64,000 bases of DNA from Thermus sp. CCB_US3_UF1 (GTDB lineage Bacteria; Deinococcota; Deinococci; Deinococcales; Thermaceae): the NCBI RefSeq assembly GCF_000236585.1, contig NC_017278.1, positions 1,612,001 to 1,676,000 on the forward strand, in the 5' to 3' direction. The position numbers and the translations under genes were made by a program. The notes under the pieces are model-generated. The model made no database searches. It was not told where the DNA came from and worked only from the letters and a program-made list of their open reading frames with translations. Positions 1 to 64,000 of this stretch are shown in pieces; position 1 is the first letter of the stretch, and each line of letters opens with the position of its first letter.

Positions 1-1801
1 CTTCCTTTTCCAAGAGGGCCGCGGCCAGGTACTCGGGGTTCCCCCCCAGCTTGATGTCCGTACCCCGGCCCGCCATGTTGGTGGCGATGGTGACGGTTTT
101 GGAGCGCCCCGCCTGGGCCACGATCTCCGCCTCTTTGGCGTGGTGCTTGGCGTTGAGCACCTGGTGGGGGATGCCCTGGCGGAGGACGCCCAGGGTGTGC
201 ACCGCCCGCTTCAGGCCCTCCCAGGCCGCCCGCAGGTTCCCCTTGGGGGGGATGAGTTCCTCAAAGGGGGCCAGGTCCTCGTCCTTGAGCTGGGTGGGCT
301 TTTCCAGAAGCTTCCTCAGGCGCTCCCAGGCCTCCCCCGTCTGCTTGGCGCTGGCCTTCTTGAAAAGCTCCAGGCGCATCTCCAGGCGGGGCAGGTAGAG
401 GCGGGGCTCCTTGAGCATCTGGGAAAGGCGCTCGGACTTTTCAATGCTGATGGTGCCCACCAAGACCGGCTGCCCCCGCTCGTACTTCTCGGCGATCTCC
501 TCCACCACCGCGTAGAACTTCCCCTTCTCCGTGCGGTAGACCACGTCGGGGTGGTCCTGGCGGATCATGGGGCGGTTGGTGGGGACCACCACCACGTCCA
601 TGCCGTAGATCTCCTGGAACTCCTTCTCCTCGGTCTTGGCGGTGCCGGTCATGCCCGCCCGCTTCTCGTAGAGGCGGAAGAAGTTCTGGTAGGTGATGGT
701 GGCCAGGGTCTGGTTCTCCCGCTCGATCCGGACCCCTTCCTTGGCCTCAATGGCCTGGTGCAACCCCTCCCCGTAGCGGCGCCCGGGCATGAGCCGGCCC
801 GTGAACTCGTCCACGATGATGACCTGGCCGTCCTGGACGATGTAGTCCCGGTCCCGGTGGTAGAGGTCCTTGGCCCGGATGGCCTGGATGAGCATGTGGG
901 CCAGCTCCATGTTTTCCGGGCTGAAAAGCCCCTCCACCCCAAGGAGCTTCTCCGCCTTGGCGATGCCCTGGAGGGTGAGGTGCACGGAGCGGTTTTTCTC
1001 CTCGATGGTGTAGTCCCCCGTGGGCTCCTTGCGCACCCCGGGCTCAGGGGGAAGGCCTCTTTCCAGCTTTTTGGCGATCTCGGCCATCTTGTAGTAGAGG
1101 TCGGTGGCCTTCTCCGCCGGGCCGGAGATGATGAGGGGGGTGCGGGCCTCGTCGATGAGGATGGAGTCCACCTCGTCGATGATGGCGTAGTGCAGGGGGG
1201 TATCGTGGCGGAGCACCAGCTGGTCTGGGCTGATGGCCATGTTGTCCCGCAGGTAGTCAAAGCCCAGCTCGGAGTTGGTCACGTAGGTGACGTCGCAGAG
1301 GTAGGCCCGGCGGCGCTCCTCCGGGGTGGAGGTGTGCTGGATGACCCCCACGCTGAGGCCGAGGCCCCGGTAGACGGGCCCCATCCACTCCGCGTCCCGC
1401 TTGGCCAGGTAGTCGTTCACCGTGACCACGTGGACGCCCTTGCCGGTGAGGGCGTTGAGGGCCACGGCCAAGGTGGCCACCAGGGTCTTCCCCTCCCCGG
1501 TCTTCATCTCGGCGATCTTGCCCTCGTGGAGGACCGCCCCGCCGATGAGCTGCACGTCAAAGTGGCGCATGCCCAGGTAGCGCTTGGCCGATTCCCGGGT
1601 GAGGGCGAAGGCCATGGGGAGAAGCTCCTCCAGGGAAGCACCCTGCTGGTGCTTCTCCTTGAGCTCCCGGTAGGCCGCGGCCAGGTCGGGGATCCGCTCC
1701 ACCTCGGCCTCGAGGCGGTTGGTGGGCTCCACCACCTGCTTCTGGTAGCGGGCGATCTCCCGCTCGTTGTTGTCAAAAAGCTTCCGTATGAGGCCCAGCA
1801 T
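1..1801 (-). CDS. secA: Protein translocase subunit SecA, N-terminal 600 residues (cut by window edge)
   Basis: ATP-driven motor that pushes unfolded preproteins through the SecYEG channel at the inner membrane. Seen: the protein starts [13 protein letters not shown] Walker A motif MKTGEGKT lies near residues 99-106 and a Walker B/DEAD-type motif [12 protein letters not shown] near 209-220. The [12 protein letters not shown] and [16 protein letters not shown] helicase-type motifs follow further on. The reading frame is open to the left window edge, so the C-terminal wing, linker and zinc region are missing here. The ATG at 1801 has no Shine-Dalgarno sequence. A TACAAT box at 1817-1812 ends ten bases upstream, which suggests a leaderless transcript. 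The gene lies 39 bp downstream of tsaD on the same strand. Identification is secure. Confidence 0.98.
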
Positions 1802-1840
1802 CCTAGGGCCGATTGTACTCCCTGGGGATGAGAAACCCCT

Positions 1841-2812
1841 TTAGGCTTCCTCCAGGGGCCAGTAGGCGGTGGCCCCCAGGCCCAGGGGGCTTGGGGGAAG
1901 GCCCGCCCGGTAACGGCGCCAGGCGGCCAGGGCCACCATGGCTCCGTTGTCCTGGGAGAGGCCCCTGGGGGGGAAGTGGACCTGGAGGCCTGCCTGGCGG
2001 AAGCGTTCCTGAAGGGCTTGGTTGGCGGCCACCCCCCCGGCCACCAGGAGGACGCGGTGGCCGGTGTCCTCGGCCGCCCGCAGGACCACCTCGGCCAGGT
2101 GGAGGATGGCCGCCTCCTGGAAGCCCCGGGCCAGGGCGGGGGCAGGTAGGCCCTTCTCCACCAGCTGTAAGGCCCTGGTCTTGAGGCCGGAAAAGCTGAA
2201 ATCGTACCCCTCCTGCCCCTTGAGGGGGACGGGGAAGGGGATGGCCTCCCCGGCCTCCCGCGCCAGGCGCTCGATCTCCGGCCCCCCGGGGAAACCGAGG
2301 CCCAGGAGGCGGGCCACCTTGTCAAAGGCCTCCCCGGCGGCATCGTCCCGGGTGGCCCCCAGGAGGCGGTACCGCCCCAGAGCCTGGACCTCAAAGAGGT
2401 GGGTATGCCCCCCGGAGGCCACCAGGGCCAGGAAGGGGGGCTCGAGGCCTTCGGGCCAAGCGGCAGCGATGTGGGCCTCCAGGTGGTGGATGGCGTAAAA
2501 GGGCCGCCCCAGGGCCCAGGCCAGGCCCTTGGCGAAGGCGTAGCCCACAAGTAGGGCCCCGATGAGGCCAGGCCCCCGGGTGGCCGCCACCAGGGAAAGG
2601 TCTTGGGGGCCGATGCCCGCCTCGGCCAGGGCCCTTTCGGCCAGGGGACGGATCACCTTCAGGTGCTCCCGGCTGGCCAGCTCCGGCACCACGCCGCCAA
2701 AGGCCTGGTGAAGGGCCACCTGGCTCGCCACCAGGTTCACCGCCACCCGGCCATCCTCCACCAGGCCCACCCCGGTGTCGTCGCAGGAGGTGTCTATGCC
2801 CAGCACCCACAC
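1841..2812 (-). CDS. tsaD: tRNA N6-adenosine threonylcarbamoyltransferase TsaD
   Basis: Transfers the threonylcarbamoyl group from threonylcarbamoyl-AMP to A37 of ANN-decoding tRNAs, making t6A with TsaB, TsaE and TsaC; cytoplasmic. Seen: 323 residues of the ASKHA fold. The N-terminal phosphate loop is GIDTSCDDTGVGLV, the ELASREH segment follows, the metal-binding HHLEAH is at about residues 109-114, GGVAAN lies near 260, and SQDNGAMVA near the C-terminus supplies the last metal ligand. The GTG start at 2812 is preceded by TAGGGT (2824-2819) six bases upstream. A second in-frame GTG lies two codons on. Its partner tsaB lies about 50 kb away at 52113. Length and motifs match the family. Confidence 0.97.
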   Translation of the reverse strand: MWVLGIDTSCDDTGVGLVEDGRVAVNLVASQVALHQAFGGVVPELASREHLKVIRPLAERALAEAGIGPQDLSLVAATRGPGLIGALLVGYAFAKGLAWALGRPFYAIHHLEAHIAAAWPEGLEPPFLALVASGGHTHLFEVQALGRYRLLGATRDDAAGEAFDKVARLLGLGFPGGPEIERLAREAGEAIPFPVPLKGQEGYDFSFSGLKTRALQLVEKGLPAPALARGFQEAAILHLAEVVLRAAEDTGHRVLLVAGGVAANQALQERFRQAGLQVHFPPRGLSQDNGAMVALAAWRRYRAGLPPSPLGLGATAYWPLEEA

Positions 2813-2847
2813 CCTTCCACCCTACCAGGGCTAGGCTGGAGGGGAAG

Positions 2848-4170
2848 GTGCTCTGGCTTCTGCCCCCCATCCTGCTTCTGGTCTACCTCCTCTACCGGGC
2901 CCGCAGGCCCCGGCCCCGGCCCTGGGCGGGGGTGTGGCTGTGGCGGCGGGGAAGGCGGCGCCGCTTCCGCCCCAGGCCCGACCTCAGGCTCCTCCTCCTC
3001 CTCCTGGCCGCGGCCCTCCTGGTCCTGGCCCTGGAGGACCCTCCCTTGGGGCCCCCTCCCAGGGTCTTCGTGGTGGACGCCTCCGCTAGCATGGCCGCCC
3101 GGGAAGGGGGGAAGACCCGGCTGGACCTGGCCAAGGAAAGCCTCCTTCCCCTCCTGGAAAGGGCCCCGGAGGCGGTCCTGGTCCGGGCAGGGGAGAAGCC
3201 TTTGGCCTTTGGCCCCGCCCCTGGGGTCGCCCTCAGGGCCAGGCTCCTCGCCCTGGAGGCCGGGGATGCCCGGGCGGACCTGGAGGGGGCCATGGCCCTG
3301 GGGAGGAGGCTCCTCAAGGCCCCGGTGGTGGTGGCCACCGACGGCCCCCCGCCCCCCGGGGCCGAGGGGTACCTGGGGGTGGGCAGCCCCCAGGAGAACC
3401 TGGGGATCGTGGCGGTGGCGGGGGGGTTCCTGGCCCTGGGGAATAGCGCCCCAAGGCCCCTCCTGGCCCGGGTGGAGATCGGGGGCCAGGCCTACCAGCG
3501 GGAGGTGCCCGCCCGGGGGTATGCCCGCCTCGAGGGCCTCCCCTTAAGCTTCTCCGCCCGGGTCCTGAACGGGGGGGCCCTGGGGCTGGACGACGCCGCG
3601 AGCTTTGGCCTAAGGCGGCTTGGAGTGGAGGCCCCATCCCTCCCCGCCCTCACGCGCCTCCTGCGCCTCTTGGGGACGGTTCCGGGAGGGGAGGTGCGGG
3701 TGCGCATAGGGGTGCCCCAGGCCCCCCCCGAGGGGCCCACCCTCTTCTTCGCCCCCCAGGCGGGGGAGCCCCTTCCCGTCCTCCTCACCGCCCCCCACCC
3801 CCTCCTGGAGGGCGTGGCCCTCCTGGGGGAGCGCCTTCCCCCTCCCCCTCCTCCCCCCGCCCCCTGGCAGGCCCTGGCGGAGGGGGAGGACGGGCAGGGC
3901 CTCCTCTACTTCGCCGAAGGGGGGCTTTACCTGCCGCCCCTGGAGGCCATCCAGGACCGGCCCCTCTTCCCCGTCCTGGCCTACAACTTCCTCCGGCCCT
4001 ACCGCGAGGCGCGCACCGGCCTCCTGGCCCCGGAGGAGACCCTCCTGCCCACCCCCCAGGCCAGCTTCCTGCCCCGGGAACCAGGGGGCGGGGGCCGGTG
4101 GCTGGCCCTCCTGGCCGCCTTGGTCCTCCTCCTGGAAGCCCTCCTCTGGCGGAAGCGGGAGGCGGCATAA
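2848..4170 (+). CDS. BatA-like membrane protein with von Willebrand factor A domain
   Basis: Inner-membrane protein of unknown function. Seen: 440 residues. A hydrophobic N-terminal helix spans about residues 2-16, an Arg-rich stretch follows, and a second membrane helix spans about 47-62. A vWA domain then opens with the MIDAS motif DASAS (residues 77-81) and contains VVVATDGPPPP near 160-170. A long extracytoplasmic stretch is followed by a C-terminal helix near 418-434 and a basic tail. This architecture is known from BatA/aerotolerance-type proteins that usually accompany a MoxR ATPase and a DUF58 protein. Neither is adjacent here, although a DUF58 gene sits at 49569. GTG start with GGAGGGG just upstream. 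The gene is divergent from tsaD and is followed 7 bp later by the GNAT-like gene. The physiological role is not established. Confidence 0.75.
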   Translation: MLWLLPPILLLVYLLYRARRPRPRPWAGVWLWRRGRRRRFRPRPDLRLLLLLLAAALLVLALEDPPLGPPPRVFVVDASASMAAREGGKTRLDLAKESLLPLLERAPEAVLVRAGEKPLAFGPAPGVALRARLLALEAGDARADLEGAMALGRRLLKAPVVVATDGPPPPGAEGYLGVGSPQENLGIVAVAGGFLALGNSAPRPLLARVEIGGQAYQREVPARGYARLEGLPLSFSARVLNGGALGLDDAASFGLRRLGVEAPSLPALTRLLRLLGTVPGGEVRVRIGVPQAPPEGPTLFFAPQAGEPLPVLLTAPHPLLEGVALLGERLPPPPPPPAPWQALAEGEDGQGLLYFAEGGLYLPPLEAIQDRPLFPVLAYNFLRPYREARTGLLAPEETLLPTPQASFLPREPGGGGRWLALLAALVLLLEALLWRKREAA

Positions 4171-4171
4171 T
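4166..4171 (+). promoter_or_regulatory. -10-like box CATAAT overlapping the vWA gene stop codon
   Basis: CATAAT ends six bases before the ATG at 4178 and contains the TAA stop of the vWA gene. No Shine-Dalgarno sequence precedes the ATG. The spacing would put the transcript start at or next to the ATG, giving a leaderless mRNA for the GNAT-like gene. This is inference from position and sequence only. Confidence 0.45.
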
Positions 4172-4177
4172 GGGCCC

Positions 4178-4603
4178 ATGCGCTTCCGCCCCTTTAGCGA
4201 ACTGGACCTGGAGGCCCTGAACCGGGTGGCGGGCCACCGGCCCCTAAGCCCCGGGGCCGTGCGCCACTTCGCCCGCACCGGCCACTCCTTCCTGGCCGAG
4301 GAGGGGGAGGAACCCTTGGGCTTCGCCCTGGCCCAGGCGGTCTGGCAGGGGGAGGCCACCACCGTGCTGGTGGTGCGGATAGAGGGCATCTCCCAAGCGG
4401 TGCTGGAAGGCCTCCTGGCCGCGGTAGTGAAAAGCGCCTACGACGCTGGGGTCTACGAGGTGGCCCTCCACCTGGACCCGGGGCGCCGGGAGCTGGCGGA
4501 AGCCCTAAGGGCCCAGGGGTTTGCCGTGGGGCCTTTGGTCCTGGCGGTGCGGGTCCTGGGCAGCCGGGGCCTTAGGGGGGAGGCCCGGGGGGTTTTAGAA
4601 TAG
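4178..4603 (+). CDS. DUF1999 / GNAT-fold acetyltransferase-like protein
   Basis: Small soluble protein of 141 residues. The opening MRFRPFSELDLEALNRV and the central pattern of alternating strands and helices resemble the Thermus DUF1999 family. From memory, one member (TTHA1254 of T. thermophilus) has a GNAT acetyltransferase fold by crystallography. The usual acetyl-CoA pyrophosphate loop (R/Q-x-x-G-x-G/A) is not clearly visible, so catalytic activity is uncertain. The gene lies between the vWA membrane protein (7 bp gap) and the HMA-like gene (5 bp gap). Substrate and role are unknown. Family assignment is moderate to good; enzyme function is not assigned. Confidence 0.75.
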   Translation: MRFRPFSELDLEALNRVAGHRPLSPGAVRHFARTGHSFLAEEGEEPLGFALAQAVWQGEATTVLVVRIEGISQAVLEGLLAAVVKSAYDAGVYEVALHLDPGRRELAEALRAQGFAVGPLVLAVRVLGSRGLRGEARGVLE

Positions 4604-4608
4604 GGCTT

Positions 4609-4818
4609 ATGAACCGCGTCCTCATCGGCATCCGGGGGGAGCCCACCCCCGAGGGCATGGAACGGATCCTGAAGGCCCTGCGGGGCCTAGAAGGCGTAGA
4701 GCAGGCGGAACCCACCGGGCCCGCCCAGGTCCTGGTGGCCTACGATCCCCAGGCCCTCACGGTCATGGACCTCATCCGCACCATTCGGGAAGAGGGCTTC
4801 CTGGCAGGCATGCTCTAG
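4609..4818 (+). CDS. HMA-like mini-protein without the metal-binding cysteines
   Basis: A 69-residue protein whose length and pattern (beta-strand, helix, strand, strand, helix, strand) match a stand-alone heavy-metal-associated domain or copper chaperone. Seen: an N-terminal strand RVLIGIRG, then PTPEGMERILKALRGLEGV, then AQVLVAYDPQALTVMDLIRTI and EEGFLAGML. Where metal chaperones carry CxxC after the first strand, this protein has GEPTPEG, and there is no cysteine anywhere in it. It therefore cannot bind copper in the usual way and may be a protein-interaction module. TAGAAT (4596-4601) ends seven bases before the ATG and suggests a leaderless transcript. Fold assignment is inference; function unknown. 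Confidence 0.6.
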   Translation: MNRVLIGIRGEPTPEGMERILKALRGLEGVEQAEPTGPAQVLVAYDPQALTVMDLIRTIREEGFLAGML

Positions 4819-4845
4819 GGGGTAGACTGAGGGCCGAGGTGCCCC

Positions 4846-6003
4846 ATGCTGGACTTCTACGCCCTGGAAGACCTCCTCACCCCGGAGGAGAAGGAGGTAC
4901 AAAAGGCCGCCCGCCGCTTCCTGGAAAAGGAAGCCCTGCCCCACATCCGGGACTGGTGGGAGGAGGGGGTCTTCCCCACCCACCTGATCCCCCGCTTCGC
5001 CGAGCTGGGCTTCCTAGGCCCCACCCTGCCCCCGGAGTACGGGGGGGCGGGGGTGAGCAGCGCCGCCTACGGCCTCATCGCCTACGAGCTGGAGCGGGTG
5101 GACTCGGGCCTGAGGAGCTTTGTCAGCGTGCAAAGCTCCTTGGTCATGTACCCCATCTACGCCTACGGGAGCGAGGCGCAAAAGCGGGAGTTCCTCCCCA
5201 GGCTCGCCCGGGGAGAGCTGGTGGGCTGCTTCGGCCTCACCGAGCCCGATGGGGGGTCTGACCCCCAGGGCAACATGAAGACCCGGGCCCGCCGGGAAGG
5301 GGATACCTGGGTGCTCCAGGGCAGCAAGATGTGGATCACCAACGGCAACCTGGCCCATATCGCCATCATCTGGGCCAAGGACGAGGAGGGGCGGGTCCTG
5401 GGGTTCATCGTGCCCACGGACACCCCGGGCTTCCAGGCCCGGGAGGTGAAGCACAAGATGAGCCTCCGGGCCTCGGTGACCAGCGAGCTGATCCTGGATG
5501 GGGTGCGGGTACCCGAGGCCCTGCGCCTGCCCAAGGCGGAAGGCCTCAAAGCCCCCCTTTCCTGCCTCACCCAGGCCCGCTTCGGCATCGCCTGGGGGGT
5601 CTTGGGGGCCTTGGAGGCGGTCTACCGGGAAGCGGTGGAGTTCGCCAAAAGCCGCTCCACCTTTGGCGCGCCCATCGCGCAAAAGCAGCTGGTGCAGGCC
5701 AAGCTGGCGGAGATGCTCGCCTGGCACACGGAGGGGCTTCTCCTGGCCTGGCGGCTGGCCCGGCTCAAGGACGAGGGGAGGCTCACCCCGGCCCAGGTCT
5801 CCCTGGCCAAGCGGCAGAACGTCAGGAAGGCCCTCGAGGCCGCCCGGCTGGCCCGGGAGATCCTGGGGGGAAGCGGCATCACCCTGGAGTACCACGCCAT
5901 CCGGCACATGCTCAACCTGGAAACCGTCTACACCTATGAGGGCACCCACGAGGTCCACACCCTGGTCCTAGGCCGGGAGGCCACGGGGCTGAACGCCTTC
6001 TGA
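4846..6003 (+). CDS. Acyl-CoA dehydrogenase, glutaryl-CoA dehydrogenase type
   Basis: FAD enzyme expected to oxidise and decarboxylate glutaryl-CoA to crotonyl-CoA in lysine/tryptophan breakdown, passing electrons to electron-transfer flavoprotein. Seen: 385 residues with the three-part acyl-CoA dehydrogenase fold. RSFVSVQSSLV at about 90-100 includes an Arg at the position used for glutaryl carboxylate binding in human GCDH. The FAD motif FGLTEPDGGSDP lies at 129-140 and MWITNG near 165. The C-terminal catalytic base is Glu365 in TYEGTHEVH, as in GCDH. The start ATG has GAGGT five bases upstream and a TAGACT box at 4821-4826. The TGA stop overlaps the holA ATG (TGATG). Subfamily is well supported by motif; substrate is inferred. 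Confidence 0.88.
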   Translation: MLDFYALEDLLTPEEKEVQKAARRFLEKEALPHIRDWWEEGVFPTHLIPRFAELGFLGPTLPPEYGGAGVSSAAYGLIAYELERVDSGLRSFVSVQSSLVMYPIYAYGSEAQKREFLPRLARGELVGCFGLTEPDGGSDPQGNMKTRARREGDTWVLQGSKMWITNGNLAHIAIIWAKDEEGRVLGFIVPTDTPGFQAREVKHKMSLRASVTSELILDGVRVPEALRLPKAEGLKAPLSCLTQARFGIAWGVLGALEAVYREAVEFAKSRSTFGAPIAQKQLVQAKLAEMLAWHTEGLLLAWRLARLKDEGRLTPAQVSLAKRQNVRKALEAARLAREILGGSGITLEYHAIRHMLNLETVYTYEGTHEVHTLVLGREATGLNAF

Positions 6004-6911
6004 TGGTCATCGCCTTCACCGGCGACCCCTTTTTGGCCCGGGAGGCCCTCCTGGAGGAGGCCCGGCTCCGCGGGCTTTCCCGCTTCACCGAGCCCACCCC
6101 GGAGGCCCTGGCCGAGGCCCTCACCCCGGGGCTTTTCGGCGGGGCGGGGGCCATGCTGGACCTGAGGGAGGTGGGGGAAGGGGAGTGGAAGGCCCTGAAG
6201 CCCCTCCTGGAAGGGGTGCCGGAAGGGGTGCCCGTCCTCCTCCTGGACCCCAGGCCTACCCCTGCCCGGGCGGCCTTCTACCGGGGAAGGGAGCGGCGGG
6301 ACTTCCCTACCCCCAGGGGCAAGGACCTCCTGCGCCACCTGGAGGGCCGGGCCAAGCGGCTTGGGCTTAAGCTGCCCGCGGGGGTGGTGCAGTACCTGGC
6401 CTCCCTGGAGGGGGACCTCGAGGCCCTGGAGCGGGAGCTGGAGAAGCTGGCCCTCCTCGCCCCTCCCCTCACCCTGGAGAAGGTGGAAAGGGTGGTGGCC
6501 CTAAGGCCCCCAGTGACGGGGTTTGACCTGGTGCGGGCCGCGCTGGAGGGGAACGCCCCCGAGGCCCTGCGCCGCCTCCAGCGCCTCAAGGAGGAGGGGG
6601 AGGAGCCCCTTAAGCTCCTTGGGGCCTTCGCCTGGCAGGTTGCCCTCCTGGCCCGGGCCTGGATGCTCCTGGGGGAAACCCCCAGGCCCAAGGAGGAGGA
6701 CCTGGCCCGCCTCGAGGCCCACCCCTACGCCGCCAGGCGGGCCCTGGAGATGGCCCGGGGGCTGGGGAAGGAGGGGCTCCGCCAGGCCCTGGACACCCTG
6801 ATCGCCGCCGAAAGGCGGGCCAAGGAGGGAAAGGACCCCTGGCTGGCCCTGGAAGGGGCGGTCCTGGCCCTGGCCGGCCTGTCCTTGACCCGCGGGTCAG
6901 GGCCTGGGTAG
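6003..6911 (+). CDS. holA: DNA polymerase III subunit delta
   Basis: The delta subunit of the clamp loader, which opens the beta sliding clamp during replication. Seen: 302 residues. The N-terminus MVIAFTGDPFLAREALLEE corresponds to the degenerate P-loop-like start of HolA. GVPVLLLDPRP lies near 75-85, and the middle segment DLLRHLEGRAKRLGLKLP-like leads into the helical collar (GVVQYLASLEGDLEALERELEKL). PPVTGFDLVRAALEGN and a final helical domain follow. No Walker A motif is expected or seen. Translation is coupled to the preceding acyl-CoA dehydrogenase by the TGATG overlap. The stop TAG at 6909 is also the start of a TAGAGT box before tldD. Length matches bacterial HolA. Confidence 0.9.
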   Translation: MVIAFTGDPFLAREALLEEARLRGLSRFTEPTPEALAEALTPGLFGGAGAMLDLREVGEGEWKALKPLLEGVPEGVPVLLLDPRPTPARAAFYRGRERRDFPTPRGKDLLRHLEGRAKRLGLKLPAGVVQYLASLEGDLEALERELEKLALLAPPLTLEKVERVVALRPPVTGFDLVRAALEGNAPEALRRLQRLKEEGEEPLKLLGAFAWQVALLARAWMLLGETPRPKEEDLARLEAHPYAARRALEMARGLGKEGLRQALDTLIAAERRAKEGKDPWLALEGAVLALAGLSLTRGSGPG

Positions 6912-6920
6912 AGTGGGGCC

Positions 6921-8315
6921 ATGCTCCCAACCGCAGGGGTGGAGGGGGTGCTGGCGCGGGCCCTGAAGGGCGGGGCTGACTTCGCCGAGGTCTACGCCGA
7001 GCGCTCCCGAAAGCGTCGGATGTCGGTCCGCTCCGGGAGGCTGGAGGAGGCCATCTCCGGCCTGGACTACGGGGTGGGGATCCGGCTTTTCTTCGGCACC
7101 GAGGTGGTCTACGCCTACACCAACGACCTCACGGAAGCGGGCCTGCAGGAGGCCCTGGAAACCCTCCTCAGGGCCAAGGGAACCCTGGGAAAGGTGGACG
7201 CCCGGGGCCAAGGGGGCCTGGACTTCCGCCGGCGCGCCCCCCAGGGCCTCCACACCCCCAAGGTGCCCCTAGGGGAGAAGGACAAGCGCTTCCGCCTGGA
7301 AAGGCTCTTGGAGGCCGAGGCCGGGGCCCGGCTGGCCCCGGAGATCAAGGAGGTGGAGGCGAGCCTCCTGGAGTGGGAGCAGGAGGTCCTCATCGCCAAC
7401 ACCGAGGGCACCTGGGCTGAAGAGAAGCGGGTCCGCACCCGGCTCTACGTGCTGGCCGTGGCCCAGGACGGGGCCGAGGTGCAGACCGGGATGAGCGCCC
7501 CGGGGAAGAGCGTGGGCCTGGAGCTCTTCGAGCTCTATCCGCCCAAGGAGGTGGGGGCCAAGGCCGCCCGCCAGGCCCTCACCAACCTGCGGGCCAAGCC
7601 TGCCCCGGCGGGCACCATGCCGGTGGTGGTGGGCCCCGGTTTCGGCGGGGTGATCTTCCACGAGGCCCTGGGCCATCTCCTGGAGACCACCAGCGTGGCC
7701 AAGAAGGCCAGCGTCCTCGCCGATCGGCTGGGGGAGGCCATCGCCAGCCCCGTGGTCACCTACATCGACGACGGCACCCTGCCCCACGCCTGGGGCTCCA
7801 GCGAGGTGGACGACGAGGGCCGGCCCACGGAGCGCACGGTGCTCATTGAAAAAGGGGTCCTCAGGGCCTACATGGTGGACCGCCTGGGCCACCTCCTCAC
7901 GGGCTACCCCCTGACGGGCTCGGGCCGGAGGCAGGACTACACCTACGCCCCCACCTCCCGCATGCGCAACACCTTCCTGGCCCCTGGGGAGAGCGAGGTG
8001 GAGGACCTCTTCTCCGGGATCGAGTTCGGCCTCTACGCCAAGGAGATGGGGGGCGGCCAGGTGAAGCCGGGCTCGGGGGAGTACAACTTCGCCGTGCAGG
8101 AGGGCTACATCATCCGCAAGGGGCGTCTAGAGGAGCCCGTACGCGGGGCCATGCTGGTGGGCAAGGGGCCGGAAACCTTGAAGCGGGTGGTGGCCGTGGC
8201 CAAGGACTGGGAGAACGCCCCCGGCATGTGCGGCAGCCTCTCGGGGGCGGTGCCGGTGGAGGTGGGCCAGCCCCACATCCTGGTATCCGAGCTGGTGGTG
8301 GGAGGGCGGGCATGA
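6921..8315 (+). CDS. tldD: Metalloprotease TldD
   Basis: Subunit of the TldD/TldE zinc protease, which degrades unfolded or modified peptides and in other bacteria matures RiPPs or antitoxins. Seen: 464 residues. The active-site motif HEALGH lies at about residues 247-252 within GGVIFHEALGHLLETT. The third metal ligand is probably the Cys in GMCGSLSG near the C-terminus, as in known TldD proteins. The ATG at 6921 has no Shine-Dalgarno sequence; TAGAGT (6909-6914) lies six bases upstream. The stop overlaps the tldE start by 4 bp (ATGA), which fits stoichiometric production of the heterodimer. No candidate precursor peptide or modifying enzyme is visible nearby, so a general proteolytic role is more likely than RiPP maturation. 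Confidence 0.95.
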   Translation: MLPTAGVEGVLARALKGGADFAEVYAERSRKRRMSVRSGRLEEAISGLDYGVGIRLFFGTEVVYAYTNDLTEAGLQEALETLLRAKGTLGKVDARGQGGLDFRRRAPQGLHTPKVPLGEKDKRFRLERLLEAEAGARLAPEIKEVEASLLEWEQEVLIANTEGTWAEEKRVRTRLYVLAVAQDGAEVQTGMSAPGKSVGLELFELYPPKEVGAKAARQALTNLRAKPAPAGTMPVVVGPGFGGVIFHEALGHLLETTSVAKKASVLADRLGEAIASPVVTYIDDGTLPHAWGSSEVDDEGRPTERTVLIEKGVLRAYMVDRLGHLLTGYPLTGSGRRQDYTYAPTSRMRNTFLAPGESEVEDLFSGIEFGLYAKEMGGGQVKPGSGEYNFAVQEGYIIRKGRLEEPVRGAMLVGKGPETLKRVVAVAKDWENAPGMCGSLSGAVPVEVGQPHILVSELVVGGRA

Positions 8316-9622
8316 CCCTGGAGGAAGCCAAAGCCTACCTCTTAAGGCGGGCGCGGGAGATGGGCCTTTCGGCGGAGGTCCTCTTCCAGGAGGAACGGGA
8401 GCTTTCCCTGAGGGCCCAGCAAGGGGTCCTGGAGGAGATCAAGGAGGCCCGGCAGGGGGGCCTGGGCCTGCGGGTGGTGGCCGAGGGCCGGGTGGGCTAC
8501 GCCTACACCGAGGAGCTCTCCCAGGAAGCCCTGGAGTGGGCCCTGGCCGAGGCCCGGGAAAACGCCCTCCTTTCCGGGAAGGAGGGCTTCCTCCCCGAGG
8601 GGAAGCCCTTGGGGCACCACGACCTCCTGGGCGAGGGGCTTTCCGCTCCCCTCGAGGCCAAGAAGGAAGCGGCCCTGGAACTGGAAAGGGCCCTCCGCAG
8701 CGATCCCCGCACCCAAAGCGTGATGATGGCCGGCTACCTGGAACGGGAGGCCCGGGTGGCCCTGGCCAGCACCCAGGGGGCCGAGGGGGGCTTCCGCACC
8801 GGCCTGGCCGCCCTGGGGGGAAGCTTCGTCCTGAAGGAGGGGGAAAGCCTTAAGCAGGGCTGGGACTTCAGGCCGGCCAAGGAGTTCCACGCCTTAGACC
8901 CCGGGCGCACCGCCTTGGAGCTGCGGGAGAAGACCGCGAGGCTCCTCGGGGCTAGGCCCCTGAGGACGGGACGGTACCGGGCCTACCTGGAGCCTAGGGC
9001 CATGGCGGGCCTCCTCCGGGTCTTCGCCGAGGCCCTTTCCGGCAAAAACGCCCTGGAGGGGAAAAGCCGCCTCCTGGGGCGGCTTGGGGAGCAGGTGGCC
9101 TCGGCGTGGGTAACCCTGGTGGACGACCCCACCCTGGAGAAGGGCCTGGCCTCCCGCCCCTTTGACGCCGAGGGCACCCCGGCCCGGCCCGTGACCCTCA
9201 TTGAGCGGGGGGTCTTCCGGAGCTTCCTCCACAACAGCGAAACCGCCCGGGCCCTGGGGCAGGCCAACACCGGCCACGCCTTCCGCCGCTACCGCTCCAC
9301 CCTGGACGTGGCCCCCAGCAACCTCTACCTCCTGCCCGTGGGCAACCTAAAGCTGGAAAGGGGCGTCCTCATCGCCGAGTTCATGGGCCTCCACGCCGGG
9401 GCCAACCCCGTGAGCCTGGACTTCTCCCTCCAGGCCCTGGGGCTTTGGGTGGAGGAGGGGGAGGTGCGCCATGCGGTGGAGAACTTCGCCGTAAGCGGCA
9501 ACCTCCTGGAGTTATTCCAGGCCATTGAGGCCCTGGGGGAGGATCTGGACTGGGAGCTCATGGGTTCCGCCTATGGGAGCCCCACCGTGGCGGTGGCCGA
9601 GCTCTCCTTTGCCGGGGCATGA
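8312..9622 (+). CDS. tldE: Metalloprotease-related subunit TldE (PmbA)
   Basis: Partner of TldD in the heterodimeric peptidase. Seen: 436 residues, homologous to TldD but without HExxxH, as expected for TldE. Typical segments are GLGLRVVAEGRVGYAYT near 50-65, the central LLGRLGEQVASAWVTLVDDP, GTPARPVTLIERGVF, and the C-terminal MGLHAGANPVSLDFSLQALG. I chose the ATG at 8312 rather than the upstream in-frame codon because it overlaps the tldD stop by 4 bp (ATGA) and begins at the family-typical N-terminus MTLEEAKAYLL. The gene overlaps the next gene by another ATGA. TldE alone is not expected to be catalytic. Confidence 0.93.
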   Translation: MTLEEAKAYLLRRAREMGLSAEVLFQEERELSLRAQQGVLEEIKEARQGGLGLRVVAEGRVGYAYTEELSQEALEWALAEARENALLSGKEGFLPEGKPLGHHDLLGEGLSAPLEAKKEAALELERALRSDPRTQSVMMAGYLEREARVALASTQGAEGGFRTGLAALGGSFVLKEGESLKQGWDFRPAKEFHALDPGRTALELREKTARLLGARPLRTGRYRAYLEPRAMAGLLRVFAEALSGKNALEGKSRLLGRLGEQVASAWVTLVDDPTLEKGLASRPFDAEGTPARPVTLIERGVFRSFLHNSETARALGQANTGHAFRRYRSTLDVAPSNLYLLPVGNLKLERGVLIAEFMGLHAGANPVSLDFSLQALGLWVEEGEVRHAVENFAVSGNLLELFQAIEALGEDLDWELMGSAYGSPTVAVAELSFAGA

Positions 9623-10557
9623 GGGTCCTCGTCACCCGCACCCTTCCGGGAAATGCCCTAGATAGGCTTCGGGAAAGGGGCCTCGAGGTGGAGGTCCACC
9701 AAGGCCTTTTCCTCCCCCGGGAGGAGCTTTTGCGCAAGGTCCAGGGGGTGGTGGGCCTCATCCCCACGGTGGAGGACCGCGTGGACGCCGAGGTCATGGA
9801 CCGGGCGGGGCCGGGCCTCCGGGTGATCGCCTGCTACAGCGTGGGGGTGGACCACGTGGACCTGGAGGCGGCCAAGGCCCGGGGCATCCGGGTCACCCAC
9901 ACCCCCGGGGTCCTCACCGAGGCCACGGCCGACCTCACCCTGGCCCTCCTCCTGGCCGTGGCCCGCCGGCTGGTGGAAGGGGTGGAGCACGCCCGGGAGG
10001 GGCGCTGGCAGGCCTGGCACCCCGAGCTCCTCCTGGGGCTGGACCTGGGGGGGCTGACCTTGGGGATCGTGGGCATGGGCCGGATCGGCCAGGCCGTGGC
10101 CCAGAGGGCCCAGGCCTTCGGGATGCGGGTGGTCTACCACAGCCGCACCCCCAAGCCCCTCCCCTACCCCCACCTGGCCCTCGAGGCCCTCCTGGCCCAG
10201 GCGGATGTGGTGAGCCTCCACGCCCCTCTCACCCCGGAAACCCATAGGCTCATGAACCGGGAGCGCCTCTTCGCCATGAAGCCGGGGAGCATCCTCCTCA
10301 ACACCGCCCGAGGGGGGCTGGTGGACACCGAGGCCCTGGTGGAGGCCCTCGAGGGCCACCTCTTTGGGGCCGGCTTGGACGTAACCGACCCCGAGCCCCT
10401 TCCCCCAGGCCACCCCCTCTACGCCCTGAAGAACGCGGTGATCACCCCCCACCTGGGCTCGGCGGGCAGGCGGACCCGGGAGCGCATGGCCGCCATGGCG
10501 GTGGACAACCTGCTGGCCGTCCTGGAAGGCCAAGAGCCGCCCAACCCGGTAGTATAG
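9619..10557 (+). CDS. D-2-hydroxyacid dehydrogenase, glyoxylate/hydroxypyruvate reductase type
   Basis: NAD(P)H-dependent reductase of 2-oxoacids, probably glyoxylate or hydroxypyruvate. Seen: 312 residues. An N-terminal flavodoxin-like catalytic domain contains RVIACYSVGVDHVDL and the GVLTEATADLTLALLLA segment. The Rossmann motif GIVGMGRIGQAV lies near 145-157, with HSRTPKP just after the second strand. The catalytic triad follows: Arg in NTARGGLVD, Glu in DPEPLPP, and His in TPHLGSAG, a His-x-x-Ser ending typical of the glyoxylate reductase branch. The start overlaps the tldE stop by 4 bp, and the last base pairs contribute to a TAGTAT box for the next gene. Exact substrate cannot be read from sequence. 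Confidence 0.9.
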   Translation: MRVLVTRTLPGNALDRLRERGLEVEVHQGLFLPREELLRKVQGVVGLIPTVEDRVDAEVMDRAGPGLRVIACYSVGVDHVDLEAAKARGIRVTHTPGVLTEATADLTLALLLAVARRLVEGVEHAREGRWQAWHPELLLGLDLGGLTLGIVGMGRIGQAVAQRAQAFGMRVVYHSRTPKPLPYPHLALEALLAQADVVSLHAPLTPETHRLMNRERLFAMKPGSILLNTARGGLVDTEALVEALEGHLFGAGLDVTDPEPLPPGHPLYALKNAVITPHLGSAGRRTRERMAAMAVDNLLAVLEGQEPPNPVV

Positions 10558-10562
10558 GCCCC

Positions 10563-11309
10563 ATGAGCCTCCTCATCGGCTTCCTCGGCGGGGCCTTCGG
10601 CGGGCTGGTGGGCCTGGGCGGGGGCACGGTGATGATCCCCCTCATGGTGGGGGTGCTCCGGCTTTCCCAGCACAAGGCCCACGGCACCAGCCTGGTGGCG
10701 GTCTTCTTCACCGGCCTGGTGGGGGCCCTCACCTATGGCCTGCAGGGTTCCTTGGACGCCAAGGCCGCCTTCTTCCTGGCCCTCACCGCCGTCCTCACCG
10801 CCCGCCTGGGGGCCCGCTACGCCCACTCCCTCCCCGAAAGGAGCCTGAAGCGGGCCTTCGGCTGGTTTCTGGTGGGGGTGAGCCTCCTCCTCCTCCTTCG
10901 GCCCTACCTGGCCCCCCTGGGCCTGGTGCGGGGCGAGGTCCTGAAAGACCTCACCCTCCTCCTGGCTGGGGGCTTCACCGGCTTCCTCTCGGGAATGATG
11001 GGGGTGGGTGGGGGAACGGTCATGGTGCCGGCCATGGTCCTGCTCCTGGGCATCCCCCAGCACACGGCTCAGGGGACGAGCCTTCTCGCCATGGTGCCCG
11101 CCAGCCTCATGGGGGCTTACACCCACCTGCGCCTGGGCAACGTGGACACCGCCTTGGCCCCCGGCCTGGTCCCCGGGGTCTTGGTGGGCACCTTCTTGGG
11201 AGGGGAGGTGGCCCATTTCCTCCCCGAGGGGGCCTTGAGGGTGGTCTTCGCCGCGGTCCTCCTCTGGACGGGGTGGCGGTACCTGCGCCCCACAGCCGGG
11301 AAAAAGTGA
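10563..11309 (+). CDS. TSUP-family (TauE/SafE-like) membrane permease
   Basis: Inner-membrane transporter of the TSUP family, members of which move sulfite, sulfonates or other organosulfur anions. Seen: 248 residues with about eight hydrophobic segments in two homologous halves. Each half carries the family signature: GLVGLGGGTVMIPLM at about 14-28 and FLSGMMGVGGGTVMVPAM near 145-162. Each is followed by a conserved His/Gln-rich turn (SQHKAHGTSLVA and PQHTAQGTSLLA). TAGTAT (10550-10555) lies seven bases upstream of the ATG. It is the last of the tightly packed run from the vWA gene; 64 bp separate it from the SPW gene. Substrate unknown. No sulfur-metabolism gene is adjacent. Confidence 0.85.
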   Translation: MSLLIGFLGGAFGGLVGLGGGTVMIPLMVGVLRLSQHKAHGTSLVAVFFTGLVGALTYGLQGSLDAKAAFFLALTAVLTARLGARYAHSLPERSLKRAFGWFLVGVSLLLLLRPYLAPLGLVRGEVLKDLTLLLAGGFTGFLSGMMGVGGGTVMVPAMVLLLGIPQHTAQGTSLLAMVPASLMGAYTHLRLGNVDTALAPGLVPGVLVGTFLGGEVAHFLPEGALRVVFAAVLLWTGWRYLRPTAGKK

Positions 11310-11373
11310 CTTGGATCCGGCCTGCCCAGACCCAAGCCCCTTCATAATGGGAAAAGAAAGGAGGTGGGCAGCC

Positions 11374-11703
11374 ATGACCCGTTGGCAGGACTGGGTGAAC
11401 CTTGTCCTGGGGGTATGGCTCATCCTCTCCCCGTGGCTCCTGGGCTTCAGCGGCACCGCGGCAGCCATGTGGAACGCGGTGATCCTAGGGGTGGCCGTGG
11501 GGCTCATGGCCCTCCTGCACCTCCGGGGCGGTCCCATGTGGGAGGAGTGGCTCAATGTCCTCCTGGGGGTGTGGCTCATCCTGTCCCCATGGCTCCTGGG
11601 GTTCAGCGGGCTGACGAACGCCACGTGGAACGCCATCCTCGTGGGCATCCTGGTGGGTGCCCTAGCCCTTAGCGTGGCCCGGGAGAGGCCCAAGGCCACC
11701 TGA
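11374..11703 (+). CDS. SPW-repeat membrane protein with two tandem repeats
   Basis: A small inner-membrane protein of 109 residues and unknown function. Seen: four hydrophobic segments made of two near-identical halves, each containing WLILSPWLLGFSG. The first follows WQDWVNLVLGV and the second follows WEEWLNVLLGV. This is the SPW signature of a small membrane family found in many bacteria. I chose the ATG at 11374 because a strong Shine-Dalgarno (AAGGAGGTG) sits just upstream; the longer in-frame extension would be soluble, Pro-rich and unlike the family. The gene is followed by a 10-bp hairpin. The close repeat suggests a recent or constrained internal duplication. Confidence 0.82.
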   Translation: MTRWQDWVNLVLGVWLILSPWLLGFSGTAAAMWNAVILGVAVGLMALLHLRGGPMWEEWLNVLLGVWLILSPWLLGFSGLTNATWNAILVGILVGALALSVARERPKAT

Positions 11704-11716
11704 AGCGACCCCCTTA

Positions 11717-11741
11717 CCCGCCCAGGGCTTTCCTGGGCGGG
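11717..11741 (+). terminator. Hairpin after the SPW gene
   Basis: A perfect 10-bp stem (CCCGCCCAGG at 11717-11726 with its complement at 11732-11741) encloses a GCTTT loop. There is no T-tract after it. It separates the SPW gene from the pyr promoter and is a plausible transcription stop. Confidence 0.55.
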
Positions 11742-11750
11742 GGTTCCCCC

Positions 11751-11779
11751 TTGCCTAACCTGGGCTTAGGGTGTAAGGT
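11751..11779 (+). promoter_or_regulatory. Promoter of the pyr operon
   Basis: TTGCCT (11751-11756) and TAAGGT (11774-11779) are separated by 17 bp. Transcription would begin near 11786, about 115 bases before the pyrR GTG. From memory, that is the distance mapped for the homologous operon of Thermus strain ZO5. Confidence 0.75.
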
Positions 11780-11787
11780 GGGGGTGG

Positions 11788-11818
11788 CCTTTAAACCGGT
11801 CCCGCGAGGCCGGAAAGG
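11788..11818 (+). promoter_or_regulatory. PyrR-binding RNA loop
   Basis: A lower stem CCTTT/AAAGG and an upper stem CCGG/CCGG are separated by an AAA bulge on the 5' side and capped by TCCCGCGAGG. This matches the PyrR recognition element known from Bacillus pyr leaders (a GAGG-containing loop with a purine bulge). Its 3' arm overlaps AAAGGGGG, the likely ribosome site of the leader peptide, so bound PyrR would block leader translation. Confidence 0.8.
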
Positions 11819-11825
11819 GGGAAAC

Positions 11826-13348
<1,523 letters not shown>

Positions 13349-13352
<4 letters not shown>

Positions 13353-14632
13353 TCCTCATCAAGAACGTTCGCCTGGTGGACGCCCTAGGGGAACGGGGGC
13401 CTGCGGATGTCCTCATCGGGGAAGGCCGGATCCTCTCCTTGGAAGGGGGGGATGCCCCGCAGGTGGTGGAGGGCCGGGGGCTCTTCCTGGCCCCGGGGTT
13501 TTTGGACCTCCACGCCCACCTGCGGGAGCCGGGGGAGGAGGTGAAGGAGGACCTGGCCACGGGGCTTCAGGCCGCGGTCCGGGGCGGGTACACCGACCTC
13601 GTTTCCATGCCCAACACCAAGCCCCCCGTGGACACCCCGGAGGCGGTAGGGGCCCTTAAGGAGAAAGCGGCCCGCCTGGGCCTGGCCCGGCTCCACCCCG
13701 CAGCCGCCCTGACCCAGGGCCAGGAAGGCCTCCGCCTCACCGAGGCCGGCCTGCTAAAGGCCGCGGGGGCGGCCCTCCTCACCGACGATGGCCGGACCAA
13801 CGAGGACGCGGGGGTACTGGCCCTAGGGCTCATCCAGGCCGCCCCCTTGGGCCTGCCCGTGGCGGTGCACGCCGAGGACGCCTCCTTGCGCCGGGGCGGG
13901 GTGATGAACGACGGGAGGTTGGCCGACCTCCTGGGCCTGCCGGGGAACCCCCCGGAGGCCGAGGCCGCCCGCATTGCCCGGGACCTCGAGGTCCTCCGCT
14001 ACGCCCTGCGCCGCTCCCCGGTACCCCCCCGCCTCCACGTCCAGCACCTCTCCACCCGGCGGGGGCTGGAGCTCTTGCGGGAGGCCAAGCGGGCCGGGCT
14101 TCCCGTGACCGCCGAGGCCACCCCCCACCACCTCACCCTCACGGAAGAGGGCCTCCGTGGGTTCGATCCCCTTTTCAAGGTGGCCCCGCCCCTGCGCACC
14201 CAAGAAGACCGGGAAGCCCTCCTGGAGGGGCTTCTGGACGGTACCCTGGACGCCATCGCCACCGACCACGCCCCCCACACCCTGGCGGAAAAGGAGCAGG
14301 ACCTTCTCCGGGCCCCCTTCGGCATCCCCAGCCTCGAGGTGGCCTTCCCCCTCCTCTACACCGAGCTCCACCAGAAGCGCGGCCTTCCCCTACCCCGGCT
14401 GGTGGCCCTCTTCACCGACGGGCCCCGGAAGGTCCTGGGCCTTCCCCCCCTGCACCTGGTGGAAGGGGCTGAGGCCAGCCTGGTCCTCCTCTCCCCCCAG
14501 GAAAGGCCCGTGGACCCCTCCCGCTTCGCCTCCAAGGCCCGCTTCTCCCCCTGGGCGGGGGCCCTCCTCGGGGGCTGGCCGGTGCTCACCCTGGTGGCGG
14601 GCCGGGTGGTGCACCAAGCCCTCGAGCCTTAA
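13349..14632 (+). CDS. pyrC: Dihydroorotase, type I
   Basis: Zinc amidohydrolase that closes N-carbamoyl-aspartate to dihydroorotate. Seen: 427 residues with the TIM-barrel amidohydrolase ligands: HxH in [12 protein letters not shown] (about residues 54-65), Asp in DDGRT near 148, His in AVHAEDAS, His in [10 protein letters not shown], and Asp in ATDHAPHT near 305. The absence of a carboxylated lysine in favour of Asp at the bridging position resembles type I enzymes such as that of Aquifex. The start at 13349 overlaps the pyrB stop by 4 bp. In Thermus ZO5 an extra gene, bbc, is reported between pyrB and pyrC; there is no room for it here. The TAA stop forms part of a TAAAAT box for the next gene. 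Confidence 0.96.
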
Positions 14633-14641
14633 AATGAAAGG

Positions 14642-15121
14642 GTGCTGAAGAAGCTTTTGGAGGCAGACCAGCTGGGGCTGCGCCTGGAGTGGGTGGGCGG
14701 CCTCCCCTTGTGGGAGGCCCAGCCCACCTACCGCCACCAGAAGGCCGTGGACCGCATCCGGGCCAGCATCCGCCCCCAGGAAGGGTCGGGGTGCCCCTGC
14801 ATCCACGTGGCCGATGTGTACATCCGCTTCCCCGATGGCTCCTACAAGCGGCCAGACATCGCCCTCTTCTGCCAGGAACCCCAGGAGCTGGACGAGGCCA
14901 TCACCCTCCTGCCCGAGGCCGTGGTGGAGGTGGTAAGCCAGGGGTACGAGGCCAAGGACCTGGAGATCTCCCCCCGGTTTTACCTGACCCAGGGGGTGAA
15001 GGACGTGGTGGTCTTTGACCCCCATACCCTCCTGGTCCTCCACCTGCGCCAAGACCGGGCCTGGCGGGGGGTTTCCCCCGCGGAGCTCTCCCTCCTTTGC
15101 GGCTGCACCCTCACGGTCTAG
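14642..15121 (+). CDS. Uma2-family PD-(D/E)XK nuclease-like protein
   Basis: Seen: 159 residues. The Uma2 core RPDIALFCQEP is followed by EAVVEVVSQGYEAKDLE, placing Asp, Glu and Lys in the restriction-endonuclease-like arrangement (P-D, then E-V-x-S, then K). A C-terminal DVVVFDPHTLLVLHLR hairpin is typical of the family. Members are about 180-200 residues, so this one is somewhat short at its N-terminus. Function is unknown. Uma2 proteins are numerous in cyanobacteria and Deinococcota, and no partner or restriction-modification gene is adjacent. GTG start; TAAAAT (14630-14635), containing the pyrC stop, lies six bases upstream. Its TAG stop overlaps the pyrD stop on the other strand within CTAG. 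Confidence 0.78.
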   Translation: MLKKLLEADQLGLRLEWVGGLPLWEAQPTYRHQKAVDRIRASIRPQEGSGCPCIHVADVYIRFPDGSYKRPDIALFCQEPQELDEAITLLPEAVVEVVSQGYEAKDLEISPRFYLTQGVKDVVVFDPHTLLVLHLRQDRAWRGVSPAELSLLCGCTLTV

Positions 15122-16152
15122 GACCAGAGTTCCTCCAGACGCCCCACGCCCTCCGCCCGCAGAAGGCCGAGGAGGTCCAAAAGCACCCGGCGGGGAAAGA
15201 GGGGGCCCCCGTAGACGAAGCCCGTGTACACCTGGACCAGCCGGGCCCCCCGGCGAAGCCGCTCCCAGATGTCCCTGGCCCCCTCTATCCCCCCCACGCT
15301 CACCAGGGTCAGGCCGGGAACCTGGGCCAGGTGGCCGAGCACCTCCAAGGCCCTGGCCTTGAGGGGCCTTCCCGAAAGCCCCCCGGCCTCCTTGGCCCAG
15401 GGGCTTCGGAGGCCCTCGCGGCTTAGGGTGGTGTTCACCGCCACCAGGCCCTCCAGGCGGTGCTTCAAGGCCAAGGCCACCACCTGGTCCAGGGCCGGGG
15501 CCGGGAGGTCCGGGGCCACCTTGAGGAGGAGGGGCTTGGCCGTGGCGGGGCGCAGGCGAAAGAGGAGCTCATCCAAAAAGGGGGCTTCCTGCAGGGTCCT
15601 AAGCCCCGGGGTGTTGGGGGAACTGACGTTCAGGACCAAGTAGTCGCCATAGGGCTCCAAAAGGCGCAAGGCCAAGAGGTAGTCCTCCGCTGCCCTTTCC
15701 AAGGGGGTGTCCCGCCCCTTGCCCAGGTTCACACCCACGGGGAAGGGAAGGCCCCGCTCCCGGAAGCGCCTTAGGCGCTCCGCCGCCCGGGAAGCCCCCT
15801 CGTTGTTGAAGCCCATGCGGTTGATGAGGGCCCGGTCCTCCAGGAGGCGGAAGAGCCGGGGCCTGGGGTTTCCCCCCTGGGGATTGGGGGTGAGGGTACC
15901 CACCTCGGCGAAGCCAAAGCCCAGGGCCCACCAGGCGGCCAGGGCCTTGGCGTCCTTGTCCATCCCCGCCGCCAGGCCCAAGGGGTTGGGAAAGGTGAGG
16001 CCTAGGGCCCTTACCCGAAGCCTAGGGTCCTCCACGCGGAGAAGCCGGGCCGGGACCTCCAGGAGGGGTCCCCGGCCCGACCACCAGGCCAGAGCCTTGA
16101 GGACAAGCTCGTGGGCATACTCGGGATCCAGGGCAAAGAAAAGGCGGTGCAT
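15118..16152 (-). CDS. pyrD: Dihydroorotate dehydrogenase (quinone), class 2
   Basis: FMN enzyme that oxidises dihydroorotate to orotate and feeds electrons to the membrane quinone pool. Seen: 344 residues. The class 2 N-terminal membrane-association helices (HRLFFALDPEYAHELVLKALAWW) are present, then PNPLGLAAGMDKDAKAL, MGFNNEGA, the catalytic Ser region LNVSSPNTPGLR near 175-186, and VAVNTTLSR. Phosphate-binding SVGGIEGARDIWERLRRGA and QVYTGFVYGGP lie near the end. I favour ATG 16152 over the in-frame ATG at 16161 because it gives the family-typical start and sits seven bases from TAGCAT (16165-16160). The gene is convergent with, and overlaps by 4 bp, the end of the pyr operon strand. No PyrR loop is seen upstream. 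Confidence 0.95.
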   Translation of the reverse strand: MHRLFFALDPEYAHELVLKALAWWSGRGPLLEVPARLLRVEDPRLRVRALGLTFPNPLGLAAGMDKDAKALAAWWALGFGFAEVGTLTPNPQGGNPRPRLFRLLEDRALINRMGFNNEGASRAAERLRRFRERGLPFPVGVNLGKGRDTPLERAAEDYLLALRLLEPYGDYLVLNVSSPNTPGLRTLQEAPFLDELLFRLRPATAKPLLLKVAPDLPAPALDQVVALALKHRLEGLVAVNTTLSREGLRSPWAKEAGGLSGRPLKARALEVLGHLAQVPGLTLVSVGGIEGARDIWERLRRGARLVQVYTGFVYGGPLFPRRVLLDLLGLLRAEGVGRLEELWS

Positions 16153-16159
16153 CCTTCCC

Positions 16160-16184
16160 ATGCTATCCCCAGATGGGGTAGCAT
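16160..16184. promoter_or_regulatory. Divergent promoter pair inside an inverted repeat (pyrD / lipoprotein)
   Basis: The 25 bp form an imperfect palindrome: ATGCTA on the left, TAGCAT on the right, CCCC/GGGG inside. Read leftward, TAGCAT (16165-16160) lies seven bases from the pyrD ATG at 16152. Read rightward, TAGCAT (16179-16184) lies six bases from the lipoprotein ATG at 16191. Both genes would then be leaderless. The symmetry could also be an operator. Confidence 0.5.
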
Positions 16185-16190
16185 GCCCCC

Positions 16191-16712
16191 ATGCGCCGCT
16201 TCGGGATGCTGGCCCTAGGGGTAACCCTCCTCGCCGCCTGCTCCTTCAACCTCACCGTTCCCTTGCCCGAGCAAAGGGTCCAGGTACCCTTGGCCGACAG
16301 CCAGGGTCGGGTGGTCTACCCCGCCCAAACCCTCTCCTTTCCCCCGCCAGGGGGGGTGGTGCGGAGGGCGGAGGTGCGGGGCACCCTCGAGGCTGACCAA
16401 GCCCTCAACGCCACCCTCGCCCTTTACGTCCGCCTCCAAGACCCAGGGGAGGACCCTAACTGCCTGGCCCTACGGGACCTAAATGGCGCCCCCTTGGGGT
16501 ACGCCTGCCCCGTGGGCTCCGGGGACGAGAAGGTCGGGGAGGCAAGTTTTGCCGCCTCCAAGACCGCCCCCCTTGGCCTCCGGGGCGAGCAGCTCACCCA
16601 AGGGGTGCAGAGGGGGAAGCTCTGGCTAGGCCTTCAGGTCCAGGGTTTACCCTCGGGCCTCGTGGAGCTCCGCTTCAAGGACCTGAAGGCCATTCTGACC
16701 CTGGGCCTTTAG
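16191..16712 (+). CDS. Hypothetical lipoprotein
   Basis: Function not recognised. Seen: 173 residues with a type II signal peptide. MRRFGMLALGVTLLAAC ends in a good lipobox (LAAC, Cys17), so the mature protein should be lipid-anchored to a membrane in the cell envelope. The mature part is rich in beta-type sequence (TLALYVRLQDP, KLWLGLQVQGLPSGLVELRF) and has a Cys pair (NCLALRDLNGAPLGYACP) that could form a disulfide. No known enzyme motif is visible. It is divergent from pyrD and shares the symmetric promoter region; lon follows 59 bp later with its own -10 box. Likely an outer-surface or periplasmic structural protein, but this is a guess from composition. Confidence 0.7.
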   Translation: MRRFGMLALGVTLLAACSFNLTVPLPEQRVQVPLADSQGRVVYPAQTLSFPPPGGVVRRAEVRGTLEADQALNATLALYVRLQDPGEDPNCLALRDLNGAPLGYACPVGSGDEKVGEASFAASKTAPLGLRGEQLTQGVQRGKLWLGLQVQGLPSGLVELRFKDLKAILTLGL

Positions 16713-16756
16713 GCTTCTTTGTGCCCCAACTGCCAAGGGGGGGCGGGGGAAGCCGC

Positions 16757-16762
16757 TATGAT
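16757..16762 (+). promoter_or_regulatory. -10 box of lon, leaderless arrangement
   Basis: TATGAT ends nine bases before the lon ATG at 16772, and no Shine-Dalgarno sequence lies between. The transcript would start within two or three bases of the ATG. No convincing -35 is seen at 16-18 bp. Confidence 0.55.
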
Positions 16763-16771
16763 AGGGTTTAG

Positions 16772-19155
<2,384 letters not shown>

Positions 19156-19159
<4 letters not shown>

Positions 19160-19713
19160 GGCAGCTCCTCCTTGCGGTTGGCGTTGAGGAAAACCTGTTG
19201 GCCAAAACGGGCCACCACCTCCTCGGCCGGGATGCAGGTGGCCCCCAGGGTTTCCATCACCCGCCTCAGGAGGAAATCCCCCTGCCGTATCTGGGCCTCC
19301 ACCTGGGGCAGGCAGTCCTTGTGGTAGAGGGCCATGAGGGGCTCGAGGTGCCCTTCGGGGTTCCGGGCCACCACCACGGGGTAGGGGGAGGAACGGGCCC
19401 TCTCGTAGAGGAAATCCCAGTAGTCCCGGGTGAGGAAGGGGAGGTCCGTGGCCGCCACCGCCACCCAGGGGAAGCGGGCGTGGACCAGGGCGGCGTGGAG
19501 GCCGGAAAGGCTATCTGCCCCGGGGAGGAGGTCGGGGTAGACGGGAACCCCAAAGGCCTCGTAAGGGCGGTTGGCCACGATGAAGCGCTCCCCGGCCCCG
19601 GCCAGGCTCTCCAACACCCAGGCCAAAAGGGGCTTTCCCCGGTAGGGGTAAAGGGCCTTGTCCTCGCCAAACCGCCGGGAAAGCCCCCCGGCCAACACCG
19701 CCCCTGCGTACAT
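19156..19713 (-). CDS. mobA: Molybdenum cofactor guanylyltransferase MobA
   Basis: Attaches GMP to molybdopterin to make the guanine-dinucleotide cofactor used by DMSO-reductase-family enzymes. Seen: 185 residues. The nucleotidyltransferase signature AGAVLAGGLSRRFGEDKAL lies at about 3-21, the YRGKPLLAWVLE segment at about 24-35, GADSLSGLHAAL near 70, and the metal-binding Asp in AATDLPFLTRDYW near 93. This is the usual MobA order. The start at 19713 is preceded by TAGGCT (19726-19721), seven bases upstream. The upstream gene encodes an FAD oxidoreductase 5 bp away. The AOR-type enzyme at 50240 also uses a pterin cofactor, but normally without the nucleotide, so MobA probably serves other enzymes. 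Confidence 0.9.
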
Positions 19714-19718
19714 GCCCC

Positions 19719-20591
19719 TTAGCCTAAGGCTTCCGCCAACCGCCCCGCCAGGAGGGGGGCGTAGAGGAAGCCCGTGGAGCCGAAGCCCGTGAGGGCGAAG
19801 CCGCCCTCCACGGCAAAAAGGTGGGGCGGGGCCAGGCGGAAGCGCACCCCCCGCCAGGCTGAGGCCACCTGGGGGCGGTAGCCCACCAGGGCCTCGGCCC
19901 CTGCCAGGAGCCACTCCACCTCCCCTTCCGTGGGGGGAGGGGCGTGGTGCGCCTCCTCATGGGGCAGGTAGCTTCCCCCCAGGGCGTTTCCCGCCAGGTA
20001 GACCCGGTAGCTGATGGCCCGGGGAAAGTAGTCCAAAAGGGTCAGGACCAGACCCGGGACATGCCTTCCCCAAAGGCCCAGCAGGTGGGCCCCGCGCCCG
20101 CCCCCGGCGTAGACCAAGACCCCGCCCCGCACCCTCCCGCCCCCCTCCAGGCGGAGGTAGGGGGGCTCCCAGGCCAGGACCTGGGCCCACACAAGGGGCA
20201 CCCCCTGGGCCAAACGCTCCAGGAGGGGCCTGGGCTCCAGCCAAAAGGCCTCCTCCAGGAGAAGCCCCCCCTCCTCCCAGCGGTGCTTGAGGCCGCCAAG
20301 CCTTGAGGCCACCCCCGAACGCTCCCCCTCGGGCACGGGACGGTAGACCCCGAGGTGCAGGGGAACGAAGCGGGAGTAGAAGGCCAGGGCGGCCTCGAGG
20401 GCCCTCTCCCCCTCTGGGGCCAGGGTGAAGCGCCGCCCCCTCAGGGGGTTGACCAGGGCCACGGGGGGGCGGCTCGCCTCCCCCAGGCCTTGGGCCACCA
20501 CCAAGACCTGGTGGCCCCGGTCCCTCAGGCGCTGGGCCAGGGAAAGCCCGGCCACCCCGGCCCCCAGGACCACCACCTCCGCTTCCCGCAC
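19719..20591 (-). CDS. FAD-dependent oxidoreductase, DAO family
   Basis: Seen: 290 residues. An N-terminal dinucleotide-binding fold AEVVVLGAGVAGLSLAQRL is followed by a basic turn and VALVNPLRGRRF, as in glycine-oxidase/MnmC-C-type proteins. A C-terminal region GVRFRLAPPHLFAVEGGFALTGFGSTGFLYAPLLAGRLAEAL contains the conserved second FAD contact. It is shorter than most glycine oxidases (about 360), so the substrate domain is reduced. I chose the GTG at 20591, which directly follows the stop of the previous gene (2 bp), because a longer start would overlap it. Substrate unknown; an amine or amino acid is the default family expectation. A larger DAO-family relative lies at 22969. Confidence 0.75.
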   Translation of the reverse strand: MREAEVVVLGAGVAGLSLAQRLRDRGHQVLVVAQGLGEASRPPVALVNPLRGRRFTLAPEGERALEAALAFYSRFVPLHLGVYRPVPEGERSGVASRLGGLKHRWEEGGLLLEEAFWLEPRPLLERLAQGVPLVWAQVLAWEPPYLRLEGGGRVRGGVLVYAGGGRGAHLLGLWGRHVPGLVLTLLDYFPRAISYRVYLAGNALGGSYLPHEEAHHAPPPTEGEVEWLLAGAEALVGYRPQVASAWRGVRFRLAPPHLFAVEGGFALTGFGSTGFLYAPLLAGRLAEALG

Positions 20592-20593
20592 GG

Positions 20594-20926
20594 CTAGAAG
20601 CGGTACCCCTCCCCCTCCCTCCGGCAAAGCCCCCGCCCCGCCAGGGCCTCCAAAACCTCCCGGGCCTCTGCCTCGGGCAGGTAGGGGGCCAGGTCCTCTG
20701 GGCGCAACACCCCACCCCGCCGCCAGGCCTCCTTCATGGCCAGGCGCTCCAGGGCCGCCCGGGAAGGCCCCCTACCCAGCACCCCCCCTTGCCAGCGCCC
20801 CACCCCCAGGTAGGCCCCCACGGCCAGGAGGAAGGCCAGGGCCAAGCCCCAAGGGGCGAAGCGGGAAGCCGCCCAGAGGAGGAGGAAAAGGGCCAAGGCC
20901 GCCGACAGGGGAAGGAGGGCCCGCAT
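20594..20926 (-). CDS. Small membrane protein with C-terminal winged-helix-like segment
   Basis: Not recognised. Seen: 110 residues. Two hydrophobic helices (ALLPLSAALALFLLLWAASRF and LALAFLLAVGAYLGVG) form a hairpin near the N-terminus. A soluble tail from about 50 reads like a short DNA-binding-type helix bundle (LERLAMKEAWRRGGVLRPEDLAP, AREVLEALAGRGLCRREG). GTG 20932 is an alternative start, but ATG 20926 has GGGGGTG at a suitable distance. It lies 9 bp after miaB and 2 bp before the FAD gene, so the three are likely cotranscribed. Confidence 0.6.
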   Translation of the reverse strand: MRALLPLSAALALFLLLWAASRFAPWGLALAFLLAVGAYLGVGRWQGGVLGRGPSRAALERLAMKEAWRRGGVLRPEDLAPYLPEAEAREVLEALAGRGLCRREGEGYRF

Positions 20927-20935
20927 CCTCACCCC

Positions 20936-22258
20936 CTAGGCCACGGGCAGGGGGATAGGGGCGGGGGCTTCCGCCCCCACCACCTCGCCGAAGAGAAGGT
21001 GGGGGGTAGCCTGCTTGACCTCCACCCGGTACAGGCCGGGCATGGGGGCCTGGTGGGCGGGGAGGAGGACGGGGTGGTTCCCCCGGTCGTGCCCCTGCAC
21101 GTACCCTTCCTCCTTGGCCGCCCCCCGGACCAGGACCTCCACGGTCTTCCCCACCCACGCCAGGTTGCGGCGGTAGCTCCACTCCTTCTGCTTCTCAATG
21201 AGGCGCTGTAGCCGTTCCACCTTCACCTCCCGGGGCAGGTCCTGGAAGTGCTTGTAGGCGGGGGTCCCAGGCCGGGGGGAGTAGATGAACATGTAGGCCT
21301 GGTCGTACCCCACCTCGTCGTAGAGGGAAAGGGTTTCCTGGAAGTCCTCCTCGGTTTCCCCGGGGAAGCCCACGATGATGTCGGTCGAGAGGACAACGTC
21401 GGGCAGGGCCTCGCGGATCCTATGGATGCGTTCCAGGTAATGGGCCCGGCGGTACTCCCGGGCCATGCGCTTCAGGACCCGGTCCGAGCCTGACTGCACC
21501 GGCAGGTGGATGTACCGGGTGATGGCCGGGGTTTCGGCAATGGCCTGGATGATGTCGTCGGTGAAGTTCACCGGGTGGCTGGTGAGGAAGCGCACCCGGG
21601 GGATGCCCATCCCCCCCACCATCCGCAGGAGCTCGGCGAAGCTGGGGAAGCCGGGCTGGTCCTTGCCGTAGGAGTTCACGTTCTGGCCCAGGAGGGTGAT
21701 CTCCACGACCCCGGCGGCCTTGAGGGCCTCGATCTCCTTGAGGATCAGGTCCGGGTGCCGGGAGACCTCCGGACCCCGGGTGGTGGGCACGATGCAGTAG
21801 GTGCAGTGGTGGTTGCACCCCCGGATAATGGTCACGTGGGCGGAAAGGGCCCCCTTGGGAGGGGGGGGAATATAGTCCAGGACATCCTCCCGGAAGGTCA
21901 GGTCCCAGAAGCGCTCGTGGGCCTTCAAGGCCTCGGGCAAGGAGGTGAGGGCCCCTGGGCCCAGGAGGATATCCACCCCGAACTTGCGGGCCATCTGCTG
22001 CCCCTCATCCAGCTGGGCCAGGCAGCCCATCAGGCCCACCAGGAGGCCCCGGCGTTCCTTCTCCTTGCGCAGCTGGCCCAGGAGGGAGCGGACCTTCTCC
22101 ACGGGCTTGCCCCGCACGGCGCAGGTGTTCACCAGGACGAAGTCCGCCTCCTCCACGCTCTCCACCAGCTCCCACCCCAGGCTCACCAGCTCGCTGGCCA
22201 CCAGGTGGGAGTCGTACTCGTTCATCTGGCATCCGTAGGTGATGATGTGCGCGCGCAT
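20936..22258 (-). CDS. miaB: tRNA-2-methylthio-N6-dimethylallyladenosine synthase MiaB
   Basis: Radical SAM methylthiotransferase that converts i6A37 to ms2i6A37 in tRNAs reading UNN codons. Seen: 440 residues. The N-terminal UPF0004 domain has its three cluster cysteines in [11 protein letters not shown] (Cys10), NTCAVRGKP and MGCLAQ. The radical SAM motif CxxxCxxC is in [18 protein letters not shown] near 145-162. A C-terminal TRAM domain ([24 protein letters not shown]) follows. I chose ATG 22258 because GGAGG precedes it and the family begins at this point; an upstream in-frame extension is out of character. The neighbouring tRNA gene is unrelated in mechanism, though MiaB acts on tRNA. 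Confidence 0.96.
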
Positions 22259-22320
22259 ACGCCTCCAGGGGCGGCCGGGGGGATCCCGGGCCCCGTGCCC
22301 TTCAGTGTAGCAGGCCAAGG

Positions 22321-22357
22321 GGGAAGGCCCCAGCCCTCAGGGGGTTGGGGCCTTCCC
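22321..22357 (-). terminator. Terminator hairpin after tRNA-Met
   Basis: A perfect 11-bp stem (GGGAAGGCCCC at 22321-22331 with its complement at 22347-22357) lies six bases beyond the tRNA 3' end. No clear T-run follows; the next bases on the minus strand are CCCTTGG. It probably ends the tRNA transcript before miaB. Confidence 0.6.
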
Positions 22358-22362
22358 GACAC

Positions 22363-22439
22363 TGGTGGCGGCGGTGGGACTCGAACCCACGACACCACGA
22401 TTATGAGTCGTGTGCTCTGACCACCTGAGCTACGCCGCC
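22363..22439 (-). tRNA. tRNA-Met (CAT), elongator type
   Basis: A 77-base cloverleaf with encoded CCA. The acceptor stem is GGCGGCG/CGCCGCC with discriminator A, the D-arm contains AGCTCAGGTGGTCAGAGC, the anticodon loop is CTCATAA with anticodon CAT, and the T-loop is GTTCGAGTCC. Position 1 pairs with 72 (G-C), which excludes the initiator type (unpaired C1-A72). Resemblance of the anticodon arm (GACTCATAATC) to elongator tRNA-Met is strong. An Ile2 tRNA with lysidine cannot be wholly excluded from sequence alone. Confidence 0.93.
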
Positions 22440-22457
22440 AAGGGGCCAGGCATTCCC

Positions 22458-22486
22458 ATCTTAGGGGAGGGCCCCCTCTGGGTCAA
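22458..22486 (-). promoter_or_regulatory. Promoter of the tRNA-Met gene
   Basis: On the minus strand TTGACC (22486-22481) and TAAGAT (22463-22458) are separated by exactly 17 bp. The start would be near 22451, about 12 bases before the mature tRNA 5' end. The -35 box contains the TGA stop codon (22485-22483) of the preceding YbjN gene. Confidence 0.8.
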
Positions 22487-22932
22487 GGCTCAAAGCCGAT
22501 GTGCTCCATGAAGTCCGGCAGGATTTCCTCGGCGAAGAGGTCCAGGAAGGCCCGCACCGCCCCCAGGCTAACCCCGCCCGTGAGGTCCAGGTCCGCCTCC
22601 ACCCAGGCTGCCCCCGAGGGGTCCAGGTAAGCCCGGCTAAGGCGGCGCTCCCGGTTCCAGGCGTTGAGGGTCTCCAGGTCGGGTGGCGCCTCCAAGGTAA
22701 AGCCCGCACCCAAGGTGAGGACCCCGCAGCGATCTTCCTGGCAGAAGTCCAGGGAAAGCCAGACCTTCTTGAGCCCGGCCATCTCCAGGCGAAACTCCCG
22801 CGGGCCCGTTTTCTCGTAGGGGATCTGGGCCTCCTGGAGAAGGCCCTCCGCTTCCTTCGGGGTCAGGCCCCGGACCACGCTCTGCCCCAGGGCCAGCCCC
22901 AAGGCCAACCATACCGCCAGAAATAGCCGCAC
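22483..22932 (-). CDS. Secreted YbjN-domain protein (paralog 1)
   Basis: Seen: 149 residues with a Sec signal peptide (MRLFLAVWLALGLALGQS) and a YbjN domain. VVRGLTPKEAEGLLQEAQIPYEK opens it. FRLEMAGLKKVWLSLDFCQEDRCGVLTLGAGF carries a Cys pair that could form a disulfide. LNAWNRERRLSRAYLD, VEADLDLTGG and FLDLFAEEILPDFMEHIGFEP close the fold. YbjN proteins resemble tetratricopeptide-free type III secretion chaperones in fold; known bacterial members are mostly cytoplasmic, so secretion is unusual. A paralog with the same domain and signal peptide is at 30386. GTG start with AAGGAGAGG upstream. Function unknown. Confidence 0.8.
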   Translation of the reverse strand: MRLFLAVWLALGLALGQSVVRGLTPKEAEGLLQEAQIPYEKTGPREFRLEMAGLKKVWLSLDFCQEDRCGVLTLGAGFTLEAPPDLETLNAWNRERRLSRAYLDPSGAAWVEADLDLTGGVSLGAVRAFLDLFAEEILPDFMEHIGFEP

Positions 22933-22968
22933 GGGCCTCTCCTTTCCGTCCCCAAGTACAAGTAGAGT

Positions 22969-24078
22969 CTACACGATCCCCTGCTCGCGAAGAAGCCTAC
23001 CCTGGCGGAAGCGCTCCGGGCGGAAGGGGGATAGGTCTAGGCTCTTAGCCCCCCCTAGGGCCACCTCCTCGGCCATGAGCCGGCCCACCATGGCCGCCTG
23101 CTGCACCCCGTGCCCCGAGAAACCCGCCGCCACCCAAAGCCCCTCCTCCACCGGGCCCAGGAGGGGGTTGTGGTCTGGGGTCACCTCGTAGTAACCCCAC
23201 CAGCTGGCCCTCCGGTCCAGGGCCAGGCCCCCCAGAAAGGGGAAGCGGGCGAGGCCGGCCTCGAGGACCTGCTCCAGCCAGGTCCAGTCCATCCCCTCGC
23301 GGAACCCGGGGGGCTCCCCGGGGTTGGACCTGCCCAAAAGGACCCTCTCCCCTTCCGAGCGCAGGTAGAACCCCGTGGAGAGGTCAATCGTAAGGGGGAA
23401 GGCGTGGGGAAAAGGGGCAGGGGCCGTGGCGAAAAGCATGCGCCGCACCGGCCAGACCGGGAGCTCCAGGCCGAGCCGCCTCCCCACCTCCCCTGTCCAG
23501 GCCCCGGTGCAGAGGAGAAGGTAGGGGGCCTCGTACCGCCCCTTGGGGGTCTCCACCCACCACACCCCCCCCTCCCGCCGGGCCCCAAGGAGGGGTTCGG
23601 CGAAGCGCACCTCGGCCCCAAGCCGCACCGCCTGCCGCAGGTAGTAGGCCGTGGCCCCGTGGGGGTCCATCACCCCGTCCAGGGGGCCAAAGGTGGCGTA
23701 GGCCAGGCCCTCTTCCCGGAAGGGAACCAGGTCCTTGGCCTCGGCAAGGGAGAGCTTCCGCACCGGCACCCCTAGGGAGCGCTGGGTCCTTAGGGCCTCC
23801 TCCTGGGCCTCTGCCAAGGCCTCCGGCACCAGGAAGAGGTAGCCGATGGGGCGGTAGGCGGCCTCGGGGATCTCCCGGTACTCCAGGATGGAGCGGTAGG
23901 AGAGGAGGATGTTTAGGGGCTCGGAAAACTGCACCCTCACCCCCCCGGCGCTCCGCCCCGTGGAGCCCTGGGCGAAGGTGGCTTCCTTTTCCAGGACCAA
24001 AACCCTAAGCCCCCTTTCCGCCAAGCGGAAGGCGCAGGCCGCCCCCACGATCCCCGCCCCCACCACCAGGACATCCAT
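22969..24078 (-). CDS. FAD-dependent oxidoreductase, sarcosine/glycine oxidase-like (DAO family)
   Basis: Likely oxidises a secondary or N-methylated amine or amino acid. Seen: 369 residues. The FAD-binding motif MDVLVVGAGIVGAACAFRLAERG is at the start, then EKEATFAQGSTGRSAGGVR, which resembles the site of flavin attachment in the sarcosine oxidase/dimethylglycine dehydrogenase group. APYLLLCTGAWTGEVGRRLGLELPVWPVRR lies around 210-240, and the C-terminal motif TPDHNPLLGPVEEGLWVAAGFSGHGVQQA binds FAD. I chose ATG 24078 because the motif begins there and TACACT (24091-24086) lies seven bases upstream. It is divergent from icd and downstream of nothing on its strand. Exact substrate unassigned. 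Confidence 0.85.
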   Translation of the reverse strand: MDVLVVGAGIVGAACAFRLAERGLRVLVLEKEATFAQGSTGRSAGGVRVQFSEPLNILLSYRSILEYREIPEAAYRPIGYLFLVPEALAEAQEEALRTQRSLGVPVRKLSLAEAKDLVPFREEGLAYATFGPLDGVMDPHGATAYYLRQAVRLGAEVRFAEPLLGARREGGVWWVETPKGRYEAPYLLLCTGAWTGEVGRRLGLELPVWPVRRMLFATAPAPFPHAFPLTIDLSTGFYLRSEGERVLLGRSNPGEPPGFREGMDWTWLEQVLEAGLARFPFLGGLALDRRASWWGYYEVTPDHNPLLGPVEEGLWVAAGFSGHGVQQAAMVGRLMAEEVALGGAKSLDLSPFRPERFRQGRLLREQGIV

Positions 24079-24085
24079 GGGTTCC

Positions 24086-24100
24086 AGTGTAGTGTAGACT
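24086..24100. promoter_or_regulatory. Overlapping divergent -10 boxes (oxidoreductase / icd)
   Basis: The plus sequence AGTGTAGTGTAGACT reads as two overlapping TACACT boxes leftward (24091-24086 and 24096-24091) and as TAGTGT and TAGACT rightward (24090-24095, 24095-24100). The leftward box is seven bases from the oxidoreductase ATG. The rightward boxes would give icd a leader of about 30 bases with a good ribosome site. Confidence 0.45.
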
Positions 24101-24136
24101 CGGGACGAAGGGCAGCAAGCCCCCAGGAGGTGGAGG

Positions 24137-25627
24137 ATGTCCCTGATCACCACCCAAAGCGGAAAGAAGGTTTACCTCACCCCAGAAGGGAAGAAGCTCA
24201 TCACCGTGATCCCTGGGGACGGCATCGGCCCCGAGTGCGTGGAGGCCACGCTCAAGATCCTCGAGGCGGCCAAAGCCCCCCTGGCCTACGAGGTGAGGGA
24301 AGCAGGGGCCGCGGTGTTCAAGCAAGGCCTGGAGTCCGGGGTGCCGCCGGAAACCATTGAGTCGGTGCGCAAGACCCGGGTGGTCCTGAAAGGGCCCCTG
24401 GAAACCCCCGTGGGTTACGGGGAAAAGAGCGCCAACGTCACCCTACGCAAGCTCTTTGAAACCTACGCCAACGTACGCCCGGTGCGGGAGTTCCCCAACG
24501 TCCCCACCCCCTACTCGGGCCGGGGGATTGACCTGGTGGTGGTGCGGGAAAACGTGGAGGACCTCTACGCCGCCATCGAGCACATGCAGACCCCCGGGGT
24601 GGCCCAGACCCTGAAGCTCGTTTCCCGTAAGGGGGCGGAAAAGGTGATCCGCTTGGCCTTTGAGCTGGCCCGCGCCGAGGGGCGCAAGAAGGTCCACTGC
24701 GCCACCAAGTCCAACATCATGAAGCTCACCGAGGGGACGATGAAGCGGGTCTTTGAGGAGGTGGCCCAGGAGTACCCCGAGATCGAGGCCCACCACATCA
24801 TCGTGGACAACGCCGCCCACCAGCTGGTGAAGCGGCCAGAGCAGTTTGAGGTGATCGTCACCACCAACATGAACGGGGACATCCTCTCCGACCTCACCTC
24901 GGGGCTCATCGGCGGCCTGGGCTTCGCCCCCTCGGCCAACATCGGCCACGAGGTGGCCATCTTTGAAGCGGTGCACGGCTCGGCGCCCAAGTACGCCGGG
25001 AAGAACGTCATCAACCCCACCGCCGTCCTCCTTTCCGCGGTGATGATGCTGCGCTACCTGGAGGAGTTCGCCGTGGCCGACCTCATTGAGAACGCCCTCC
25101 TCTACACCCTCGAGGAGGGCAAGGTCCTCACGGGAGACGTGGTGGGCTACGACCGCGGGGCCAAGACCACGGAGTACACCGCGGCCATTATCCACAACCT
25201 CGGCCAGCGGCCCAAGACGGCCACGGTACGGGACTACCGCCCCATCCGCCTCCCCCCCTACGCCCCGGACCCCGTGGCCGTGCGGCCCCAGAGCCGCCGG
25301 GTGGTGGGGGTGGACGTGTTCGTGGAAACCCACCTCTACCCCGAGGCCCTGGGCCCCCTGCTGGAGGAGGCGGTGGCCGGCCTGCCCTTCCGCCTCAAGA
25401 TGATCTCCAACCGCGGCACCCAGGTCTACCCGCCCACGGGCGGCCTTACCGACCTGGTGGACCACTACCGCTGCCGCTTCCTCTACACCGGGGAAGGGGA
25501 GGCCACGGACAGGGAGGTGCTGGACCTGGTAGCCCGGGTGGGGAACCGGGTGCGCTGGATGCACCTAGAAAAGCTCCAGGAGTTTGACGGGGTCCCCGGC
25601 TTCACCAAGGCCCAAGGGGAGAACTAA
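24137..25627 (+). CDS. icd: Isocitrate dehydrogenase (NADP), Thermus type with C-terminal extension
   Basis: Oxidative decarboxylation of isocitrate to 2-oxoglutarate in the TCA cycle. Seen: 496 residues, the length known for the T. thermophilus enzyme. ITVIPGDGIGPE opens the beta-decarboxylating dehydrogenase fold. The isocitrate-binding region KSANVTLRKLFETYANVRPVR lies near 97-117 and the catalytic Tyr/Lys region around ATKSNIMKLTEG near 193. AVHGSAPKYAGKNVINP at about 280 has the Lys-Tyr pair linked to NADP preference. About 140 extra residues follow (VVGVDVFVETHLYPEALGPLL), characteristic of Thermus. AGGAGGTGGAGG precedes the start. A second, different isocitrate dehydrogenase follows 80 bp later. 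Confidence 0.96.
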   Translation: MSLITTQSGKKVYLTPEGKKLITVIPGDGIGPECVEATLKILEAAKAPLAYEVREAGAAVFKQGLESGVPPETIESVRKTRVVLKGPLETPVGYGEKSANVTLRKLFETYANVRPVREFPNVPTPYSGRGIDLVVVRENVEDLYAAIEHMQTPGVAQTLKLVSRKGAEKVIRLAFELARAEGRKKVHCATKSNIMKLTEGTMKRVFEEVAQEYPEIEAHHIIVDNAAHQLVKRPEQFEVIVTTNMNGDILSDLTSGLIGGLGFAPSANIGHEVAIFEAVHGSAPKYAGKNVINPTAVLLSAVMMLRYLEEFAVADLIENALLYTLEEGKVLTGDVVGYDRGAKTTEYTAAIIHNLGQRPKTATVRDYRPIRLPPYAPDPVAVRPQSRRVVGVDVFVETHLYPEALGPLLEEAVAGLPFRLKMISNRGTQVYPPTGGLTDLVDHYRCRFLYTGEGEATDREVLDLVARVGNRVRWMHLEKLQEFDGVPGFTKAQGEN

Positions 25628-25655
25628 GTCCCCTGCCATGGGATAAGGTAAGGGG

Positions 25656-25689
25656 GTAGCTAGCCCGCCCCGCGGGCTGGAAAAGCTAC
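25656..25689 (+). promoter_or_regulatory. 5' hairpin in the leader of the second isocitrate dehydrogenase gene
   Basis: GTAGCT and AGCCCGC pair with GCGGGCT and AGCTAC, separated by a GGAAA bulge, with a three-base loop. TAAGGT (25644-25649) just upstream would start the transcript at the foot of the hairpin. No T-run follows, so it may be a stabilising 5' structure or a regulatory element rather than a terminator of icd. No known riboswitch class recognised. Confidence 0.45.
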
Positions 25690-25707
25690 GGTTCAAAGGA
25701 GGTCACC

Positions 25708-26985
25708 ATGGCCTACAGGCATATCCGGATACCCGAAGACGGCGAGCGGATCTCCATCCAGAAGGGAAGCCTCCAGGTACCCGACCGGCCCATCATCGGC
25801 TTCATCGAAGGGGACGGCACCGGCCCCGATATCTGGAGAGCGGCCAAGCCTGTCTTGGACGCCGCGGTGGCCAAAGCCTACGGGGGCAAGCGCGCCATCG
25901 CCTGGGCGGAGATCTACGCCGGGGAGAAGGCCAACCAGGTCTACGGGGAGCCCATCTGGCTTCCCGAGGAAACCCTGGACTTTATCCGGGAATACCTGGT
26001 GGCCCTCAAGGGCCCCCTCACCACCCCGGTGGGCGGGGGGATCCGCTCCATCAACGTGGCCCTGCGGCAGGAACTGGACCTCTACGCCTGCGTGCGCCCC
26101 GTGCGCTGGTTCCAAGGGGTACCCAGCCCGGTCAAGCACCCGGAGCTGGTCAACATGGTCATCTTCCGGGAAAACACCGAGGACATCTACGCCGGGATCG
26201 AGTGGCCCGCGGGGAGTGAGGAGGCCAAAAAGGTCCTGGACTTTCTCCGGCGGGAGTTCCCCAAGGCCTACGCCAAGATCCGCTTCCCGGAAACCTCCGG
26301 GCTGGGCATCAAACCCGTTTCCCGGGAAGGCACGGAACGCCTGGTGGCCGCGGCCATCGACTACGCTATCAAGGAGGACCTGCCCAGCGTCACCTTGGTG
26401 CACAAGGGCAACATCATGAAGTTCACCGAGGGGGCCTTCCGCGAGTGGGGCTACGCCCTGGCCCGGGAGAGGTACGGGGCCACCCCCTTGGACGGCGGCC
26501 CCTGGCATGTCCTGAAAAACCCCCGCACGGGCCGGGATATCGTCATCAAGGACATGATCGCCGACAACTTCCTGCAACAGATCCTCCTAAGGCCCGACGA
26601 GTACTCGGTGATCGCCACCTTGAACCTGAACGGGGACTACATCTCCGACGCCCTGGCCGCCCAGGTGGGGGGTATCGGCATCGCCCCTGGGGCCAACATC
26701 AACTACCTGACGGGCCACGCGGTCTTTGAGGCCACCCACGGCACCGCTCCCAAGTACGCCGGCCAGGACAAGGTGAACCCCTCCAGCGTCATCCTCTCCG
26801 GGGAGATGATGCTCCGCTATCTGGGCTGGAACGAGGCCGCCGACCTCATCCTCCAGGCCATGGAGCGCACCATCGCCAAGGGGCTGGTGACCTACGATTT
26901 CCACCGCCTCCTGGTGGCCGAGGGCAAGCCCGCCACCCTGCTCAAGACCAGCGAGTTCGGCCAGGCCCTGATCCAGCACATGTAG
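25708..26985 (+). CDS. Isocitrate dehydrogenase (NADP), E. coli type
   Basis: A second isocitrate dehydrogenase of a different subfamily. Seen: 425 residues. [12 protein letters not shown] opens the fold. [21 protein letters not shown] near 110-131 is the E. coli Icd-type isocitrate site, including the Ser that is phosphorylated in E. coli. [13 protein letters not shown] carries the catalytic Lys, and [21 protein letters not shown] carries the Lys-Tyr-Val determinants of NADP use. No C-terminal extension. It has a textbook ribosome site (AAAGGAGGT) and its own hairpin leader. The pair is tandem but not a recent duplication, because subfamily signatures differ. No aceK kinase or glyoxylate-shunt gene is adjacent. 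The division of labour with icd is unknown. Confidence 0.93.
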
Positions 26986-26989
26986 GGGC

Positions 26990-28777
26990 CTAGACCAGGG
27001 CGAAACGGACCTCCAGGTTGGCCAGGTCCGCCTCCAGGAAGCGGAGGCGGGCCTCGGCGTTCAGGGGGAGGGGCTGGGAAAGGGCCACCTGGGCGGTGAG
27101 GCCCAGTTCCGTCAGGAGGAAGACCCCCTGCCCCCCCCGCCGTTCCACCAGGACCCCAGGGCCCTCGTAGCCCCCTTCCAGGAGGTAAAGGAGGGTCCAG
27201 TGGAGCTTGCTCTTGCGCTCCGCTTCCCGCACCAGGTCGGCCACCGCCTCCGCCGCCCCCACCCGCTCCAAAAGCGCCCCCTGGGAGAGGGGCTTTTCCC
27301 CCCTGAGCCAGGCCCGGAGCTGCTGGTGGGCCACCAGGTCCAGGTAGCGCCTTAGGGGGCTTGTCACCTGGGCGTAGAGGGGCAGGCCCAGGCCCCTATG
27401 GGGGGCGGGTACGGCCTTGAGCTGGGCCCGCTTTAGGGCCTTGCGCTGCTCCCACATGGCCGCTAAGCCCTCCCCCTCCATCCTCCGGCTGGGGGCTTCC
27501 TGGGTGGCAAAGGGGAAGGGCAGGCCTTCCCTCAGGGCCAGGTGGGCGGCGGCGTAGCCGGCAAGGAGCATGGCCTCCCGCACCCAGAGGCGGCTCTCGT
27601 AAGGGGGCAAGGGGGTGATGCGGATGGCCTCCCCCTCGAGGCGGACCTTCACCTCCGGCAGGGCGATGTCCAGGCCCCCCTGGGCCAGGCGCTTCCTCAG
27701 GAAGGCCTGGGCCAGCTCCTTGAGGGGCTTAAGGGCGGAAACCCCCAAGGCCTCCCCATAGGTGAGCCGCTCCACCCTCACCCAGCTGGGGTACACCCGC
27801 TCCTCCAGGACTTCCCCTTCCAGGGAAATCCAAAGCTCAAAGGTGAGGGCCGGGGAAACCTCCCTCAGGCCCAGGCCCAGGGCCTCCGTGGCCCCAGGGG
27901 GCAGCATGGGCACCGTGCCCTCGGGAAGGTAAAGGTTGGCCCCACGGCGCATGGCCTCCTGGTCCAAGGGGCTTCCCGGGGCCACCATGGCGGCCACGTC
28001 GGCCACATGCACCAGGAGGCGGAACCCTTCTTCGACCCGCTCGGCATAGACGGCATCGTCCGGGTCCTGGCTCCCCTCGTCGTCAATGGCGAAGGCCGGG
28101 AGGTGGGTGAGGTCCTCCCGCGCCTCCTCGGGAAGGGGGGGAAGGGGCAGGTCCGGAGGGGCCAGGGGAAGGCCAAGCCGCCTGGGGTGGGGGTTTTCCC
28201 GCCGCCACACCCCAAGGCGGAGGAGGAGGGCGTGGGCGGCCTCAGGGGTTTCCGGCCCGCCCAGGGCCTTTAGGACCCGGCTTTCCCGCCGCTCCCCTAG
28301 GGCCAGGGCCTCCACCTCGAGGAGGAGGGGGCGGTCTTCCTCCCTGGGCTTCCCTTCCCGGATCCGGGCTATCCCCTCCTGGAAGGCGCGCTCCCGGGCT
28401 TCCTTCTGCCGCTTGGCCTCTTGGAGGGCCCTTAGCTCCTCGGGGGTGCGGGCCCGCACCCCCTCCCCCTCCAGCACGAAGCGCTCCCCCTCCTGGGCCA
28501 GGAGGTAGGCCCCGTAGGCGGTCTCGGGGGTGTAGGCTCCGTAGACCAGCTCGGCCAGCTCCCTAAGGCTCACGGTCTGGCCCTGAAGGAGCTCCCAGGC
28601 GGCTTCGGCCTCCCCTTCGGGCACCTTAAGGTCCAGGCGGGCAGGGCCCGGGTGGAGGAAGAAGACGTCCTTGGGACGGACCCTTAGCTTTGCCCCCTCG
28701 GGAAGGGTCAACTCCAGCTTCTCTCCCCGTTCCTCGGCCAGGGCGGGCTTCCCTTTGTAGACGACGAGCGCGGCCAC
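26990..28777 (-). CDS. RNB-domain exoribonuclease (RNase II/R family)
   Basis: Processive 3'-5' RNA exonuclease expected to act in mRNA or rRNA decay. Seen: 595 residues. An N-terminal region with strand-rich RNA-binding character is followed by the RNB catalytic domain, whose AIDDEGSQDPDDAVY motif (near 230-245) supplies the four metal-binding Asp residues. VHVADVAAMVAPGSPLDQEA and YAQVTSPLRRYLDLVAHQQL near 480-500 complete the active site. A short OB-like tail takes the place of a full S1 domain, and no cold-shock domains are obvious. I chose GTG 28777 because TATCCT (28790-28785) lies seven bases upstream and the longer frame would run into the preceding gene. It is convergent with the second isocitrate dehydrogenase gene, 4 bp apart. 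Confidence 0.9.
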   Translation of the reverse strand: MAALVVYKGKPALAEERGEKLELTLPEGAKLRVRPKDVFFLHPGPARLDLKVPEGEAEAAWELLQGQTVSLRELAELVYGAYTPETAYGAYLLAQEGERFVLEGEGVRARTPEELRALQEAKRQKEARERAFQEGIARIREGKPREEDRPLLLEVEALALGERRESRVLKALGGPETPEAAHALLLRLGVWRRENPHPRRLGLPLAPPDLPLPPLPEEAREDLTHLPAFAIDDEGSQDPDDAVYAERVEEGFRLLVHVADVAAMVAPGSPLDQEAMRRGANLYLPEGTVPMLPPGATEALGLGLREVSPALTFELWISLEGEVLEERVYPSWVRVERLTYGEALGVSALKPLKELAQAFLRKRLAQGGLDIALPEVKVRLEGEAIRITPLPPYESRLWVREAMLLAGYAAAHLALREGLPFPFATQEAPSRRMEGEGLAAMWEQRKALKRAQLKAVPAPHRGLGLPLYAQVTSPLRRYLDLVAHQQLRAWLRGEKPLSQGALLERVGAAEAVADLVREAERKSKLHWTLLYLLEGGYEGPGVLVERRGGQGVFLLTELGLTAQVALSQPLPLNAEARLRFLEADLANLEVRFALV

Positions 28778-28808
28778 GCCCCTAAGGATAACGCCCTGCC
28801 GCTTTCCC

Positions 28809-30386
28809 TCACCTCCGCCAGGTGCCCGGGAGGCCCGAGAGGCTTTCCTCCAGCTGCCGCCACCCCCCCTGGCGCAGCATCTCCTCCAGCCTCCCTCCCC
28901 GTTCCACCGCCCCCACCACGCCGCCGAATACGGGGTCGCGCCAGAAGGTGCCGGTGTCAAAGGAGGCCTTGTAGGCCCGGAAGACCTCCCCGGTGCTGGG
29001 GTCGCGCACGTAGGTCTGGTCGGAGAGGAGGTTGGCCCAGCTCTGGCGCATCCAGGTGTTGAACTCCTGTTGCTCCCGCACCCAGCGGAGGACGCGCTCG
29101 GTTTCCTCTATGCTGGCCCGCCGGGCCCTTAGGGCCTCCCGCCAGGGCCATTCGGGGTGGGAGCGGATCCCGGCTTGGAAACCCAAGAAGACGGGGTTAG
29201 CCCGCGCCAGGGCCTCCGCCCGGCCCTCCTTGAGGTAAACCTCCCCCCGCCAGTCACAGTAGGCGCTGGAGGCCACCCATTGGGCTTCCCCCATGGAGGT
29301 GACCAAGCCCGCCACCATGGCCTGCCGCAGGAGGCCTCCCGAAGCAGCCTCCAGGGCGAAGGCGAACCGCTCCTGCTGGGGAAGGGGCACGGGAAGGCCT
29401 GCGGTCATGGAGGCCCAGTAGGCCTCGTGCAGCTCCTGGATGCGGCGGAAGACCCGGCCCGTGGGCTGGGGATAGGGCTCCGCCTTGCGGATCTGCCAGG
29501 GCCTGCCCGTCTCCTGCCGCCAAAGCTCCAGGAGAAACCGGGCCACCTCCTCCGGCCCCCTGGGGCAGAGGAAGCCCGCAAGCTGGGCCTTCTGGCCGTT
29601 CCACCCCAGGAGGGTGCTGGCATTGCCGCCAAAGCCCGTCTGCACGCCGTAGGCCAGGGCAAACACCCGCTCCTTGCGCAAGAAAACCCCCTCTCCCTGG
29701 AGGAGGTAGACCAGGTCCCGCACCGCCCCGGCGCTCTCCCCCACGGGCACCAGGCCGGCCTGGAAGGCGTACCCCTGGGGCACCTTGGCGTGGAAGGCCT
29801 CCATCCCCAGAAGGGGGTCCCGCACGGCCTGGACCCCGTAGGCCACCCGGGCCTCCTGGGGCAGGAACTCCAGGGAGCGCAGGGCGGAAAAAAGCCGCTT
29901 CCGGACCTCAAAAGAGGCGTCGGTGGGCAGGTAGGCGCTCACCAGGAGGAGGCTTTTGGCCCCGGGAAGAAGGAGGTGGGAAGCCTCGTAGCGGAGGCCG
30001 AGGAGGAAGGGGTCCTGGTAGGCGGGGGGAGGCAAGGCGGCCATCTCCTCCGCCAGAGGGAAGGGGTAGGAAAGCCCCTGGATCAGGAGGAGAAGCCCGC
30101 CTGGAACCTCCTTGAAGTGGTACCGGGCCCGGGCCTGGGCTACCCTTTGGGCCTCCTGGACCAGGAGGGCCACCGCCTCCCTGGGCCCCTTTAGGGGCAT
30201 CCCCCGCACCAGGAGGAAGGCCTCGAGGTCCCCCAGCAAAAGGCCGTAGTCCCGCACGCGAAGGCTATAGTCCTGGGGCAGGAAAACCCTAAAGCCGTGC
30301 AGGGCATCCCGGTGGTCCTGTCCCCCTTGGGCCAGGGCCAGCCCCAGAAGGCATAGGCCACCCATAAGCCTGGCGAACCCTCCCAT
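28809..30386 (-). CDS. Secreted protein of unknown function, about 525 residues
   Basis: Not recognised. Seen: a Sec signal peptide (MGGFARLMGGLCLLGLALAQGG), then two repeats of similar tone. The first is GFRVFLPQDYSLRVRDYGLLL at about 30-52; the second is MEAFHAKVPQGYAFQAGLVP at about 193-212, a pattern seen in proteins that take up a host-type or cell-wall ligand. FNTWMRQSWANLLSDQTYVRDPSTGEVF near 440-470 resembles endings of proteins that carry a C-terminal dipeptide-like domain. No catalytic motif is certain. The ATG overlaps the stop of the upstream secreted YbjN gene (TGATG), so the two are translationally coupled and may work together in the periplasm. RNB exonuclease follows 31 bp later. 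Confidence 0.6.
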   Translation of the reverse strand: MGGFARLMGGLCLLGLALAQGGQDHRDALHGFRVFLPQDYSLRVRDYGLLLGDLEAFLLVRGMPLKGPREAVALLVQEAQRVAQARARYHFKEVPGGLLLLIQGLSYPFPLAEEMAALPPPAYQDPFLLGLRYEASHLLLPGAKSLLLVSAYLPTDASFEVRKRLFSALRSLEFLPQEARVAYGVQAVRDPLLGMEAFHAKVPQGYAFQAGLVPVGESAGAVRDLVYLLQGEGVFLRKERVFALAYGVQTGFGGNASTLLGWNGQKAQLAGFLCPRGPEEVARFLLELWRQETGRPWQIRKAEPYPQPTGRVFRRIQELHEAYWASMTAGLPVPLPQQERFAFALEAASGGLLRQAMVAGLVTSMGEAQWVASSAYCDWRGEVYLKEGRAEALARANPVFLGFQAGIRSHPEWPWREALRARRASIEETERVLRWVREQQEFNTWMRQSWANLLSDQTYVRDPSTGEVFRAYKASFDTGTFWRDPVFGGVVGAVERGGRLEEMLRQGGWRQLEESLSGLPGTWRR

Positions 30387-30874
30387 CACCTACCCCCACG
30401 AAAGCCGATCCAGTCCATAAAAGTCCGGAGGCTAAGCTCAAAGGTCTGCAGGAAGTTCCGTATGGCCGCGTCGGCCACACCCCCCGTTAGGTCCAAGTCC
30501 GCTTCCAGCACGGGATCCCCATCCTCGTCCAGATAGGAGCGGCTGAAGCGGTACCGGCGGTTCCATTCGTTGATCCGCTCTAGAGGAAGCCCATCTGGAA
30601 GGCCAAACACGGCGTAGAGCTGCAGGGAACTGCAGCCTCCCTCTGAGCAGTCCAAGAGGAGGAGCAAGGCCCTAACCTCTGCCATGCGCAGGGCGTAGTA
30701 GACCTGCCCCCCACGTTCTATCCTCTCATAGGTATACCCCCAGGCCTGCAGGAGCCCCTCCGCCTCCCGCGGCGCCAAAGCGGCACGAGGCCCTTGGGCC
30801 CAGGCAAGGCCCAGCCAGAAGGCCAGGAGCACCCACCCCACCTTCCCCGCCGCCCCGTTCCCCAACCCGCGCAT
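30386..30874 (-). CDS. Secreted YbjN-domain protein (paralog 2)
   Basis: Seen: 162 residues with a signal peptide ending near WLGLAWAQG and a YbjN domain parallel to the gene at 22483. ALAPREAEGLLQAWGYTYERI, ALLLLLDCSEGGCSSLQLYAVFGLP with a Cys pair, INEWNRRYRFSRSYLD, LEADLDLTGGV and a final FMDWIGF correspond segment by segment. The conserved Cys pair in both paralogs suggests a disulfide in an extracytoplasmic protein. I chose ATG 30874 because AAGGAGGG lies six bases before it; the ATG at 30880 would abut the ribosome site. Its stop overlaps the next secreted gene. Function unknown. Confidence 0.8.
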   Translation of the reverse strand: MRGLGNGAAGKVGWVLLAFWLGLAWAQGPRAALAPREAEGLLQAWGYTYERIERGGQVYYALRMAEVRALLLLLDCSEGGCSSLQLYAVFGLPDGLPLERINEWNRRYRFSRSYLDEDGDPVLEADLDLTGGVADAAIRNFLQTFELSLRTFMDWIGFRGGR

Positions 30875-30940
30875 CCCCATCCCTCCTTACCCCTACCTTA
30901 ACCGGGGTGCCTTACACCTTCCTTACGCCCCCAGGCCGGG

Positions 30941-30946
30941 TATAGT
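30941..30946 (+). promoter_or_regulatory. -10 box of pepF, leaderless arrangement
   Basis: TATAGT ends seven bases before the ATG at 30954 with no Shine-Dalgarno sequence between. The upstream in-frame GTG overlaps this box and is therefore an unlikely start. Confidence 0.55.
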
Positions 30947-30953
30947 GGCCCTC

Positions 30954-32669
30954 ATGGAATGGGACCTCTCGGACCTCTACGCAGGCCCCCAGGACCCCAG
31001 GCTGGAAGCCGACCTGGAGGAAGCCCTGCGCCTCACGGAAACCCTTTCCCCGGAGGCCCTAGGCCAGCCCGAGGAGGCCGAGGCCCTTTTCCGGCGCTAC
31101 GAGCTGGCCCTGGAGAAGGCCTACAAGCCCCTGAACTACGCCTCCTTGTACTTCGCCACCCGCACCCAGGACCCCGAGGCCAAGGCCCTTCTGGACCGGG
31201 TGCGGAACCGCTACACCGAGGTGAGAAACCGCCTGGTGCCCCTCGAGGTGGCCCTGCGCAAGCTCCCCGAGGCGGCCTTCCAGGCCCTATTGGAGGGCCC
31301 AGAGCTGGCCGACCTCCGCCACTTCCTTCTGCGGCAGCGGGCCTACGCCCCCCACACCCTCTCCGAGCGGGAGGAGGAGCTCCTCAACCTCAAGGGCCTG
31401 GTGGGCCGGAGCGCCTGGAGCCAGTTCTACACCGAGTACACGGGCCGCTTCCGCTTCCAGGTGGGGGGCAGGGAGCTCACGGAGATGGAGGTCCGGGCCC
31501 TCCGCCGCGACCCTGACCCCGCGGTGCGCCGGGAGGCCCACCGGGAGCTCTACGGGAAGCTGATGGCCGAAGCCCCCACCCTGGCCTCGGTCTTCAACGC
31601 GGTTTACCTGGACTACCTCCAGGACCTCCGCCTGAGGGGCTACCGCCACCCCTTGGAGCCCGTGGCCCTCAGGGACGAGGTGGAGGTAAGGGACATCGAG
31701 GCCCTCCTCGAGGCCACCCGGGAACACTATCCCCTGGTGGAGGCCTACTACCGCTGGAAGGCCAGGCGGCTTGGCCTACCCCAGGTGCCAAGCCAGGACC
31801 TCCTGGCCCCCTTGCGGAGGGAAAAGCCCAAGGTGCCCTTTGAGGAGGCGCGGGAGCTGGTCCTCACCGCCTTCCGCCGCTTCTCCCCCAGGGTGGAGGC
31901 CATCGCCCGGGAGTTCTTCGGGCGGCGCTGGCTGGACGTCTACCCCAGGCCGGGAAAACGGGGCGGGGCCTTCTGCAGCGGAGGGCTTCCCTCCACCCAC
32001 CCCTACATCCTCCTCAACCACACGGACGACCTGGACGCGGCCCACACCCTGGCCCACGAGCTGGGGCACGGGGTGCACTTCTACCTGGCGCGGAAGCAGC
32101 GCCTCCTCAACTTCGGGGCCTCCACCCCCCTGGCGGAAACGGCCAGCGTCTTTGCGGAAATCCTCCTGGACGACCTGCTGATGGAAAGGCTTTCCGGGGA
32201 GGAAAAGGCCCTCCTCCTGGCCGAACGGGTGGAGGACGCCATCAACACCCTCTTCCGCCAGGTGATGTACACCTTCTTTGAGCGGCGGAGCCTCGAGGCC
32301 CGCCGGGAAGCCGCCCTCTCCCCCGAGGCCTTCCACGGCCTCTGGCAGGAGGAACAGGCGGCCCTCTACGGGGACGCCGTGGCCTGGACGGAGCTGGACC
32401 AGGCCGCCTGGGCGGGCATCCCCCACTTCGTCCACTACCGCTTCTACACCTACAGCTACGCCCTCGGATACCTGGTGGTCCTGGCCCTTTACGGGCGCTA
32501 CCGGGAGGAGGGGGAGGCCTTCGTGCCCAAGTACCTCGAGGTCCTGGAGGCCGGGGAAAGCTCCAGCCCCAAGGAGATCCTGGCCCGGGCCGGGGTGGAA
32601 CTCGGCTCCGAGGCCTTCTTCCGCTACGGCTTCGGGGTGATCCGCTCTTGGCTGGAAGCCCTCCCCTAG
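30954..32669 (+). CDS. pepF: M3-family oligoendopeptidase (PepF-like)
   Basis: Cytoplasmic zinc metallopeptidase that trims oligopeptides. Seen: 571 residues, all-helical in character. The active-site motif HELGH sits in TLAHELGHGVHFYLARKQRLL near 365-385, and the third ligand is probably Glu in AETASVFAEILLDDLL about 25 residues later. RGGAFCSGG and YTYSYALGYLVVLALYGRY near 500-518 are typical M3B segments. I chose ATG 30954, leaderless by its -10 box. truD follows 14 bp later. Divergent from the YbjN/secreted gene pair. Assignment to M3B is firm; specific substrates unknown. Confidence 0.93.
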   Translation: MEWDLSDLYAGPQDPRLEADLEEALRLTETLSPEALGQPEEAEALFRRYELALEKAYKPLNYASLYFATRTQDPEAKALLDRVRNRYTEVRNRLVPLEVALRKLPEAAFQALLEGPELADLRHFLLRQRAYAPHTLSEREEELLNLKGLVGRSAWSQFYTEYTGRFRFQVGGRELTEMEVRALRRDPDPAVRREAHRELYGKLMAEAPTLASVFNAVYLDYLQDLRLRGYRHPLEPVALRDEVEVRDIEALLEATREHYPLVEAYYRWKARRLGLPQVPSQDLLAPLRREKPKVPFEEARELVLTAFRRFSPRVEAIAREFFGRRWLDVYPRPGKRGGAFCSGGLPSTHPYILLNHTDDLDAAHTLAHELGHGVHFYLARKQRLLNFGASTPLAETASVFAEILLDDLLMERLSGEEKALLLAERVEDAINTLFRQVMYTFFERRSLEARREAALSPEAFHGLWQEEQAALYGDAVAWTELDQAAWAGIPHFVHYRFYTYSYALGYLVVLALYGRYREEGEAFVPKYLEVLEAGESSSPKEILARAGVELGSEAFFRYGFGVIRSWLEALP

Positions 32670-32683
32670 GGGAAAATGGGGGG

Positions 32684-33742
32684 ATGGACCTCGTCTACCG
32701 CCCCGAACGCTACCCCTTCCTCACCCCGGACCTCCCCGGGGTAGGGGGCACCCTACGCCTCCTCCCCCAGGACTTCCAGGTGGAGGAGGTCCCCGCCTAC
32801 TTACCCCAGGGCGAAGGGGAACACCTCTACCTCTTGCTGGAGAAGGAGGGCCTCACCACCCGCCAGGTCCTGGAGTTCCTGCGGGACCAGGTGGGGGTGC
32901 CGGAGAAGGAAATCGGGGTGGCCGGGCTCAAGGACAAGCACGCCCGCACCCGCCAGTGGTTCTCCATCCCCAAAAGGTACGAGGATGCCCTGTGCCTCCT
33001 GGAAGGGCTCCGGGGCGTGCGGCTTCTGGACGCGGGGCTCCACGCCAACAAGCTCCGCACCGGCCACCTCAAGGGCAACCGCTTCCGCATCCTCATCCGG
33101 GGAGGCGGGCCCAAGGAGCGGGCCGAGGCCATCCTGAGGGTCCTTCAGGCCAAGGGGGTACCCAACTACTACGGGCCCCAGCGCTTCGGCCTGGGGGGCC
33201 TGAACCCCGTGCGGGGGTACGAGCTGGTCAAGGGGGGCAAGGGCCGGGGAAGCCCCTGGCTCAAGCGCTTCCTGGTGGGAAGCCTGCAGAGCCTCCTCTT
33301 CAACGACTGGCTGGCCCTGCGCCTGGAACGGGGCCTCTACGACCGGGTGATCCCCGGGGACTGGGCCAAAAAGCACGCCACCGGCGGGGAGTTCCTGGTG
33401 GAGCGCCCGGAGGAGGCGGAAAGGGCCCTCCGCTTGGAGATCAGCGCCACCGGCCCCCTCTTCGGCAAGAAGTACCCCGAGGCCCAAGGCGAGGCCCGGG
33501 CCCTGGAGGACGAGGTCCTGGTCCGCTATGGCCTAAGGCGGGAGGACTTTGCCCTGCGCCGGGGGGCGAGGCGGCCCATCCGGGTTCCCTTGGAGGAATG
33601 GCGGGTGGAGGAAGCCCCCGAGGGGCTTTGGCTCAGCTTCTTCCTGCCCAAGGGCTCCTACGCCACCAGCCTTCTGCGGGAGGTGATGAAGGTGGAGGTG
33701 GACGCAGGGGATAGCCCGGAAGGCGAGGAGGGGGAGGGCTAG
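32684..33742 (+). CDS. truD: tRNA pseudouridine synthase D
   Basis: Isomerises U13 to pseudouridine in the D-arm of tRNA-Glu and others. Seen: 352 residues. The catalytic Asp lies in VAGLKDKHARTRQWFS (G-x-K-D) near 80-95. The TruD-specific HLKGNRFRILIRG and NYYGPQRFGLGGLN motifs follow, and an inserted TRUD domain lies in the middle (FLVGSLQSLLFNDWLALRL). The C-terminus is very acidic (GDSPEGEEGEG). I chose ATG 32684 because the family starts at MDLVYRPERYPFL; the extension upstream reads poorly. GAAAAT lies six bases before the ATG. Its stop codon forms the loop of a 13-bp perfect inverted repeat. Confidence 0.95.
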   Translation: MDLVYRPERYPFLTPDLPGVGGTLRLLPQDFQVEEVPAYLPQGEGEHLYLLLEKEGLTTRQVLEFLRDQVGVPEKEIGVAGLKDKHARTRQWFSIPKRYEDALCLLEGLRGVRLLDAGLHANKLRTGHLKGNRFRILIRGGGPKERAEAILRVLQAKGVPNYYGPQRFGLGGLNPVRGYELVKGGKGRGSPWLKRFLVGSLQSLLFNDWLALRLERGLYDRVIPGDWAKKHATGGEFLVERPEEAERALRLEISATGPLFGKKYPEAQGEARALEDEVLVRYGLRREDFALRRGARRPIRVPLEEWRVEEAPEGLWLSFFLPKGSYATSLLREVMKVEVDAGDSPEGEEGEG

Positions 33743-33755
33743 GCCCTCCCCCTCC
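33727..33755. terminator. Perfect 13-bp inverted repeat around the truD stop codon
   Basis: GGAGGGGGAGGGC (33727-33739) is followed by TAG and then by its exact complement (33743-33755). The left arm encodes the last residues of TruD and the TAG is its stop. No T-run. It lies between convergent genes and could act as a bidirectional terminator. Confidence 0.5.
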
Positions 33756-33766
33756 GGGAACTTGCC

Positions 33767-34198
33767 CTAGAAGCGGTAGCCGAGCTTCATCTGGGCGGCC
33801 AAGGTCCCTCCGGCCAGGCCCAGGTCCCCGCCCAGGAACACGGGAGCCCCCAGAAGGGCCCTCAGGTCGTACTCAGCATCGGCGCGGAAGTACAGGTTGG
33901 GGCTGCTAAAGCCCGGGAAGGCCACCCCCAGGCCAACGCCCGCCCGCAGGCCCTCGGCCACGGGGTAGAGGTAACGGAAGAGGAAGGCCCCGTTGACCTT
34001 TCCGTCCACCGTGTAGGCCAGGTCCAAGGCCGGCCGCACCTCCCCAGCGGGGGGCTGGAAGAGGAGGCAGTGCCAAGACACCTCCAGGCCAAAGCCCTGG
34101 CTACCCCCCAAAACCGCCGCGGAGGGCTTCAACCCTTCCAGGGAAAGCTGGGCCATAGCCAGGCCCAAGGCCACCACCAACGCCAAAAGCTTCCTCAT
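33767..34198 (-). CDS. Secreted beta-barrel-like protein
   Basis: Not recognised as a named family. Seen: 143 residues with a signal peptide (MRKLLALVVALGLAMAQ) and a mature part of alternating hydrophobic/polar strands: LDLAYTVDGKVNGAFLFRYLYP, RAGVGLGVAFPG, NLYFRADAEYDLRALL, VFLGGDLGLAGG and AAQMKLGYRF. It ends in Phe after an alternating strand, the C-terminal signature of many outer-membrane barrels. The small size would give an 8-strand barrel. A strong ribosome site (AGGAGGTGGGG) and an extended -10 promoter precede it. It is probably an outer-membrane protein of Thermus; function unknown. Confidence 0.65.
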   Translation of the reverse strand: MRKLLALVVALGLAMAQLSLEGLKPSAAVLGGSQGFGLEVSWHCLLFQPPAGEVRPALDLAYTVDGKVNGAFLFRYLYPVAEGLRAGVGLGVAFPGFSSPNLYFRADAEYDLRALLGAPVFLGGDLGLAGGTLAAQMKLGYRF

Positions 34199-34218
34199 AA
34201 CCCCACCTCCTAGGGGTC

Positions 34219-34248
34219 ATGGTATCAGAGAGAGCCTACCTTGAACAA
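34219..34248 (-). promoter_or_regulatory. Extended -10 promoter of the barrel-like gene
   Basis: On the minus strand TGATACCAT contains TACCAT (34224-34219) with a TGn extension. TTGTTC (34248-34243) lies 18 bp upstream. The start would be near 34212, leaving a short leader with AGGAGGTGGGG. The TGATACCAT word recurs on the minus strand at 59897-59889, upstream of sdhC. Confidence 0.5.
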
Positions 34249-34587
34249 GGCTTCACTTAAGTTTTCCCCAGAAAAGACCGGGTAACCCCGCTCGGCCAGA
34301 ACCCGCCCCACCGCCTCCCCCAAGCCCCGCACCAGGATGGGGGGCCGGCCCAGGTTGGCCATCACCAAAAAGGCCGCCACGTACTCCGCCAGCTCCTCAG
34401 GGGGCATGGGGGAACCCCCGGTGCGCCCGTACCCGGGGAGGTCCAGGAGGTAGAAGGTGTAGCCCGCAGGCAAGGGCTCGGGCCAGCAGGCCGCCTCCTC
34501 GGCCAGGAGGAGGACCGCAAGGCCCCTCCCCACCCGGTCAAAGACCAGGTTGAGCCCGTAGAGGTGCAGATAGCCCGTGCGCCTCAT
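34225..34587 (-). CDS. TTHA1544-like minimal alpha/beta-hydrolase fold protein
   Basis: Seen: 120 residues covering only the first part of an alpha/beta-hydrolase. RRTGYLHLYGLNLVFDRVGRG, AVLLLAEE, YTFYLLDLPGYGRTGGS (the usual oxyanion-to-helix segment) and PPILVRGLGEAVGRVL follow in order. The last should be the nucleophile elbow (G-x-S-x-G) but has no serine. From memory, the T. thermophilus homolog TTHA1544 has a truncated alpha/beta-hydrolase structure. It overlaps the upstream hydrolase gene by 4 bp (ATGA), so the two products are made together. It is likely non-catalytic; a binding or scaffold role with its neighbour is a reasonable guess. Confidence 0.75.
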   Translation of the reverse strand: MRRTGYLHLYGLNLVFDRVGRGLAVLLLAEEAACWPEPLPAGYTFYLLDLPGYGRTGGSPMPPEELAEYVAAFLVMANLGRPPILVRGLGEAVGRVLAERGYPVFSGENLSEALFKVGSL

Positions 34588-35216
34588 AGGGCCAGCCCTC
34601 CGGGCAGGGGGCGAAAGCTCTCCCCCAGAAGGAAGTCCGCCACCAGCTCCGCCACCTCCTCCGGGGCCTCCCACGGCGCCAGGTGGCCTGCCCCCTCCAC
34701 GGTAAAGCGGAGGGCCTGCCCCTTGGCGAAGTCCGCCACCTCCTGGCCGTAAAGGGGCGGGGTGAGGGCGTCCAGGGCCCCTTGGACCACCAGGAGGCGG
34801 GCCCCGGTACCCCGGAGCCAGCGCCTTTGGTCTCCCAGGGCCCCCACCTCCGCCAACCAGGCCGCTATCCCCTCTGGGGAAAGGCCTTCCTTCCAAGCGG
34901 CCAAGATCTCCTCGCTCCCCACGGTGCGGGGGCCAAAGAGGAAGGCCCGGGCCACCCGGGCAAACCCCTCCACCCCGCCCGCCTCGAGGGCGAAGCGCAA
35001 GGCGGCCAGCTTGGCCGCAAGAAGGGGGTCCGTGCGCAGGATGGGGGAAAGGAGGGTGAGGCTTCGGGCCCCTTCCTGGAAGGCCGTGCGCAGGGCGGGT
35101 AGGGCCCCCTCGGCAAAGGCGATGAGGTGGAGCCCCTCCTCCGAGGGAAGGCCCTGCAAAAACCCCAGGCCCGAAGGGGGGGCCAGCCGCCCGGGAAAGA
35201 CGCGCACCTCGCCCAC
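34584..35216 (-). CDS. Alpha/beta-hydrolase-fold protein lacking the nucleophile serine
   Basis: Seen: 210 residues. GLHLIAFAEGALPALR near 48-63 corresponds to the nucleophile elbow, but AFAEG replaces G-x-S-x-G, so the serine is an alanine. The acid and base are kept: Asp in LLVVQGALDALTP and His in VEGAGHLAPWEAPEEV. The protein is therefore probably a pseudo-enzyme or uses another nucleophile. I chose GTG 35216, seven bases from TATAAA (35229-35224); the ATG at 35240 would overlap the divergent thioesterase start. It is followed by, and translationally coupled to, another serine-less hydrolase fold. Ligand unknown. Confidence 0.7.
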   Translation of the reverse strand: MGEVRVFPGRLAPPSGLGFLQGLPSEEGLHLIAFAEGALPALRTAFQEGARSLTLLSPILRTDPLLAAKLAALRFALEAGGVEGFARVARAFLFGPRTVGSEEILAAWKEGLSPEGIAAWLAEVGALGDQRRWLRGTGARLLVVQGALDALTPPLYGQEVADFAKGQALRFTVEGAGHLAPWEAPEEVAELVADFLLGESFRPLPGGLAL

Positions 35217-35223
35217 GCCCCCC

Positions 35224-35231
35224 TTTATACT
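35224..35231. promoter_or_regulatory. Shared bidirectional -10 box (hydrolase / thioesterase)
   Basis: TTTATACT reads as TATACT rightward (35226-35231, seven bases before ATG 35239) and as TATAAA leftward (35229-35224, seven bases before GTG 35216). The two boxes overlap by four bases and give both genes leaderless starts with identical spacing. Only one polymerase could occupy the site at a time. Confidence 0.6.
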
Positions 35232-35238
35232 CCAGGGC

Positions 35239-35643
35239 ATGGACCTGCAAAGCGTCCTCGGCCGGGAAACCCTGGACCAGACCCTGGGGGTGCGCTACCT
35301 GAAGCTCACCCCGGAGGAGGTGGTGGCCGAGCTTCCCGTGGGGCCCAAGGTGCACCAGCCCTTCGGCTTCCTCCACGGAGGGGCCACGGTGGCCTTGGCG
35401 GAAAGCGTGGCCAGCGTCGGGGGCTTCCTCAACTGCCCCCCGGGGCACGCCGCCTTTGGCCTGGAGATCAACTGCAACCACATCCGCAGGAAATCCTCCG
35501 GGACCATCCGGGCCGTGGGCCGGCCCCTCCACCGGGGCCGCACCACCCAGGTCTGGGAGGTCAAGGTCTACGACGAGGAGGAGCGCCTGGTGGCCGCAAG
35601 CCGCTGCACCCTGGCCGTGGTGCCCTTAGAACCAGCCCCGTAG
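35239..35643 (+). CDS. PaaI-type hotdog-fold acyl-CoA thioesterase
   Basis: Hydrolyses acyl-CoA or (hydroxy)phenylacetyl-CoA thioesters. Seen: 134 residues with the single hotdog fold. GVRYLKLTPEEVVAELPVGPKVHQPFGFLHGGATVALAESVAS contains the HGG motif on the central helix near 49-51. INCNHIRRKSSGTIRAVGRPLHRGRTTQVWEVKVYDEE builds the sheet, and a C-terminal CTLAVVP strand closes it. Length matches PaaI/YbgC-type tetramers; the T. thermophilus PaaI is a close size match. It is leaderless by its shared -10 box and divergent from the serine-less hydrolase. Its 3' end overlaps the dipeptidase gene by 18 bp. No phenylacetate genes are nearby, so substrate is open. Confidence 0.85.
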   Translation: MDLQSVLGRETLDQTLGVRYLKLTPEEVVAELPVGPKVHQPFGFLHGGATVALAESVASVGGFLNCPPGHAAFGLEINCNHIRRKSSGTIRAVGRPLHRGRTTQVWEVKVYDEEERLVAASRCTLAVVPLEPAP

Positions 35644-36588
35644 CCAGCGGAGCCAGTTCTCCCCCAGGAAGCCCCCTCCCCCTAGCCCCCGGAGGTCCCG
35701 GTGGCGGTCCAGGCCTAGGGGGACGGCCTCGAGGCCAAACCCCCCGTCCCAGTCCGTGCCCAAGCCCACCCCTTCCGCCCCCAGGAGGGCCTCGGCCCGC
35801 GCCTTGTGCTGGAGGAAGGCGGCCAGGGGAAGCCGGGGCATCCCCCGCCTCCAGCCGGGGTGCAAAAAGGCGTTGTAGGGCACCAGGCCCACCACCCCAC
35901 CCCGCTCCCGGAGGGCCAGAAGAAGGCCATAAGGGAGATGGCGGGGAGTGGGCACCAGGGCACGCAGGTTGGCGTGGGTGGCGCAGACGGGACCGGGGAA
36001 GGCCCTTAGGGCCTCCCAGGCCGCCGCCTCCGCCAGGTGGGAGAGGTCCAGGGCCATCTCCCAGGCGGCCATGGTCTCCAAAAGGGCCCTCCCCGCCTCG
36101 GTGAGGGGGGCCTCCTCGGCGTTGCCCCCGGCGTAGGGGTTGGCCGTGGCCCAGGTGAGGGAAAGGAGGCGCAACCCCCGCTCCCTCAGGGGCAGGAGGG
36201 CTTCCGGGGAGGCCAAGGCGTGGGCCCCTTCCAGGAGGAGGATGAGCCCGGGGACCCCGTCCTGGGGAAAGCGGGCCAGATGCCCTTCCAGGTCCTTTCC
36301 CTCCCGCAGGAGGCGGACCAGGCCCCGGGCCTCCCAGGCCTCGTAAAGGTGAAGCTGGGCCCAGACCTCCTCCTCCCAGTCCTCCCGCCCCCCCGCCCGG
36401 GGGTCGGCGAAAAGGGTGGCGAAGACCACAGCCACCCCCGCCTCCCTCAGGCTGGGCAGGCTCACCAGGGGGGTGTCGGGGTGGGGATCCTGGGCGCGAA
36501 GGGCCTCCAAGGGGAGGGTCAGGTCCCGGCCCAGGGCGCGGGCGTTATAGGCCAGGTCCAGGTGGGCGTCCACCATGACGGGCTCCAT
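35626..36588 (-). CDS. Membrane dipeptidase-like (peptidase family M19)
   Basis: Zinc dipeptidase of the amidohydrolase-like M19 family, which cleaves dipeptides including D-amino-acid or dehydropeptide forms. Seen: 320 residues. The first ligand pair HxD is in MVDAHLDLAYN near 8-10. The bridging Glu lies in ILLLEGAHALAS near 118, His in DLSHLAEAA and in CATHANLRAL, and Asp in VGLGTDWDGG near 290. All M19 ligands are present. No signal peptide is seen, so it is probably cytoplasmic. The start ATG has TAGAGT (36600-36595) six bases upstream; the box overlaps the uvrC -10 box on the other strand. Assignment is firm; substrate is not. Confidence 0.9.
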   Translation of the reverse strand: MEPVMVDAHLDLAYNARALGRDLTLPLEALRAQDPHPDTPLVSLPSLREAGVAVVFATLFADPRAGGREDWEEEVWAQLHLYEAWEARGLVRLLREGKDLEGHLARFPQDGVPGLILLLEGAHALASPEALLPLRERGLRLLSLTWATANPYAGGNAEEAPLTEAGRALLETMAAWEMALDLSHLAEAAAWEALRAFPGPVCATHANLRALVPTPRHLPYGLLLALRERGGVVGLVPYNAFLHPGWRRGMPRLPLAAFLQHKARAEALLGAEGVGLGTDWDGGFGLEAVPLGLDRHRDLRGLGGGGFLGENWLRWLRGWF

Positions 36589-36594
36589 GGGGAA

Positions 36595-36604
36595 ACTCTA
36601 CAAT
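36595..36604. promoter_or_regulatory. Overlapping divergent -10 boxes (M19 dipeptidase / uvrC)
   Basis: TAGAGT read leftward (36600-36595) lies six bases from the dipeptidase ATG. TACAAT read rightward (36599-36604) lies seven bases from GTG 36612 of uvrC. They overlap by two bases. Both genes would be leaderless and compete for one promoter patch. Confidence 0.55.
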
Positions 36605-36611
36605 GGGGGGC

Positions 36612-38390
36612 GTGCGGCCCGCCGAGCTTCCTCCCCTTCCCGAAACCCCCGGGGTCTACCTCTGGAAGCGGGGGGAGGAGGTCCTCTACGTGGGCAAGGC
36701 CAAGAACCTAAGGGCCCGGGTCCGGAGCTACTTCCACGCCGAGGGCAAGGCCCTGCGCATCGCCCAGGAGGCCACGGGGCTGGACTTCATCGCCACCCGG
36801 GACGAGGTGGAGGCCCTTCTCCTCGAGGCCAACCTCATCAAGGCCCACCGACCCCCCTACAACGTCCTCCTCAAGGACGACAAGCACTACCCCTTCCTCA
36901 AGCTTACCCAGGAGGCCTTCCCCACCCTCCTGGTGGTGCGGAGGGTGGAGGCGGACGGGGCCAAGTACTATGGCCCCTTTCCCGAGGCGGGGGCCCTAAG
37001 ACGCATCAAGACCCTCATCGACCGCCTTTTCCCCTTGCGCAAGAACTCGGGCTACCCCATGAAGCGGCGGCGCTACCCCTGCCTGAACCACAGCATGGGG
37101 CGGTGCCTGGCCCCGTGCGTGGGCCTGGCCGACCCCGAGGCCTACGGGGAGGTGGTGCGCCAGGTGGAGGCGGTCTTGGAGGGCAAGGTGGACTGGCTTT
37201 TGGGCCAGCTGGAGGAAAGGATGCGCCAAGCCGCCCGCAGGCTGGAGTTTGAGCGGGCCGCGGAGATCCGCGACCAGATGGAGGCCCTGAAGGCCTTCTT
37301 CGCCACCCACCAGCAGGCCTTTGACCCCGGGATGGGGGACCTGGACTTCCTGGGCCTGGCCCGGGCGGGAGGCCTGGCCGTGGTCCAGCTCTACCAGGTG
37401 CGGGGGGGGCGGATCCTGGGGCGGATCAGCCGGGTGGTGGAGAAGGAGGAGGCCCAGGAGGAGGAGATCCTCTGGGCCTTCCTGCGGGACCACTACCTGG
37501 AGGCCTCCCCCCTCCCCCCCCTGATCCTCCTCCCCTTCCCCCTGGAGGACCTGGAGGGCTTGGCGGAACTCCTCCGCCGCCGGGCCGGGCGGAAGGTGGA
37601 GGTACGGGTGCCCAAGAAGGGGGAAAAGCTGAGGCTTCTGGAGCTGGCGGAGCGGAACGCCCGCCTGGCCCTGGAGAGCGAGCTCAAGCTCCGGGAGCGG
37701 CGGGGGGACCACCCGGCCCTCCAGGCCCTAAAGGACCTTCTAGGGCTTCCCGTGCGCCCTTTCCGCCTCGAGGCCTACGACATAAGCCACCTCCAGGGCC
37801 AGGCCCGGGTCTTCTCCCTGGCGGTCTTTGAGGGAGGGAGGCCCAAAAAGGCCGAGTACCGCCGCATGCGCCTCAGGGCGGGCAACGACGACTACCAGGC
37901 CATGGAGGAAGGGGTGTTCCGCCGCTTCACGGGAAGCCTCAAGGAAATGCCCCTCCCCGACCTCCTCCTCATCGACGGGGGCTTGGGCCAGGTGCGGGCA
38001 GCGGAAAGGGCCCTGGCGCGGGCGGGGCTGCGGCTACCCCTGGTGGGCCTGGCCAAGCGGGAGGAGGTGCTCATCACCCCGGAGGGGCGGGAGATCCGCC
38101 TCCCCCTCACCCACCCCGCCCTGAGGCTCCTCATCCACCTGCGGGACGAGGCCCACCAAAACGGCCTCCGCCAGCACCAAAAGGACCGGAGCCGGGAGCT
38201 TTTCAAGGTCCTGGAGGGCATCCCCGGCATCGGGGCGGCCCGGCGGCGGATGCTTTTGGAGCGCTACGGGGGGCTTGGGGCCCTCAAGGAAGCCCCCCTG
38301 GAGGAGCTGGCCCGCCTGCCGGGGATGACCCGGAAGGCGGCTGAGGCCCTCAAGGCGGCCCTTTCCCAGTCCGGAGGTCCCACCGGGTGA
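36612..38390 (+). CDS. uvrC: UvrABC excinuclease subunit C
   Basis: Makes both incisions around bulky DNA lesions in nucleotide-excision repair. Seen: 592 residues. The N-terminal GIY-YIG nuclease is in GVYLWKRGEEVLYVGKAKNLRARVRSYF near 14-41 (3' incision). RYPCLNHSMGRCLAPCVG carries a cysteine cluster. A UVR motif (LEFERAAEIRDQMEAL) lies near 210, and an RNase H-like endonuclease contains DISHLQGQARV and LLIDGGLGQV (5' incision). The C-terminal helix-hairpin-helix is in GIPGIGAARRRMLLERYGGL. I chose GTG 36612 because TACAAT lies seven bases upstream; the ATG at 36603 overlaps that box. Firm. Confidence 0.96.
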   Translation: MRPAELPPLPETPGVYLWKRGEEVLYVGKAKNLRARVRSYFHAEGKALRIAQEATGLDFIATRDEVEALLLEANLIKAHRPPYNVLLKDDKHYPFLKLTQEAFPTLLVVRRVEADGAKYYGPFPEAGALRRIKTLIDRLFPLRKNSGYPMKRRRYPCLNHSMGRCLAPCVGLADPEAYGEVVRQVEAVLEGKVDWLLGQLEERMRQAARRLEFERAAEIRDQMEALKAFFATHQQAFDPGMGDLDFLGLARAGGLAVVQLYQVRGGRILGRISRVVEKEEAQEEEILWAFLRDHYLEASPLPPLILLPFPLEDLEGLAELLRRRAGRKVEVRVPKKGEKLRLLELAERNARLALESELKLRERRGDHPALQALKDLLGLPVRPFRLEAYDISHLQGQARVFSLAVFEGGRPKKAEYRRMRLRAGNDDYQAMEEGVFRRFTGSLKEMPLPDLLLIDGGLGQVRAAERALARAGLRLPLVGLAKREEVLITPEGREIRLPLTHPALRLLIHLRDEAHQNGLRQHQKDRSRELFKVLEGIPGIGAARRRMLLERYGGLGALKEAPLEELARLPGMTRKAAEALKAALSQSGGPTG

Positions 38391-38459
38391 GGCCCGGCAA
38401 GGGCCTAGACCCTTCCAGGCCTCCGGTAGATCCCCCAGAACCCCACCGCCCCGCCGGGG

Positions 38460-38465
38460 TATGAT
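38460..38465 (+). promoter_or_regulatory. -10 box of argS, leaderless arrangement
   Basis: TATGAT ends nine bases before the argS ATG at 38475, the same box and spacing as lon. No Shine-Dalgarno sequence lies between. Confidence 0.55.
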
Positions 38466-38474
38466 GACCCCCTG

Positions 38475-40262
38475 ATGGTGCGCCGCGCCCTGGAAGAGGC
38501 TATCCACCACGCCCTAAAGGAGATGGGCCTGGACCTAAGGCCCCGGGTGGCCAAGGCCCCCAAGGACAAGCCCGGGGACTACGGGGTTCCCCTTTTCGCC
38601 CTGGCCAAGGAGCTTAAACGCCCCCCCCAGGCCCTGGCCCTGGAGCTCAAAGACCGCCTGGACCTGCCCCCCTTCGTGGAGGAGGCCATCCCCGTGGGGG
38701 GGTACCTGAACTTCCGGATCCGCACGGAGGACCTGCTCCGGGAGGCCCTGCGCCCCAAAGCCCCCCTGCCCAAGCGGGAGGGTCTGGTGCTCATCGAGCA
38801 CACCTCGGTGAACCCCAACAAGGAGCTCCACGTGGGCCACCTCAGGAACATCGCCCTGGGGGATGCCCTGGCCCGCATCCTGGCCTACGCCGGGCGGGAG
38901 GTCCTGGTCCTCAACTACATTGACGATACGGGCCGCCAGGCGGCGGAAACCCTCTTTGCCCTGAGGCACTACCGCCTGGCCTGGGACGGAAAGGAGAAGT
39001 ACGACCACTTCGCGGGCCGGGCCTACGTGCGCTTGCACCAGGACCCGGAGTACGAGGCCCTCCAGGAAGGCATCGCCGAGGTCCTCCACGCCCTGGAGCG
39101 GGGGGAGTTGCGGGAGGAGGTGAACCGCATCCTCCTGGCCCAGATGGAGACCATGCGGGCCCTGAACGCCCACTACGACCTCCTGGTCTGGGAGTCGGAC
39201 ATCGTGCGGGCAGGGCTTTTGGGCAAGGCCCTGGAAATCCTGGAGAAGAGCCCCCACGTCTTCCGCCCCTCCGAGGGCAAGTACGCGGGGGCCCTGGTGA
39301 TGGACGCCAGCCCCTTTATCCCGGGCCTCGAGGACCCCTACTTCGTCCTGGTCCGCTCCGGGGGCGCGGCCACCTACTACGCCAAGGACATCGCCTTTCA
39401 GTTCTGGAAGATGGGCCTTCTGGAGGGGCTACGCTTCCGTCCCTACGAAAACCCCCACTACCCCGGCCTGCGCACCAGCGCCCCCGAGGGGGAGGCCTAT
39501 ACCCCCAGGGCGCGGGAGACCATCAACGTCATCGACGTCCGCCAGAGCCACCCCCAGGCCCTGGTGCGGGCTGCCTTGGCCCTGGCGGGCCACCCCGAGC
39601 TGGCCCAGGGGGCCTTCCACCTGGCCTACGAAACCGTGCTCTTGGAAGGCCGGCAGATGTCGGGGCGCAAGGGCTTGGCGGTGAGCGTGGACGAGGTGCT
39701 GGAGGAGGCGAGCAAGCGGGCCCTTTCCATCGTCCAGGAGAAAAACCCCGCCCACCCCGCCAAGGAGGAGGCAGCCCGGATGGTGGCCCTGGGGGCCATC
39801 CGCTTCGCCATGGTGAAGACCGAGCCCAAAAAGCAGATCGACTTCCGCTACAGCGAGGCCCTTTCCTTTGAGGGGGACACCGGCCCCTACGTCCAGTACG
39901 CCCACGCCCGGGCCCACAGCATCCTGCGCAAGGCCGGAAGCCTAGGGGAAGGAGCCCCTTTGGACCTTGCCCAGGCCACCCCCTACGAGCGGGACCTGGC
40001 CCTCGCCCTCCTGGACTTTGAAGAGGCCGTCCTGGAAGCCGCCGAGGAGAAAACGCCCCACGTCCTGGCCCAGTACCTCTTGGACCTGGCCGCCGCCTGG
40101 AACGCCTACTACAACGCCAAGGAAGGGGGGCAGGCCGCCACCCCGGTCCTCACCGCCCCTAAGGGCCTCCGCGAGCTCCGCCTGGGCCTGGTGGGGAGCG
40201 TGCAGACCACGTTGCAGACGGGGCTTTCCCTCCTGGGCATCCCCGCCCCTGAGGTAATGTAA
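38475..40262 (+). CDS. argS: Arginyl-tRNA synthetase
   Basis: Charges tRNA-Arg with arginine (class I). Seen: 595 residues. An N-terminal Add-1 domain (residues about 1-95) reads the tRNA elbow. The HIGH-type motif is HVGH in ELHVGHLRNIALGDALAR, preceded by HTSVNPNKEL. YIDDTGRQAAETLFAL follows. The KMSKS-type motif is MSGRKG in GRQMSGRKGLAVSVDE, as in other ArgRS that lack a perfect KMSKS. The helical anticodon-binding domain with YVQYAHARAHSIL ends the protein. The stop TAA is part of a TAATGT box for the next gene. Firm. Confidence 0.97.
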   Translation: MVRRALEEAIHHALKEMGLDLRPRVAKAPKDKPGDYGVPLFALAKELKRPPQALALELKDRLDLPPFVEEAIPVGGYLNFRIRTEDLLREALRPKAPLPKREGLVLIEHTSVNPNKELHVGHLRNIALGDALARILAYAGREVLVLNYIDDTGRQAAETLFALRHYRLAWDGKEKYDHFAGRAYVRLHQDPEYEALQEGIAEVLHALERGELREEVNRILLAQMETMRALNAHYDLLVWESDIVRAGLLGKALEILEKSPHVFRPSEGKYAGALVMDASPFIPGLEDPYFVLVRSGGAATYYAKDIAFQFWKMGLLEGLRFRPYENPHYPGLRTSAPEGEAYTPRARETINVIDVRQSHPQALVRAALALAGHPELAQGAFHLAYETVLLEGRQMSGRKGLAVSVDEVLEEASKRALSIVQEKNPAHPAKEEAARMVALGAIRFAMVKTEPKKQIDFRYSEALSFEGDTGPYVQYAHARAHSILRKAGSLGEGAPLDLAQATPYERDLALALLDFEEAVLEAAEEKTPHVLAQYLLDLAAAWNAYYNAKEGGQAATPVLTAPKGLRELRLGLVGSVQTTLQTGLSLLGIPAPEVM

Positions 40263-40266
40263 GGCC

Positions 40267-41310
40267 ATGCGCCTCCTCTTCCTGGCCCTCTTCCTCCTCT
40301 TCGCCCTGGGGCAGCGCCTGGTCTCCCCCGAGGAGGTGGCCCGGAGCCAGGTGATCCAAAAGGCCCTGCCCGCGGTGGTGCGGGTCCAGGGCTCGCCCAC
40401 CACCCCGGGGGGGGAACAGGTGGTGGGCACGGGGTTTTTCGTGAGCCCCTTCCGGGTGGTGACCAACTACCACGTGGTCCAGGACCTCGCCGACCTCACC
40501 GTGCGCCTCTCCGATGGGCGCACCTTCCCCGCCGAACCCTTCGCCGTGGACCCGGGGATCGATCTGGCCCTCCTCACCGTGCGGGGGGTCCAGGCCCCGG
40601 GGGTTCTCGGCTTCAGCAAGGTCCCCACGGCCAGCCTGCCCTTGGGGATGGGGGTGGTGCTGGTGGGCTTCCCCTACGGCCAAGGCCCCCTGGCCTCCTA
40701 CGGCATCCTGGCCGGGGTGGGCCCCCTCGAGGTCCCCACCCCCGACCCCAGCGTGGGGGCCGAGGTGGGGGAGTACCTCTTCACCGATGCCCCCCTCACG
40801 GTGGGCAACTCGGGCAGCCCCCTCCTGAACCTGCAGGGGGAGGTGATCGGGGTGGTGGCCGACGTGGTGGGGGGCCCCTCCGGGGTGGGGGGGATTGGCG
40901 TGGCCATCCCCGCGGAGCTGGTGGCGCAAAGCGTCCAGGACCTGGAGCGCTTCGGCATCCCCCAGAGGGGGTGGCTGGGGGCCAGCCTGGTAAGCCTGGA
41001 CGAGCTCCCCCCGGTCCTCCTGCGGGCGGTGGGCCTCACCACCACCCAAGGGGCCATGGTGGACCGGGTGGAGCCCGGGGGGCCGGCGGCCCGGGCGGGG
41101 CTGAGGGGGGCGCAAAGGGATGCCCAGGGGAGGCTGCTGGCCCTAGGGGACGTGATCCTGGCCATAAACGGCAAGGCGGTGAAGGACAAGGCCGAGGTGG
41201 TGCGGCTCATCGCCCGCTACCGCCCCGGGGACCGGGTCCGGCTCACCCTCTGGCGGGAGGGGAGGCGGCTGGAGGCCACCCTGACCCTGGTGGCCCGGCC
41301 CCGCCGGTAG
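40267..41310 (+). CDS. HtrA/DegP-like secreted serine protease with one PDZ domain
   Basis: Envelope protease for damaged extracytoplasmic proteins. Seen: 347 residues. A signal peptide (MRLLFLALFLLFALGQ) is followed by the trypsin-like domain with catalytic His in NYHVVQDLADLTV, Asp in VDPGIDLALLTV and Ser in TVGNSGSPLLNLQG. A PDZ domain follows from about 235 (RGWLGASLVSLDEL, GAMVDRVEPGGPAARAGL, GDVILAINGKAVKDKAEV). One PDZ rather than two resembles DegS/HtrA of Gram-positives; a free periplasmic enzyme is likely because the signal could be cleaved. TAATGT (40255-40260), containing the argS stop, lies six bases before the ATG. Firm as to family. Confidence 0.92.
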   Translation: MRLLFLALFLLFALGQRLVSPEEVARSQVIQKALPAVVRVQGSPTTPGGEQVVGTGFFVSPFRVVTNYHVVQDLADLTVRLSDGRTFPAEPFAVDPGIDLALLTVRGVQAPGVLGFSKVPTASLPLGMGVVLVGFPYGQGPLASYGILAGVGPLEVPTPDPSVGAEVGEYLFTDAPLTVGNSGSPLLNLQGEVIGVVADVVGGPSGVGGIGVAIPAELVAQSVQDLERFGIPQRGWLGASLVSLDELPPVLLRAVGLTTTQGAMVDRVEPGGPAARAGLRGAQRDAQGRLLALGDVILAINGKAVKDKAEVVRLIARYRPGDRVRLTLWREGRRLEATLTLVARPRR

Positions 41311-41357
41311 GGGGTTTGGGGTTGCGGGAAAGGGGGGGCGCCGGTAAGGATATGGGG

Positions 41358-41957
41358 GTGTACATCGCCATTGAAGGCCCCATCGGCGCGGGCAAGACCA
41401 CCCTGGCCAGGCTCCTCGCCCAACGCCTAGGGGCCGAGCCCCTCTTGGAGGTGGTGGAGGAAAACCCCTTCCTCCCCCTTTTCTACCAGGACCGGAAGCG
41501 CTACGCCTTCAAGGCCCAGGTCTTCTTCCTCCTCTCCCGCTACCGCCAGCTTTCCCGCCTGCGGGAACGGCCCCTCTTCGGGGGGGTGGTGGCGGACTAC
41601 CTCTTTGACAAGGACGCCATCTTCGCCAGCCTCAACCTGGAAGGCCCAGAGTGGGACCTCTACCTGGAGCTTTACCGGGAGCTTTCCCTCAAGCTCCCCC
41701 CGCCCGACCTCACCGTCTACCTGAAGGCCCCCGTGCCTGTGCTTCTGGAGCGCATCCGCAAACGGGGGCGGCCCTTTGAGGAGGGGATGGACCCAGGGTA
41801 CCTGGAAGCCCTATCCGAGGCCTATGAGCGCCACTTCGCCCGCTACCCCCACCCCCTTCTGGTCCTCCCCACCGAGGCCCTGGACTACAGCGTGGCGGGG
41901 CCGGACCAGGAAGAGGTGGTGGCGCGGGTGAAGGCCCACCTTTCCCTGGGCGTCTAG
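41358..41957 (+). CDS. Deoxynucleoside kinase, deoxyguanosine-kinase type
   Basis: Salvages deoxynucleosides by 5'-phosphorylation with ATP. Seen: 199 residues. The P-loop is in MYIAIEGPIGAGKTTLARLL near 7-14. EENPFLPLFYQDRKRYAFKAQVFFL matches the substrate-binding Glu/Phe helix. VADYLFDKDAIFA replaces the DRS motif and matches Bacillus Dgk (ADY...), suggesting deoxyguanosine preference. IRKRGRPFEEGM forms the LID arginines. GTG 41358 is chosen by analogy with the next gene, which begins MYLAI; ATG 41352 is possible. AAGGAT lies six bases before the GTG. Together with the next gene it forms a dGK/dAK pair like that of Bacillus. Specificity is inferred. Confidence 0.85.
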   Translation: MYIAIEGPIGAGKTTLARLLAQRLGAEPLLEVVEENPFLPLFYQDRKRYAFKAQVFFLLSRYRQLSRLRERPLFGGVVADYLFDKDAIFASLNLEGPEWDLYLELYRELSLKLPPPDLTVYLKAPVPVLLERIRKRGRPFEEGMDPGYLEALSEAYERHFARYPHPLLVLPTEALDYSVAGPDQEEVVARVKAHLSLGV

Positions 41958-41959
41958 CC

Positions 41960-42564
<605 letters not shown>

Positions 42565-42568
<4 letters not shown>

Positions 42569-44010
42569 CCCTAGAGGAACTCTTCGCCCCCTTTGGCCTC
42601 CCGGCCCCCCCGCTGGAGGTGCGGGGGCTGGCCCTGGACTCGAGGCGGGTGGAGCCCGGCTTCGTCTTCGTGGCCGCCCCCGGGGTCCCCCTTCCCCACC
42701 GCAAGCCCCTGGACGGGCACGATTTCATCCCCGAGGCCCTGGCCCGGGGGGCCATCGCCGTGGTGGGGGAAAGGGACCTCACCCTCCCCGTCCCCTACCT
42801 GAGGGTGGCGGATAGCCGCCTGGCCCTGGCCCAGCTGGCCCGGCGGTTTTACGGGGAACCCGACCGGAGGCTAGCCCTCCTGGGGGTTACGGCCTCCAAG
42901 GGGAAGAGCACCACGGCGAGCCTCCTCCACCACCTCCTGCAAGGGGCCGGGGTGGGTACGGCCCTCCTCTCCACCGTGGGCCTGCGGCTGGGGGAGGAAG
43001 CCCGCCCGCCCGTGGGCCACTTCACCACCCCCGAGGCCCCCGAGGTCTACGGCTTCCTGCGGGAGGCCGCGGATCGGGGACTTTCCGCGGCGGTCTTGGA
43101 GGTTTCCAGCCATGCCCTGGCCCTGAAGCGGGTGGAGGGTCTGGGCTACCGCATCGGGGTCTTCGTGAGCTTCTACCCCGACGACCACCTGGACCTGCAC
43201 GGCACCCCTGAGGCCTACTTTGCCGCCAAGGCCCTCCTGGTGGCCCGGGCGGAGGTGGCCGTGCTGCACACAGGGCTACCCCACCTAGAAGGGCTGCGGT
43301 CCCGGCCCCATCTCCTGGTGGGGCCCGGGGGGGAGGTATGGGCCCAAGGGGTGCGGGAGGAGGAGGGGGGGGTGGGGTTCCGGCTCCACACCCCCTGGGG
43401 CCAGGGGGAGGTCTTCCTGCCCCTCCTCGGGACCTACAACGTGGACAACGCCCTGGCCGCCGCCGCCGCCGCCCTCCTCTACGGGGTTCCCCTGGAGGGG
43501 GTTCTCCAGGGCCTGGCCACCTTCCCCGGGGTTCCGGGGAGGATGGAGGTGGTACAAGGGCAACCTTTCCGCGTGGTCATTGACTTCGCCCACACCGGGA
43601 AGAGCCTCGAGGCCGCCCTTTCCACCCTGCGCCGCACCACCCGGGGCCGCCTCCTCCTGGTGGTGGGGGCGGCGGGGGAGCGGGACCCAAGGCGGCGGGA
43701 GGACATTGGCCGGGTGGCGGCCCGCCTGGCCGACCTCACCTTCTTCACCGAGGAGGACCACCGCGGGGAGCCCTTGGAGGCCATCCTGCAGGCCCTGGCC
43801 CAGGCCGCGGAACGGGAAGGCGGGCGCTACGCCCTGGTCCCCGACCGCCGGGAGGCCATCTTCCGGGCCCTGCGGGAAGCCCGCCCCGGGGACACCGTCC
43901 TCCTGGCGGGCAAGGGGCACGAACGCACCCTGGAACGGGGCGGGGAAGCCCTCCCCTGGGACGAGAAGGCCGTGGCCCAGGAAGCCCTAGCCTCCTTGGG
44001 CCTCGGCTAG
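42565..44010 (+). CDS. murE: MurE-family UDP-N-acetylmuramyl-tripeptide synthetase with divergent motifs
   Basis: Adds the third amino acid of the peptidoglycan stem to UDP-MurNAc-Ala-Glu; in Thermus this residue is L-ornithine. Seen: 481 residues in three Mur-ligase domains. LALDSRRVEPGFVFVA matches the UDP-binding opening. The ATP loop is GVTASKGKSTTASLL near 109-123 instead of the usual G-T-N-G-K-T-T. HFTTPEAPEV and LEVSSHALALKRVEGLGY are conserved. VVIDFAHTGKSLEAALSTL replaces the usual Y/F-A-H-T-P-D. The KGHE motif (LLAGKGHERTL) is intact. The diaminopimelate-type DNPR motif is absent (EEDHRGEPLEAI). It may be the ornithine-adding MurE or a MurE-like paralog. Its last 24 bp overlap trmFO antisense. 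Confidence 0.82.
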
Positions 44011-45330
44011 CTCCCGGGCCCCGGGAAGGGGGGGACGGAGGGCGGAAAGCCAGGCGGCAAAGGCCCCCAGGCCCCGCCGGTACATGGCCTCTCGCTTCTC
44101 CTTCTTGCCCATGCGGCCCTCGAGGGGAGGGACCAGGCCCCAGTTGGCGTACATGGGCTGGAAACCCTCGGGGTTGGCCGTGGCCAGGTAGCGCACCAGC
44201 CCCCCCAGCATGCTCTCCTCCGGCGGGGCCACCGGGGAAAGGCCCAGGGCCCGCCGGGCGGCGTTGAGCCCGGCCAAAAAGCCGGTGGCGGCGCTTTCCA
44301 AATAGCCCTCCACCCCCGCCAGCACCCCGGCGGCGAAAAGCCCTTCCTGGGCCCGGAACTCCAGGGTCTCCCAAAGCAGCCTGGGCGCGTTCAGGTAGGT
44401 GTTGCGGTGCATCACCCCGTAGCGGACGATCTCCGCCCCTTCCAGCCCCGGGATCATCTGGATGAGGCGCTTCTGCTCCGGCCACTTGAGCCCGGTCTGG
44501 AAGCCCACCAGGCTCCACATCCGCCCCGCCTTGTCCTCCTGCCTCAGCTGGACCACGGCAAAAGGCTCCCGGCCCGTGCGGGGGTCTTTGAGGCCCACGG
44601 GCTTCATGGGGCCAAAGAGAAGGGTCTGGTACCCCCGCCGGGCCAGCTCCTCCACGGGCACGCAGGCCTCAAAGAACTCCAGCTTCTCCCAGTCATGGCC
44701 GAGGTGCTTTTCCGCCTGCAAAAGGGCCTGGTAGAAACGGCGGTACTCCTCCTCCGTCAGGGGGCAGTTGAGGTAGTCCGCGCTCTGGCCATAGCGGCCT
44801 GCGCGGAAGCACTTGCTCAGGTCAATGCTCTCGTAGAGGACGATGGGGCTTGCGGCGTCGTAGTAGGCCAGGAAGTGGTCGCCGAAACGGCGCCGCAAGG
44901 CCTCGGCCAGGGGCTCGGAGGTGAGGGGGCCCGTGGCCAAGACGGTGAGGCCCTCCGGAACCTCCGCCACCTCCTCCCGCACCACCTCCACCAGGGGGTG
45001 CTGGCCGAGCCTTTCCGTGATGAGGTGGCTGAAGGCCTCCCGGTCCACGGCCAAAGCCCCCCCAGCCGGAACCCGGGCCTCTTCCGCCGCCTCCATGACC
45101 AGGCTGCCCAGGAGGCGCATCTCCGCCTGGAGAAGCCCCTTGGCGTTGGCAGGACCCTCCCCGCCCAAGGAGTTGGAGCAGACGATCTCGGCAAACCCCC
45201 CCGTGCTGTGGGCAGGGGTCATGCGCAGGGGGCGCATCTCGTAGAGGCGCACGGGAATCCCTAGGCGCACCAGGGTCCAGGCGGCCTCGCTCCCCGCCAG
45301 GCCTGCCCCCACCACGTTCACCCGTTCCAT
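43987..45330 (-). CDS. trmFO: Methylenetetrahydrofolate-tRNA-(uracil-5-)-methyltransferase TrmFO
   Basis: Folate- and FAD-dependent enzyme that makes m5U54 in the T-loop of tRNA. Seen: 447 residues. FAD motif [21 protein letters not shown] is at the start, and [28 protein letters not shown] carries the first catalytic Cys near 53. [15 protein letters not shown] has the second near 225, and [26 protein letters not shown] binds FAD near the end. These are the TrmFO hallmarks, and the length is close to the T. thermophilus enzyme. TAAGCT (45343-45338) lies seven bases before the ATG. It is divergent from hisF. The 3' end overlaps murE by 24 bp. Firm. Confidence 0.96.
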
Positions 45331-45337
45331 CCTTTAG

Positions 45338-45378
45338 AGCTTACCACCCCGGAGGCAAAGGCAAAAGTGGCCTATAAT
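45338..45378. promoter_or_regulatory. Divergent promoter region of trmFO and hisF
   Basis: Leftward TAAGCT (45343-45338) is seven bases from the trmFO ATG. Rightward TATAAT (45373-45378) is a perfect -10; it would give hisF a leader of about 24 bases containing a small GGCGG/CCGCC hairpin (45388-45402) and no ribosome site. No clear -35 for either. Confidence 0.5.
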
Positions 45379-45408
45379 GGCCCCCAAGGCGGCAGGTCCG
45401 CCCCCAGT

Positions 45409-46167
45409 ATGAGCCTGGCCAAGCGCATCATCCCCTGCCTGGATGTCCACGCAGGCCGCGTGGTCAAGGGGGTAAACTTCGTGAACCTGAAGGATGCCGG
45501 CGACCCGGTGGAGGCGGCGGAAGCCTACAACGAGGCCGGGGCCGACGAGCTGGTCTTCCTGGACATCTCCGCCACCCACGAGGAACGGGCCATCCTCCTG
45601 GAGGTGGTGGCCCAGGTGGCCGAGCGGGTCTTCATCCCCCTCACCGTGGGCGGGGGGGTGCGCTCCCTGGAGGATGCCCGCAGCCTCCTCCTGGCCGGCG
45701 CGGACAAGGTGAGCGTGAACTCGGCGGCGGTGAAGCGGCCCGACCTCCTAAGGGAGCTCGCCGACCACTTCGGGGCCCAGGCGGTGGTCCTGGCCATCGA
45801 CGCCCGCTGGCGGGGGGAGTTCCCCGAGGTGGTGATCGCCGGGGGCAGGGTGCCCACCGGCCTCCACGCGGTGGAGTGGGCGGTAAGGGGGGGGGAGCTG
45901 GGGGCCGGGGAGATCCTCCTCACCAGCATGGACCGGGACGGGACCAAGGAGGGGTACGACCTCAGGCTCACCCGCCTGGTGGCCGAGGCGGTGAACGTCC
46001 CGGTGATCGCCAGCGGGGGGGCAGGACGCGAGGAGCATTTCCTAGAAGTTTTCCAAGTTGGTGCGGAAGCGGCCCTGGCCGCCAGCGTCTTCCACTTCGG
46101 GGAGATCCCCATCCCCAGGCTCAAGGCCTTCCTGGCCCAACAGGGCCTCCCCGTGCGGCTAGACTAG
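45409..46167 (+). CDS. hisF: Imidazole glycerol phosphate synthase subunit HisF
   Basis: Cyclase half of the HisF/HisH complex; it makes imidazole glycerol phosphate and AICAR from PRFAR with ammonia from HisH. Seen: 252 residues, a full TIM barrel. Catalytic Asp11 is in [21 protein letters not shown] and catalytic Asp in [13 protein letters not shown] near 128-140. Phosphate-binding [11 protein letters not shown] and [13 protein letters not shown] complete it. I chose ATG 45409 because it gives the exact family start and matches the T. thermophilus HisF. hisIE follows 5 bp later. hisH and the other his genes are not in the window. Confidence 0.97.
46160..46165 (+). promoter_or_regulatory. 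-10-like box before hisIE, overlapping the end of hisF
   Basis: TAGACT spans the last two hisF codons up to the first base of its stop and ends seven bases before the hisIE ATG at 46173. No Shine-Dalgarno sequence is present. The same TAGACT word precedes nrdJ (47797-47802). Confidence 0.4.
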
Positions 46168-46172
46168 AGGGC

Positions 46173-46796
46173 ATGGACCTGAGCGGGGTGCGCTTTGACC
46201 CAGAAGGCCTGGTGCCGGTGGTGGTCCAGGACGCCAGGACCGGGGAGGTCCTCACCCTGGCCTACGCCAACCGGGAGGCCCTGGAGGAAACCCTAAGGAC
46301 GGGGCAGAGCACCTTTTATAGCCGGAGCCGGGGCAGGCTTTGGCGCAAGGGGGAAACCTCGGGGAACACCCAGGAGGTGGTGGAGGTCCTCCTGGACTGC
46401 GACGGGGATGCGGTGGTCTACCGGGTGGTCCCCCGAGGCCCCGCCTGCCACACGGGGGAGCGCACCTGCTTCCACCACCCCCTCCTCCCCGGTAGGCCGA
46501 ACCTGGGCTTGGTCCTGGGGCAGGTCTACGCCACCATTCAGGAACGCCTCCGGACCCTCCCCGAGGGGAGTTACGTGGCCAAGCTCCACCAGGGCGGTCT
46601 GGACCGCATCCTGAAAAAGATCGGGGAGGAGGCGGGGGAAGTGATCATCGCCGCCAAAAACGGCAACCCGGAGGAGGTGCGCTGGGAGGTGGCCGACCTC
46701 CTCTTCCACCTCCTTCTGGTCCTGGCGGAGCTGGGCCTTTCCCCGGAGGATCTGGCGGAAACCCTCTGGGCGCGGCACCAGCCCCCAAGGCCTTGA
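46173..46796 (+). CDS. hisIE: Bifunctional phosphoribosyl-AMP cyclohydrolase / phosphoribosyl-ATP pyrophosphatase HisIE
   Basis: Catalyses histidine steps 2 and 3. Seen: 207 residues. The HisI domain (about 1-110) has [48 protein letters not shown] with the metal-site Asp-Cys-Asp-x-Asp, and [13 protein letters not shown] with the zinc Cys. The HisE domain (about 115-205) has the four-helix pattern [30 protein letters not shown] and [23 protein letters not shown]. It directly follows hisF, so the two are cotranscribed, but a TAGACT box could give an extra leaderless start. Firm. Confidence 0.97.
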
Positions 46797-46818
46797 GGGG
46801 CTCGGCCCGGCCACCCCT

Positions 46819-46824
46819 TATGAT
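46819..46824 (+). promoter_or_regulatory. -10 box of glpX, leaderless arrangement
   Basis: TATGAT ends six bases before the glpX ATG at 46831 with no ribosome site between. Same box as lon and argS, with shorter spacing. Confidence 0.55.
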
Positions 46825-46830
46825 GGAACC

Positions 46831-47799
46831 ATGGAAATCGAGCGCCGTCTCGTGCTGGAGGTGGTCCGGGTCACGGAAAGGGCAGCCCTGGCGGCCAGCC
46901 GCTACGCCGGCAAGGGGGACAAGGAGGCCGTGGACGAGGCCGGCACCGAGGCCATGCGCCAGGTGCTCAACGAGCTACCCATCCGGGGCACGGTGGTGAT
47001 CGGCGAGGGGGAGATGGACGAGGCCCCCATGCTCTACATCGGGGAGGTCCTGGGCCAAGGCGGGGTGGAGGTGGACATCGCCGTGGACCCGGTGGAGGGC
47101 ACCACCACCGCGGCCAAGGGCCTGCCCAACGCCGTAACCGTGATCGCCATCAGCGAGAAGGGGGGGCTTTTCCACGCTCCCGACATGTACATGGAAAAGC
47201 TCATCGTCCCTCCCCCCGCCGCGGGCCTGGTGGACCTCACCTGGCCCGTCTCCGCCAACCTCAAGGCCCTGGCCTTGGCCCTGCAGCGGGCGGTGGAGGA
47301 CCTGGTGGTGGTGGTCCTGGACCGCCCCCGGCACGAGCGGCTCATCCGCGAGATCCGGGAGGCGGGGGCCCGGGTCAAGCTCATCTCCGACGGGGACGTC
47401 ATCGCCGCCCTGGCCGCCGCCATCCGGGGCACGGGGGTGCACGCGGTCATGGGCATCGGCGGGGCCCCGGAAGGGGTGTTGGCCGCAGCCGCCCTCAAGT
47501 GCCTGGGCGGGGAGATCCAGGCCCGCTTCGCCCCGCAAAACGAGGAGGAGCGGGCCCGGCTTAGGGCCATGGGCGGGGATGAGAACCGGGTGTACCGCAC
47601 CGAGGACCTGGCCCCTGGGCGGGAGATCGTCTTCGCCGCCACCGGCATCACCGACGGGGATATCCTCCAGGGGGTGCGCTTCTTCGGCGGGGGGGCCAGG
47701 ACCCATTCCATCGTCATGGGCCACGCCACCCGGATTGTGCGCTTTATAGACTCTATCCATCTTTTTGAAACGGGCGCCCGGGTGACCATCCGGGTATAG
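46831..47799 (+). CDS. glpX: Fructose-1,6-bisphosphatase, class II (GlpX)
   Basis: Dephosphorylates fructose-1,6-bisphosphate in gluconeogenesis. Seen: 322 residues. Lithium-sensitive phosphatase fold: [17 protein letters not shown] near 58-74 holds the metal-binding Glu and Asp, and [16 protein letters not shown] near 84-99 holds the Asp-Pro-x-Glu-Gly-Thr-Thr motif. [13 protein letters not shown] lies near 190, [23 protein letters not shown] around 213-235, and [18 protein letters not shown] near 270 are GlpX-typical. No fructose-bisphosphatase I features. Its stop TAG begins the TAGACT box of nrdJ. Firm. Confidence 0.96.
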
Positions 47800-47802
47800 A
47801 CT
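47797..47802 (+). promoter_or_regulatory. -10-like box before nrdJ, starting with the glpX stop codon
   Basis: TAGACT begins with the glpX TAG stop and ends six bases before GTG 47809 of nrdJ. No Shine-Dalgarno sequence. Confidence 0.42.
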
Positions 47803-47808
47803 GGGGGC

Positions 47809-49572
47809 GTGCCCCGGCGCGCCTATGCCGAGGAGGAGGCCAACCGGCTGGCCCTGGACTTCTTCGGGGGAGACGCCCTAAGGGCCAGCGTCTTCCTGCG
47901 GCGCTACGCCCTAAGGGACCGGGAAGGGCGGCTTTTGGAGCCCACCCCGGAGGCCATGTGGCGCCGGTTGGCCCACCATGCGGCCCGGATGGACCGGGGG
48001 GCGGAGGGGAAGTACCTCTGGCTCTTCTCCGGGTTCCGCTTCGTCCCCGGGGGCAGGATCCTCTTTGGCCTCGGCCACTGGCGCCGGAGCACCCTCTTCA
48101 ACTGCTACTTCATCCCCATCCGCGAGGACTCCGTAAGGGGGATCACCCGCTTCCTGGACGAGGCCGCCCGCACCTTCGCCTACGGGGGCGGGGTGGGCAC
48201 CAACGCCGACGTCCTAAGGCCCCAGGGGGCCAAGGTGAGGAACGCGGGGGTGGAGAGCTCGGGGGCGGTAAGCTTCATGGAGCTTTTCTCCACCCTGGCC
48301 GGGGTCATGGGGGCCAGCGGGGGCCGGCGGGGGGCCCTCATGCTCACCTTCTCCGACACCCATCCTGAGCTCCTCGCCTTCATCCGGGCCAAAACCGACC
48401 CCGAGCGGCGGCGGGTGCGCCACGCCAACCTCTCCTTGCGGGCAAGCGACGCCTTCTTGGAAGCCGCCCAGGCCGACGAGCCCTGGACCCTATCCTTCAC
48501 CACCCCCAGGGAGGAGATCCGCCGCACCCTGCGGGCCAAGGAGGTCTGGGAGGCCCTGGTGGAGGCGGCCTGGGCCAGCGCCGAGCCCGGCCTGCTCTTC
48601 TGGGACCGGGTGCGGACCTGGACCACGGCCCAGTACGGGGGCCTCGAGGTCCAGGGGGTGAACGTCTGCGGCGAGGTGCCCATGGAGCCCTACGGGGCCT
48701 GCAACCTGGGGAGCCTCAACCTGGCGGCCTTTGTGGAGGCCCCCTTTACGCCCCAGGCCCGGCTGGACGTGGGGGCCCTGGAGGAGGCCACCTTCTGGGC
48801 TGTGCGCTTCCTGGATGGGGTGGTGGACCTGGGACGGAACCGCCACCCCCTAAGGGCCCAGCGGGAAGCCTCCTTGCGGAGCCGGCGCATCGGCCTTGGG
48901 GTCATGGGCCTGGCCGACATGCTGGCCATGCTGGGCCTCCCCTACGGGAGCGAGGAGGCCAACCGCTTCGCCGAGGAGGTCCTCTGCCGCATCAAGGAAA
49001 CCGCCTACCGGGCCAGCGCCCAGCTGGCCCGGGAACGGGGCCCCTTCCCCGCCTTTCAAGCCCAGGAGCACCGGAAAAGCCCCTTCATCCAAAGCCTGCC
49101 GGAAGACCTGCAAAGGGAGGTGGAAAAGGGCCTTAGAAACGCCGCCCTTCTCTCCATCGCCCCCACCGGCTCCATCTCCATCCTGGCCGGGGTCACGGGG
49201 GGGATTGAGCCCATCTTCGCCCTCACCTACCTGCGCCACGCCGGGGGGGAGGTGTTCCTGGCGGAACACCCCCTCCTCAAGCGCTACCGGGAGGCCACGG
49301 GGGGTGGCCTACCCAACTGGCCCACCGCCCACAGCGTGGACCCCTTTGGGCGGGTACGCCTGCAGGCGGCCTTGCAACGCCACGTGGACCAGAGCATCTC
49401 CTCCACGGTGAACCTGCCCCAGGACACCCCCAAGGAGGTGGTGGAAGCCCTTTTCCTCACCGCCTGGAAGGAGGGGTGCAAGGGGATCACGGTCTTCCGC
49501 GAGGGAAGCCGGGAGGAGGTCATGGAACCCCTGCCCCCGGTGGGGGTCTGCACCTTTTGCCAGACGGCATGA
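47809..49572 (+). CDS. nrdJ: Adenosylcobalamin-dependent ribonucleotide reductase, class II
   Basis: Reduces ribonucleotides to deoxyribonucleotides with coenzyme B12 and no need for oxygen. Seen: 587 residues, shorter than many NrdJ (700 and more). The first active Cys is in STLFNCYFIPI near 102. GGGVGTNADVLRPQGA contains conserved substrate contacts. The N-x-C-x-E motif is in GVNVCGEVPMEPYGACNLGSLNL near 285-305, with Cys, Glu and the second redox Cys (GACNLG). SIAPTGSISILAGVTGGIEPIF follows. The C-terminal CxxC (GVCTFCQTA) accepts electrons from thioredoxin. There is no allosteric ATP-cone at the N-terminus, so overall activity control may be absent. GTG start; ATGA overlap with the DUF58 gene. 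Confidence 0.95.
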   Translation: MPRRAYAEEEANRLALDFFGGDALRASVFLRRYALRDREGRLLEPTPEAMWRRLAHHAARMDRGAEGKYLWLFSGFRFVPGGRILFGLGHWRRSTLFNCYFIPIREDSVRGITRFLDEAARTFAYGGGVGTNADVLRPQGAKVRNAGVESSGAVSFMELFSTLAGVMGASGGRRGALMLTFSDTHPELLAFIRAKTDPERRRVRHANLSLRASDAFLEAAQADEPWTLSFTTPREEIRRTLRAKEVWEALVEAAWASAEPGLLFWDRVRTWTTAQYGGLEVQGVNVCGEVPMEPYGACNLGSLNLAAFVEAPFTPQARLDVGALEEATFWAVRFLDGVVDLGRNRHPLRAQREASLRSRRIGLGVMGLADMLAMLGLPYGSEEANRFAEEVLCRIKETAYRASAQLARERGPFPAFQAQEHRKSPFIQSLPEDLQREVEKGLRNAALLSIAPTGSISILAGVTGGIEPIFALTYLRHAGGEVFLAEHPLLKRYREATGGGLPNWPTAHSVDPFGRVRLQAALQRHVDQSISSTVNLPQDTPKEVVEALFLTAWKEGCKGITVFREGSREEVMEPLPPVGVCTFCQTA

Positions 49573-50243
49573 TCCGCTACCGCCTGGCCACCAAGCCCTA
49601 CCTCCCCTACCCTGGGGAGCGCCTGGCCCGAAGGAAGGGCCTGGGGGGAGAGTTTTACGAGCTCCGCCCCTACGCCCCGGGGGACGAGGTGCGTCGGGTC
49701 CACTGGCGGGCCTACGCCAAGACGGGCCGCCTCTATACCCGGGTGGAGACCGCCCCGGAGCGAAGCCGCTTCCGCCTCTTCCTGGACGATAGCGAGAGCA
49801 TGGGCCTCCACGGCAAGGGGGCCTATGCGGCGGAGGTGGCGGACCTCCTCCTCCGCATCGCCCGCCAGGAGGACCCCCTGGCCCGGCTGGGGCGGGGCCG
49901 GCCCGGGAGGATCCCCCCCGGGCGGGGCGTCCTGGTCCTCCTCACGGACGGCCTGGACCCCCTGCCCTGGCCCCAGGTCCTGCCCCGGCGGGTGGTGCTG
50001 GTGCAGATCCTCTCCCCCTGGGAGCTAAGCCCTCCCCGGGAGGCGGCCCTCCTGAGGGATGTGGAAACCGGGGAAAGCCTCCCCGTGGGCCCAGAGGAGG
50101 TAGGGGCCTACCAGGAGGCCCTGGCGGAGCACCTCAAGGCCCTCCGCCTCCTGGCCCTCCTCCGGGGGCGGTACGCCCTCCTCCGGGTGGGGGAACCCCC
50201 CCTGCCCGCCCTCCTGCGGCAGGGGGTGTTGGAGCCCCTTTAG
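49569..50243 (+). CDS. DUF58 domain protein
   Basis: Function unknown. Seen: 224 residues. The DUF58 signature is RKGLGGEFYELRPYAPGDEVRRVHWRAYAKTGRLYTR near 18-55, where the conserved R-P-Y-x-x-G-D-x-x-R-x-x-H-W core is intact. A vWA-like domain follows (FRLFLDDSESMGLHGKG with a DxSxS-like pattern, then GRGVLVLLTDGLDPLP). DUF58 proteins usually sit beside a MoxR AAA+ ATPase and a BatA-type vWA membrane protein. No moxR is here, and the closest BatA-like gene is 45 kb away at 2848. The start overlaps nrdJ (ATGA), which is an unusual neighbour. No N-terminal membrane segments, unlike many DUF58. Stop overlaps the AOR stop (TTAG). Confidence 0.85.
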   Translation: MIRYRLATKPYLPYPGERLARRKGLGGEFYELRPYAPGDEVRRVHWRAYAKTGRLYTRVETAPERSRFRLFLDDSESMGLHGKGAYAAEVADLLLRIARQEDPLARLGRGRPGRIPPGRGVLVLLTDGLDPLPWPQVLPRRVVLVQILSPWELSPPREAALLRDVETGESLPVGPEEVGAYQEALAEHLKALRLLALLRGRYALLRVGEPPLPALLRQGVLEPL

Positions 50244-52087
50244 CCCTCGAGGCCCAGGGCCCTAAGCCGCTCCGCCGCCACCTTACCCCCCTCCCAGCCG
50301 GCCAGGCGCCAGTAGGTCCGCACCGCCTCCTGGAAGGCCGAAGGGTCCAGGCGGGCCTCCGGGTTCCCCCGGCGGAAGGGCTGGAAAAAGCGCCCGGGGA
50401 GCCGGTCCTCCTCGGGAGGGATTCCCTCCCGCAGGTTGAAAAGCCGGGCAAGCTGCAGGGTCCTCTCCCCCACCTGGAGCATCTCCTCCGGGGTAAGCCG
50501 CCAGCCGGTGGCGGCGTAGACCGCCTCCTGCCACTCCTCCGGGGTCCAGGGGACGAAATCGCACATCACCAGGCTGTTCACGAAGCCCCGCTCCCGGGTC
50601 TTGGTCCAGAGCATGCGCACCTTGTCCTCGGAAAGGTCCTCTATGGGCAGGGGCTGAAAGTCCTCCCCGTAGAAGCGGAGCTCCTTCAACCCCTTCCCCT
50701 CCTTGGCGAAGGCGGTGTCGTGGAGGTTGTGGTTGTGGTCCGCCCCCGTGGGGCTCACCGCATACCCCACCCCCAGGGCCCGCTTGAAGCGGGGATCGTG
50801 CATGGGCACCTCCTGCCCCTTCACGTGCATGGCCAGCTCGGGGTGGCCCAAGACCTCGGCCAGGCGCCTGGCCCCTTGGGCCAGGAGTTCCCCAAGCCGC
50901 CCCTCCCGGCGGGCCAGCTTCTCTATGGCGGCGATGAGGGCATCGGCGTGGCCAAAGCGCAGGCCCAGGCCCTCATCGTCCAAATAGCCCCGCTCCACCG
51001 CCTCCATGGCCGTAGCCACCGTGACCCCCACGCCGATCACGTCCAGGCCGTACTGGTTGCAGAGGGTGTTGGCCTTGGTCACGGCGTAGGGGTCGGTCAC
51101 GCCGCAGGTGGAGCCCAAAGCCCCTAGGCCCTCGTACTCCGGCCCCCCGTACTCCGGGCGCACGTCGTACTTGCCCGTCCCCTCAATGCGCACCACCTGC
51201 TTGCAGCGGATGGCGCAGGCGTAGCAGGTGTCCCGGCCAATGCGGATGCCCAGGGCGTCTAGGCTGGTGCCGTCCAGGGCTTCGGCCCCTTCCAGGAAGC
51301 CATCCTGGAAGTTGTGGCTGGGTAGAACGCCGCGCAGGTTGAAGGGCTTCACCGTGCCCACGGTGCCCATGGTGACCATCCCCGCCGCCCGCTCCATCCG
51401 CTCCTTGGCCATGCGCCGGGCCAGCTCCTTGAGGAGGCCGGGGTCGTGGTAGGCGGGCAGGGTTTCCTTGCGGGCCCGGGCGGAGACGGCCTTGAGCCTC
51501 TTGGCTCCCATCACCGCCCCCAACCCCCCCCGGCCAGCGAAGTGGGCCAGGTCGTGGATCACGTTGGCGGTGAGGACGCGGTTCTCCCCGGCGATCCCGA
51601 TCTGGGCCACCCGGGTATTGGCCCCGTGGGCCTCCTTGAGGAGGGCCTCCACCTCGAGGGGGTCCTTGCCCCAGAGGTGGGGGGCGGGGTGCAGGGCCAC
51701 CTCCCCCCCCTCCACGTGGAGGTAGACGGGCTCGGCCGCCTGCCCCAGGACCACCAGGGCATCCAGGCCGGCGTTCTTGAGCTCTGCCCCGAAGAAGCCC
51801 CCGCCCTCCGCGTCCCCATACCCGCCGGTGAGGGGGCTCTTGGCGGCCACGGTGTTCCGGCCGGAGCCCGAGATGGGGGTACCGGTGAGGACCCCAGGGG
51901 CAAAGACCAGGGCGTTCTCCGGGCCCAAGGGGTCGGCCCCCGGGGGCACGTGCCTAAGGAGAAGGTAGGCGCTTAGGGCCCTTCCCCCCAGAAACCTCCG
52001 CCAAAACGCCTCGCCAAAACCCTCATACCAGATGCGCCCCGTGGACAGGTCCACGAAGGCCACGCGGTCATGGTAGCCCTTAGGCAT
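50240..52087 (-). CDS. Aldehyde:ferredoxin oxidoreductase family protein (tungsten-type)
   Basis: Oxidises an aldehyde to the acid, passing electrons to ferredoxin through a tungsto-bispterin and a 4Fe-4S cluster. Seen: 615 residues. The N-terminal AOR domain opens with VAFVDLSTGRIWYEGFGEAFWRRFLGGRALSAYLL and contains PISGSGRNTVAAKSPLTGGYGDAEGGG. Cluster ligands CxxCxxxC lie in RDTCYACAIRCKQV near 286, with a fourth Cys in NSLVMCDFVPW near 507, as in Pyrococcus AOR. AVSPTGADHNHNLHDT and the C-terminal TPEEMLQVGERTLQLARLFNLREG are typical. TAGCAT (52099-52094) lies six bases before the ATG. No partner ferredoxin subunit or transporter is adjacent. Substrate and metal (W or Mo) unknown. Confidence 0.9.
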   Translation of the reverse strand: MPKGYHDRVAFVDLSTGRIWYEGFGEAFWRRFLGGRALSAYLLLRHVPPGADPLGPENALVFAPGVLTGTPISGSGRNTVAAKSPLTGGYGDAEGGGFFGAELKNAGLDALVVLGQAAEPVYLHVEGGEVALHPAPHLWGKDPLEVEALLKEAHGANTRVAQIGIAGENRVLTANVIHDLAHFAGRGGLGAVMGAKRLKAVSARARKETLPAYHDPGLLKELARRMAKERMERAAGMVTMGTVGTVKPFNLRGVLPSHNFQDGFLEGAEALDGTSLDALGIRIGRDTCYACAIRCKQVVRIEGTGKYDVRPEYGGPEYEGLGALGSTCGVTDPYAVTKANTLCNQYGLDVIGVGVTVATAMEAVERGYLDDEGLGLRFGHADALIAAIEKLARREGRLGELLAQGARRLAEVLGHPELAMHVKGQEVPMHDPRFKRALGVGYAVSPTGADHNHNLHDTAFAKEGKGLKELRFYGEDFQPLPIEDLSEDKVRMLWTKTRERGFVNSLVMCDFVPWTPEEWQEAVYAATGWRLTPEEMLQVGERTLQLARLFNLREGIPPEEDRLPGRFFQPFRRGNPEARLDPSAFQEAVRTYWRLAGWEGGKVAAERLRALGLEG

Positions 52088-52093
52088 AGCCCC

Positions 52094-52105
52094 ATGCTAT
52101 AAGAT
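52094..52105. promoter_or_regulatory. Abutting divergent -10 boxes (AOR / tsaB)
   Basis: TAGCAT read leftward (52099-52094) is six bases from the AOR ATG. TAAGAT read rightward (52100-52105) is seven bases from GTG 52113 of tsaB. The boxes touch without a gap. Both genes would be leaderless. Confidence 0.55.
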
Positions 52106-52112
52106 GCCCCCC

Positions 52113-52652
52113 GTGTGGACCCTCACCCTGGACACCGCCACCCCCTACCTGGCCCTGGGCCTCTTCCGCGGCGAGGAGGGCCTGGGGCGGGTGGTCCACC
52201 TGGGAAGGCGGCACGAGGAAGCCCTCTTTGACCTCCTGGAAGCCCTTTTGGCCGAGGTAGGGGCCAGGCGGGAGGAGATCGGCGCCCTGGTGCTGGGGGA
52301 AGGCCCCGGTTCCTACACCGGCCTGCGCATCGCCTTGGCGGCAGGGCTTGGAATCGCCCTGGCCCAAGGGGCCAGGGTCTACGGGGTGGGTTCCCTCCTC
52401 GCCGCCTGCTGGCCCTTCCTGGAGGAAGGGGGGCCGCCCCTTACCCCCCTCTTCACCGCCCGGAACGGCCTTTACTACGGGGCCACCTACGCCAAGCGGG
52501 AGGGGAAGCCCTTGGAGGTGAACCCCCCTAGGAAGCTACGGGCCGAGGAGCGGCCCAAGACGGGCCTCCTCCTGGACCCTCCCCCGGACCCCCGGGCCCT
52601 TTACGAGCTCCTCCCCTTCGCCCGGGAAGGGGTGGAGCCCCTCTACCTCTAG
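52113..52652 (+). CDS. tsaB: tRNA threonylcarbamoyladenosine biosynthesis protein TsaB
   Basis: Non-catalytic ASKHA partner that dimerises with TsaD and supports t6A synthesis. Seen: 179 residues. WTLTLDTATPYLALGLFRGEEGLG, then RHEEALFDLLEALLAEVGARREEIGALVLGEGPGSYTGLRIALAAGLG near 30-80 is the hallmark. The protein is shorter than the E. coli form (231) because the second lobe is reduced, as often seen in this phylum. I chose GTG 52113, because TAAGAT (52100-52105) lies seven bases upstream; ATG 52104 overlaps the box. The stop overlaps the FMN reductase stop inside CTAG. tsaD is at 1841. Confidence 0.93.
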   Translation: MWTLTLDTATPYLALGLFRGEEGLGRVVHLGRRHEEALFDLLEALLAEVGARREEIGALVLGEGPGSYTGLRIALAAGLGIALAQGARVYGVGSLLAACWPFLEEGGPPLTPLFTARNGLYYGATYAKREGKPLEVNPPRKLRAEERPKTGLLLDPPPDPRALYELLPFAREGVEPLYL

Positions 52653-53302
52653 TCCGCCGCCACCCCCGGGAGGTTGGGCAGGCGGTACTGGTGGCTGGGA
52701 AGGGGTTCTTGGAAGGGAGCCCCGCGGAGCTTTTCCGCCATCAGGACCAGGTTTTCCCCGGCAATGCGGGCATCCTCCAGGAGCTCGGGGTTGGCCTTTA
52801 GGCCCTCCAAGCCCCTGCGGTGGGCGTAGACCAGGCCCAAGGGGGCAAGGACGAACCCCATGTAGGCCAGGGGAAGGAGCATCTGAGCAAGGGCTTGGCT
52901 GGCCCCCTCCTCCTCGGCCACCGCCAGGAGGGCCATGGGCTTGCCCAGGTTGAGGAGGCCCTGGTTCTCCATGGAGGTCATGCGCTCCAGAAGGGCCTTC
53001 ATCCGGGCGGAAACGCTGAACCAGTAGACGGGGGTGGCGAAGACCACGGCATCCGCAGAAAGAAGCCGCTCCGCCACCTTGCCAAACCCATCCCAGGGCC
53101 CCTGGACGCAGGTTTCGGGGCCGCAGGAAGCGGGGTCCAGGGAGTAGTTCCCCGCGCACAGGGGGAAAGGATGCTTCACCAGGTCCAGGCGCTGGGTGGT
53201 AGCTCCCTTGCGCCTGGCCGCCTCCAGAACCTCGTCCAATAACGCCGCCGTAAACCCATCCGTCCGTGCCGATGCGTTGACGCCGAGCACGCGTAAGCCC
53301 AT
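52649..53302 (-). CDS. NADPH-dependent FMN reductase / flavodoxin-fold oxidoreductase
   Basis: Flavoprotein that reduces FMN, quinones or another acceptor with NAD(P)H. Seen: 217 residues. Flavodoxin fold with phosphate loop GVNASARTDGFTAALLDEVLEAARRKG near 8-34. ADAVVFATPVYWFSVSARMKALLERM near 85-110 is the isoalloxazine-side motif (P-V-Y-W). A Cys-rich stretch (PFPLCAGNYSLDPASCGPETC) resembles the iron-sulfur flavoprotein branch; three or four cysteines there might hold a cluster. ATG 53302 is favoured over GTG 53311. A 10-bp palindrome covers the transcript start region. Stop overlaps tsaB within CTAG. Confidence 0.83.
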   Translation of the reverse strand: MGLRVLGVNASARTDGFTAALLDEVLEAARRKGATTQRLDLVKHPFPLCAGNYSLDPASCGPETCVQGPWDGFGKVAERLLSADAVVFATPVYWFSVSARMKALLERMTSMENQGLLNLGKPMALLAVAEEEGASQALAQMLLPLAYMGFVLAPLGLVYAHRRGLEGLKANPELLEDARIAGENLVLMAEKLRGAPFQEPLPSHQYRLPNLPGVAAD

Positions 53303-53317
53303 ACCTATCACCCAAGC

Positions 53318-53337
53318 ACTAAACCGGTTTTAGTATA
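53318..53337 (-). promoter_or_regulatory. Promoter and candidate operator of the FMN reductase gene
   Basis: TATACT (53337-53332 on the minus strand) is a -10 box. The perfect palindrome AAACCGGTTT (53321-53330), extended by ACT/AGT with one extra base, lies immediately downstream where transcription should start. A dimeric repressor bound there would block initiation. No regulator gene is adjacent. Confidence 0.5.
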
Positions 53338-53347
53338 GCACACGCAC

Positions 53348-54334
53348 TTAGGGGCGGAAGGTCCCGGCGACAAACTCCCCCATCCCCTGGGCCCGCACGG
53401 GGTAGCCCAGGAGGGTTCCCTCCCCCACCACCGGCCCCTCCCAGTAGGCCACCCGGGTGGTGCGGGAGAGGATCTCCCCCTCCCGGAAGAGGGGGCGGAG
53501 GGCGAGGTCCAGGGAGGAGCCCTGGAGGCGCCAGCTTAGGGTGTAGGTGCGGCCGGAGGGGCTCTGCCAGGCCTCGAGGGCCTGGAAGGCCAGGTCCAGG
53601 GCCTCCACCCGCCCCAGGGGGTCCACCCGGCTCCCCAGGACCTGGACCACCCTTCCCTCCCGGTCCCGCACCTGGTAGGCCATGAGCTCGGAGCCGTCGG
53701 AAAGATGCAGGCCAAACCAGTCCCAGGTGGCGGTGAGGCCGGAAAGCTGCTCCCCCCATTGGTGGTCCAGCCAGGCCTCCCCCTGTACCGCCTGGCCCAG
53801 GACCCGGCCCTGGACCTCGGTCCGGGTGTAGGACTGGTAGTACATCCGCCCCGTTTCCGCCGTGCCCGAGTAGCCAGGGGGGTGGACCACCGGGGGCTTC
53901 AGGGGACGGAAGGCCAGCTCCACGGGGCCTGCCAGGAGGCGGAAGGCCTCCCCCTCACGGAAAAACCGCCAGCCCATGAGCTCCAGGCTGGGCCCCGCTT
54001 CCGCCCGGCCCCGGGGGGCAAAGAGGTCCTGGTCGGAAACCTCCAGGAAGCGCCTCTCCCCGGTGCGGAGGTCGGTGAGGGCCAGGTGGGCGGCGTGGAA
54101 GGCCCCAAAGAGGCTTCCCGGCAAGCCCAGGATGCGGTAGGAGGGGGGGGCATAGGCCTTGAAGAAGGCGAAGTGGAAAGCGTAGGGCTGGGCCCAGCCC
54201 GAGGCGTACCACCATTCCAGGGGAGCAGGCTTGGGGTCCCAGTCCCTGGGGTCAGGAAGCCTCTGCGGATCCACCCCCTGGAGGGCCGGAACGCAGGCGG
54301 CGAGGAGAAGGGGAAGAAACCAAGCCCTTCGCAT
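53348..54334 (-). CDS. Lipocalin-like CrtC/AttH-family lipoprotein
   Basis: Seen: 328 residues with a lipobox (MRRAWFLPLLLAAC, Cys14), so a lipid-anchored envelope protein. The mature part carries the CrtC/AttH signature: PAPLEWWYASGWAQPYAFHFAFFKAY near 40-65, GRMYYQSYTRTEVQGRV, GEAWLDHQWG, and TATWDWFGLHLSDGSELMAYQVRD. Family members include carotenoid 1,2-hydratases and putative secreted hydrolases with two lipocalin-like barrels. Thermus makes carotenoid glycoesters (thermozeaxanthins), but a role in them is speculative. I chose ATG 54334, because TAGGGT (54347-54342) ends seven bases upstream. GTG 54343 and ATG 54340 are alternatives. Divergent from tatD. Confidence 0.82.
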   Translation of the reverse strand: MRRAWFLPLLLAACVPALQGVDPQRLPDPRDWDPKPAPLEWWYASGWAQPYAFHFAFFKAYAPPSYRILGLPGSLFGAFHAAHLALTDLRTGERRFLEVSDQDLFAPRGRAEAGPSLELMGWRFFREGEAFRLLAGPVELAFRPLKPPVVHPPGYSGTAETGRMYYQSYTRTEVQGRVLGQAVQGEAWLDHQWGEQLSGLTATWDWFGLHLSDGSELMAYQVRDREGRVVQVLGSRVDPLGRVEALDLAFQALEAWQSPSGRTYTLSWRLQGSSLDLALRPLFREGEILSRTTRVAYWEGPVVGEGTLLGYPVRAQGMGEFVAGTFRP

Positions 54335-54341
54335 ACCCATC

Positions 54342-54405
54342 ACCCTATCTACCTGGTATGGGTCAGATCCCGGTTCCAGGATACACTGGCGGGAAGGAGG
54401 GGGTT
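54342..54405. promoter_or_regulatory. Divergent region between the CrtC-like gene and tatD
   Basis: Leftward TAGGGT (54347-54342) gives the CrtC-like gene a leaderless start. Rightward TACACT (54382-54387) gives tatD a short leader with AAGGAGGGG (54393-54401) before GTG 54406. The -35 is not clear on either side. Confidence 0.45.
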
Positions 54406-55164
54406 GTGACCGATACCCACGCCCACCTGGACTTCCTGGCCCCCGAGGAGCTGGAGGAGGTAAGGGCCCACCTGGGGGAGCTCCGCGCCGTCCTCACCCT
54501 GGGGGTGGACCCGGCCCGCTGGGGAAAGACCCTGGAGCTGGCCCAGGGCAATGTCTACGCCGCGGTGGGCCTCCACCCCACCAGCGCCCACCTCCTCTCC
54601 CCCGAGGTAGAGGAGGCCCTTGGGCACTACGCCCGCCATCCCCGGGTGCGGGCGGTGGGGGAGACGGGCCTGGACTACCACTGGACCCCGGAAACCCGGG
54701 CCGCCCAGTTCCGGGCCCTGGACTTCCAGGCCGCCCTGGCCCAGGCCCTCGGCCTCCCCCTGGTCCTCCACGTGCGGAGCCGGGACGGGAAGGCGGAGGA
54801 GGACCTGGCGGGCTGGCTCCTGGCCCACCGGCCCCCGCGGGTGGTGCTCCACGCCTTTTCCGGCCATCCGGCCCTGGTGGGGGCGGGGCTTGCGGTAGGG
54901 GCCTACTTCAGCTTCGCCGGCCCCCTCACCTACCGCAAAAACCAGGCCTTACGGGAGGTCCTCCGCCAGTTACCGCCAGACCGCCTCCTGGTAGAGACCG
55001 ATACCCCCTTCCTCCCCCCGGAGCCCCACCGGGGAAAGCGGAACCGCCCCCATTACGTACGCCATACCCTGGCCAAGCTGGCGGAGGTCCTGGGGCTGGA
55101 CTACGGGGAGGCCGAACGCCTCACCGATGGGAACGCTGAGGGCCTTTTCCGCTTTGCGGCTTGA
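54406..55164 (+). CDS. tatD: TatD-family metal-dependent hydrolase/DNase
   Basis: TIM-barrel metallo-hydrolase; members act as 3'-5' DNases or exonucleases in DNA repair and quality control. Seen: 252 residues. HxH is in VTDTHAHLDFLAPEEL at residues about 5-7. The bridging Glu lies in RAVGETGLDYHWTPET near 83-92, His in LVLHVRSRDGKAEEDL and in VVLHAFSGHPALVGAG, and Asp in LLVETDTPFLPPEPHRGKRN near 200. All metal ligands are present. I chose GTG 54406, because AAGGAGGGG precedes it and the family begins at VTDTHAHLDF. Its TGA stop lies inside the -35 box of the aspS2 promoter. Firm for family; exact nuclease activity not visible. Confidence 0.93.
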   Translation: MTDTHAHLDFLAPEELEEVRAHLGELRAVLTLGVDPARWGKTLELAQGNVYAAVGLHPTSAHLLSPEVEEALGHYARHPRVRAVGETGLDYHWTPETRAAQFRALDFQAALAQALGLPLVLHVRSRDGKAEEDLAGWLLAHRPPRVVLHAFSGHPALVGAGLAVGAYFSFAGPLTYRKNQALREVLRQLPPDRLLVETDTPFLPPEPHRGKRNRPHYVRHTLAKLAEVLGLDYGEAERLTDGNAEGLFRFAA

Positions 55165-55189
55165 CCCAAGGGGGGGCATTCCCTAAACT
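55161..55189 (+). promoter_or_regulatory. Promoter of aspS2 with palindromic -10 region
   Basis: TTGACC (55161-55166, containing the tatD TGA stop) and TAAACT (55184-55189) are separated by exactly 17 bp. The -10 lies inside CCCTAA-AC-TTAGGG (55181-55194), a 6-bp inverted repeat that could bind a regulator. Transcription would begin near 55196. Confidence 0.75.
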
Positions 55190-55199
55190 TAGGGGCAAC

Positions 55200-55229
55200 A
55201 TGTGCCCTCGTTCCCTTAACAACGCCTAA
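55200..55229 (+). CDS. Candidate aspS2 leader peptide MCPRSLNNA
   Basis: ATG (55200) opens a nine-codon frame M-C-P-R-S-L-N-N-A ending in TAA (55227-55229). It contains two consecutive AAC (Asn) codons at 55218-55223. It lies three to five bases from the predicted transcript start and just before a pair of alternative hairpins. In Thermus, the downstream AspRS2 with GatCAB is reported to be the route to asparagine via tRNA, so Asn codons are the right control codons. The frame is very short, so chance is possible. Existence of the frame is certain; function is inferred. Confidence 0.55.
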   Translation: MCPRSLNNA

Positions 55230-55231
55230 AC

Positions 55232-55277
55232 GGGGGGCAGGCAAGCCCCCCCGGTCCGCCATGGCCGGGGGGGCTTG
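55232..55277 (+). promoter_or_regulatory. Alternative hairpins in the aspS2 leader (attenuator-like)
   Basis: Hairpin A pairs GGGGGGC (55232-55238) with GCCCCCC (55245-55251). Hairpin B pairs CAAGCCCCCCC (55242-55252) with its exact complement (55267-55277), extended by GGTC/GGCC inside. They share 55245-55251, so only one can form. A ribosome at the leader stop codon would cover the left arm of A and favour B; one stalled at the Asn codons would leave A free. Only TTT (55281-55283) follows B, a weak tail for a terminator. Confidence 0.55.
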
Positions 55278-55295
55278 GGGTTTAGAGGAGGGAGC

Positions 55296-56564
55296 ATGCG
55301 CGTTCTGGTCAAAGACCTTAGGGCACACGTGGGCGAAGAGGTGGAGGTTTGGGGCTTCCTCCATTGGCGCAGGGACCTGGGGAAGGTCCAGTTCCTCCTC
55401 CTGCGGGACCGAAGCGGGGTGGTGCAGGTGGTGACGGGGGGGCAGAAACTCCCCCTTCCCGAGTCCTCCCTCCGGGTGCGGGGCCGGGTGGTGGAAAACG
55501 CCAAGGCCCCCGGGGGCCTCGAGGTCCAAGCCCAGGCCCTGGAGGTCCTCTCCCCCGCCCTAGAACCCACCCCGGTGGAGATCCCCAAGGAGGAATGGCG
55601 GGCCCATCCCGACACCCTCCTGGAGTACCGCTACGTCACCCTAAGGGGGGAGAAGGCCCGGGCCCCCCTCAAGGTCCAGGCCGCCTTGGTGCGGGGCTTC
55701 CGCCGCTACCTGGACCGGCAGGACTTCACGGAGATCTTCACCCCCAAGGTGGTCCGGGCCGGGGCCGAAGGGGGCTCGGGCCTCTTCGGGGTGGACTACT
55801 TTGAAAAGCGGGCCTACCTGGCCCAGTCCCCCCAGCTCTACAAGCAGATCATGGTGGGGGTGTTTGAACGGGTCTACGAGGTGGCCCCCGTGTGGCGCAT
55901 GGAGGAGCACAACACCAGCCGCCACCTGAACGAGTACCTCTCCCTGGACGTGGAGATGGGCTTCATCGGGGGGGAAGAGGAGCTGATGCGCCTGGAAGAA
56001 GGCCTCCTCCAGGAGATGCTGGAGGAAGCCCTTTCCGCAGCCGGGAACGAGATCCGGCTCCTGGGGGCCGAGTGGCCCTCCTTCCCCCAGGACATCCCCC
56101 GCCTAACCCTGGCAGAGGCAAGGCGGATCCTCAGGGAAGAACTCGGCTACCCCGCGGGCCAGGACCTCTCCGAGGAGGCGGAGCGGCTTCTGGGGCAGTA
56201 CGCCAAGGAGCGCTGGGGTACGGACTGGCTCTTCCTCACCCGCTACCCTCGGGCGGTGCGCCCCTTCTACACCTACCCCGAGCCCGACGGCACCACCCGC
56301 AGCTTTGACCTTCTCTTCCGCGGCCTGGAGATCACCTCCGGTGGGCAGCGCATCCACCGCTACGAGGAGCTTCTGGAAAGCCTAAAGGCCAAGGGGATGG
56401 ACCCTGAGGGCTTCCGGGGCTACCTGGAGGTCTTCAAGTACGGCATGCCCCCCCACGGGGGCTTCGCCATCGGGGCGGAGCGGCTCACCCAAAAGCTCCT
56501 TGGCCTGCCCAACGTGCGCTACGCCCGGGCCTTCCCCCGGGACCGGCACCGGCTTACCCCATGA
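55296..56564 (+). CDS. aspS2: Aspartyl-tRNA synthetase 2, archaeal-type, non-discriminating
   Basis: Class II synthetase that charges both tRNA-Asp and tRNA-Asn with aspartate; the Asp-tRNA-Asn is amidated by GatCAB. Seen: 422 residues, the length of T. thermophilus AspRS2, and close to it throughout. An N-terminal OB fold opens with MRVLVKDLRAHVGEEVEVWGFLHWRRDLGKVQFLLLRD. Motif 2 lies in VYEVAPVWRMEEHNTSRHLNEY and motif 3 in MPPHGGFAIGAERLTQKLLGL. It lacks the bacterial GAD insertion, as expected for this type. I chose ATG 55296, preceded by GAGGAGGGA. The bacterial-type AspRS1 gene is not in the window. The leader suggests regulation by asparaginyl-tRNA. Confidence 0.96.
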   Translation: MRVLVKDLRAHVGEEVEVWGFLHWRRDLGKVQFLLLRDRSGVVQVVTGGQKLPLPESSLRVRGRVVENAKAPGGLEVQAQALEVLSPALEPTPVEIPKEEWRAHPDTLLEYRYVTLRGEKARAPLKVQAALVRGFRRYLDRQDFTEIFTPKVVRAGAEGGSGLFGVDYFEKRAYLAQSPQLYKQIMVGVFERVYEVAPVWRMEEHNTSRHLNEYLSLDVEMGFIGGEEELMRLEEGLLQEMLEEALSAAGNEIRLLGAEWPSFPQDIPRLTLAEARRILREELGYPAGQDLSEEAERLLGQYAKERWGTDWLFLTRYPRAVRPFYTYPEPDGTTRSFDLLFRGLEITSGGQRIHRYEELLESLKAKGMDPEGFRGYLEVFKYGMPPHGGFAIGAERLTQKLLGLPNVRYARAFPRDRHRLTP

Positions 56565-56598
56565 AAAAGCCCCATCGCGGCCTAAGCCGCGATGGGGC
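56564..56598 (-). terminator. Intrinsic terminator of the sdh operon
   Basis: Perfect 12-bp stem GCCCCATCGCGG/CCGCGATGGGGC with a six-base loop, followed on the minus strand by TTTTT (56568-56564). A clean rho-independent terminator for sdhCDAB. On the plus strand it may also end aspS2, whose stop is at its foot. Confidence 0.9.
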
Positions 56599-56609
56599 CC
56601 CAAGGCCCG

Positions 56610-57308
56610 CTAGAAGCGGTCAAAAAGGATGGCCCGCTTGACCTCCTCAATGAGCTGGGTCACGGGGATCTCCCGGGGGCAGGCCTCGGTGCAGTTGTAG
56701 GCGGTGCGGCACCGCCACACCCCGCTTCCCGAGCCCAGGGCCTGGAAGCGCTCCCGCTTCCCCCGGTCCCGGGAGTCAAAGAGGAAGCGGTGGGCCTGGA
56801 CAATGGCCGCCGGGCCCAGGTAGGCGCCGTTGACCCAGAAGACGGGGCAGCTGGTGGTGCAGGAGGCGCAGAGGATGCACTTGGTGCCGTGGTCAAAGCG
56901 CTCCCGTTCCTCCGGGCTTTGCAGGCGCTCCCTTTGGGGAGGGGGTTCGTCGTTGATGAGGAAGGGCTTTACCGCCCGGTAGGCGGCGAAGAAGGGCTCC
57001 ATATCCACGATGAGGTCCTTCTCCACCGGCAGGCCGCGGATGGGCTCCACGGTGATCACGTTCCCCAGGTCCTTCACCAGGGTCTTGCAGGCCAGGCGGT
57101 TCTTGCCGTTGATGAGCATGGCGTCGGAACCGCAGATGCCATGGCCGCAGCTCCTTCGGAAGGCCAGGGTGCCGTCTTGGTCCCACTTGACCTTGTGCAG
57201 AAGGTCCAGGACGCGGTCGGTGGGTTCCGCCTCCACCTGGTAGGTCTGCCAGCGGGGCTTTTGCTCCTTGGTGGGGTCAAAACGGAGGATCTTCAGGGTA
57301 ACCTGCAT
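56610..57308 (-). CDS. sdhB: Succinate dehydrogenase iron-sulfur subunit
   Basis: Electron-transfer subunit of complex II at the inner-membrane face. Seen: 232 residues. The 2Fe-2S site is CGHGICGSDAMLINGKNRLAC near 54-74, where the third ligand is Asp instead of Cys, as in E. coli SdhB. The 4Fe-4S site is KCILCASCTTSCPVFW near 146-161, and the 3Fe-4S site is CRTAYNCTEACP near 198-209. Last gene of sdhC-sdhD-sdhA-sdhB, 8 bp after sdhA, and followed directly by a strong terminator. Firm. Confidence 0.97.
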   Translation of the reverse strand: MQVTLKILRFDPTKEQKPRWQTYQVEAEPTDRVLDLLHKVKWDQDGTLAFRRSCGHGICGSDAMLINGKNRLACKTLVKDLGNVITVEPIRGLPVEKDLIVDMEPFFAAYRAVKPFLINDEPPPQRERLQSPEERERFDHGTKCILCASCTTSCPVFWVNGAYLGPAAIVQAHRFLFDSRDRGKRERFQALGSGSGVWRCRTAYNCTEACPREIPVTQLIEEVKRAILFDRF

Positions 57309-57316
57309 GGGGCCTC

Positions 57317-59050
<1,734 letters not shown>

Positions 59051-59051
59051 G

Positions 59052-59447
59052 CTACTTCACCCCAAAATCATGGTTGAAAAGGGAAAGGCTGCCCAAGAGG
59101 AAGAGGAAGCCGATGAGGCCGTAGGCCACCACCTTGGTCCAGAAGCGCTTGGCCGGGTCCCGCACCCAGTCGTCCAGAACGTAGCGGAGCCCGTTGGCCC
59201 CGTGCAGGAGGGCCAGGGCCAGGATGAGCCAGTCGTAGATCTTCCAGGTGGTCTGGGAAAGTCTCTGGGCCACGTAGTCGTAGTCAATCTTGTTGAGGTC
59301 CATGAGGATGGCGTTCATCCACATGTGGCCGATGAGCAAGAAGACCAAGACCACCCCGGAGATGCGCATGAAGACCCACCAGTAAAGCTCCAGGTTGGTG
59401 TTGGCCTCGAGCCTGGCCTCAGCATACCGCTTGGACTTAATCGCCAT
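59052..59447 (-). CDS. sdhD: Succinate dehydrogenase membrane anchor subunit
   Basis: Second membrane anchor of complex II. Seen: 131 residues with three hydrophobic helices (FMRISGVVLVFLLIGHMWM, WKIYDWLILALALLHGANGLRYVL, FWTKVVAYGLIGFLFLLGSLSLF). His in GHMWMN and in LLHGANGLR are candidate heme b ligands. The HGANGLRYVLDDW segment is also found, with changes, in sdhC (HGFNGLRIILMDF), so the two anchors appear related. GGGAGGTAGCC precedes the ATG. It overlaps sdhC by 11 bp. From memory, T. thermophilus complex II binds two heme b. Assignment rests on position and helix pattern. Confidence 0.9.
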   Translation of the reverse strand: MAIKSKRYAEARLEANTNLELYWWVFMRISGVVLVFLLIGHMWMNAILMDLNKIDYDYVAQRLSQTTWKIYDWLILALALLHGANGLRYVLDDWVRDPAKRFWTKVVAYGLIGFLFLLGSLSLFNHDFGVK

Positions 59448-59802
59448 GGCTACCTCCCAGGATCCCGCCGCCGATCTTGACCAGGAAAGGCAGGTAAAAG
59501 AGGACAAAGAGCACCCAGACCCCGTACCAGAGCTGCCGCTGGTAGCGCACCCCCCAGGCGGTGAAGTCCATGAGGATGATCCTGAGGCCGTTGAACCCGT
59601 GGTAGAGCACGCCCGCAATGAGGACCAAAAGCCCCACCTGGAAGACCGGCTGGTGGTAGAACTTCATGAGGGCGTTGGACACCTCTGGGCCCCACATGGC
59701 GCTGGAAATGTTGGCCACGTGGAGCATCAGGAAAACCAGAATGCCCAAGCCCGAGAGCCGGTGCAGGTAAAACGCCCACTGCCCTTCTCTTCCCCGGTAC
59801 AT
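59437..59802 (-). CDS. sdhC: Succinate dehydrogenase cytochrome b subunit
   Basis: First membrane anchor and operon leader. Seen: 121 residues with three helices. YLHRLSGLGILVFLMLHVANISS includes the SGxGILxFLxLH pattern of SdhC, with a likely heme-binding His. VGLLVLIAGVLYHGFNGLRIILMDF has a second His, and LWYGVWVLFVLFYLPFLVKIGG is the third helix. I chose ATG 59802, with AAGGAGGTGCC upstream; the longer frame adds soluble residues out of character. The promoter probably lies at 59829-59824 (TATGAT). Confidence 0.92.
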   Translation of the reverse strand: MYRGREGQWAFYLHRLSGLGILVFLMLHVANISSAMWGPEVSNALMKFYHQPVFQVGLLVLIAGVLYHGFNGLRIILMDFTAWGVRYQRQLWYGVWVLFVLFYLPFLVKIGGGILGGSHGD

Positions 59803-59823
59803 GGCACCTCCTTGCCGAAAGCC

Positions 59824-59829
59824 ATCATA
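59824..59829 (-). promoter_or_regulatory. -10 box of the sdhCDAB operon
   Basis: TATGAT on the minus strand would start transcription near 59817 and leave a short leader containing AAGGAGGTG. A second candidate is the extended -10 TGATACCAT at 59897-59889. The -35 boxes are not clear. Confidence 0.5.
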
Positions 59830-59897
59830 CACCCTCCGCCCAGGGGCTTTGCGTCGGGAAGCCTACTTTCCCCCCCAAATACCCCCAGATGGTATCA

Positions 59898-60011
59898 AAA
59901 GGCCGAGCTGGAGGAGCCTTGCCCCAAGCCCCCCTCCCCCTTCCCCAGGGCCTTGGCCCCAGGGAGTCCCCCGGGGAGGGAACCTGGGATTTTCCGCCCG
60001 GGAACGAGGTA
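59898..60011. other. Intergenic stretch without a recognised gene
   Basis: This is the middle of the 289-bp interval between the sdhC and speD starts. It is very rich in C and G runs. I see no conserved frame, tRNA or repeat. The sdh promoters lie to its left and the speD promoter to its right. Confidence 0.5.
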
Positions 60012-60040
60012 TTGACAGGGGGGGGAGGGGGGGGCATAAT
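60012..60040 (+). promoter_or_regulatory. Strong promoter of speD
   Basis: TTGACA (60012-60017) and CATAAT (60035-60040) are separated by exactly 17 bp; the -35 is the perfect consensus. Transcription would start near 60047. Confidence 0.82.
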
Positions 60041-60046
60041 GGGGGG

Positions 60047-60077
60047 CGTGCCGCAGGGGAATACCCCGGGGGGCACG
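60047..60077 (+). promoter_or_regulatory. 5' leader hairpin of speD
   Basis: CGTGCC (60047-60052) pairs with GGCACG (60072-60077), with an inner GGGG-AATA-CCCC hairpin. It sits at the predicted 5' end of the mRNA, three bases before the ribosome site. It could modulate translation or message stability. Confidence 0.5.
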
Positions 60078-60125
60078 GGAAGGAGGTGGCCATGGTGGAA
60101 CTCTTCGGATTCGGTCCGCATCTGA
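60048..60125 (+). CDS. Candidate upstream ORF overlapping the speD start
   Basis: GTG 60048 lies seven bases after the CATAAT box, the same spacing as the leaderless genes in this window. It opens a 25-codon frame (MPQGNTPGGTGRRWPWWNSSDSVRI) that ends at TGA 60123-60125. The frame passes through the speD ribosome site and start and overlaps speD by 34 bp in another frame. Translation would interfere with speD initiation. Only its position and coding potential are seen; whether it is translated is unknown. Confidence 0.35.
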   Translation: MPQGNTPGGTGRRWPWWNSSDSVRI

Positions 60126-60529
60126 TGGTGGACGGGTACGACGCCAACCCGGCCAAACTCCGGGATGCCGAGCTGGTTCGCCGCGTCCTGGACGAGCTCC
60201 CCGAGGAGATGGAGATGACCAAGGTCCTTCCCCCCTTCGTCTACAGCTACGGGCCCGAGGGGGAGGAGGGGGTGACCGGGGTGGTGATCATCGCGGAAAG
60301 CCACATCGCCATCCACACCTTCCCCAAAAAGCGCTTCCTCTCCATTGATATCTTTTCCTGCAAGGCCTTCAACATGGCCCAGGTGCTGCGGAAGCTAACC
60401 GAGGTCTTTGAGATTGGGCGCTACGAGACCTACATGATCAACCGGGGCAAGGAGTTCCCCAAGGACCCGGAGCTGGCCCGCCAGATCGTCCTGGGCGAGC
60501 GGGAGTATCTGGAAGCCCGGGTGGGTTAG
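60092..60529 (+). CDS. speD: S-adenosylmethionine decarboxylase proenzyme
   Basis: Makes decarboxylated AdoMet, the aminopropyl donor for spermidine and the unusual long polyamines of Thermus. Seen: 145 residues. The proenzyme self-cleaves at the Ser in VIIAESHIAIHTFPKKRFLSIDIFSC (about residue 68), where Glu-Ser-His marks the pyruvoyl-forming site; the Cys at about 90 is the conserved proton donor. Bacterial class 1B length. The ATG is preceded by a strong ribosome site (GGAAGGAGGTGG). A perfect -35 promoter, a leader hairpin and an overlapping upstream frame precede it, and a clean terminator follows. Confidence 0.95.
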   Translation: MVELFGFGPHLMVDGYDANPAKLRDAELVRRVLDELPEEMEMTKVLPPFVYSYGPEGEEGVTGVVIIAESHIAIHTFPKKRFLSIDIFSCKAFNMAQVLRKLTEVFEIGRYETYMINRGKEFPKDPELARQIVLGEREYLEARVG

Positions 60530-60547
60530 CCCTTCCTCCTCCCTTCT

Positions 60548-60575
60548 CCCCGGGCCAGCCCGGGGCTTTTCATTT
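60548..60575 (+). terminator. Intrinsic terminator of speD
   Basis: Perfect 8-bp stem CCCCGGGC/GCCCGGGG (60548-60555, 60558-60565) with a two-base loop as drawn, followed by CTTTTCATTT. speD is therefore a single-gene transcript. Confidence 0.85.
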
Positions 60576-60619
60576 GGGCTTCATGTTTCCTGCCTAGCCT
60601 TGGTAGAGGAGGCTAAGGT

Positions 60620-61765
60620 ATGGTGCGCAAACTCTTGGTGTTTTTCCTCTTGACGCTTGGCGTAGTCTGGGCGCAAGGTTTCCGCGGCCTCTCCCTGGGC
60701 ACCCCCTACCCGGAGATGGGGGTCCAGCCGGGGGAAAACGTCAACCTCACCCTCAACCTGAAAAACCACGGCCTGCCCCCAGGGGTGGTCCGCCTCTCCC
60801 TGGCCGAGGTGCCCCCGGGCTGGCAGGCCAGCCTCATCGGGGGTGGCCGCCTGGTGCGGGCGGTCTACCTGGCCCCCGACGGGGAAACCAGCCTCACCCT
60901 GCGCCTCCAGCCCCCCAAGGAGGTGAAGCCCGGCACCTACCGCTTCCTGGTGCGGGCAGAGGGGCTTGGGCAGGCGGCAAGCCTCCCCATCGCCCTGGTG
61001 GTGGGCCAGGGACTACCCCAGCGCCTGAGCCTCGAGGCCGAACTCCCCATCCTCAAGGGCCCGCCCACCAGCTCCTTCCGCTACCGGGTAACCCTGAAGA
61101 ACGAGTCCGACCGCGACCTGCTGGTCTCCTTGGAGTACGAGGCCCCCAAGGGCTTCCAGGTCACCTTCACCCCTGCCTTCGCCAGCCAGCAGGTAACCAG
61201 CCTGCCCCTCAAGGCCGGGGAGAGCAAGGACCTGGACGTGGAGGTCTCCCTGCCCAAGGACACCAAGGCCGACACCTACGGCCTCACCGTGCGGGCCGCA
61301 GCCGGGGAGGCCAAGGCGGAGCTGGCCCTCACCCTCGAGGTCACGGGCCGCCCCGAGGTGCGCTTCACCACCAAGGAAGGCCGCCTCTCCGGCCAGGTAA
61401 CCGCCGGACGGGAAAACCCGGTGAAGCTGGTGGTGAAAAACGAGGGGAGCGCCCCGGCCAAAAACCTCTCCTTCAGCGCCATGGAGCCCTCGGGCTGGGA
61501 GGTGAAGTTTGAGCCCGAGAAGCTGGAGGCCCTGGAGCCCGGCCAGGAGCAGGAGGTCACGGCCCGCATCAAGCCTGCCCCCAAGGCGGTGACCGGGGAC
61601 TACATGGTGACGCTCTCCCTCTCCGGGGACGAGGGGGTTTCCGAGAGCCTGGACTACCGGGCCACGGTGGTGCGCTCCAGCCTCTGGGGCCTGGTGGGGA
61701 TCGGCATCATGGCGGTGGCCCTCCTGGTCCTGGGCTTTGCCGTGAACCGCTTCGGCCGGAGGTAG
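60620..61765 (+). CDS. Membrane-anchored NEW3/Ig-like domain protein
   Basis: Seen: 381 residues. A signal peptide ([20 protein letters not shown]) is followed by about three Ig-like NEW3 repeats: [22 protein letters not shown] near 32-53, [35 protein letters not shown] near 152-185, and [37 protein letters not shown] near 270-306. A C-terminal helix ([23 protein letters not shown]) and basic residues anchor it to the inner membrane facing outward. Such proteins occur beside ABC exporters of unknown substrate. GAGGAGG precedes the ATG. The ABC ATPase follows 1 bp after the stop. Confidence 0.8.
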
Positions 61766-61766
61766 C

Positions 61767-62690
61767 ATGACGGTCATCCAAACCCAGGGCCTCACCAAGC
61801 GCTACGGCCGGGTGGTGGCCGTGGAGGACCTGAACCTTTCCGTGGAGGAGGGGGAGGTCTTTGGCCTCCTGGGCCCCAACGGCTCGGGGAAGACCACCAC
61901 CATCCTCATGCTCCTGGGCCTCACCGAGCCCACGGCCGGGGAGGCCCGGGTCCTGGGCCTGGACCCCATGCGCCAGCCCCTCGAGGTCAAGGCCCGGGTG
62001 GGCTACCTCCCCGACCAGGTGGGCTTCTACGGGGAGCTCACCGCCTGGGAGAACCTGCGCTACACCACCCGGCTTCTGGGCCTTCCCGAGGCCGAGGCCA
62101 GGGCCCGGATCCAAGAGGTCCTGGAGCGAATGGGGCTTTGGGAGGTGAGGGAACGCCGGGTGGCCGCCTTCAGCCGGGGGATGCGCCAGCGCCTAGGCCT
62201 GGCCGAGGTTCTCCTGAAGCGGCCCAAGGTGGCCATCCTGGACGAACCCACCTTAGGCCTGGACCCGGAGGCGGCCCGGGAGTTTCTGGAGCTCATCAAG
62301 GGCCTGAAGGCCGAAGGGATCACCATCCTCCTCTCCAGCCACCTCCTCCACCAGGTGCAGGAGATCTGCGACCGGGTAGGGCTTTTTCACAAGGGGCGGC
62401 TGGCCCTCCTGGGCACGGTGGAGGAGCTTTCCCAGCGGGTCCTGGGGGGCGGGTACGAGATCCAGCTGGAGGCGAGCCCAGGCCTCGAGGCCTCCATAAG
62501 GGCCCTGGAGGGGGTGGCCCGGGTGGAGGCCGAGGGGGGCCGCTACCGGGTCTGGGCCACCCGAGACCTGCGGCCGGAGCTGGCCCAGGTGGCGGTGGCC
62601 CAGGGGAGCCTCTATAGCCTAACCCTCCGCCGCCCCAGCCTGGACGAGGTCTACGCCCACTACTTCCAGGAGGTGGCCCATGCGGCGTGA
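61767..62690 (+). CDS. ABC transporter ATP-binding protein
   Basis: Seen: 307 residues of the CcmA/NosF type. Walker A is [20 protein letters not shown] near 36-55. The Q-loop is around [10 protein letters not shown], the signature [13 protein letters not shown] near 136-148, and Walker [17 protein letters not shown] near 157-172. The C-terminal extension after about 215 ([35 protein letters not shown]) is the DUF4162-like domain of ABC-2 exporters. It forms a dimeric motor for the adjacent permease. The gene starts 1 bp after the NEW3 gene and overlaps the permease by 11 bp. Substrate unknown. Confidence 0.93.
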
Positions 62691-63636
62691 AGGTTCCCCC
62701 TGGACTGGGCTTTGGGCCGTCTTCTTCAAGGAGATGGCCGACCACCTCACGGGGCTGAGGATGCGGATCCTCGAGGGGCTGATCCTCCTTTCCGCCCTGG
62801 CCGCGGTCTATACCGGCACCCAGACCCTGCGCCAAACCGTGGGGGAGGACCCCTACCTCTACCTCAAGCTCCTCACCACCGCCCAGGATCCCCTGCCCTC
62901 CTTCGTGGGCTTCCTCTCCTTCTTCGTACCCCTGGCCGCCATCGCCTTGGCCTTTGACGCGGTGAACGGGGAGTACGCCCGGGGCACCCTTTCCCGCATC
63001 CTCTCCCAGCCCATCTACCGGGACGCCCTCCTCTTCGGCAAGTTCCTGGCGGGGCTCGGCACCCTGGCGGTCCTCCTCCTGGCCCTTTTCCTCCTGGTGG
63101 TGGGCCTCGGCCTTTTCACCCTAGGGGTTCCCCCAGAGGCCGAGGAGATGGCCCGGGCCTTCTTCTTCCTCCTGTCCACCCTGGCCTACGCCGGGGTGTG
63201 GCTGGCCCTGGGCCTCCTTTTCTCCGTCCTCTTCCGCCAGCCCGCCACCGCGGCCTTGGCGGCCATCGGGGTATGGCTTTTCTTCGCCGTCTTCTTCCCC
63301 ATCCTCACCGACCTGGCCGCCAACGCCCTCCTCCTCCAGGCCGACCCCTTTGACCCGGAAAGCCAGCTGAGGCAGGCTAACCTGGCCCTTTGGATCTCCC
63401 GCCTTTCCCCCAACACCCTCTACGCGGAAGCCCTCACCGCCGTCCTCAACCCGGCGGTGCGCTCCCTGGGGCCCATCCTCATCACCCAGCTGGAGGGGGC
63501 CGTGCTGGGCACCCCTTTGCCCCTGGGCCAAAGCCTCCTCCTGGTCTGGCCCCAGCTCACGGGCCTCTTCGCCCTCTTCATCCTCCTTTTCACCCTGGCC
63601 TACGTGGTCTTCCAGCGGCAGGAGGTGCGGGCCTAA
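62680..63636 (+). CDS. ABC-2 type permease
   Basis: Seen: 318 residues with about six hydrophobic helices: [129 protein letters not shown] and [21 protein letters not shown]. The segment [29 protein letters not shown] is the coupling region of ABC-2/NosY-like permeases. With the ATPase and the NEW3 protein it forms one operon. NosY-type permeases can export copper-site or surface factors, but nothing here fixes the substrate. A 15-bp hairpin follows. Confidence 0.88.
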
Positions 63637-63637
63637 A

Positions 63638-63670
63638 GGCCCTGCCTAGGCCCAAGGCCTAGGCAGGGCC
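63638..63670. terminator. Perfect 15-bp hairpin between convergent genes
   Basis: GGCCCTGCCTAGGCC (63638-63652), loop CAA, then the exact complement (63656-63670). No T-run on either side. It lies between the ABC permease and the cupin gene and may stop transcription from both directions. Confidence 0.6.
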
Positions 63671-63675
63671 ACCCC

Positions 63676-64000
63676 CTAGTCCTCCAGCCACTCGGTGGCG
63701 TAAGCGCTCGTCTTGGGGATGACGCAGAGGAACTCCACCGGTTCCTCCCCCTCGTTCACGTAGGCGTGGGGGGTATCCGGGGGGATGTAGACCGCCTGGC
63801 CCGCGGCCACCTCCTTGACCTCGTTCCCCAAGAAGACCTTCATGCGGCCGGAAAGCACGAACTGCTCGTGCTCAATGGTGGGGTGCTTGTGCTTGGGGAT
63901 GCGGCCCCCGGGAAGGAGGGTGAACTTGCGGGTGATGAAGTGGGGCGCGCCGTCCTCGGGGCCGATGAGGACCTGGATGAAGGCCTTCTCCCCCCGCTCC
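63676..64000 (-). CDS. Cupin-domain protein, C-terminal 108 residues (cut by window edge)
   Basis: Small beta-barrel metal-binding protein of unknown function. Seen: a frame open at the right window edge, so the N-terminus is missing. Cupin motif 1 is in GGRIPKHKHPTIEHEQFVLSG (His-x-His, then Glu and a final Gly), and motif 2 is in GQAVYIPPDTPHAYVNEG (Pro-x-x-x-Pro-His, then Asn). The last residues are KTSAYATEWLED. All metal ligands (two His, Glu, His) are present. Typical single-domain cupins are 110-130 residues, so little is lost. A GTG at 63858 within the frame is not a credible start because it would lose motif 1. Confidence 0.88.
   Translation of the reverse strand, partial: ERGEKAFIQVLIGPEDGAPHFITRKFTLLPGGRIPKHKHPTIEHEQFVLSGRMKVFLGNEVKEVAAGQAVYIPPDTPHAYVNEGEEPVEFLCVIPKTSAYATEWLED

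Follow-up and report, generated by a model that had tools for sequence, protein, structure and literature searches.

Two divergent genes in Thermus sp. CCB_US3_UF1 have start codons separated by only 22 bp. The question raised by this locus is whether a single TATA element, read in both directions, can serve both genes when neither mRNA carries a leader. The locus lies in a stretch of 64,000 nucleotides of the genome (contig NC_017278.1, positions 1,612,001 to 1,676,000), here called the window; positions are those of the window unless a locus number is given. The reading favoured here, with a probability of roughly 60%, is that the gap would act as one bidirectional core promoter for two leaderless genes, its leftward side being the weaker.

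Promoters with a shared -10 element and leaderless -10 motifs have each been published before. Excerpts of the work of Warman, Grainger and co-workers describe bidirectional promoters in which a near-symmetric -10 element is used in either orientation, with start sites 7-25 bp apart, often driving two mRNAs (PMC12825309, PMC10268837). The commonest separation of such start-site pairs in E. coli is 18 bp, followed by 10 and 23 bp (PMC12825309). In leaderless genes of Deinococcus-Thermus, as excerpts of two studies describe them, the -10 hexamer precedes the start codon by 6-7 nt (PMC12340547, PMC3160421). Most of those in D. radiodurans lack a -35 element, and the motif alone, when re-inserted, restored expression (PMC12340547).

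A leaderless bidirectional promoter is undescribed among the matches listed in a search of open-licence literature, mostly titles and abstract openings. Within the available text of PMC12340547, a term search finds no mention of bidirectional, divergent, palindromic, opposite or symmetric promoters; in that of PMC3160421, bidirectional promoters are likewise unmentioned and “divergent” occurs solely in the title of a reference. A study of FadR in T. thermophilus HB8, from the same genus, does call divergent pairs bidirectional promoters, the term there meaning divergent neighbours near regulator sites (PMC5597230). Its available text describes no shared -10 element for these pairs.

The two genes and the gap between them

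The rightward gene (35239-35643, plus strand) encodes a hotdog-fold acyl-CoA thioesterase of 134 amino acids and is predicted to be leaderless. The protein scores 112.7 bits against TIGR00369 (curated cut-off 36.6) and 61.5 bits against PF03061 (curated cut-off 20.6), and its best solved relatives are YdiI, PA1618 and EntH. All 27 Thermus genomes have the gene, with a broken frame in one (G020), a genome that is 65 percent complete. At its 3' end the gene overlaps that of a convergent M19 peptidase by 18 bases (35626-35643).

The leftward gene (34584-35216, minus strand) encodes an alpha/beta-hydrolase-like protein of 210 amino acids. Scored on the open reading frame begun at 35240, it reaches 30.9 bits against PF12697, where the cut-off is 26.3. 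By these family profiles both genes are real. A second hydrolase-like reading frame (34225-34587, minus strand; PF12697 below cut-off) overlaps the stop of the first. Of the 27 Thermus loci, 22 show a similar frame running across the end of the hydrolase gene, and the two frames likely belong to one operon.

The hydrolase-like protein may be a non-catalytic or unusual member of its fold. Its elbow-like stretch reads AF[AG]EGA in 26 of 27 loci, the frame being broken in the remaining one (L020). The nucleophile motif GxSxG occurs nowhere in 24 of the 27 proteins, and in the other three a GLSEG lies away from the elbow-like stretch; the GxSxG at the elbow that marks an active serine alpha/beta hydrolase is therefore absent. 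Stretches resembling the Asp and His motifs are kept in the C-terminal part in most loci. A hydrolase split over the two reading frames was also considered. Relatives in two other genera (g2 and g3) begin with a similar protein start, so a shortened family looks likelier than a split hydrolase.

The start of the leftward gene is likely GTG 35216, which does not vary among the 27 Thermus genomes. A longer protein could begin at ATG 35240; in 19 of the 27 genomes, however, the spacer on the left is 6 instead of 7 nt, which shifts the frame upstream of GTG 35216 and breaks the longer version. A shorter protein from GTG 35207 was rejected as well: this codon, the fourth from GTG 35216, is GTG in only 10 of 27 genomes and otherwise ATC, ATA, CTG or CTC.

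The gap itself (35217-35238) can be read directly. It contains the AT element TTTATACT at 35224-35231. On the plus strand, ATG 35239 is preceded by the seven nucleotides CCAGGGC (the rightward discriminator, 35232-35238) and before these by TATACT (35226-35231), the -10 hexamer of the thioesterase gene. On the minus strand, GTG 35216 is preceded by the seven nucleotides GGGGGGC (the leftward discriminator, 35217-35223) and before these by TATAAA (35229-35224), the putative -10 hexamer of the hydrolase gene. The leftward discriminator is G-rich with a C next to the start, as in the leaderless genes of this genome. The original prediction, in which each hexamer stands seven bases from its start codon within a space of 22 bp, is exact.

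Such a symmetric layout is rare. The pattern CAY-N9-TATA-N9-RTG occurs once in the window, whereas 100 shuffles gave one copy in a single shuffle, a mean of 0.01. The whole genome has two such sites and none of a control pattern. What tells against a promoter here is that no consensus one of -35 plus -10 type was found in 34900-35500, although the -35 is missing from most leaderless genes of D. radiodurans.

The rightward hexamer can be judged against the habits of the genome. A sample of 464 kb was used, made of the window and twenty 20-kb stretches of the same genome, with 432 genes and 1581 candidate starts. The genes were called crudely, as long open reading frames selected by G+C content at codon positions and left uncurated, a procedure that may have missed the thioesterase itself; the statistics are plain counts without a weight matrix. 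In this sample TANNNT precedes a candidate start by 6 nt in 51 cases and by 7 nt in 45, compared with a mean of 7.9 at distances of 9-40 nt. The sixth base after the hexamer in these 96 sites is C in 60, G in 26, T in 9 and A in 1. Leaderless -10 elements are common in this genome.

TATACT has T at its first position, A at the second and T at the sixth, and it keeps its 7-nt spacing in 27 of 27 Thermus genomes. Since TANNNT is enriched at 6-7 nt, TATACT at 7 nt may be taken as an ordinary leaderless -10 element. Beyond the genus, an in-frame ATG or GTG with TANNNT 6-7 nt ahead of it is found in all 20 thioesterase relatives (L037-L056), which come from four further genera of the same family. 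The leaderless promoter of the thioesterase therefore looks older than the genus, and the leaderless state of the gene seems to extend throughout the family.

Does the leftward gene use the same element?

The leftward hexamer is the weak point of the shared element. TATAAA carries A rather than T at position 6. It is therefore not counted as a member of the leaderless -10 class, and may nevertheless work like one. In the 464-kb sample, TANNNA is not enriched 6-7 nt before candidate starts (5 and 8, compared with 4.3). Judged by the A-11 and T-7 of published bidirectional promoters, the rightward hexamer has both bases and leftward TATAAA lacks T-7.

The case for leftward use comes mainly from conservation. 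Every one of the 27 Thermus genomes has a gap of the form CAC-N(6 or 7)-TTTATACT-N7-ATG, and the base before TTT (C35223 here) is always C. The string CTTTATACT, the GTG and the ATG are invariant in all 27. The stretch from CAC to ATG occurs in 15 different sequences among these genomes, which are related, so that counts among them are not independent. The string CTTTATACT-N7-ATGGA occurs exactly once in each of the 27 genomes and in 1 of 84 other genomes of the order. The right spacer is always 7 nt long. The left spacer is 6 nt in 19 genomes and 7 nt in 8. In a tree of 26 loci, parsimony requires five or more changes of its length, three or more of them on well-supported branches. Throughout these changes the left spacer keeps to 6-7 nt before the GTG, which are the leaderless distances of this genome, and this counts for a shared promoter.

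The two T residues to the left of TATACT tell in the same direction. In rightward leaderless promoters of this genome, the two bases to the left of the hexamer are T in 13 and 14 of 96 sites and G in 47 and 58. Because such promoters favour G there, TATAAA read leftward supplies a reason for two invariant Ts. Related genera give a mixed picture. In one sister genus (g5, one genome) more bases separate the two starts, and the boxes are distinct: TATACT-6-ATG for the one and TATAAC-6-GTG for the other. In g2 and g3, where the divergent pair is kept, inspection of four loci by eye found no TANNNT 6-7 nt before the candidate hydrolase starts. Taken together, leftward use of TATAAA is likely; its strength is probably low, since the hexamer lacks T6.

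Another model keeps only the rightward promoter. In it the hydrolase gene is transcribed from further upstream, AAAGGGGG is a weak ribosome-binding sequence, and the TTT is conserved for that function. The missing T6 suits this model, and so does the leftward AAAG, which is invariant and followed by a further G in 25 of 27 loci. TATAAA-N7-RTG has just two copies in the whole genome, and the other one is located where an upstream gene of the same direction ends, a natural place for a ribosome site; AAAGGGGG could serve as one there.

The spacing and the comparative data speak against it. AAAGG ends 4-5 nt before the GTG, whereas the peak of GGAGG in this genome, 4-7 nt before the start, would place the AAAGG part further off, and AAAGG itself shows no clear peak in this genome. 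Two of the 27 loci have AAAGAAGG instead. In the g5 genome AAAGG has become AACGG, yet the GTG still has TATAA 6 nt ahead of it. In the 30 bp that precede the GTG, none of the 27 Thermus loci has GGAGG, AGGAG or GAGGT. In favour of the model, leftward TANNNT sites lie 31-112 bp before the GTG in 8 of 27 loci, and three of these (L008, L014 and L019) share a site 63 bp before it, so another leftward promoter is possible in those three. The other 19 loci, however, have no leftward TANNNT within 200 bp upstream. On balance a ribosome site in place of a promoter is unlikely.

A different register within the gap can also be imagined. Here the leftward hexamer is GAGTAT (35232-35227, minus strand), transcription starts at about 35219-35220, and a leader of 3-4 nt precedes the GTG. 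This register pairs the leftward A-11 and T-7 with the rightward T-7 and A-11. According to the part of PMC10268837 available, divergent starts 18 bp apart with such reciprocal bases are the commonest form in most bacterial species. The A-11 and T-7 of GAGTAT are invariant, because TATACT itself is invariant. The register lacks a T at -12, leaves unexplained both the invariance of TTT and C35223 and the left spacer of 6-7 nt, and would give a longer leader in g5. It is a doubtful candidate, and somewhat less probable than a ribosome site.

Finally, the leftward arrangement could be a chance one, with the hydrolase starting elsewhere and the symmetry meaningless; the leftward start does rest on sequence evidence only, but this is very improbable with GTG and CTTTATACT invariant in 27 of 27 genomes and the frame broken upstream of the GTG in 19.

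The preferred reading is thus that of one AT element for two leaderless genes, as originally predicted. It is supported by conservation, by the distances between hexamers and starts and by how common leaderless genes are in this genome; what it leaves wanting is a T6 on the left.

How a shared element would work

The process would start with the housekeeping RNA polymerase binding TATACT. Rightward transcription would begin at or beside A35239 and give a leaderless thioesterase mRNA, a step that is well supported by the motif and its conservation. In other rounds the polymerase would sit reversed on the same AT core by way of TATAAA and start at or beside G35216. The product would be a leaderless mRNA of the hydrolase-like gene, probably including the overlapping second reading frame. 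Because its -10 hexamer lacks T6, the leftward direction would be the weaker one unless activated.

The two orientations would exclude each other only while a polymerase occupies the element, and both genes could be expressed in one cell. The original prediction went further and expected mutually exclusive expression, which is overstated: only simultaneous occupancy is ruled out. According to the available text on E. coli, the basal activity of all five bidirectional promoters tested was too low for competition, and interference appeared when one direction was strongly activated (PMC12825309). Given such low basal activity, exclusive occupancy does not lead to exclusive expression. Our best guess is that there is little competition here too, the more so given the poor leftward hexamer.

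The arrangement resembles the bidirectional promoters of E. coli in that one -10 element is used in either orientation; the separation predicted here from the start codons is 23 bp. It differs in that both mRNAs are predicted to be leaderless, so that the start codons stand 23 bp apart with only promoter between the genes. It differs also in its shared core TATA, its hexamer offset of 2 and a leftward hexamer without T-7. Compared with the leaderless promoters of Deinococcus-Thermus, the distance from hexamer to start is the same, but one motif would serve two genes.

If this is true, the whole regulatory space of two genes consists of one -10 region and two discriminators throughout the genus. 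This would be about the smallest conceivable two-gene control element of a bacterium. It would offer a clean system in which to ask whether the ratio of two proteins depends solely on the orientation of the polymerase. The annotation of start codons would profit too, since in Thermus both starts of a divergent pair could be predicted from a hexamer that they share.

Other divergent pairs with a common -10 element

A cleaner candidate for a shared leaderless promoter lies 1.4 kb away, between the M19 peptidase gene, identified by its family profile, and a gene that we take to be uvrC. Here two overlapping -10 hexamers, ACTCTACAAT, lie in the stretch CATGGGGAAACTCTACAATGGGGGGCGTG (36586-36614), and T6 is present in both directions. 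Leftward TAGAGT stands 6 nt before ATG 36588 of the peptidase gene, and rightward TACAAT stands 7 nt before GTG 36612 of uvrC; the hexamer offset is +4. With such an arrangement uvrC would start at GTG 36612 and not at ATG 36603, which overlaps the hexamer. The pattern is present in 24 of the 26 Thermus loci that reach this far (L017 and L026 lack it, and L028 ends before it).

Further examples come from the symmetric pattern itself. The other CAY-N9-TATA-N9-RTG site in the genome (L031, 1501-1528) lies between what we take to be tyrS and the gene of a short putative secreted protein, and the only site with 8/9 spacing (L115, 1501-1527) between what we take to be panC and the gene of a putative membrane protein. 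These names, like that of uvrC, come from reading the translations of the reading frames and not from a family search. Both sites read TATACT in both directions and have a common GTATAC core. Inspected by eye, the tyrS-type string is present in 23 of 23 genomes among the matches listed, of 27, and the panC-type string in 25 of 27.

Shared elements can also be counted in the 464-kb sample. Among 60 adjacent divergent pairs, 12 have TANNNT 6-7 nt before both starts, and in 7 of these 12 the hexamers are offset by at most 6 bases. The 180 leaderless-like sites have 5 partners on the opposite strand at offset +4, 4 at -1 and 3 at +12. Four of those at +4, but just one of those at -1, have a called gene on either side. 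The start codons are 23-24 bp apart in the +4 class and 18 bp apart in the -1 case between called genes. No partners with T6 on both sides occur at offset 2; the gap between the thioesterase and hydrolase genes has this offset and, lacking T6 on one side, is not counted in these tallies.

Overlapping hexamers share bases, which makes unrelated offsets an unfair comparison. A fairer control was therefore used, in which the overlapping opposite hexamer is retained and the position of the reverse start codon (CAY) is counted, each pair entering twice. At offset +4, CAY stands at 6-7 nt 10 times, compared with 0.83 per two other distances. The corresponding figures at offset -1 are 8 and 2.0. Opposite leaderless-like starts with a common -10 element are thus enriched; the excess at +4 holds, and that at -1 is modest.

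Across the genus, CAY-N9-TATA-N9-RTG has 86 sites in 27 genomes, compared with 10 for a backwards control. Counted by spacing, oriented matches number 172 (9/9), 123 (8/9), 62 (5/9) and 40 (12/9), so that the 9/9 spacing exceeds the two distant ones about three- to fourfold among genomes that are related and not independent. The count of this pattern is no proof of sharing, because a real leaderless start with a chance CAY is also counted. The pattern ANNNTANNNT, compared with its backwards control alone, has a genus total of 247 against 14.

These results tip gently towards a general reading. Thermus would repeatedly pack divergent leaderless genes on a single shared -10 element, with start codons 18-24 bp apart and geometries like those of E. 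coli bidirectional promoters. In the absence of a leader and of a -35 element, the ratio of the two proteins would be set by nothing but the hexamer. The gap between the thioesterase and hydrolase genes would be an asymmetric, genus-wide member of this group.

Two other divergent leaderless-like pairs are found in the window. At 52087-52113 the hexamers abut (offset 6), and at 16152-16191 they lie 19 apart.

Two single sites may also be mentioned. The other copy of TATAAA-N7-RTG in the genome, TATAAAGGGGGCCGTG (L190, 1825-1840), overlaps the stop of the upstream co-directional gene and precedes a GTG-started gene of 232 amino acids; of three other Thermus loci inspected, two have a similar string in front of a gene like this one. 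At 30941-30956, TATAGT stands 7 nt before ATG 30954. The reading frame listed from GTG 30945, presumably peptidase-like from its translation, may therefore be leaderless and start at 30954.
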